From a virus, in IMG/VR virus record IMGVR_UViG_3300017949_000083, positions 1-21,110 of that record: DNA of 21,110 nucleotides; one strand, 5' to 3'. Shown here one piece after another: positions 1 to 21,110 of this stretch; position 1 is the stretch's first letter; each line of letters starts with the position of its first letter. A program made the translations under genes and the position numbers. The notes below the pieces were generated by a model. The model had not been told where the DNA came from, searched no databases, and saw only the letters and a list, made by a program, of their open reading frames with translations.

Positions 1-474
1 GAGAGCGGCCTCGTCAAATATGATGAGGTCATAAGACCTACCCACGACCGAATCAACTTGGTTAACGGAACCCATACGAATCGTACTATGATTCGATAGT
101 TCAATAACTTTATCTTTTGCATTATCTCGTAATACCTCCAAATCAAAATGCTTGATTAATTGTCTTTGCAAATCAAAAGAAATTTGCGATAAGGAATAGT
201 TAGGTGACATAAGTAAAACATTAGCACCTGGAATTAAAGTAATTAACTGACCAATAATATTTGCAATATAAGTTTTACCCTGTCTTCTAGAAACAGCGGC
301 AGTAATAAAACGATATTTAGGATTGTTTATTGCATTAATTATTGCTGTTTGACTAGTATTAGGATTAATACCCAGCAACTCCATATAACCTTCAATAGGT
401 AACTTAATAAATCTACGATCATCGAATTTCATCAGATTTTCTGAGTCAATATCTAATCTACTAATATTTATCAA
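1..474 (-). CDS. terL: Terminase large subunit (partial, N-terminal ATPase part)
   Basis: DNA-packaging motor ATPase; the gene runs off the left edge, so only about 158 residues are visible and the nuclease domain is missing. A Walker A-like motif SRRQGKT is seen at about residues 62-68 and a Walker B motif LIIFDEAA near the window edge, the classic TerL pair. The frame opens with TTG at 474, whose last two bases overlap the TGA of the upstream 78-residue gene (coupled translation); an in-frame ATG at 432 is the alternative start and neither has a strong ribosome binding site. It is the last visible gene of the leftward operon, unusually far (about 12 kb) from the small-subunit candidate. The assignment rests on the motifs and is strong. 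Confidence 0.9.
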   Translation of the reverse strand, partial: MINISRLDIDSENLMKFDDRRFIKLPIEGYMELLGINPNTSQTAIINAINNPKYRFITAAVSRRQGKTYIANIIGQLITLIPGANVLLMSPNYSLSQISFDLQRQLIKHFDLEVLRDNAKDKVIELSNHSTIRMGSVNQVDSVVGRSYDLIIFDEAAL

Positions 475-707
475 TGTATAGTCTCGTTGTTAAAAATAAA
501 TTCTTCATCACTTTCGTTTAAAACTCCAGCGTCTTTTGCTTTCTCGTAAAGATAAATATAAGCGGCTGCTAAGTGTTTAAATTTTAGTTCTGCACTCGAA
601 AGAGGTCTTTTTGCTTCTTCCGAAATCATCTTTGCTAAAAAATTACCACCATGCACTAAACCTTCTTCTAACCAAAGTTTTCTGCCATCTATAGTAGGTA
701 CCGCCAT
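471..707 (-). CDS. Conserved-type small phage protein
   Basis: 78 residues, mixed charge, no signal peptide or membrane segment. The start is well supported: AAGGAG lies just upstream of the ATG at 707. It sits directly before terL, sharing bases with the terL start, so it is co-translated with the packaging ATPase. The N-terminus (MAVPTIDGRKLWLEEGL) and the central helix-forming stretch look like a small globular protein. I do not recognise a named family. Its position suggests a packaging or head-related accessory role, but that is inference only. Confidence 0.75.
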   Translation of the reverse strand: MAVPTIDGRKLWLEEGLVHGGNFLAKMISEEAKRPLSSAELKFKHLAAAYIYLYEKAKDAGVLNESDEEFIFNNETIH

Positions 708-709
708 AT

Positions 710-1063
710 TTATCTCCTTCTTCGTTTAATTCCTTTAACATGCTTTTGGGATTTAGGTGGTCGTTTTTTAGAACCGCCTTTGCCTGCCCAAAAGACTTTA
801 TTTGCCCAGTAAGCTGCTGAAGATTTACCCTTACGAATATTCTTAGCGTGTCTTGCTTTGAAACTTTTTCTTGCTTCTGGACTATAATTATGACCCATGC
901 CTTGCGCACCGAATCTAATTATTTTTACTTTACCCCCAACACGAACAGCTACTACAGCTTTCTTTGTTTTATGATTAGGAGTTCTTTTTGGACTATTTAA
1001 TCGAGTTAGTCCTGCTCGTTTTAATCTAGATTTCTCACTCGCTGTCAGAGCCATGGTCATCAT
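710..1063 (-). CDS. Highly basic small phage protein
   Basis: 117 residues, very rich in Lys and Arg, ending in a run of basic residues; no membrane segment. Central segment YSPEARKSFKARHAKN followed by KGKSSAAYWANKVFW is of a type I associate with small basic proteins of marine phages. Start is ambiguous: ATG at 1063 or ATG at 1054 (giving MALTASEKSRLKRAG), the latter with a GGA-type site at better spacing. It overlaps the end of the next upstream gene, as expected in this tightly packed operon. Nucleic-acid binding, perhaps in genome condensation, is plausible from charge but not shown. Confidence 0.75.
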   Translation of the reverse strand: MMTMALTASEKSRLKRAGLTRLNSPKRTPNHKTKKAVVAVRVGGKVKIIRFGAQGMGHNYSPEARKSFKARHAKNIRKGKSSAAYWANKVFWAGKGGSKKRPPKSQKHVKGIKRRRR

Positions 1064-1283
1064 CCAATCCGTTAACTAGTGCGTTAGCGGCCTGTACTAC
1101 TTCGTGTTCTGAAACTGCTAATTTATTTGTCCACCAAGTGGGCATCATTTCTGCATTTTCATCTATATTGTCAAGTATCATCTGACAATGTGACATAATA
1201 GTCTTGCAACTATTTATAGCAGAAGCAGCATCAGTATGTCCACCTTTGAGTATAATTTTATTACCTCTCAGTATTGCTTTCAT
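1035..1283 (-). CDS. Acidic small phage protein
   Basis: 82 residues with an acidic C-terminus (GLDDDHGSDSE), in contrast to the strongly basic proteins on both sides. Contains two Cys (SCKTIMSHC), too few for a clear zinc site. Its ATG at 1283 overlaps the stop of the upstream gene, so the two are translationally coupled. No family recognised. An acidic partner for the basic neighbours is a possible role but there is no direct evidence. Confidence 0.7.
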   Translation of the reverse strand: MKAILRGNKIILKGGHTDAASAINSCKTIMSHCQMILDNIDENAEMMPTWWTNKLAVSEHEVVQAANALVNGLDDDHGSDSE

Positions 1284-1555
1284 TATCTACCTCTTCTTGG
1301 TAAAATTCTTCCTGCACCGCCTCTGCCAAATCTTGCTGATTTTGGTCTAACAGTCTTGCCAAATCTAGGACCGATTGCTTTAGGTCTTGCTCCATATCTC
1401 ATTGCACCAACACTGTAAGCATCTTTTGTATTTACTAAAGTACCTGCTGCAGCATTCATGTCTCTTGTGACTCCTCGCTTGAGTCTGTGTTTACGAATCT
1501 TCTGAGTACTATGTACTCCAGTAGGTCCGCTTAAGAATCCGCCTGTTCTAGCCAT
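1283..1555 (-). CDS. Basic Gly/Arg-rich small phage protein
   Basis: 90 residues, basic, with a C-terminal Arg/Gly/Pro-rich tail (RFGRGGAGRILPRRGR), which suggests nucleic-acid contact or a disordered tail. Start ATG at 1555 is preceded by GGAGAATAC, a good ribosome binding site. It overlaps the stop of the upstream 66-residue gene by eight bases. No named domain recognised. Function unknown. Confidence 0.7.
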   Translation of the reverse strand: MARTGGFLSGPTGVHSTQKIRKHRLKRGVTRDMNAAAGTLVNTKDAYSVGAMRYGARPKAIGPRFGKTVRPKSARFGRGGAGRILPRRGR

Positions 1556-1748
1556 TGTATTCTCCTATAAGCTTTTTTAATTGCTTATCTCGAAAGGTAC
1601 ATTTCCTCATGGTAATATATTCTTTCAGTTTTTTTAATTTTTCTAATCTGTTTCTTCGAGTAAAAATTACTTCTGCCATTGTTTTTTCAATCGCTTTAAG
1701 TTCATTTGCCATTTCTGACTTTTGTCTGAGTTTATGAGCATTGCTCAT
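1548..1748 (-). CDS. Small basic coiled-coil-like protein
   Basis: 66 residues with regular Leu/Lys/Glu spacing (KLRQKSEMANELKAIEKTMAEV and on, followed by RLEKLKKLKEY), which predicts one long amphipathic helix or coiled coil. AGGAGGTAATT precedes the ATG at 1748, a strong ribosome binding site. It lies between basic proteins in the same operon. No family recognised; a structural or scaffolding role is possible but not supported further. Confidence 0.7.
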   Translation of the reverse strand: MSNAHKLRQKSEMANELKAIEKTMAEVIFTRRNRLEKLKKLKEYITMRKCTFRDKQLKKLIGEYNG

Positions 1749-1750
1749 AA

Positions 1751-2038
1751 TTACCTCCTTTTTTTCTTTCTACCTCGTTTTGCAAAAGTAGCAACATTTC
1801 TAGGCTTACCACCTGGATTTCCTGCTCTTCTTTTTCTTGTTACGGCAGAACGCTTTTGCGCTTTTGTCATTCTAGCGGCTTTACTTGCAGGAACACATTT
1901 TGGATATCCCCCAGCTTTACTACCTCTTGCTGACTTTCTACCGCAAGGTGGATGTCCTCCACCTTTTCTTTTTCGAGAGATGTCTACCCACCCCTCTCTA
2001 AACCACTTGGTAAGTCCTCCGCTTGGTTTTCGTGCCAT
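1751..2038 (-). CDS. DUF5872-like basic phage protein
   Basis: 95 residues. The pattern WFREGWVDISRKRKGG, then HPPCGRKSARG, YPKCVPASKAARMTKAQK and a GNPGGKP turn matches my memory of the DUF5872-type small protein found in viruses of aquatic microbes. Two Cys (PPCGR and YPKCVP) are conserved-looking. The C-terminus is a basic tail. Start ATG at 2038 overlaps the upstream stop by one base and follows AAGGAGGAAGTA. Function is unknown; the shorter protein at 2470-2589 shares the motif ISRKRK and the Cys/Lys-rich character and may be a relative. Confidence 0.75.
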   Translation of the reverse strand: MARKPSGGLTKWFREGWVDISRKRKGGGHPPCGRKSARGSKAGGYPKCVPASKAARMTKAQKRSAVTRKRRAGNPGGKPRNVATFAKRGRKKKRR

Positions 2039-2238
2039 TACTTCCTCCTTTTACGGCCAGTACCCATTCGATACTTTCCGCCTCGGGCTTTGTAAGTTTT
2101 TACTAACCAACCATTAGCGTACGCTGATGGATATACCTTAAATTTCCTCTTTGCTTCTGCTTTTACTCTCGCATATAGAGTAGGATTTGTAGGTACTGGA
2201 CGTTTTTTAGCGGTCTTTCTTCGTCTTTTGACTGCCAT
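2038..2238 (-). CDS. Small basic phage protein (YPSAYANGW motif)
   Basis: 66 residues, MAVKRRRK at the N-terminus, then RVKAEAKRKFKVYPSAYANGW and a KARGGKYR segment near the end. This motif set is typical of small basic proteins of marine phages and some algal viruses as I remember them, without known function. The start at 2238 is chosen because GGGGAGAAA lies directly before it; a longer reading from 2256 would bury this site. A perfect 7-bp hairpin (2257-2276) sits just upstream of the ribosome binding site and could influence translation or mRNA processing. Confidence 0.75.
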   Translation of the reverse strand: MAVKRRRKTAKKRPVPTNPTLYARVKAEAKRKFKVYPSAYANGWLVKTYKARGGKYRMGTGRKRRK

Positions 2239-2256
2239 TTTCTCCCCTAATTGCAC

Positions 2257-2276
2257 CGTGGGCGTTTCAGCCCACG
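2257..2276 (-). promoter_or_regulatory. Intergenic mRNA hairpin
   Basis: Perfect 7-bp inverted repeat (CGTGGGC / GCCCACG) with a 6-nt loop between the 58-residue gene and the 66-residue basic gene. It is not followed by a U run on the transcribed strand, so it is unlikely to terminate. It lies close to a ribosome binding site and may be a processing or translation-control element. Confidence 0.5.
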
Positions 2277-2289
2277 ATACCCCCTGTTG

Positions 2290-2466
2290 CTATTTATCTT
2301 TAGCCTTACCAACATTGATAGCAAACCAGTCAATTACTTTATATACTTTTTTGACTATACCATCATCTATTGGAGTAGGTGTTAGAGCCGCTATAACGGA
2401 TGCTCCCATAACCAGCCATGGAATAACTTGAATCCATCTGATTACCCATTCTAAGAAATCTAACAT
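2290..2466 (-). CDS. Small single-span membrane protein
   Basis: 58 residues, MLDFLEWVIRWIQ followed by a hydrophobic stretch (VIPWLVMGASVIAAL, about residues 14-28), then a TPTPIDDG turn and a charged C-terminal half. A strong site AAAGGAGATAATCT precedes ATG at 2466. It starts four bases after the stop of the 39-residue basic gene. Size and topology would fit a holin-like or accessory membrane protein, but nothing specific proves this. Confidence 0.7.
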   Translation of the reverse strand: MLDFLEWVIRWIQVIPWLVMGASVIAALTPTPIDDGIVKKVYKVIDWFAINVGKAKDK

Positions 2467-2469
2467 AGA

Positions 2470-2589
2470 TTATCTCCTTTTGTACTTGCCGCCTCTTTTT
2501 TGACGCTTACAGTACTGCTTTTGTGAGAAACCTCTAGGATTCGCACAGTTTATTTTACGCTTACGCGATATAGACCATTTCCTTCTCAC
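2470..2589 (-). CDS. Micro-protein, basic, Cys-containing
   Basis: 39 residues, starting with GTG (VRRKWSISRKRKINC...). The GTG overlaps the TGA of the upstream 30-residue gene in a GTGA junction, which argues for coupled translation because no separate ribosome binding site is visible. About a third of residues are Lys or Arg, and the two Cys (INCANPRG, YCKRQK) echo the PPCGR/YPKC motif of the DUF5872-like protein at 1751-2038, so it may be a cut-down relative. Function unknown. Confidence 0.6.
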   Translation of the reverse strand: MRRKWSISRKRKINCANPRGFSQKQYCKRQKRGGKYKRR

Positions 2590-2678
2590 TTCGGTTTAAA
2601 GGTGTCTACTTTTGTTAGTTTTCGTCTAAGAAATAGTCCTTTCAAAAACTCCCAAAACTTTTTAAAATAATTGTTCAT
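2586..2678 (-). CDS. Micro-protein, amphipathic and basic
   Basis: 30 residues: an aromatic amphipathic start (MNNYFKKFWEFLKGLFLRRK) and a basic, polar tail. ATG at 2678 lies inside the last codons of the GT8-like gene, with AGAAGGGT just upstream, and its TGA forms a GTGA overlap with the next gene. The arrangement, with overlaps at both ends, is what supports it as a real gene. A membrane-surface helix is the most one can infer. Confidence 0.55.
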   Translation of the reverse strand: MNNYFKKFWEFLKGLFLRRKLTKVDTFKPK

Positions 2679-3513
2679 ACCCTTCTAAGTGTTCTCTATA
2701 CACGGGGTACCATTTTTTATTCTGTGGCATCCATGGTGTAAAGTATCTAAAGAAATGAATAGCACACATATCTTCATATTCATTTCTGTCCCAGTGTCCA
2801 TCTACTTCATGTATTTTGTGATAGTGCCAATCTATTTGGTCTAACACTGGACATCTGTTTTCAAATTTGTTTGATAAAGGTTTCCATTTATCATGTAAAA
2901 CTGTATTAAATATACCCTGGTCTTCAAATTTTACAAAAGGGTTTAGACTCCATGCTGCATCTATCAATCTTCTAAAAGTTTTTGCTGCTATTAATCTTCT
3001 ATTAAAAAGCATAAAACAAGATTGAAATGCTTGTTGATTAGGTTTTAAATTAATTAAATCTAACCAACCTGTTCGTAGTGCTATTTGTCCAGGACTATGA
3101 ACAGCGCTTGTTACAAATTCCATCATGTTTTTTAATTCCCACAATCGAATTTTGTATTGATATTGTATGTCTTTATTTCCATCAGGATTAGCATACAAGT
3201 ATCGAGTATCCCTTTTTTCTAAATCTAATTCTATTTTATCAATAAATAAAACATCTAAGTCAGTATAAAATATCCAATCCCACTTTTTAAAATAATCGTG
3301 AAAAAGGAAAAATTTATTATACCTATTTTCAGTAGTATGCATTTCGACTTCAAATACTTCGTGTTTAAAGTCACTTGGCAGTGTAGTGCCGAGGGGTACA
3401 ATCACTCTTATGTCGCCATCCCATTTGCCTACTGTTACTGCTGAATGAATTACTGCTTTACAGTGTTCTATATAATTATCGTCTGCTACAAGTACAAGTA
3501 CTTTTTTCTTCAT
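2662..3513 (-). CDS. Glycosyltransferase, GT8-like
   Basis: 283 residues. Fold and motifs fit a GT-A sugar transferase using a nucleotide sugar: an N-terminal Rossmann-like strand (KKKVLVLVADDNYIEHC), a DxD motif in YTDLDVLF (Asp85, Asp87) for metal and nucleotide-sugar binding, a FEDQGIFN segment typical of GT8-like enzymes, and a C-terminal IHFFRYFTPW. AAGGACTAG precedes the ATG at 3513. It may modify host surface sugars, virion proteins or phage DNA bases; two methyltransferases and a second glycosyltransferase occur in the same operon. The acceptor cannot be read from sequence. Confidence 0.8.
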   Translation of the reverse strand: MKKKVLVLVADDNYIEHCKAVIHSAVTVGKWDGDIRVIVPLGTTLPSDFKHEVFEVEMHTTENRYNKFFLFHDYFKKWDWIFYTDLDVLFIDKIELDLEKRDTRYLYANPDGNKDIQYQYKIRLWELKNMMEFVTSAVHSPGQIALRTGWLDLINLKPNQQAFQSCFMLFNRRLIAAKTFRRLIDAAWSLNPFVKFEDQGIFNTVLHDKWKPLSNKFENRCPVLDQIDWHYHKIHEVDGHWDRNEYEDMCAIHFFRYFTPWMPQNKKWYPVYREHLEGYEQLF

Positions 3514-3577
3514 TTCTAGTCCTTAAAGGTGGAGCGGAGACCCCTCGATATTTTTCCGTGTCATGAAATATCTTCAT
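3476..3577 (-). CDS. Possible 33-residue ORF overlapping the GT8-like start
   Basis: ATG at 3577 opens a 33-residue frame (MKIFHDTEKYRGVSAPPLR...) that ends 38 bases inside the glycosyltransferase gene. The ribosome binding site is weak. It fills the otherwise empty stretch between the 19-residue gene and the glycosyltransferase, which argues mildly for coding. The same DNA can form a tRNA-acceptor-like inverted repeat (3531-3537 with 3603-3609). Low confidence. Confidence 0.3.
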   Translation of the reverse strand: MKIFHDTEKYRGVSAPPLRTRNEEKSTCTCSRR

Positions 3578-3649
3578 GCTCTTGTGCTTAGTATAAGGTC
3601 ATCCACTCCGTAAATCTATAATCACCTCCTCTAATTGGACTTTTTTAGT

Positions 3650-3709
3650 TTATTTTTTCTTACTGCCTTTTTTCTTTTTCTTTTTACCTTTTCCGTAATG
3701 TCCTGGCAT
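3650..3709 (-). CDS. Lys-rich micro-protein MPGHYGKGK...
   Basis: Only 19 residues: MPGHYGKG followed almost wholly by Lys with two Gly and a Ser. GGGAGATAGAA precedes the ATG at 3709, a good ribosome binding site. I recall very similar MPGHYGK-starting tiny Lys-rich ORFs in phages of marine bacteria, which is the main reason to call it. A stem is not required to explain the sequence. Function unknown; RNA or DNA charge neutralisation is a guess. Confidence 0.5.
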   Translation of the reverse strand: MPGHYGKGKKKKKKGSKKK

Positions 3710-3719
3710 TTCTATCTCC

Positions 3720-3890
3720 CTAAGTCCAACGAGGTGGCTCGTCTGGACACTCAGCCCATCTTAACTTTGTTTTGAGGGGCATAAAGCAATGACATATCTT
3801 ACAAGTTTTCCAAAACTTACTATAGTTTGGGCACTTTTGACATATCGCTATTCTGTCCGTATGTGGTATTTTATTCTTCGAAGTCCGCAT
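3720..3890 (-). CDS. Small Cys-rich zinc-ribbon-like protein
   Basis: 56 residues with CQKC, then CKICHCF and a later AECP: CxxC plus CxxCxC spacing suggests a zinc-binding knuckle. The segment CKICHCFMPLKTKL is a motif I have seen in small proteins of cyanophages and marine phages. The start at 3890 is chosen because GGAGATAATTTCC precedes it; the longer frame upstream is only the overlap with the methyltransferase gene, which it shares for 20 bases in another frame. Function unknown. Confidence 0.7.
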   Translation of the reverse strand: MRTSKNKIPHTDRIAICQKCPNYSKFWKTCKICHCFMPLKTKLRWAECPDEPPRWT

Positions 3891-4377
3891 GGAAATTATC
3901 TCCGAACTCTTGTAATTTATCAATCCACCACTCTTTGGGGTGTAGACTGACATGAAAGTTAGTACCACAACTAAATTTCTTTAATGCTGGTTTAGTATCA
4001 ATGTGAAAATATATAAAATTTCCAAAGAAGAAAACTGAATGTAGTATTTCGTCTACTTCTTCTGGTAGTATGTGTTCCATCACATCTACACATAGTACTA
4101 AATCGTAATATTTTGTTCCTACTGCTGGTAATTTATCTATACCTTTTACATAAGGGTCATAAAGAGTTGGTTTTGGTATTCCCCATTCTTTGTGAACTTC
4201 ATGTTTACTATATTGTAAACCTTTTCCAGACCCAAAATCTAATACACTAAAAGGTTTTACTTTACGAATAATATCGTGTATTTTATCCTTTTGTTTCATA
4301 GTAGTACCACCACTCATTGTAGTAGTATTTTTATGAACCCAAATATATTCTTCCTCTAGTCGTTGTTTTGAAATCAC
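3871..4377 (-). CDS. Class I SAM-dependent methyltransferase
   Basis: 168 residues. Motif I is VLDFGSGKG (about residues 45-53), the S-adenosylmethionine-binding glycine loop; YYDLVLCVDVMEHI is the motif II/post-motif region with VMEH typical of small phage methyltransferases. The N-terminal WVHKNTTTMSGGTT is also typical of such phage proteins as I remember them. Start is GTG at 4377 in a GTGA overlap with the upstream stop, so translation is coupled. Substrate is unknown; there is no DPPY/NPPY motif, so DNA adenine methylation is unlikely. Confidence 0.8.
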   Translation of the reverse strand: MISKQRLEEEYIWVHKNTTTMSGGTTMKQKDKIHDIIRKVKPFSVLDFGSGKGLQYSKHEVHKEWGIPKPTLYDPYVKGIDKLPAVGTKYYDLVLCVDVMEHILPEEVDEILHSVFFFGNFIYFHIDTKPALKKFSCGTNFHVSLHPKEWWIDKLQEFGDNFHADFEE

Positions 4378-4529
4378 TTTCTACTACGCTTTGGATTGTG
4401 GGTTTTTCTCTGTAAATTTCTTTTTCTTGCGAGTAGTTTTTTAACTCTGCCTGATAGTTCTGGAGCTTCGTTTGTTTCTTCTGACTTCTCCACAGCTTTT
4501 TTCAAAGCTTCTTTTATTTCGTTAGCCAT
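4374..4529 (-). CDS. Small charged protein
   Basis: 51 residues. The N-terminal half alternates Glu and Lys (EIKEALKKAVEKSEE) and is probably helical; the C-terminal half is strongly basic (RKRNLQRKTHNPKRSRK). ATG at 4529 lies inside the end of the upstream 62-residue gene, and the TGA overlaps the GTG of the methyltransferase. No family recognised. The double overlap is the best evidence that it is translated. Confidence 0.65.
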   Translation of the reverse strand: MANEIKEALKKAVEKSEETNEAPELSGRVKKLLARKRNLQRKTHNPKRSRK

Positions 4530-4702
4530 TCTATTGCTTCCTCTTTGGTTTTGTACATTTTTGTCTCACCATTAAATTTAACTCTCCAGGCTGTACCGTT
4601 AAAGCTTAATTCAGCCCCTGCTGGTAGCACTGGCTCTTCTTTCACTACTTTTTTCACTTTCGGTGCTTTAGTAATATCTTTTTTATCATAGTCCATTTGC
4701 AT
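4514..4702 (-). CDS. Small conserved-type protein with Trp-rich beta region
   Basis: 62 residues. A Lys-rich N-terminal part (KKDITKAPKVKKVVKEE) is followed by a compact segment ELSFNGTAWRVKFNGETKMYKT that looks like two short strands and a helix. GGAGAAAACA precedes ATG at 4702. It is the second gene after the 4.95-kb promoter. No function recognised. Confidence 0.7.
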   Translation of the reverse strand: MQMDYDKKDITKAPKVKKVVKEEPVLPAGAELSFNGTAWRVKFNGETKMYKTKEEAIEWLTK

Positions 4703-4711
4703 TGTTTTCTC

Positions 4712-4909
4712 CTACATATGATTTACCCATAAAGTTACGAAGATTCCAAATCCTGCAACTATTATGGCGCCTGCCGCTGATATAAGTATTGTTTCGATTC
4801 TCTTAACATTTTCATCTAAGTCATCAAAGCGGTTAAATGCAGTTTTCCATCGCTCCGCGCAGACGGCTTCGTGCTTGGCTAAATCGTTTGCTACTGTCTC
4901 GGCATCCAT
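4712..4909 (-). CDS. XhlA-like membrane protein, holin-associated candidate
   Basis: 65 residues. N-terminal soluble helix with HEAVCAERW and DLDENVKRIE (coiled-coil-like), then one C-terminal membrane span (ILISAAGAIIVAGFGIFVTLW). This layout is that of hemolysin XhlA/phage holin-associated proteins, where the protein acts with a holin in lysis. First gene after the promoter at 4949-4977, with AAAGGAAACAATA before its ATG. It is the best lysis-related candidate among the small proteins, but the call is from architecture only. Confidence 0.6.
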   Translation of the reverse strand: MDAETVANDLAKHEAVCAERWKTAFNRFDDLDENVKRIETILISAAGAIIVAGFGIFVTLWVNHM

Positions 4910-4948
4910 TATTGTTTCCTTTAAAACTTTTGTATTAAATACATGATA

Positions 4949-4977
4949 ATTATATCAAATTCGATACCTGATGTCAA
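4949..4977 (-). promoter_or_regulatory. Sigma70-type promoter
   Basis: On the minus strand TTGACA and TATAAT separated by exactly 17 bp, a consensus match at all twelve positions. It lies immediately after the 3' end of the cyclase gene and would restart transcription for the XhlA-like gene and everything to its left. Confidence 0.85.
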
Positions 4978-4980
4978 GTA

Positions 4981-6765
4981 TTATTTTCGTATGGTATAGA
5001 TTTTTACAGGCTCTGACTTACCTTTGACAGTTACCTCGTCAAGAAATTCGTAGTCATAACCATCTACTAAACTGTACTCGGATATAATTAAATCTGCGTC
5101 ATATTCTTTACAACTAGACTCTAGTCTAGCGGCTAGATTGACACTATCACCAAGGACACTGTAATCAAAACGAGTACTACTGCCAAAGTTTCCGACGACA
5201 CAGTCTCCCGTGTTGATGCCCGCTCCTGTATTAATTTGATCCAGGCCTTCTTCTGCGAGTCTTTCATTCAATTCTCCCAATGCCACTCTCATTTCGAGAG
5301 CTGCCTTTGTTGCATTTTCAACATGATTCTCGTCTGGACATGGCGCACCCCAAAATGCCATGATGCAATCTCCCATATATTTATCTATTGTTCCTCCATG
5401 CTTGAGAATAATCTCAGTCTGATTGTCAAGAAAACGATTAATCAGAGTAGTAAGTCCTTGTGGATTCTTCTGGTATTTTTCCGAGATCGGGGTAAATCCT
5501 CGAATATCCGAAAAAAGAAAAGTGAGTCGTGAAGTTAACCCACCCAATCTCAGTAAACTTGGGTCTTCTTGTAATTTTTTCACTAAGTCTGGACTTACGT
5601 ATGTCCCGAATTGTTGTTTGATTCGAAGTTTCTGACGATACTCGGATAAGAAACTCAGGAATGTATGAATACTCCAAAACAAAATGGAGATAATTACGAT
5701 TCCGCTGACGTCAAACAAATAAGAAGATTGATAACTATACCAGGCTCCATATAGTGACCCACCTACTATTAATATTAAAGTAGGTACGGAATACCAAATA
5801 GACCTTGATGCGATTGCAATAAGTAGTAATGCAAATAATCCTCCTGCCAGCTCAGCTCCAAGAGACCAAGTAGGGGTAGAAGGAGCACTACCAGTAATAA
5901 GATTATGTAAAATGTTTGCTTGTATTTCATGTGGGTATTTAGCCCCCGCAGGGGTCGGCACAGGGTTTGTTATACCCTCTGCAGTCGTGCCGAATATAAC
6001 AAAGGGAGCTTGTATAGGATTTTCCATAAACTCCAGTCCTGTTTGTTTGTAAAATTTTGTATTCCAGTTTAAAAAGATACGACCATTCGCATCTGTATTC
6101 ATTAAAGGGTAACTAGGGACTCTAACCCATTGCACGCCTTCTGGTGTTGTTTTTAGCTGGTACGAAGGATCGTCTACTGCGACTCTTAAGAGTTCCAAGG
6201 CGAAACTCGGGTAAAGTTTTGACTGCACGTTTACGACTAGGGGAATACGACGCGTAACCCCGTCTATTTCCGGCGTAGCGGTTACTAGCCCTAGTCCCTT
6301 TGCGTTTAACGCCAGCGTAGGTTCTGTAGGTAAAATTCCTGGATATTCGAATAGCCATGGTAATGGGTCCTCCCCTAACTGAGCAGTGCCTACATGAGGA
6401 TTTGTCCCAGTTACTTGTGTCGATGCTGCTGAAGCAAGGACTGTTGGTTTGTAAGGCAATCTGAGTACAAAATACGCATCTTGCTGTGCTCCTCGGATAT
6501 CTGGATTTGGCATAAGCACTGTAATTCCAGATATTCCAGAGGTTTCTGTGATTAAGTCTCCATAAACACTTCTTGGTAATGGCCAACCTCCGTTATTTTT
6601 TATAAAGTCTTCATCTAAATCAACTATTAATATGTTTTCATTTTGCACTGGTTCGGTATTCATAATCAAATAGTCGTAACCAATTAGTTCGAGTCTTTGC
6701 ATGATACCTGGATTCCAGATTAGGATTCCCATAAATATTGTTATTGTTATTATCTTCTGATACAT
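4981..6765 (-). CDS. CHASE2-domain adenylate cyclase (class III)
   Basis: 594 residues. Order: N-terminal membrane anchor; extracytoplasmic CHASE2 sensor (about residues 20-300, with IVDLDEDFIKNNGGWPLPRS and the closing FVIFGTTAEG); three membrane spans (about 300-380); cytoplasmic class III cyclase (about 405-594). Catalytic residues appear complete: metal Asp420 in FSDIRGFT and Asp466 in GDCIMAFWG, purine-selecting Lys462 (TIDKYMGD) and Asp534 (FDYS), transition-state Asn543 and Arg547 (VNLAAR). Lys plus Asp predicts cAMP rather than cGMP. A whole receptor cyclase is remarkable in a phage. It ends the csgF-csgG-curlin-FecR block, overlapping its upstream neighbour by 16 bases, so envelope sensing may be linked to the exported fibre system (inference). 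Confidence 0.93.
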   Translation of the reverse strand: MYQKIITITIFMGILIWNPGIMQRLELIGYDYLIMNTEPVQNENILIVDLDEDFIKNNGGWPLPRSVYGDLITETSGISGITVLMPNPDIRGAQQDAYFVLRLPYKPTVLASAASTQVTGTNPHVGTAQLGEDPLPWLFEYPGILPTEPTLALNAKGLGLVTATPEIDGVTRRIPLVVNVQSKLYPSFALELLRVAVDDPSYQLKTTPEGVQWVRVPSYPLMNTDANGRIFLNWNTKFYKQTGLEFMENPIQAPFVIFGTTAEGITNPVPTPAGAKYPHEIQANILHNLITGSAPSTPTWSLGAELAGGLFALLLIAIASRSIWYSVPTLILIVGGSLYGAWYSYQSSYLFDVSGIVIISILFWSIHTFLSFLSEYRQKLRIKQQFGTYVSPDLVKKLQEDPSLLRLGGLTSRLTFLFSDIRGFTPISEKYQKNPQGLTTLINRFLDNQTEIILKHGGTIDKYMGDCIMAFWGAPCPDENHVENATKAALEMRVALGELNERLAEEGLDQINTGAGINTGDCVVGNFGSSTRFDYSVLGDSVNLAARLESSCKEYDADLIISEYSLVDGYDYEFLDEVTVKGKSEPVKIYTIRK

Positions 6766-7193
6766 CTTTTGTGCGCTCTATCCCATACTTTGTAATTATT
6801 GTGAACAACGGTTGCCATCATTATGTTTATCCATTCCATATCATATTCTGTAATCACTCCTTCTCCTGGTAGAAGATAAAAAGGATTTAAAAATATAGTC
6901 TTGTGAGTAACCATTTGCCCAATACTTGGGTTACTTCCTAAAAATGGATTTATTTCACGAACACAGTCGTACTTAAGTCCACGATATGTGCTATAAACAT
7001 CGAGTGTTTGTAAAGTCCAGAAAGTGACATACTGACCTGTTGTAGCTTCATTATGCCATTCTAAATCTTTGAATATTTTTCTTTCTTCTTCATACGCTCT
7101 TATCAGGGCTGCATCTGCCTCAACCTGAGCCTTGTCGTATGCTAATAATGACATCGGCGCCACTGCCAATGACAACATTATAACTTTTACCAT
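6750..7193 (-). CDS. Exported protein, DUF5658-like
   Basis: 147 residues from ATG at 7193. The start is chosen because it gives a clean signal peptide (MVKVIMLSLAVAPMSLLA, cleavage likely before YDKAQ); a longer frame opens at 7229. The mature part has a helical Glu-rich start and then FWTLQTLDVYSTYRGL, INPFLG and hydrophobic stretches. This is reminiscent of small DUF5658-type proteins, though the match is from memory. It overlaps FecR by 74 bases and the cyclase by 16. Function unknown; location and export suggest it serves the curli/FecR/cyclase module. Confidence 0.7.
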   Translation of the reverse strand: MVKVIMLSLAVAPMSLLAYDKAQVEADAALIRAYEEERKIFKDLEWHNEATTGQYVTFWTLQTLDVYSTYRGLKYDCVREINPFLGSNPSIGQMVTHKTIFLNPFYLLPGEGVITEYDMEWINIMMATVVHNNYKVWDRAHKRCIRR

Positions 7194-8223
7194 CTTGCTC
7201 GAGTATGATATTATATCCAGTTTGTCCATTTATATCTAGCCTAACACTTTGATTTACTTGACGCATTATAGTGAGAAACTCTGCGTCACCAAATGTAGTG
7301 ATTTGTGTAGAGGAATCTTGTCCGAAAGTAGTGCCTTTTATATCTACTGGCGCGATGCCAACAGATGCTAATTCTTCTGAATCTAATTCGTCTATTTTTT
7401 CTATGACTTCTAACAGGTCTTCTAAAAAGTCTCCTGCTAGATAATCTATATCTAATTCATTAAAAGAGAAATCTTCTTCTAATAAATCCATGTCGAGCTC
7501 TCCGTAATCGAGAGCGTCGAAATCAAGAAGACCATCGATAGTATTACTACTTCCATTTTCTCCTTCAGTTTGTTCCAATTTTTCATTTTTCTTCGGTGGT
7601 GATACAATCAAAAGATTGTCTATCAAGTCTAGTGATAAATCCAGGATAACAGGTTTAGTAGGACTCTGTTCCCATACGGTAGTTACAGTAGATTGATACG
7701 GTTTGTTTAATGTTACCTGACCTAAGGCAGTTGCTACTACAATCTCGCCAGAGGGCAGTCCGTCAGCGTCTGGTAAGAGTATCACTAATGACTTACCGAA
7801 TTCATCAACGGTAACAGTAAAGTCTGTTCCTCGAATTGCAATTTGTGAAGTTGGTGTACTGATATTGATATTTTGTTTATTTATCTGTCCTATCTTACCA
7901 GTAATAAATCGAGCAGTACCACTTGCAAACTGCATATTCATTTTTGACTTGTTTGGATTCGGGTCAAAAATTACTTCATCAATTATTAGTTTACTATGCT
8001 CTGTGAGTCGAACTTGACTATCGTCTATAAATGTTATACCAAGTCGCCCATTAGCTGTTCGTACATCATCCATTTGTTGAATGTCTTGTTCTAAAGTTGC
8101 AGGAAAGGTGTCATCACGAATGACAGCACCTTGCCCGCGTAGTTCTGTAATGCTTCCTATATCAGCATGAAGTGGTAGAACCACCATCATTCTGAACAAC
8201 ACAAATATTGCTGTTTGACGCAT
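7120..8223 (-). CDS. FecR-domain periplasmic protein
   Basis: 367 residues. Signal peptide (MRQTAIFVLFRMMVVLPLHA), then a FecR-type region at about residues 20-170: DIGSITELRGQGAVIR, DVRTANGRLGITFIDDSQVRLTEHSKL, a beta-rich core and ISTPTSQIAIRGTDFTVTVDE, which is the diagnostic RGT segment. A long acidic Asp/Glu/Leu-rich linker (about 220-290) follows. The C-terminus has a Q-x-G/N-rich beta segment resembling a degenerate curlin unit. FecR-domain proteins are periplasmic sensors or scaffolds; here no sigma factor is nearby, so classical FecI signalling is unlikely. ATG at 8223 is used; GTG at 8226 is possible. It overlaps the curlin-repeat gene by 62 bases. Confidence 0.85.
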   Translation of the reverse strand: MRQTAIFVLFRMMVVLPLHADIGSITELRGQGAVIRDDTFPATLEQDIQQMDDVRTANGRLGITFIDDSQVRLTEHSKLIIDEVIFDPNPNKSKMNMQFASGTARFITGKIGQINKQNINISTPTSQIAIRGTDFTVTVDEFGKSLVILLPDADGLPSGEIVVATALGQVTLNKPYQSTVTTVWEQSPTKPVILDLSLDLIDNLLIVSPPKKNEKLEQTEGENGSSNTIDGLLDFDALDYGELDMDLLEEDFSFNELDIDYLAGDFLEDLLEVIEKIDELDSEELASVGIAPVDIKGTTFGQDSSTQITTFGDAEFLTIMRQVNQSVRLDINGQTGYNIILEQDGKSYNVVIGSGADVIISIRQGSG

Positions 8224-8875
8224 CACTTTCTATTTTAAGCCAATCAAGTGCAAGTGTAGAGGTTTGCTCTATACTTAAAGTATTTGTACCGCCATTTAAG
8301 TCTAAGTAAAAATACCCACCGTCGCTTGATGAAGCTCCATATCCTGACTTAGTTAAAGTCATTGTATTACTATCCCCAAAGATATCTATATATGCTGTAT
8401 AATAGTCGGAATCTATGTCAAATGTAAAATCATTACTATCGCCATCTAGTATGAAGTCTAAATCTAAATAACTTGCTCCACTCACTTGTGCGATGTCCCA
8501 ATCAAAAGTATTTGAACTACCTGTAATATCAAAATTGATATCTGCAAAGTCTGCTGTGTTTAGACCTGTAGTATCCATAGAAAATTCAAACTCATTACTG
8601 TCTCCATTAAATTCAAAGTAGCCAGTAAAATTATCGCCAAATATTCCATCAGTTAGAAATTTATTTGAAGACCCAATTTGATTTATATCAAATGTCCATG
8701 TACCCCCATTTAATACAGCTGCTGTCATCGTTCCTGACACTGCGTCTGTACCTCCAATAAGGTTGCTAGACCCAAGCTGCTCAATATCAATATTTACATT
8801 GTTACCTGTTTGGTCTATATAAATTTCATTGTCTGCCATTAATCCAAAGGATAGTAGTAAAAGTAATATTCTCAT
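8162..8875 (-). CDS. Secreted curlin-like repeat protein
   Basis: 237 residues. Very short signal peptide (MRILLLLLSFGLMA), then repeats with the curlin spacing Q-x-G-x-x-N: IDQTGNNVNIDIEQLGSSN near residue 20, INQIGSSN, then more divergent GDSNEFEF, TGSSNTFDWDI, DGDSNDFTFDI and GDSNTMTL. About seven units of around 22-30 residues give an Asp/Asn/Ser-rich beta-solenoid or amyloid-like fibre subunit, and the C-terminus holds two Cys. It follows csgG with a TAATG overlap and GGGGAGAAGTA as ribosome binding site. CsgA/CsgB analogue is the natural reading; substitution of Asp for many Gln is unlike Escherichia CsgA. Alternative: another phage adhesin. Confidence 0.8.
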   Translation of the reverse strand: MRILLLLLSFGLMADNEIYIDQTGNNVNIDIEQLGSSNLIGGTDAVSGTMTAAVLNGGTWTFDINQIGSSNKFLTDGIFGDNFTGYFEFNGDSNEFEFSMDTTGLNTADFADINFDITGSSNTFDWDIAQVSGASYLDLDFILDGDSNDFTFDIDSDYYTAYIDIFGDSNTMTLTKSGYGASSSDGGYFYLDLNGGTNTLSIEQTSTLALDWLKIESDASNSNICVVQNDGGSTTSC

Positions 8876-9741
8876 TACTTCTCTCCCCAGTACTTCCAGT
8901 ACCCTTTCTCTTTGCCTTCTGTAATCAATTGTACTACTGCAGTTTCCATTGCTGCTTGTACAGCTATAGATTTGCTCTCGTTCATTGCATTTCCGCTTTC
9001 AAACTCTACGAGTTTTGTGCCTTCTGCTACAAAACGAAAAAAGTCATTTGATACTCCAACAGAGAGTATTTTCTTTGATGTAAGGATTTCCATTAAGATC
9101 TCTCCTGTGCTCACAGAAACTAGCCTTAATGAGACCACTACGGTATCCTCACGATATTGCTTGGAATTACCGATGCCTAAATACCTAGCACCCATACCTC
9201 CAGTTAATAAATTAGTGTTATAATCCACTATACCCCCTTCAATGATTAGACCCGCAAACAGTAGTGGAAGCTGCTCGTCATCGTCATTAAAACTTTGTCT
9301 AGTCTGTCTAATTAATTGTCTTTCTCTGGTTAGATGGTCTAATCCAGTTCTTTCTACAACTTTGAAAAAGCCAGACTGTTTGAGTGCTCGAATGAGATAT
9401 GTTTCAGGAGCCATAGTAACGGCAGTACTAAAACTAGCTATACCATCAACACTCTTTCTTTGTCCTGTTGAATCTGTAAACTTATATACGGCCACCACAG
9501 GATATCGTGACGGCATTGGAACATTTTGAATTGCATCTGTAACTGGTTTTTCGACGACAGCGTCCCCAGAAAAGCATTGCGCTTTCCCAATAATGCTTAT
9601 AACATCTTTATAGTCGCCGTCTGGATTTGTTACACAAGGTGACACATAATTATAATGTGTCCAATTTGCACAACTACCCAGTAGGAAAACCGAAATCGCC
9701 AATAGGGATTGTGATTGTAGTTGTCTCACCAGTTGCCTCAT
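8875..9741 (-). CDS. csgG: CsgG, curli secretion channel lipoprotein
   Basis: 288 residues, the usual CsgG length. Lipobox LGSC with acylated Cys24. CsgG landmarks: VVAVYKFTDSTGQRK, the SFSTAVTMAPETYLIRAL segment, a FFKVVERTGLDHLTRERQLIRQ stretch, LLFAGLIIEGGIVDYNTN, and the transmembrane-hairpin region TGGMGARYLGIGNSKQYREDTVVVSLRLVSV. It forms the outer-membrane nonameric pore for curli subunits in known systems. GTG at 9729 with GAGG upstream is a possible alternative start. The gene overlaps csgF by 68 bases and precedes the curlin-repeat gene, so channel, chaperone and substrate are encoded together. Confidence 0.95.
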   Translation of the reverse strand: MRQLVRQLQSQSLLAISVFLLGSCANWTHYNYVSPCVTNPDGDYKDVISIIGKAQCFSGDAVVEKPVTDAIQNVPMPSRYPVVAVYKFTDSTGQRKSVDGIASFSTAVTMAPETYLIRALKQSGFFKVVERTGLDHLTRERQLIRQTRQSFNDDDEQLPLLFAGLIIEGGIVDYNTNLLTGGMGARYLGIGNSKQYREDTVVVSLRLVSVSTGEILMEILTSKKILSVGVSNDFFRFVAEGTKLVEFESGNAMNESKSIAVQAAMETAVVQLITEGKEKGYWKYWGEK

Positions 9742-10159
9742 TAAATATGGTCATAGTTATTGATATTCCATCACTAGTCCAAGTAATTAAATTATCAAAT
9801 AACAAAAATGATCCGCTCGTAGCAGGGTTTTCTCCAAACAGCTGGTCTACCAACTGACGAGATAACTGTGCATACACTCTACTTTCAAAGTTTTTAATAA
9901 ATCTTGCGAGAGTACTATTTTGTTCCTCTCTTTCTGCAGCTTCTTTTAATGCTTTTATTTCTGCAGCAATTGCATCTTTTCTTGACATCTCTTGTGAGTC
10001 AATAGTGAGATAGTGGCTAGATGTACCTACACCACTAAATGAAGGATTTTTAAATCCAAATTTAATTTCATCGGCTTGTAATTGATTGCCAAGTATAGTA
10101 CCTAATAAAAGTACTACGAGTAACTCTGGCCACCAATGTTTACTTTCGCTTCTTTTCAT
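9674..10159 (-). CDS. csgF: CsgF, curli assembly factor
   Basis: 161 residues. Signal sequence (WWPELLVVLLLGTILGNQLQA), and a mature N-terminus FGFKNPSFSG (about residues 34-43), the conserved segment that in Escherichia CsgF inserts into the CsgG pore and forms a second constriction. The rest fits CsgF: SRVYAQLSRQLVDQLFG, then GSFLLFDNLITW and a C-terminal beta region with TGETTTITIPIG. It directly precedes and overlaps csgG, as expected for partners. In bacteria CsgF anchors the nucleator at the cell surface. High confidence. Confidence 0.93.
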   Translation of the reverse strand: MKRSESKHWWPELLVVLLLGTILGNQLQADEIKFGFKNPSFSGVGTSSHYLTIDSQEMSRKDAIAAEIKALKEAAEREEQNSTLARFIKNFESRVYAQLSRQLVDQLFGENPATSGSFLLFDNLITWTSDGISITMTIFNEATGETTTITIPIGDFGFPTG

Positions 10160-10385
10160 TTTCTTTCATTTGTAAAACGGTGTTTACCTTTTGCTGTAAA
10201 CGAATCATATCGTTGTCGAGCATACGAATTTGGTCTATTAACTTTATTAAAGTAATATGCATTTCCTTTATTGCTGGATTGATTACTTGCGTTATCGTAG
10301 TCCATACAAAATAAACAAAATATCCAAGTCCGACCATCGCCACTATAGGGAAGCCAAATTGTTGAATCGCACTTACTATATCCAA
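10140..10385 (-). CDS. Small membrane protein with coiled coil
   Basis: 81 residues: N-terminal membrane span (FPIVAMVGLGYFVYFVWTTI, residues 11-30) followed by a coiled-coil-like tail with RMLDNDMIRLQQKVNTVLQ. It is a paralogue of the 97-residue protein at 11115-11408: both begin MDI, have Gly/Pro next to the span and share NDMIRL. The two flank the glycosyltransferase gene with short overlaps. No function recognised; holin-like or envelope-spanning helper are possibilities. Confidence 0.7.
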   Translation of the reverse strand: MDIVSAIQQFGFPIVAMVGLGYFVYFVWTTITQVINPAIKEMHITLIKLIDQIRMLDNDMIRLQQKVNTVLQMKENEKKRK

Positions 10386-11134
10386 TTTCTTATTCCTGTC
10401 TCTGAAGGTAGGATATCATACGCTTCATTTAAAAAGCTTGCCATATAATCGGCTCTGTTTATATCTACTTCATTAGGTTTTAAACTAGTCGTCCAAGTAT
10501 AATCTTGTATTTGCGACATAGTAGCAGTATCTTTTACAGACATCACTGCACCACACAAAGCACCATATCTTGACCATTCATCTCCTTTGTTACACCAAAG
10601 CATTAAATGTGGCCAATGTATTCCGTGTTTTACTTTTTCGGAGGGAACTGGTGTACCTCTCCAACCTCGTGAACATTTAAATCCTTCTCTTAATCCTACT
10701 CTCCACGCTTGGTGGTCGCCATATTCACAAGTACTTAAACTTTTATTTATAAACTTACACTCTATATCCCAAACAAACTCTCCTGCTGTCATTGGAGGTA
10801 CTGCTTTTGTTAAAAACTTAGTGGGAAAAATTTTTATTCCACCATTTCCATTTTCAACTCCATTTGGGTTTTTAGCAGTGTAAGAAATCATCGTATCAGG
10901 GCTCGGTATTTCTACATCGTCCAGAAAGTTTTTGTGAACTATATTATCTCCATCGATTGTCATAGTCCATGGTTTCTGGCTAAGAAGACCTGCTTTATGA
11001 TGAGCAAGTTCAATACCTAGTACTCCTTCGACTCTTTTTGCTGTTGGGCATTCTTTTAGTAATATGTTATAGTGTTCATCAGCATTTGCTTCATCCCAAC
11101 TTATAAATACTACTTCAATCTCTTCTAACATCAA
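10376..11134 (-). CDS. Glycosyltransferase-like protein
   Basis: 252 residues. N-terminal region (EIEVVFISWDEANADE) and TMTIDGDNIVHKNFL with a DGD motif (Asp61, Asp63) suggest a GT-A type sugar transferase; the segment MISYTAKNPNGVENGNGGIKIFP is like the conserved middle of phage glycosyltransferase-like proteins. It lies between two paralogous membrane proteins, overlapping both. Acceptor unknown: surface sugar, virion protein or modified base. Less typical than the GT8-like protein at 2662-3513. Confidence 0.65.
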   Translation of the reverse strand: MMLEEIEVVFISWDEANADEHYNILLKECPTAKRVEGVLGIELAHHKAGLLSQKPWTMTIDGDNIVHKNFLDDVEIPSPDTMISYTAKNPNGVENGNGGIKIFPTKFLTKAVPPMTAGEFVWDIECKFINKSLSTCEYGDHQAWRVGLREGFKCSRGWRGTPVPSEKVKHGIHWPHLMLWCNKGDEWSRYGALCGAVMSVKDTATMSQIQDYTWTTSLKPNEVDINRADYMASFLNEAYDILPSETGIRNWI

Positions 11135-11408
11135 TACTACCGTCTTCTACAAAATTTTCTGCTCTTGCAATTCTTTCTAAATCTGGAGTTAATTCTAGTG
11201 CAGAACTGACACTAGTGTCTAAACGAATCATGTCATTGTTCATAGTTTTTACACGAGTAATTAGACTAGTTGTAAACATTTTTAAAGTGTTTACTTGTCC
11301 AACTACACCTCCCATAATTTGTTTCATTATGAGAAATATAAAACCGCCCATGACTACAGCAGCCGCAATGGGTGCTCCAACCTGCGCTATTAATGTCCAA
11401 ATATCCAT
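11115..11408 (-). CDS. Small membrane protein with coiled coil, paralogue
   Basis: 97 residues. Membrane span at the N-terminus (APIAAAVVMGGFIFLIM), then a soluble helical tail including RVKTMNNDMIRLDTSVSSAL and an acidic C-terminus. It shares layout and the NDMIRL motif with the 81-residue protein at 10140-10385. No ribosome binding site is clear before its ATG, and it lies within the end of the small upstream frame, so coupling is likely. Confidence 0.7.
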   Translation of the reverse strand: MDIWTLIAQVGAPIAAAVVMGGFIFLIMKQIMGGVVGQVNTLKMFTTSLITRVKTMNNDMIRLDTSVSSALELTPDLERIARAENFVEDGSIDVRRD

Positions 11409-11530
11409 GTGTTAACTTGGAAGATTCCAAGCATGCCAAAAAATACAGAAACCTGTATTATACTTGCATAAGTAATTTGCTTCATTGGATGTGTTTTTTC
11501 CAATTTTTCAAATATTTTCTCAGAATCCAA
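11390..11530 (-). CDS. Possible 46-residue membrane protein
   Basis: A frame between iscA and the 97-residue gene: TTG at 11530 (overlapping the iscA end, with GGAGAG just upstream) or ATG at 11485. It has a charged start (SEKIFEKLEKTHPMK) and one hydrophobic span (YASIIQVSVFFGMLGIF). It fills the only gap in this part of the operon and overlaps both neighbours, which favours coding. Unrecognised family. Confidence 0.5.
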   Translation of the reverse strand: MDSEKIFEKLEKTHPMKQITYASIIQVSVFFGMLGIFQVNTWIFGH

Positions 11531-11837
11531 TGCTCTCTCCACAACCGCATCTATAGGCTTCCTTTGGATTAATAAAAACGAATTGCTCGTTTAATCCTGT
11601 TATCTGGTAGTCTAGTGTCATTCCTTCCAAATAAGGCGCAGATTCAGGGTCGATTCTAAATTTTATACGCCCCCAATCCAGTACCAAATCATTTGTATAA
11701 TTTTCACTGTTAAAATCAAAACTATACTCCATACCACCGCAGCCGCCCCCAGTAAGACCAAGTCTAAAAACATAGTTCTCCTGTTGGCTCGCTTTCTGTA
11801 TAAGTCTAGTATACGCCTCATTTGTTACCTCAATCAT
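11520..11837 (-). CDS. iscA: A-type iron-sulfur carrier, IscA/ErpA/HesB family
   Basis: 105 residues, full length for the family. The three cluster-binding cysteines are present: Cys33 in GGGCGGMEY and Cys97/Cys99 in the terminal CGCGESI. A-type carriers receive Fe-S clusters from a scaffold and hand them to target proteins in the cytoplasm. IscU is encoded just upstream, separated by a 15-codon ORF whose stop overlaps this start (ATGA), and no ribosome binding site of its own is visible. The exact subtype (IscA, ErpA, SufA) cannot be told from this sequence alone. Confidence 0.93.
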   Translation of the reverse strand: MIEVTNEAYTRLIQKASQQENYVFRLGLTGGGCGGMEYSFDFNSENYTNDLVLDWGRIKFRIDPESAPYLEGMTLDYQITGLNEQFVFINPKEAYRCGCGESIGF

Positions 11838-11881
11838 TTTATAAAAAGCTTTATAACTTTAGTTAATCTTCCTGCTTTCAT
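11834..11881 (-). CDS. 15-codon linker ORF between iscU and iscA
   Basis: ATG at 11881 overlaps the TGA of iscU, and the TGA of this tiny frame overlaps the ATG of iscA, so both ends are ATGA junctions. The peptide (MKAGRLTKVIKLFIK) is cationic and amphipathic. It may serve only to carry ribosomes from iscU to iscA, since iscA lacks a ribosome binding site. It could be chance, as the stretch is just 48 bases. Confidence 0.4.
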   Translation of the reverse strand: MKAGRLTKVIKLFIK

Positions 11882-12297
11882 GATTTTGTGTATCTTTCTG
11901 AACATTTTTCCTCCCAGTTTTGGATTGCTTTTCTTATAGAATCCTCTGCTAGAACTGAACAATGTAATTTAATTGCAGGTAACTGTAGTGCTTCTGCGAT
12001 ATCTTTGTCTTTGATTAATTTCGCTTCTTCTATAGTTTTTCCTTTAAGCATTTCTACAAACATGGTGGAACTTGCGATGGCGCTACCACACCCATAAGTT
12101 TTAAAACGAACATCTAGTATTCTATTACTTCCTGGGTCTAGTTTCAAATCTAATTTCATGACATCACCACACGCGGGTGCACCTGTCATTCCTGTAGCTA
12201 CAGTGGGGTCGTTTGGGTCAAAGCGTCCAACATTAAATTGTTTAGGACTTGCCAAGACTTGTTCAAATCTTTCGACTACCTCTTTACTGTACGCCAA
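11878..12297 (-). CDS. iscU: IscU-type iron-sulfur cluster scaffold
   Basis: 139 residues, near the usual size. All ligand residues are there: Cys43 and Asp45 in GAPACGDVM, Cys70 in YGCGSAIASS, and His112-Cys113 in LPAIKLHCS, the variant of the LPPVKxHCS segment bound by the HscA chaperone. IscU builds [2Fe-2S] clusters with a cysteine desulfurase; no desulfurase, HscA or ferredoxin gene lies nearby, so it would depend on the host machinery. It starts inside the 3' end of the 65-residue gene (14-base overlap). Confidence 0.93.
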   Translation of the reverse strand: MAYSKEVVERFEQVLASPKQFNVGRFDPNDPTVATGMTGAPACGDVMKLDLKLDPGSNRILDVRFKTYGCGSAIASSTMFVEMLKGKTIEEAKLIKDKDIAEALQLPAIKLHCSVLAEDSIRKAIQNWEEKCSERYTKS

Positions 12298-12481
12298 TTT
12301 TCTTTATTCCAAATACATAGTTTTCTGCTGCATCTTCAGCATAACTTTCACTATGTCCTGTGTATAATTCTTCGGAGATTTTTTCTCCATGTTTATCATA
12401 GAATATGGCTCCGTAGTGGCCATCTTTTCTAAATGTATCGGCTCTTAAATCGCCGTTCACAAAAGTACTAAGTGTAATCAT
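12284..12481 (-). CDS. Small acidic conserved-type protein
   Basis: 65 residues from ATG at 12481; GAGGAGGAAGAT right before it decides this start over the longer frame from 12520. Compact sequence with GHYGAIFYDKHGEKISEE and an AEDAAENYVFG helix near the end. No known domain recognised. It lies between the small terminase and iscU, overlapping iscU by 14 bases. Confidence 0.7.
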   Translation of the reverse strand: MITLSTFVNGDLRADTFRKDGHYGAIFYDKHGEKISEELYTGHSESYAEDAAENYVFGIKKIGVQ

Positions 12482-12519
12482 ATCTTCCTCCTCTAATAAT
12501 CTCATATAATGTATGCACA

Positions 12520-12978
12520 TTAGTTTTTAAGTAATTTTTCCATTAGTTTACCATAATTACCTTGACCAAAAGGTAATTCACTATTAATCTGTACATTCGT
12601 TTGATTCTTAATATTAGAGGCCTTAGCCTTTTCTAGTTCTGCCATAGCTTTTATTTCATCCATTCTCATCTTGTGTGCCATTTGCAACAAGTCAGCTATG
12701 TCCTTGTTTGTATAAATTTGTGATTCTTCAGCTTCTTCTAGCTTGTGTTCTATAATATCGTCAAGTGCAGTGGCTAGTTTAAATCTATTACGATAGCCTG
12801 TGTCTAAATACACTTGATCAATGTATTGTTTTATTTCTCTTTTACCGAGGTACTCTTGAACTTTATTTTCATCTATTTTTAGGCGTAAGCATACTGCTGG
12901 TATGTTACCTAGTTCTAAATAAGCGTTCGCTATTTCTAATCCTTCTGGACTCATTTTTGTTGCGATTTCATTTTTCAT
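12520..12978 (-). CDS. terS: Terminase small subunit-like DNA-packaging protein
   Basis: 152 residues. The N-terminal half (MSPEGLEIANAYLELGNIPAVCLRLKIDENKVQEYLGKREIKQYID) reads as a helix-turn-helix DNA-binding unit like that of small terminases; the segment YLDTGYRNRFKLATALDDIIEHKLEEAEES and AHKMRMDEIKAM match helical oligomerisation regions of phage DNA-packaging proteins I recall. It starts within the stop of the methyltransferase gene (ATGA overlap). Small terminases diverge widely, so identity rests on pattern, not on a catalytic motif. Confidence 0.65.
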   Translation of the reverse strand: MKNEIATKMSPEGLEIANAYLELGNIPAVCLRLKIDENKVQEYLGKREIKQYIDQVYLDTGYRNRFKLATALDDIIEHKLEEAEESQIYTNKDIADLLQMAHKMRMDEIKAMAELEKAKASNIKNQTNVQINSELPFGQGNYGKLMEKLLKN

Positions 12979-13649
12979 AGTTTTTGTCCAAGTACCATAT
13001 AATCTCTATCCCATTGTTCTGCTTTTTCTATTTCGGGAGAAATTATTTTAAAGTTATTATTTATTACTTCATTTAATTCATCTGGATTGTCTATACCTAG
13101 ATGATATTTGTGGGCTTCAAAGTCGGTTCCTAATAGTAGTAACCCGCCCTTCTTTAGATAAGCGGTCATATTATTAATGCCGCGTCTCCAATCGTATCCG
13201 TGGTCTAATACATTCCAACATAGTAGAAAGTCTACTTTGTTTTCTAATTCTGGCACTAAAGTTTCATAAGGTACTGAGTGTAGCTTATAATCTTCTTCTG
13301 TAAACCAGTCTTTAATTTTTGTATTAGGTAAATCTTCTTTTTTATGCCACTTCGTTTTGCCTGGAAAAACAAGGTCTTTACTTTTCTCTATATGTATAAG
13401 TTCATCTAGTAAAGGTTCCATGCAATGTTTTTCATTGTTTGAACTAAAATAAGAAAGTGCGGGTCTAGAGCCACAACCAACGTCTAATAATACTTTATTA
13501 TTGAAGTATTCTTTGTGTAAGCCAAATTTTAAAAAGATGTCATTCCATTGCTCTTCAAAAACATCAAAGTCTCTGTAGTTGTAGCATTTTTGATAATTTA
13601 GCTCGAAAGGTTGATTAACTTCCGCCCACTCTTTAAAGTTCTCATTCAT
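12975..13649 (-). CDS. SAM-dependent methyltransferase
   Basis: 224 residues. Glycine-rich motif I is VLLDVGCGSRPA; VDFLLCWNVLDHGYDWRRGINNM is the post-motif region and KKGGLLLLGTDFE the motif III strand, all of a class I small-molecule or sugar-type methyltransferase. First gene of the leftward operon. The ATG at 13649 coincides with the predicted transcription start of the promoter at 13656-13684, so the message may be leaderless. Substrate not readable. Confidence 0.8.
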   Translation of the reverse strand: MNENFKEWAEVNQPFELNYQKCYNYRDFDVFEEQWNDIFLKFGLHKEYFNNKVLLDVGCGSRPALSYFSSNNEKHCMEPLLDELIHIEKSKDLVFPGKTKWHKKEDLPNTKIKDWFTEEDYKLHSVPYETLVPELENKVDFLLCWNVLDHGYDWRRGINNMTAYLKKGGLLLLGTDFEAHKYHLGIDNPDELNEVINNNFKIISPEIEKAEQWDRDYMVLGQKL

Positions 13650-13655
13650 ACATGA

Positions 13656-13684
13656 ATTATACCAAAAATTTTATCCAAAGTCAA
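13656..13684 (-). promoter_or_regulatory. Sigma70-type promoter of the left arm
   Basis: Minus-strand TTGACT and TATAAT with a 17-bp spacer. The hexamer end is seven bases before the ATG of the methyltransferase gene, so transcription should begin at or next to the start codon. It heads a gene run of more than 8 kb to the next internal promoter. Confidence 0.8.
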
Positions 13685-14042
13685 GAATTATTTATGCGAG
13701 CATCGTCAGGATGCAAAGTTCTGCGTTTTTTACAAATCCGTCAAATTTTCCAAAGTAGTACGTGTAGAGGGGCGTGAGAAATTTAGAGCTTGGGTGGTCT
13801 AATAACCCCCCTATGTTTGCCCCTAAACATTTATAAAATGTTTGGTTAAATCTATTGCTTATCGCTGTGATTTTGGTAAAATTATTATAACTAGAGAGGG
13901 AAACACGTTCACAATCTCAATCGGCGAAATCCGATTCGCACCCGAAAGGCGTAAAGCGATACACAAAGAGGTTAGAAAATTCCTAGCTTGGACTGTTGCG
14001 ACAGGGTAAGCAAAACAAAACAAATATTAACAGGGGGACATT
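13685..14042. promoter_or_regulatory. Divergent control region between the two arms
   Basis: About 360 bases without a plausible gene. Contents seen: hairpin GCATC/GATGC near 13698-13712, a perfect 8-bp AAACATTT/AAATGTTT palindrome (13825-13843), a possible weak rightward promoter TTGCTT-16 bp-TAAAAT (13855-13882), and a leader with a 6-bp hairpin AATCGG/CCGATT (13919-13936) ending in CAGGGGGAC before the ATG at 14043. The leader may be structured; no known riboswitch core was recognised. Confidence 0.5.
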
Positions 14043-14261
14043 ATGAACTCTAAATTTTATATGATGTTATTGAAAGCAAAACATACTGCTGAAGATGAAT
14101 TGCTTTCAATCAAAAAAGAAAAGGAATTGTTTATTGCTAAACTAGGTAAGGAAACTAAAATTACTAAGGTTATCGGTAATCAACTCAAAGACTTTGACAA
14201 AAGAATGAATATAGCTAGAAATCATATTCGTTCTTTGAAACAAAGGTTAAGGAATGGCTAG
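14043..14261 (+). CDS. Small coiled-coil protein
   Basis: 72 residues, strongly basic and helical, with heptad-like Leu/Ile spacing over nearly the whole length (LLKAKHTAEDELLSIKKEKELF and later KDFDKRMNIARNHIRSLKQRL). AGGGGGACATT precedes the ATG. It is the first gene of the rightward unit and ends just before an attenuator-like hairpin set. No family recognised. Confidence 0.7.
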   Translation: MNSKFYMMLLKAKHTAEDELLSIKKEKELFIAKLGKETKITKVIGNQLKDFDKRMNIARNHIRSLKQRLRNG

Positions 14262-14280
14262 GTTGTCATTCTTGGGGCTA

Positions 14281-14315
14281 GGCGTTGCCCCCATTTCAAA
14301 GCAACGCCAATTTTT
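14281..14315 (+). terminator. Intrinsic terminator, possibly an attenuator
   Basis: Perfect 8-bp stem GGCGTTGC / GCAACGCC (14281-14288 and 14301-14308) followed by AATTTTT. An overlapping competing stem, GGGGC with GCCCC (14273-14291 region), uses part of the same left arm and could prevent the terminator, so read-through into the next gene may be controlled. Confidence 0.65.
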
Positions 14316-14329
14316 ATAAGGGGCTAATT

Positions 14330-14506
14330 ATGGCTGATAATAAAAAAGAGGGATTTAGCAAATTAACTAAATCTGCAATGCAAACTGAGATTAACAAAGC
14401 AACAGGTTTAAAACTGTCGGCACTCGACAGGGCTAACGCTGATGACATTGTTAAACTTGCTCAATACTTAACATCTAAGGGTGTGAAAATTGAGGGGGTT
14501 AAATAA
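14330..14506 (+). CDS. Small protein with L-x-RANA-type helical domain
   Basis: 58 residues from ATG at 14330, chosen because AAGGGGCTAATT lies before it (a longer frame from 14285 runs through the terminator stem). Its core, KSAMQTEINKATGLKLSALDRANADDIVKL, resembles the core of the minus-strand gene at 16681-16836 and the C-terminal part of the gene at 17876-18187: E/Leu-rich helix, short loop, then L-x-R/K-A-N/G and a second helix ending in K/R-L. It may be a small protein-protein or nucleic-acid-binding module used three times in this phage. Confidence 0.65.
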   Translation: MADNKKEGFSKLTKSAMQTEINKATGLKLSALDRANADDIVKLAQYLTSKGVKIEGVK

Positions 14507-15363
14507 TGGTTAATACTCATAACCACACAGGCACTATTGCCTGTGTGGTCGATACTGAATGTACCTATATATCCAAGAATCCTAGAATGGTTTTTCATTT
14601 TGGGGCAACGATTGGGGATATAGAGCAAGAGAACTCTTTTCGTGTAATCAAAATGGACTACTACGTTAAAGAGGTAATGCAAAACATAGAGATGTTTTTA
14701 CATAGAAACAAAGAGGGGGAAGCCTATGGCTATAACTCATCTATGAGAAACGCTTTGCATGACGCTTTTGACAATTTCCATAAGGTTAAGAAATGGAAAG
14801 AAATTGTTGAGGAATGGCAAGACTATATGCACTCTATGAATGTTAAATATTTAACTTCTTATAATTTCAATTTTGATATTGGAACAGGCGACAAGGTAGG
14901 AACTATCAGAAAGACACATCAACAACTGACTGATAAGACTTTCTACTTGCCAAGAGGGGTTGACTATTTTTGCCTTATGGATATTGCAGGAACTATGTTT
15001 ATGAATCGAAACTATAGAAATTTTATTCAAGGTTTAGATGAAATAGACATACAACAAATGCGAACTGACAAGGGCAATCCTAAATATTCGGCTGAAGCCT
15101 GTATGCGATACTTAAATAAAGATGTTTATTTTCAAGAACAACATACAGCTTTGAGAGATTCACTTTTAGAATTTCGTTTACTTGCTCACTTTTGGAAAAG
15201 GTGGAAACCAAACATCAAAAGAGATTTTGTAAACAATGTTCGAGGTGTATCACTAAAGAATATTAAAGAGGGTGTATCTGTTGCCAAGCGACTAGAACAA
15301 AGACGTGGCAAGGTATCAGACACGCCAACACAAATTGAATTAGCACTACAAGGGGGTAAATAA
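14506..15363 (+). CDS. DnaQ-like DEDDh 3'-5' exonuclease
   Basis: 285 residues. Exo I motif DTECT (Asp16, Glu18), Exo II motif YNFNFDIG (Asn120, Asp124) and Exo III H-x4-D in EQHTALRDSLLEF (His213, Asp218) give the DEDDh set for two-metal hydrolysis of DNA or RNA ends. It may serve proofreading, recombination or host nucleic-acid turnover; no polymerase domain is fused. The ATG overlaps the stop of the upstream gene (TAATGG). A perfect 12-bp hairpin lies at codons 6-15 and could act as a translational operator. Confidence 0.85.
   Translation: MVNTHNHTGTIACVVDTECTYISKNPRMVFHFGATIGDIEQENSFRVIKMDYYVKEVMQNIEMFLHRNKEGEAYGYNSSMRNALHDAFDNFHKVKKWKEIVEEWQDYMHSMNVKYLTSYNFNFDIGTGDKVGTIRKTHQQLTDKTFYLPRGVDYFCLMDIAGTMFMNRNYRNFIQGLDEIDIQQMRTDKGNPKYSAEACMRYLNKDVYFQEQHTALRDSLLEFRLLAHFWKRWKPNIKRDFVNNVRGVSLKNIKEGVSVAKRLEQRRGKVSDTPTQIELALQGGK
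14522..14549 (+). promoter_or_regulatory. Strong hairpin inside the start of the exonuclease gene
   Basis: ACCACACAGGCA pairs perfectly with TGCCTGTGTGGT, loop CTAT, 16 bases after the start codon. Such a stable stem is rare at this position and is not followed by a U run. A role in translation control is inference. Confidence 0.6.
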
Positions 15364-15563
15364 TGGCTAAACAATTAGAATTAAACTTTGACGATAATAC
15401 GCCAACATTTATTGAATGGTTTACTGCTGTGAATGTAGAACATCACAAACATGGCGAGAAACCATATACAATAAGCGAGGGTGTAGAGGTGTATAAGAAA
15501 TTGGTAAAATCCAATTTCTTTACAATGCAATCAAATATATGGAATAGCAAAAATGAAAATTGA
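15363..15563 (+). CDS. Small hypothetical protein
   Basis: 66 residues (MAKQLELNFDDNTPTFIEWF...), acidic N-terminus and a Lys/Asn-rich C-terminus, with TISEGVEVYKKLVKSNFF in the middle. ATG overlaps the exonuclease stop (TAATGG) behind AAGGGGGTAA. No family recognised; its co-translation with the exonuclease suggests related action. Confidence 0.7.
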   Translation: MAKQLELNFDDNTPTFIEWFTAVNVEHHKHGEKPYTISEGVEVYKKLVKSNFFTMQSNIWNSKNEN

Positions 15564-15813
15564 AGATATGCACTCATTAAAACTGAAGCGAATTCAGAAT
15601 CTTGTTTTTACTATTTCAACTTTCTGTATTGCAATAGGGATACAGGGGCTATTGCCCCTGCCCTTTGAATATGCATGGTTTTTCATTTTTTCAGGAAACT
15701 TAGCTATCTATTGGGTAGCTTGGTCGCAAGAAAAAAGAAAGCTAATGTTTTTAACTATTGTTATGTTTATTGCTCAAGCAACTAATATAGCAAGGCATTA
15801 TATTTGGGGGTAA
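15553..15813 (+). CDS. Three-span small membrane protein
   Basis: 86 residues. Hydrophobic spans at about residues 15-33 (LVFTISTFCIAIGIQGLL), 40-56 (YAWFFIFSGNLAIYWVAW) and 62-80 (LMFLTIVMFIAQATNIA). Overlaps the end of the previous gene by 11 bases. A 7-bp GC-rich hairpin CAGGGGC/GCCCCTG (15653-15670) lies inside. No family recognised; not obviously a holin, although size would permit it. Confidence 0.65.
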   Translation: MKIEDMHSLKLKRIQNLVFTISTFCIAIGIQGLLPLPFEYAWFFIFSGNLAIYWVAWSQEKRKLMFLTIVMFIAQATNIARHYIWG

Positions 15814-15815
15814 TC

Positions 15816-16334
15816 ATGTTAAGAAATAAGACTAACTTTGTTGATCGATTCTATAAACTGAATCCCAAGATCAGAATCTATGACCTAGATGGAACGATTA
15901 TAGATTCTAGCCATAGGGCGAAACATGACGAGAATGGAATTCTTGACCTAGAGCATTGGAAAGCGAATAACACAAAAGAGAATATTTTTGCTGATTCGCT
16001 TTTGCCTTTATATTGGCAACTTGTTCACGACTACAAGCAAGGCGATATAATTATACTTTGCACAGCTAGGGAATTGAACAAGCATGATTGGGAATATATC
16101 CACTCAATGGGGATTTATTACGATTATGTTAAATCAAGACCTGTTGGGGAAACCATGACAGATTGGAAACTAAAGAGAAATCTTTTAAATCCTTTTTTCA
16201 ATCTGAAACCATTTCGGAAAATTGAAAAATATTTCTATGACGACAATGAAAGCAATCTTGCTCAACTGTCGAGCATGGGGGCAATTACTTTCAATGCTAA
16301 AGAATGGAATCTTAATTGTGGGGTGAAAATGTAA
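15816..16334 (+). CDS. HAD-superfamily phosphatase, polynucleotide phosphatase-like
   Basis: 172 residues from ATG at 15816, preceded by GGGGGTAATC. HAD motif I is IYDLDGTIID (Asp23 nucleophile, Asp25), motif II is ILCTARE (Thr83), motif III is probably Lys118/Lys120 in MTDWKLKR, and motif IV is FYDDNESN (Asp142, Asp143, Asn144). The overall layout recalls the 3'-phosphatase half of phage T4 polynucleotide kinase or a 5'(3')-nucleotidase. It lies with the exonuclease, suggesting nucleic-acid end processing or nucleotide recycling. Substrate not certain. Confidence 0.8.
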   Translation: MLRNKTNFVDRFYKLNPKIRIYDLDGTIIDSSHRAKHDENGILDLEHWKANNTKENIFADSLLPLYWQLVHDYKQGDIIILCTARELNKHDWEYIHSMGIYYDYVKSRPVGETMTDWKLKRNLLNPFFNLKPFRKIEKYFYDDNESNLAQLSSMGAITFNAKEWNLNCGVKM

Positions 16335-16338
16335 ATCT

Positions 16339-16377
16339 ATAGGGGGCGACTTGGAAACAGGTTGCCCCTATTTTTTT
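16339..16377 (+). terminator. Intrinsic terminator after the HAD gene
   Basis: Stem ATAGGGGGCGAC with GTTGCCCCTAT (one bulged G, one G-U pair), loop of about ten bases, then seven T. It closes the rightward unit that starts at 14043. Confidence 0.85.
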
Positions 16378-16395
16378 GCCCAAATTCTAAATGCG

Positions 16396-16431
16396 AATGA
16401 TTCTCATTCTCATAATGATTCTCATTCTCAT
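16396..16431. repeat. Perfect 18-bp tandem repeat, Fur-box-like
   Basis: AATGATTCTCATTCTCAT occurs twice, head to tail (16396-16413, 16414-16431). The stretch 16411-16429 matches the palindromic Fur consensus (GATAATGATTATCATTATC) at 16 of 19 positions, and an overlapping unit at 15 of 19. It may bind a Fur-family regulator or be a simple repeat. Confidence 0.5.
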
Positions 16432-16458
16432 TTGGGATTGCGCCGAAGGCGCCGACCG

Positions 16459-16524
16459 CAGTGCAGTAGTGATGTGATGAAATGCGCGCAGCGCCAAAGC
16501 CAGTGCAGTAGTGATATGATGAAG
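16459..16524. repeat. Imperfect direct repeat in the origin-like region
   Basis: CAGTGCAGTAGTGATGTGATGAA (16459 on) recurs with one change as CAGTGCAGTAGTGATATGATGAA (16501 on), start to start 42 bases. The core CAGTGCAGTA appears a third time at 17095-17104. The set looks like iterons. Confidence 0.6.
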
Positions 16525-16544
16525 TCTTTCTGTCAAGGAGCGAC

Positions 16545-16564
16545 TTATCCACAGGATATCCACA
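16545..16564 (+). promoter_or_regulatory. Paired DnaA boxes (set 1)
   Basis: TTATCCACA at 16545-16553 and ATATCCACA at 16556-16564, spaced 11 bp apart. The first fits the DnaA-box consensus TTATNCACA; the second differs at one base. Confidence 0.6.
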
Positions 16565-16607
16565 AGTCTCTGACGCAACGCGAGCCTATCCCGCCCCCCA
16601 CCCTATT

Positions 16608-16636
16608 ATTGTAGCACACTTTTCCGCTCTTGTCAA
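16608..16636 (-). promoter_or_regulatory. Leftward sigma70-type promoter into non-coding DNA
   Basis: Minus-strand TTGACA, 17-bp spacer, TACAAT. It points into the repeat and DnaA-box region with no convincing gene downstream, so it may make a short RNA or origin transcript. Confidence 0.65.
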
Positions 16637-16647
16637 GAATTATTTTT

Positions 16648-16675
16648 AAAAAAATTAAACCCGCCGAAGCGGGTT
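16648..16675 (-). terminator. Intrinsic terminator of the 51-residue gene
   Basis: On the minus strand AACCCGC-TTCG-GCGGGTT followed by TAA and then a run of seven T within twelve bases: a 7-bp stem with a UUCG loop, just after the stop of the gene at 16681-16836. Confidence 0.85.
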
Positions 16676-16680
16676 CTTGA

Positions 16681-16836
16681 TTAGGAACAAATGTCGATTA
16701 ATCTTTTGATTGTTTCTGCATTAGCTCTTTCTAGCGAATTTAAGAAACCTTTGTTGACTTTTACGATTTGCTCTAATTCTGCAACTAATGTTGCTTTTGT
16801 TTTTACTACTTTTTTTACTTTTTCTACTTTTTTCAT
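16681..16836 (-). CDS. Small basic protein with L-x-RANA helical domain
   Basis: 51 residues from ATG at 16836, directly after AAGGAGAAAGAA. A Lys/Val N-terminal arm (MKKVEKVKKVVKTKA) leads to TLVAELEQIVKVNKGFLNSLERANAETIKRLID, similar to the core of the protein at 14330-14506 and the C-terminal part of that at 17876-18187. It has its own consensus promoter and terminator, so it is an independent unit set inside the origin-like region. Function unknown; a replication or transcription regulator is conceivable. Confidence 0.75.
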   Translation of the reverse strand: MKKVEKVKKVVKTKATLVAELEQIVKVNKGFLNSLERANAETIKRLIDICS

Positions 16837-16861
16837 TTCTTTCTCCTTGACTATGGGTAAT

Positions 16862-16890
16862 ATTATAGGCGCTTTGGTCGACCATGTCAA
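16862..16890 (-). promoter_or_regulatory. Promoter of the 51-residue gene
   Basis: Minus-strand TTGACA-17 bp-TATAAT, both hexamers perfect, spacer ending CAAAGCGCC like the rightward promoters at 17.7-17.8 kb. Places the start of transcription about 20 bases before the ribosome binding site. Confidence 0.85.
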
Positions 16891-16918
16891 TAGCCACAGC
16901 AAATTTATTTAATCTTTT

Positions 16919-16938
16919 TTATCCACAGGTTATCCACA
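16919..16938 (+). promoter_or_regulatory. Paired DnaA boxes (set 2)
   Basis: Two perfect TTATCCACA boxes at 16919-16927 and 16930-16938, in the same 11-bp spacing as set 1 about 374 bp away. A T-rich tract (16984-17010) lies close by. Confidence 0.65.
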
Positions 16939-16951
16939 GCACTTCGCGCCG

Positions 16952-16980
16952 ATTTTACCACACATTGAAAGCGGGGTCAA
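16952..16980 (-). promoter_or_regulatory. Leftward promoter upstream of DnaA boxes
   Basis: Minus-strand TTGACC-17 bp-TAAAAT. It would transcribe across DnaA-box set 2 and into the 51-residue gene. Weaker than its neighbour at 16862-16890. Confidence 0.55.
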
Positions 16981-17164
16981 GGGTTTTTTTAATTTTTTTG
17001 CAACTTTTTCGCTTCGCAAGTCTCTCCAACCACTCCAAACCCCGCAAAGCCTTTAGGCATACGCTTTTGACCCCGACACACCGCGCCGACACGCCAGTGC
17101 AGTATCGAAACGAAGTGCGAAAGTGAAGTGCTAAAGTGATGGCGGGTATTTTCAAGGTCTTTAT

Positions 17165-17193
17165 ATTTTATCACGGATTTGCGCGGGTGTCAA
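17165..17193 (-). promoter_or_regulatory. Leftward promoter in the origin-like region
   Basis: Minus-strand TTGACA-17 bp-TAAAAT. No gene follows for more than 300 bases, so the product would be a non-coding or long-leader RNA reading toward the DnaA boxes. Confidence 0.6.
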
Positions 17194-17309
17194 GAGAAAT
17201 TTGACGAAATTTTGCGTTTTTTGGCGTTAATTCGAGCGAAGCGAGGTGGTTTCGCGTCCCGCCCCCCGAAGTTCCGACCTGATTTTTTATAAATAAATCA
17301 CATTTTTTA

Positions 17310-17338
17310 TTGACAAGCGTATACACTTCGGATATAAT
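17310..17338 (+). promoter_or_regulatory. Rightward promoter R1
   Basis: TTGACA-17 bp-TATAAT, perfect hexamers, 25 bases before the ATG at 17363. First of six very similar promoters facing right. Confidence 0.88.
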
Positions 17339-17362
17339 ATATTCATACAAAAAAGGAGAAAA

Positions 17363-17701
17363 ATGCAAATACTAGAAATACCACAGGACATTTTAGACAT
17401 AATGCACAAAACTCAGCACGAACACGCAGAGTACTGTGAATTTGGTATCGACATTACAGTTGATAGCAAAGGAGTGCTCAAAGTGAGAGATATGATGGGA
17501 ATGTGGACTAACGATAAGCAGTGGACTAGTGAATTAGAACCTGCTGTAGCATGGGACTTAATACGAAAGTGGTGGAGAGATGAGGAAGATAACTTATTAC
17601 ACCAAAAAATGAAGAAGGACATCGAGAAACAAATCGATACTCTGCAAGGCGAACTAAAAGCATTAGAAAACACTGCGAAGAAAAAGAAGTGGTTTTGGTA
17701 A
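17363..17701 (+). CDS. Small acidic protein with C-terminal coiled coil
   Basis: 112 residues. N-terminal half (MQILEIPQDILDIMHKTQHEH, FGIDITVDSKGVLKVRDMMGMW) looks like a small alpha/beta unit, the Trp-rich segment AVAWDLIRKWWRDEEDN is striking, and the C-terminus is a coiled coil (KKDIEKQIDTLQGELKALENTAKKKK). AAAAGGAGAAAA precedes the ATG. It has its own promoter, likely expressed early and strongly. No family recognised; an early host-takeover protein is possible. Confidence 0.7.
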   Translation: MQILEIPQDILDIMHKTQHEHAEYCEFGIDITVDSKGVLKVRDMMGMWTNDKQWTSELEPAVAWDLIRKWWRDEEDNLLHQKMKKDIEKQIDTLQGELKALENTAKKKKWFW

Positions 17702-17719
17702 AATAATTCAAATTTCTTC

Positions 17720-17748
17720 TTGACTTGACTAATCAAAGCGGTTATAAT
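17720..17748 (+). promoter_or_regulatory. Rightward promoter R2
   Basis: TTGACT-17 bp-TATAAT, preceded by AAAATAATTCAAATTTCTTC, an AT-rich box repeated before R4 and R5. Followed by AAAGGAGAAAAAA and an in-frame ATG at 17774. Confidence 0.85.
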
Positions 17749-17819
17749 ATATTTATAACGAAAGGAGAAAAAAATGAAAAAATCAAAACAAAAAAATTCA
17801 AAGTTTTTCAAAAAATTCC

Positions 17820-17848
17820 TTGACAAAACTAAACAAAGCGTATATAAT
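17820..17848 (+). promoter_or_regulatory. Rightward promoter R3, inside an open frame
   Basis: TTGACA-17 bp-TATAAT, 28 bases before the ATG at 17876. It lies within the possible N-terminal extension that starts at 17774. Confidence 0.85.
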
Positions 17849-17875
17849 ATTATTTTATTTGGGAGAAAAAAGAAA

Positions 17876-18187
17876 ATGGCAAACGCAAAAAATTATACAG
17901 ACGAGATGGTTGCACAAATGACTGCAGCATACACAGAAAACCCTACAAGGGAAACAGTAGACGAACTTGCTTCTACACTTGGCAAAACAACAAGAAGTAT
18001 CATAGCAAAGTTATCAAGAGAAGGTGTTTACATTGCTCAACCTAGAACAACTAAATCTGGCGAACCAGTAGTTGCTAAAGCAGAGTTAGTGTCAACAATT
18101 CAAGAACACTTCGGTATCGAACTTCCTACTCTTGTCAAAGCAGGTAAGCAAGACCTACAAAGATTGGTTGACGCAATCGCTCAGTAA
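17876..18187 (+). CDS. Small phage protein with HTH-like N-terminus
   Basis: 103 residues from ATG at 17876, after GGGAGAAAAAAGAAA. The N-terminal part (YTDEMVAQMTAAYTENPTRETVDELASTLGKTTRSIIAKLSREG) is a helix-turn-helix-like unit common in marine phage proteins as I recall; the C-terminal KAELVSTIQEHFGIELPTLVKAGKQDLQRLVDAI matches the module of the genes at 14330 and 16681. An ATG at 17774 with its own AAAGGAG site gives a 137-residue form read through promoter R3. Message continues into the tRNA-like RNA and tRNA-Glu. A DNA-binding regulator is plausible. Confidence 0.8.
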   Translation: MANAKNYTDEMVAQMTAAYTENPTRETVDELASTLGKTTRSIIAKLSREGVYIAQPRTTKSGEPVVAKAELVSTIQEHFGIELPTLVKAGKQDLQRLVDAIAQ

Positions 18188-18216
18188 TCGTCAAGGAGTG
18201 ATTACCCTAAGTAATC

Positions 18217-18326
18217 CATTTTGAAAAGGGTATCTACTTTACAGAAGTGTCTACGGAAGCACATCCAATGGGAAAGTAGCAGGTTCGAGTCCTGACCTGT
18301 AAAGTATCTCTGCCCTTCTCAAAATG
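18217..18326 (+). ncRNA. tRNA-like structured RNA without an anticodon arm
   Basis: Two nested helices: CATTTTGAAAAGGGTA (18217-18232) with TGCCCTTCTCAAAATG (18311-18326), 15 of 16 positions paired, and TACTTTACAG (18235-18244) with CTGTAAAGTA (18297-18306), perfect. Inside are a D-arm-like hairpin (GTGT/GCAC with GG in the loop, about 18247-18262), a mini-hairpin UCC/GGA where the anticodon arm should be, and a T-arm-like CAGG-TTCGAGT-CCTG (18280-18294). About six bases too short for an anticodon arm, and no CCA. It sits six bases before tRNA-Glu, so it could be a decayed tRNA, a processing guide or a functional tRNA mimic. Confidence 0.6.
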
Positions 18327-18331
18327 ACCAC

Positions 18332-18406
18332 GCTCCGTTCGTCTAGTGGTTAGGACACATGGTTTTCATCCATGCAACAGCAGTTCGACTCTGCTACGGA
18401 GTACCA
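18332..18406 (+). tRNA. tRNA-Glu (anticodon UUC)
   Basis: 75 bases including encoded CCA. Acceptor GCTCCGT/ACGGAGT (first pair G-U), D-arm GTCT-GGAC, anticodon stem CATGG/CCATG with loop TTTTCAT (anticodon TTC), T-arm AGCAG-TTCGACT-CTGCT, discriminator A. All four arms fold normally. It reads GAA codons, common in this A+T-rich phage. Confidence 0.95.
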
Positions 18407-18433
18407 AGTTGAGAAAATAATTCACATTTCTTC

Positions 18434-18462
18434 TTGACAAAAGTGAAAAAAGTGGGTATAAT
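18434..18462 (+). promoter_or_regulatory. Rightward promoter R4
   Basis: TTGACA-17 bp-TATAAT with the upstream box GAAAATAATTCACATTTCTT. Initial transcript begins like that of R5 (TATATTCAAAAAAG). Confidence 0.88.
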
Positions 18463-18468
18463 ATATTT

Positions 18469-18660
18469 ATATTCAAAAAAGGGAAAAACGCAAAGGAAAT
18501 CAACGCGAACAGAACCACCGACCGAGATTTTATCATCAACTGAGTGGGAAAGCAACGAGGAACTTTCAACACACCCATTTGGGTTGAGTGTCAGGAGTGA
18601 TAACAGACCAATTTGATGGTAGCAACACTAGATTAACTGTTCACTCAACCCCACCTTCGA
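18469..18660 (+). ncRNA. Small structured RNA of about 190 nt
   Basis: A promoter with no credible gene after it. The 3' half folds into a long hairpin: GGGTTGAGTG (18581-18590) with CACTCAACCC (18642-18651), perfect 10 bp, then AACAG/CTGTT and ACCA/TGGT stacked inside with one-sided bulges. A rival stem ACCC/GGGT (18573-18584, loop ATTT) would break the main helix, so two states are possible. A short frame crosses the 5' part but has no ribosome binding site. No terminator is visible before R5. Confidence 0.6.
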
Positions 18661-18681
18661 GAAAATAATTCAAAATTTTTC

Positions 18682-18710
18682 TTGACAAGAGGTTAAACAT
18701 TGGGTATAAT
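18682..18710 (+). promoter_or_regulatory. Rightward promoter R5, for the giant RNA
   Basis: TTGACA-17 bp-TATAAT, preceded by GAGAAAATAATTCAAAATTTTT as at R4. Start of transcription expected near 18717. Confidence 0.88.
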
Positions 18711-18716
18711 ATACTT

Positions 18717-19743
18717 ATATTCAAAAAAGAAAGAATGACAACCAACGCAACATTATTCGGCACAAAGGAATAATTACGGAATGGCACTCGCCCAGAAAAG
18801 GAGTCGCCAAGTGAGGCATCACATAAAATATCGCCGTATGCTTTTTATACATTGTAAGGGCGCGTTAAGGAGAGCAATGTACGTCGGTTTGATACTCGTA
18901 TACAGAGATATTTCACGCAAGAAAAGTGAGTGTATACCCGATTAACTGGTCGGTTAAAAAGTGGAGCAACTACCCTTATCAGTAATTCCAAACCTGAGTG
19001 TTCGCACAGATGGTCCACTGGTGGTAAGTAGCGTAGCGGAGTCGCCCCTTCAGCACTGTGTCGACAGTATAAAACCTTGAGGATTAGTGTAAATTACACA
19101 AGTAAAACAGTAAATTACACAGTGATTGACGCCAGATGCGACTATAACATCAGGTAGAGTGACGAAACCACGCTTTGTGAGTTCATACCAGTAATTCAGA
19201 GGAAGCATTGCTTATAATCTGACGAGGAGTTCCACATAAATAGAAAACGCGGCGAATGTAACGAGAGCATAGTCTTGGGGCGATTCAGTTTTAACTGTCA
19301 AACCAAGCACCTTATCGTGAAACACTATTAATTAAACTTCAGTGTGCGAGTAATTTGAACTACCATAAGAACGGCAAATTACCATCAAGTAATGAGAGCA
19401 TAGGTTGAACGAAGCAAGTAGCATAAGGAGGGGAAAGAAGTTTACATCTTAGGTCATCGCCCATGATAGATGTAGTAGGAACTTCATGCTTAACTGCGAA
19501 GAGAGAACCCACACAGACGCCTTCGGGAGCAGAGTAGTAGGGACATTGGGGGCAGTAAGCAACTTAGTAGTAAAGAGAGGGAAGCGTATATACGACAAAT
19601 CACATCAACCCTGATACTACAATGCTGTGACAGGTGTGTCATAAAATGCCGAGACACCACAGTGGTTAAACAAAAACTCAAAAACGTTTTGGGGAGTAAG
19701 GAAGCAACACAACTTTAGCGTGGCATGCCTTACTCCCTTTTTT
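18717..19743 (+). ncRNA. Giant ornate non-coding RNA, about 1.03 kb
   Basis: Bounded by promoter R5 and a perfect terminator, with no credible reading frame in either strand. Dense stems seen by eye include ATTATTC/GAATAAT (18752-18774), TACATTG/CAATGTA (about 18847-18891), AGTGGA/TCCACT (18960-19018) enclosing GTG-TTCG-CAC, ACTGT-GTCG-ACAGT, TCAGA/TCTGA enclosing AAGC/GCTT, CTTGG/CCAAG, GTAATTTG/CAAATTAC (19350-19382), ACATCT/AGATGT enclosing TCAT/ATGA, GTAGTA-GGG/CCC-TGA-TACTAC (about 19535-19620) and CTGTG/CACAG enclosing GTGTC/GACAC. Size, tRNA proximity and phage context recall GOLLD and ROOL RNAs. No homology was tested; a new class is possible. Confidence 0.75.
19692..19743 (+). terminator. 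Terminator of the giant RNA
   Basis: GGGAGTAAGG (19692-19701) pairs perfectly with CCTTACTCCC (19728-19737), followed by six T. The 26-base loop is long and may itself fold (GC-rich GTGGCATGCC). Confidence 0.85.
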
Positions 19744-19796
19744 ATGGTTCACATAAAGTACACATTCAAAATTTCCTACCTATCAAAAAATAGTTC

Positions 19797-19825
19797 TTGA
19801 CACAGACTTAAAAAGCGTATATAAT
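19797..19825 (+). promoter_or_regulatory. Rightward promoter R6
   Basis: TTGACA-17 bp-TATAAT with spacer ending AAAAAGCGTA like R3. Starts the small-gene operon from about 19832. Confidence 0.85.
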
Positions 19826-19867
19826 ATATGTATCAAAAGAAAAAGGAAACCACATTTTCCTAGATTA

Positions 19868-19929
19868 ATGAGTGTGGCGTCCCCAAACGGAGATTGGGCA
19901 GTGGAGTATGAGACAGACTCCACACTTAT
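19868..19929 (+). promoter_or_regulatory. Three-way-junction leader RNA element
   Basis: ATGAGTGT pairs with ACACTTAT (8 bp, one G-U), closing two hairpins: CCCAA/TTGGG (19882-19898) and GGAGT/ACTCC (19903-19921). It ends 31 bases before the ATG at 19961 and just before the AGGAGGT site. Could be a cis-regulatory element; no ribozyme or known riboswitch core recognised. Confidence 0.5.
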
Positions 19930-19960
19930 ATTAACAATTTTATTTACAGGAGGTGGCACA

Positions 19961-20179
19961 ATGCCAGCAAAATTTAAACCATCACAAAAAGTTTATAAGA
20001 GAGGTGTTCCAGCATCACAACTGCCAGTGCAACACTTTTACTTAAAAAATACACCAAAAGAGGAGTTATTCGCTGAGATTAACAAATCAAGTGTAAAACC
20101 GAAGCAAAGACAAAAGTGTCTAAACGAACTCGTTAGACGAGGCATCAAGGTACAGTGGGTATCTAAGGAGAGTGTGTAA
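19961..20179 (+). CDS. Small basic protein
   Basis: 72 residues from ATG at 19961, chosen for AGGAGGTGGCACA before it; the open frame does extend back to 19868 through the leader hairpins. Basic, with SKxxLPVQHFYLKNTPKEELFAEIN-like middle and LNELVRRGIKVQWVSKESV at the end, perhaps two helices and a strand. First gene of the R6 operon. No family recognised. Confidence 0.7.
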   Translation: MPAKFKPSQKVYKRGVPASQLPVQHFYLKNTPKEELFAEINKSSVKPKQRQKCLNELVRRGIKVQWVSKESV

Positions 20180-20313
20180 TGAAGGCATGGGGTAATGTGC
20201 ATATATCACATAAAAAGAAAACATCACAAGGAAATGGTCGTGGCACTTTCAGTATAAATATGAACAAAAGTAAAAAGCGTTCATACAAAAAATACAGGGG
20301 GCAAGGCAAATGA
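20179..20313 (+). CDS. Basic micro-protein (HISHKKKTSQG...YRGQGK)
   Basis: 44 residues (MKAWGNVHISHKKKTSQGNG, then SINMNKSKKRSYKKYRGQGK). The HISHKKKTSQG start and the KKYRGQGK end are a combination I remember from small phage ORFs of marine phages. Joined to both neighbours by TAATG and ATGA overlaps, so it is translationally coupled. Basic charge suggests nucleic-acid contact; function unknown. Confidence 0.65.
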   Translation: MKAWGNVHISHKKKTSQGNGRGTFSINMNKSKKRSYKKYRGQGK

Positions 20314-20438
20314 AGAAAATTCTCAATGCAATATTTGACGATTTTGACAGCGACAGTCCGTTAGAGTGGGCACTGTTAATCGCAGGATATACAGTGCTTG
20401 GACTAATACTGCTTGGAGGTATATTACAGTGGACTTAA
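20310..20438 (+). CDS. Micro-protein with one membrane span
   Basis: 42 residues: acidic N-terminus (ILNAIFDDFDSDSPLEW) and a hydrophobic span (ALLIAGYTVLGLILLGGIL). ATG overlaps the previous stop (ATGA). The 3' end carries the GGAGG site of the next gene. No family recognised. Confidence 0.6.
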   Translation: MKKILNAIFDDFDSDSPLEWALLIAGYTVLGLILLGGILQWT

Positions 20439-20512
20439 CAGTAATACTTCTAACAGCAATGTTTCTAGTCTATATGTATTTTGATGACAGAAACGACAGG
20501 TGGAAAGGGTAA
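20429..20512 (+). CDS. 27-residue membrane micro-protein
   Basis: GTG start at 20429 with GGAGG eight bases upstream. One hydrophobic span (LTVILLTAMFLVYMYF) then a charged tail (DDRNDRWKG). Its stop overlaps the ATG of the next gene (TAATGG) and its start overlaps the previous gene by ten bases. The tail DDRNDRWKG recalls phage micro-proteins, but no family can be named. Confidence 0.55.
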   Translation: MDLTVILLTAMFLVYMYFDDRNDRWKG

Positions 20513-20727
20513 TGGCAAAGATTATCCCTTTTCCTCTGGTCACAGAAAGTGATAAACTTAGAGAGTTGCTTGTAGCACAAGAAAATGAAATAAAGATTGT
20601 GCTGCAGGAACTCGAAGATTTAAACGATTTAGTAGTCGATTTAACTATTGAGTATGAAGAATTACTCAATAAACTTTGCAAAATTAACGGCATCAATTTG
20701 GAGGAGAGATATAATAATGATAATTAG
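20512..20727 (+). CDS. Acidic coiled-coil small protein
   Basis: 71 residues from ATG at 20512 (MAKIIPFPLVTESDKL...), preceded by GGAAAGGGT. Nearly the whole chain after residue 12 is a Leu/Glu coiled coil (ELLVAQENEIKIVLQELEDLNDLVVDLTIEYEELL in overlapping heptads). The MAKIIPFP start is common among small phage proteins. The longer upstream frame shares no ribosome binding site. Likely an oligomeric helper; role unknown. Confidence 0.7.
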   Translation: MAKIIPFPLVTESDKLRELLVAQENEIKIVLQELEDLNDLVVDLTIEYEELLNKLCKINGINLEERYNNDN

Positions 20728-21010
20728 AGGTAGTATGAATTACGACAGACATGGTCGTAAGCGTAAAAAAGCGATAGGTTGGAGTAAAACTAAACGCAGA
20801 GAATATAAATGGGCAAAGGAACAGCGCGGTGCTATGGTAACGCCTGTGGATAAGAAATTTTACCCCAGTGCAAAACCTACCGAATATACTCCTCCTCCAA
20901 GTGTCGAGTATAAAAAAGAAATTAGTAAACAATATACTGTAAGTATCGCTTATAACAAGGGTGCTTATCAGGTAATTCCAAAAAGTGAGGTGAAAGACAT
21001 TGGCAAGTAA
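20717..21010 (+). CDS. Small basic protein (RKRKKAIGWSKTKRREYKW motif)
   Basis: 97 residues from ATG at 20717, with GGAGGAGAG upstream; ATG at 20734 (MNYDRHG) after AGAGGTAGT is an alternative. Basic N-terminal motif, then a Pro-rich linker (YTPPPSVEYKKE) and a C-terminal beta-like VSIAYNKGAYQVIPKS. It overlaps the coiled-coil gene by 11 bases. No known function. Confidence 0.65.
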   Translation: MIIRGSMNYDRHGRKRKKAIGWSKTKRREYKWAKEQRGAMVTPVDKKFYPSAKPTEYTPPPSVEYKKEISKQYTVSIAYNKGAYQVIPKSEVKDIGK

Positions 21011-21110
21011 ACATTATAAAGTGGGCATGAAAGCAAATGCTAGTAAGATAGTAGCAATTCGATATCCTGCTGATACTAAACCAAAGTATGAGCATTGGGA
21101 ATGTCCGACA
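21000..21110 (+). CDS. Partial small protein running off the right edge
   Basis: TTG at 21000 preceded by GAGGTGAAAGACA begins a frame (ASKHYKVGMKANASKIVAIRYPA...) that continues beyond the window; 37 codons visible. It overlaps the previous stop by 11 bases, like its neighbours; an ATG at 21028 is possible. Too short to classify. Confidence 0.5.
   Translation, partial: MASKHYKVGMKANASKIVAIRYPADTKPKYEHWECPT

Follow-up and report, generated by a model that had tools for sequence, protein, structure and literature searches.

We describe a ~1.03-kb unit in a 21,110-nt stretch of DNA (here called the window) from an uncultured marine phage, for which the best overall explanation is likely a new family of large phage noncoding RNA. 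Comparison of relatives shows a fixed-locus, ORF-less unit of ~0.6–1.5 kb with a conserved predicted σ70 promoter and terminator and with selection on its plus-strand structure. The RNA ranks with the largest giant phage RNAs in size, shows strong covariation and occurs in scores of marine phage contigs. It resembles large structured phage noncoding RNAs in being ORF-less, longer than 500 nt and phage-encoded, and in having a structure supported by covariation; this term denotes a functional kind and does not imply common ancestry.

An ORF-less unit at a fixed locus

The large structured RNA spans 18717–19743 (coordinates refer to the plus strand of the window unless noted), as judged by the alignment of relatives, covariation and indel evidence. 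Its promoter, P2 (TTGACA-17-TATAAT, 18682–18710), matches the σ70 consensus at 12 of 12 positions and has a predicted start at ~18717. The intrinsic terminator (19692–19743) consists of a 10-bp stem (19692–19701/19728–19737) with a 26-nt loop, followed by T6; a consensus scanner missed it, as it allows loops of no more than 8. The original prediction had proposed a 1.03-kb unit with this perfect promoter and terminator and without a plausible gene, and both proposals were confirmed. Between pairs of relatives, indel lengths were multiples of three in just 15 of 103 cases, so that a reading frame is not kept, and no long ORF recurred among relatives of the large RNA; together, these results argue that the region is noncoding.

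The window contains seven perfect σ70 promoters, against ~0.007 expected per strand from base composition, which suggests that this is the repeatedly used, standard early-type promoter of the phage. P1 (18434–18462), also a perfect consensus and absent from the original prediction, lies in tandem upstream of P2 and is followed by a leader (18463–18681; 248 nt when counted from 18434 to 18681) without a terminator ahead of P2. Two transcripts are therefore possible, with the leader being either a separate RNA or an alternative extension at the 5′ end.

A long cis-acting leader that controls the downstream 72-aa gene would explain why the unit always lies directly 5′ of this gene on the same strand. 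However, the terminator closes the unit, and the gene has its own perfect-consensus promoter, P3 (19797–19825), ~85 nt beyond, hence we regard a leader as quite improbable. Because of this terminator and the separate promoter of the next gene, the large RNA would instead work in trans, and a structured trans-acting RNA family is very likely. The 5′ UTR of the 72-aa gene itself (19826–19960) contains several short inverted repeats, for example GUGGAGU/ACUCCAC, and might be a cis-regulatory leader.

Two marker genes flank the locus: upstream, an HTH-type gene (17876–18187) with a weak match to a D5-like transcriptional regulator PHROG, and downstream, a gene for a basic 72-aa protein of no known family (19961–20179). 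Relatives were drawn from IMG/VR by means of the HTH-type and 72-aa proteins (80 of 134 and 80 of 111 places kept, respectively). Both flanking genes were present at 136 loci, which collapsed at ~95% identity to 68 regions; in these ~68 non-redundant contigs, from one uncultured marine phage group, the unit lies between the HTH-type and the 72-aa genes. A promoter-to-terminator unit was delimited in 61 of the 68 regions (615–1539 nt, median 983); as these units were chosen by a T-run before the next promoter, the presence of a terminator in them is partly by construction. The equivalent of P2 in the 61 relatives has TTGACA in 50, TATAAT in 58 and a 17-nt spacer in 60, and local similarity links all 61 large RNAs. 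Long contigs each carry at most one convincing copy of the large RNA, at this locus, and searches with module-sequence patterns found the HTH-type and/or the 72-aa gene beside the unit in 17 of the 17 contigs examined.

There was no meaningful DNA match to the region among 50,697 phage records of cultured phages and none in plasmids, and neither of two MAG contigs matched in a host search had a match to an RNA model. A literature search, which covered few preprints and subscription papers, found no description of this RNA. The 72-aa gene occurs without the large RNA in other phages (L236); its protein gave a confident fold model with no informative structural match and no recognisable RNA-binding fold. 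Most phages of the group also have a second HTH-type paralogue (~40–53% amino acid identity) 3′ of the 72-aa gene (L155, L152, L158 and others).

As for the phage itself, positions 4981–10159 of the window (minus strand) encode CsgF, CsgG, a curlin-like protein, a FecR-domain protein and a CHASE2-adenylate cyclase. The curli secretion and CHASE2-cyclase genes are closest to those of Pelagibacter phage HTVC008M and the Methylophilales phages Melnitz (36–49% amino acid identity), and the curli/cyclase operon resembles the one in these phages; the HTVC008M annotation has no comparably large gap. The proteins encoded by a 105-kb relative include a DnaB-like helicase, a PolI-type polymerase and a major head protein whose PHROG matches are of protease type.

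Covariation and the 5′ domain

The prediction that the unit is a structured RNA was borne out by covariation, not by the stems that had been picked by eye. The minimum free energy of the large RNA (−247.2) is at the level expected by chance (mean of dinucleotide shuffles −246.3, z = −0.09), and the folding z of eight relatives ranged from +0.3 to −2.2. With z near zero, stems found by eye or by single-sequence folding are not evidence, and thermodynamic stability was rejected as proof of structure. Elsewhere in the window, a coding stretch (14506–15363) is far stabler than its dinucleotide shuffles, with z = −7.3, and z is −2.7 and −4.6 in adjoining stretches, compared with the −0.09 of the large RNA.

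Covarying pairs among homologues, set beforehand as one half of the test on which the prediction was to stand or fall, were found. Using our own R-scape-like G-test with APC and a phylogeny-preserving null, applied to the 5′ part (alignable well in 26 members), we examined 124,750 pairs, of which four reached E ≤ 0.05; all were 96–100% Watson-Crick, as were six of six at E ≤ 0.2. One of them (18850–18879, E = 0.013, 100% Watson-Crick) lies in a helix around UACAUUG/CAAUGUA (18848–18882), and another (19058–19065, E = 0.0013) in the hairpin ACUGU-GUCG-ACAGU (19054–19068). A lone covarying pair, 18979–19030 (E = 0.008), falls outside any clean helix in the window and was left out of the argument.

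A conserved 5′ subdomain of 149 nt (18809–18957) was captured in a covariance model, R1, which scores it at 141 bits and matched 38 loci, all but one at E < 2e-7. Its predicted structure comprises a hairpin (18811–18814/18819–18822) and helices at 18835–18837/18862–18864, 18841–18843/18856–18858, 18898–18904/18931–18937, 18911–18913/18922–18924 and 18938–18942/18949–18953. In the alignment of the 38 loci, 98.6% of cells are paired, compared with 73% after shuffling, and covariation reaches 0.644, compared with 0.193 in shuffles (0 of 500); slid controls do not exceed 0.11. Both sides had changed in 22 of 25 pairs (0 of 500 shuffles) in this alignment, which was fitted to the structure and so leans towards it; in an unfitted alignment, double changes occurred in 18 of 25. 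We take the structure of the large RNA to be real, and covariation rather than stability to be its proof.

Because G-U pairs outnumber A-C mismatches 63:1 in R1, selection acts on the plus-strand RNA and not on DNA. This ratio bears on a DNA element, such as a replication origin or a packaging or recombination site, with hairpins that act as DNA. Such an element would account for a region that is noncoding, conserved and recombinogenic, but the strand bias, together with the conserved promoter and terminator, is an RNA-level signature, and this explanation is highly improbable.

By model matching, the 5′ domain comes in at least two types: 29 members without the R1 subdomain have another 5′ domain, and the pseudoknot and modules described below are common to most of them.

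Pseudoknot core and hairpin modules

A small predicted H-type pseudoknot (19118–19158, 41 nt) is the core common to almost all members, in which an AGU pairs with an ACU in the loop of a GCC-A-GAU/AUC-A-GGU hairpin. The pseudoknot model, R2, matched 65 places at E < 0.003, corresponding to 64 loci (L107 twice), plus 18 loci in a second set. Covariation of the pseudoknot was 0.262, compared with 0.086 in shuffles (0 of 500), and extended across both 5′-domain types; the outer pair of its loop helix, for example, is C-G in 26 cases, G-C in 25 and A-U in 10.

The rest of the RNA, as far as alignment and flank comparison can tell, is a mosaic of hairpins that present fixed loops in unrelated yet complementary stems. 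We compared the pairing of each module's own left and right flanks with that of flanks recombined across members. Module M1, AACUACCAUAAGAACGG in a variable stem (19350–19382), had 17 distinct flank pairs with a mean stem of 6.29 bp, compared with 1.85 in the control, and stems of at least 4 bp in 94% of cases, compared with 10%. For module M2, GAGGAAGC..GCUUAUAAUC in a variable stem (19195–19222), 13 distinct flank pairs gave a mean of 3.92 bp against 1.58 bp in the cross-paired control. Module M4, CUUGG-GGCGAUUCAG-UUUUA-CUGUCAAA-CCAAG (19274–19307), has an inner stem that covaries (CAGC/GCUG, CAGU/ACUG); its outer stem was not shown by the flank test. Hairpin M8, GUG-NNGAAAC-CAC (19159–19171), is present in 26 of 68 regions, and near the 3′ end lies a hairpin GGUGU..AUAAAAUGCCGA..ACACC (19627–19662), the stem of which, on inspection by eye, is replaced by other complementary sequences in L007, L030, L034 and L099. 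The modules are not fixed in their order either, with 30 orders among 61 distinct RNAs. M4, for example, lies 5′ or 3′ of the pseudoknot depending on the phage, and the order counts are 6:5 for M1/M2, 6:9 for M2/M4, 35:14 for pseudoknot/M4 and 5:15 for pseudoknot/M5.

Module M5 (AUAACARACCAAUUU..UGGUAGCAA) occurs both inside and outside the large RNA. Twenty-one flank pairs gave a mean stem of 5.90 bp, compared with 1.93 in the control. The M5 of the window belongs to the P1 leader (18594–18629), where a 10-bp stem, GGGUUGAGUG/CACUCAACCC (18581–18651), encloses it; in L007, L008, L042, L068, L091 and L147, it is part of the large RNA itself. In other phages, M5 is found alone in 5′ UTRs, including those of an Hsp20 gene and a UDP-glucose-dehydrogenase-like gene (L168:4239, L176:7074–7100 on the minus strand, L180:9760 and 11 other loci), and the hsp20-associated M5 is positioned close behind a late-type TATAAATA sequence. 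Its presence outside the large RNA suggests that M5 is an autonomous unit. A search of 84,980 bacterial and archaeal species genomes found no M5, and stand-alone M5 had no Rfam match. The hsp20 and sugar-gene context had raised the idea that M5 is a wcaG RNA; cmscan did not support it.

A possible role as a hub

On the strength of its consensus promoter, we propose that the large RNA would be transcribed strongly and early by the host polymerase. The core would fold as a stable body, and the modules may be autonomous docking sites for whose display a stem is enough. The leading candidate for the role of such an RNA is a multivalent hub, which would collect or titrate either an RNA-binding partner, from the phage or the host, or further copies of the RNA; we consider this docking mechanism plausible rather than probable.

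GOLLD forms a homo-14-mer nanocage, and both GOLLD and ROOL self-assemble into homo-oligomeric particles. The large RNA might likewise form a cage or ring, with its hairpin loops as intermolecular contacts, given that it is of the same size class, comes from phages and is rich in conserved loops. Moreover, the conserved and variable halves of GOLLD (PMC12286853) parallel the core and modules here. A closed symmetric particle needs a fixed geometry, however, whereas the order of the modules, the length of the stems and the overall length (615–1539 nt) all vary widely, and model searches found no homology to GOLLD or ROOL. We therefore consider a particle of this kind rather unlikely; a multivalent hub agrees better than a rigid cage with the free order, the free stems and stand-alone M5.

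A fuller version of the hub proposal is possible but speculative: a domain-shuffled RNA, in which autonomous modules are re-ordered around a pseudoknot core and swapped with the mRNA 5′ UTRs of other phages, and dock in a hub for host takeover. Equally, spacer hairpins under loose constraint could tolerate such shuffling of order. If domain shuffling is the explanation, a large functional RNA would be evolving as modular proteins do. The shuffled modules constitute a natural experiment, with M5 already standing alone before identifiable genes, and a modular RNA would provide a documented case of domain shuffling in a large RNA and offer a concrete route to the purpose of giant phage RNAs.

Relation to known large RNAs

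To our knowledge, only a few families of giant phage RNA have been described, none with an established function. The original prediction had left the choice between a divergent GOLLD and a new class. The second alternative stood, as a new class of large structured, covarying phage noncoding RNA, and the first fell, since the GOLLD model matches no better than chance. Size and phage location would suggest divergent membership of a known large RNA family (GOLLD, ROOL, OLE, HEARO or a group I/II intron). However, scanning the window and 18 relatives against all of Rfam at gathering thresholds returned tRNAs only, a comparison of the region with Rfam at E ≤ 10 gave nothing beyond sub-threshold chance matches, and the recommended Infernal check with the GOLLD (RF02032) and ROOL (RF03087) models gave nothing above chance in the window and five long relatives. 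Membership of a known family is thus very unlikely indeed.

The adjacent tRNA, which had been taken as a lead, proved uninformative. The tRNA-Glu(UUC) of the window (18332–18406) is an incidental neighbour; ARAGORN places a tRNA-Glu close to the RNA in no members other than the window group, L010, L011 and L091, and a frequent or embedded tRNA neighbour, which is a GOLLD trait, is not a feature of the group. In L026, a sub-threshold tRNA match (525–603; 26.7 bits, cut-off 29) lies near the place of tRNA-Glu in the window and is possibly a decayed tRNA gene.

The ICP1 RNA between gp139 and gp140 is an ~800-nt ORF-less RNA of a lytic phage and the most abundant ICP1 transcript (PMC7567579). Like the RNA described here, it is a large ORF-less phage transcript, and it sits in a ~1 kb gap. 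The best R2 match to it has an E-value of 0.49, and R1 gave one weak 13-bit match over the ICP1 terminator, which we read as spurious. With no credible R1 or R2 match, kinship with the ICP1 RNA was rejected. The ICP1 RNA itself (L194:20098–21108, minus strand) has no Rfam gathering match and is probably another undescribed large phage RNA.

OLE and raiA are, similarly, large ornate bacterial RNAs of uncertain function, but they are not from phages, and the window has no Rfam match to them. ROOL is of the same size class, phage-associated and ornate; its model left the window and five long relatives unmatched at E ≤ 10 (0 of 7 records), as it did the control genomes. GOLLD, which sometimes lies beside tRNAs, is likewise a large ORF-less structured RNA of phages and prophages with a conserved half and a variable half (PMC12286853). 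Here, however, its model gave one 5.8-bit chance match (cut-off 150) in six contigs of the group, the pseudoknot and modules are unrelated to it by model search, their order is permuted and a tRNA neighbour is rare. Because the GOLLD, ROOL and ICP1 comparisons found no kinship and tRNA proximity is rare, we assign the large RNA, on present comparative evidence, to a new family of a known kind, distinct from GOLLD and with an unusual modular architecture.
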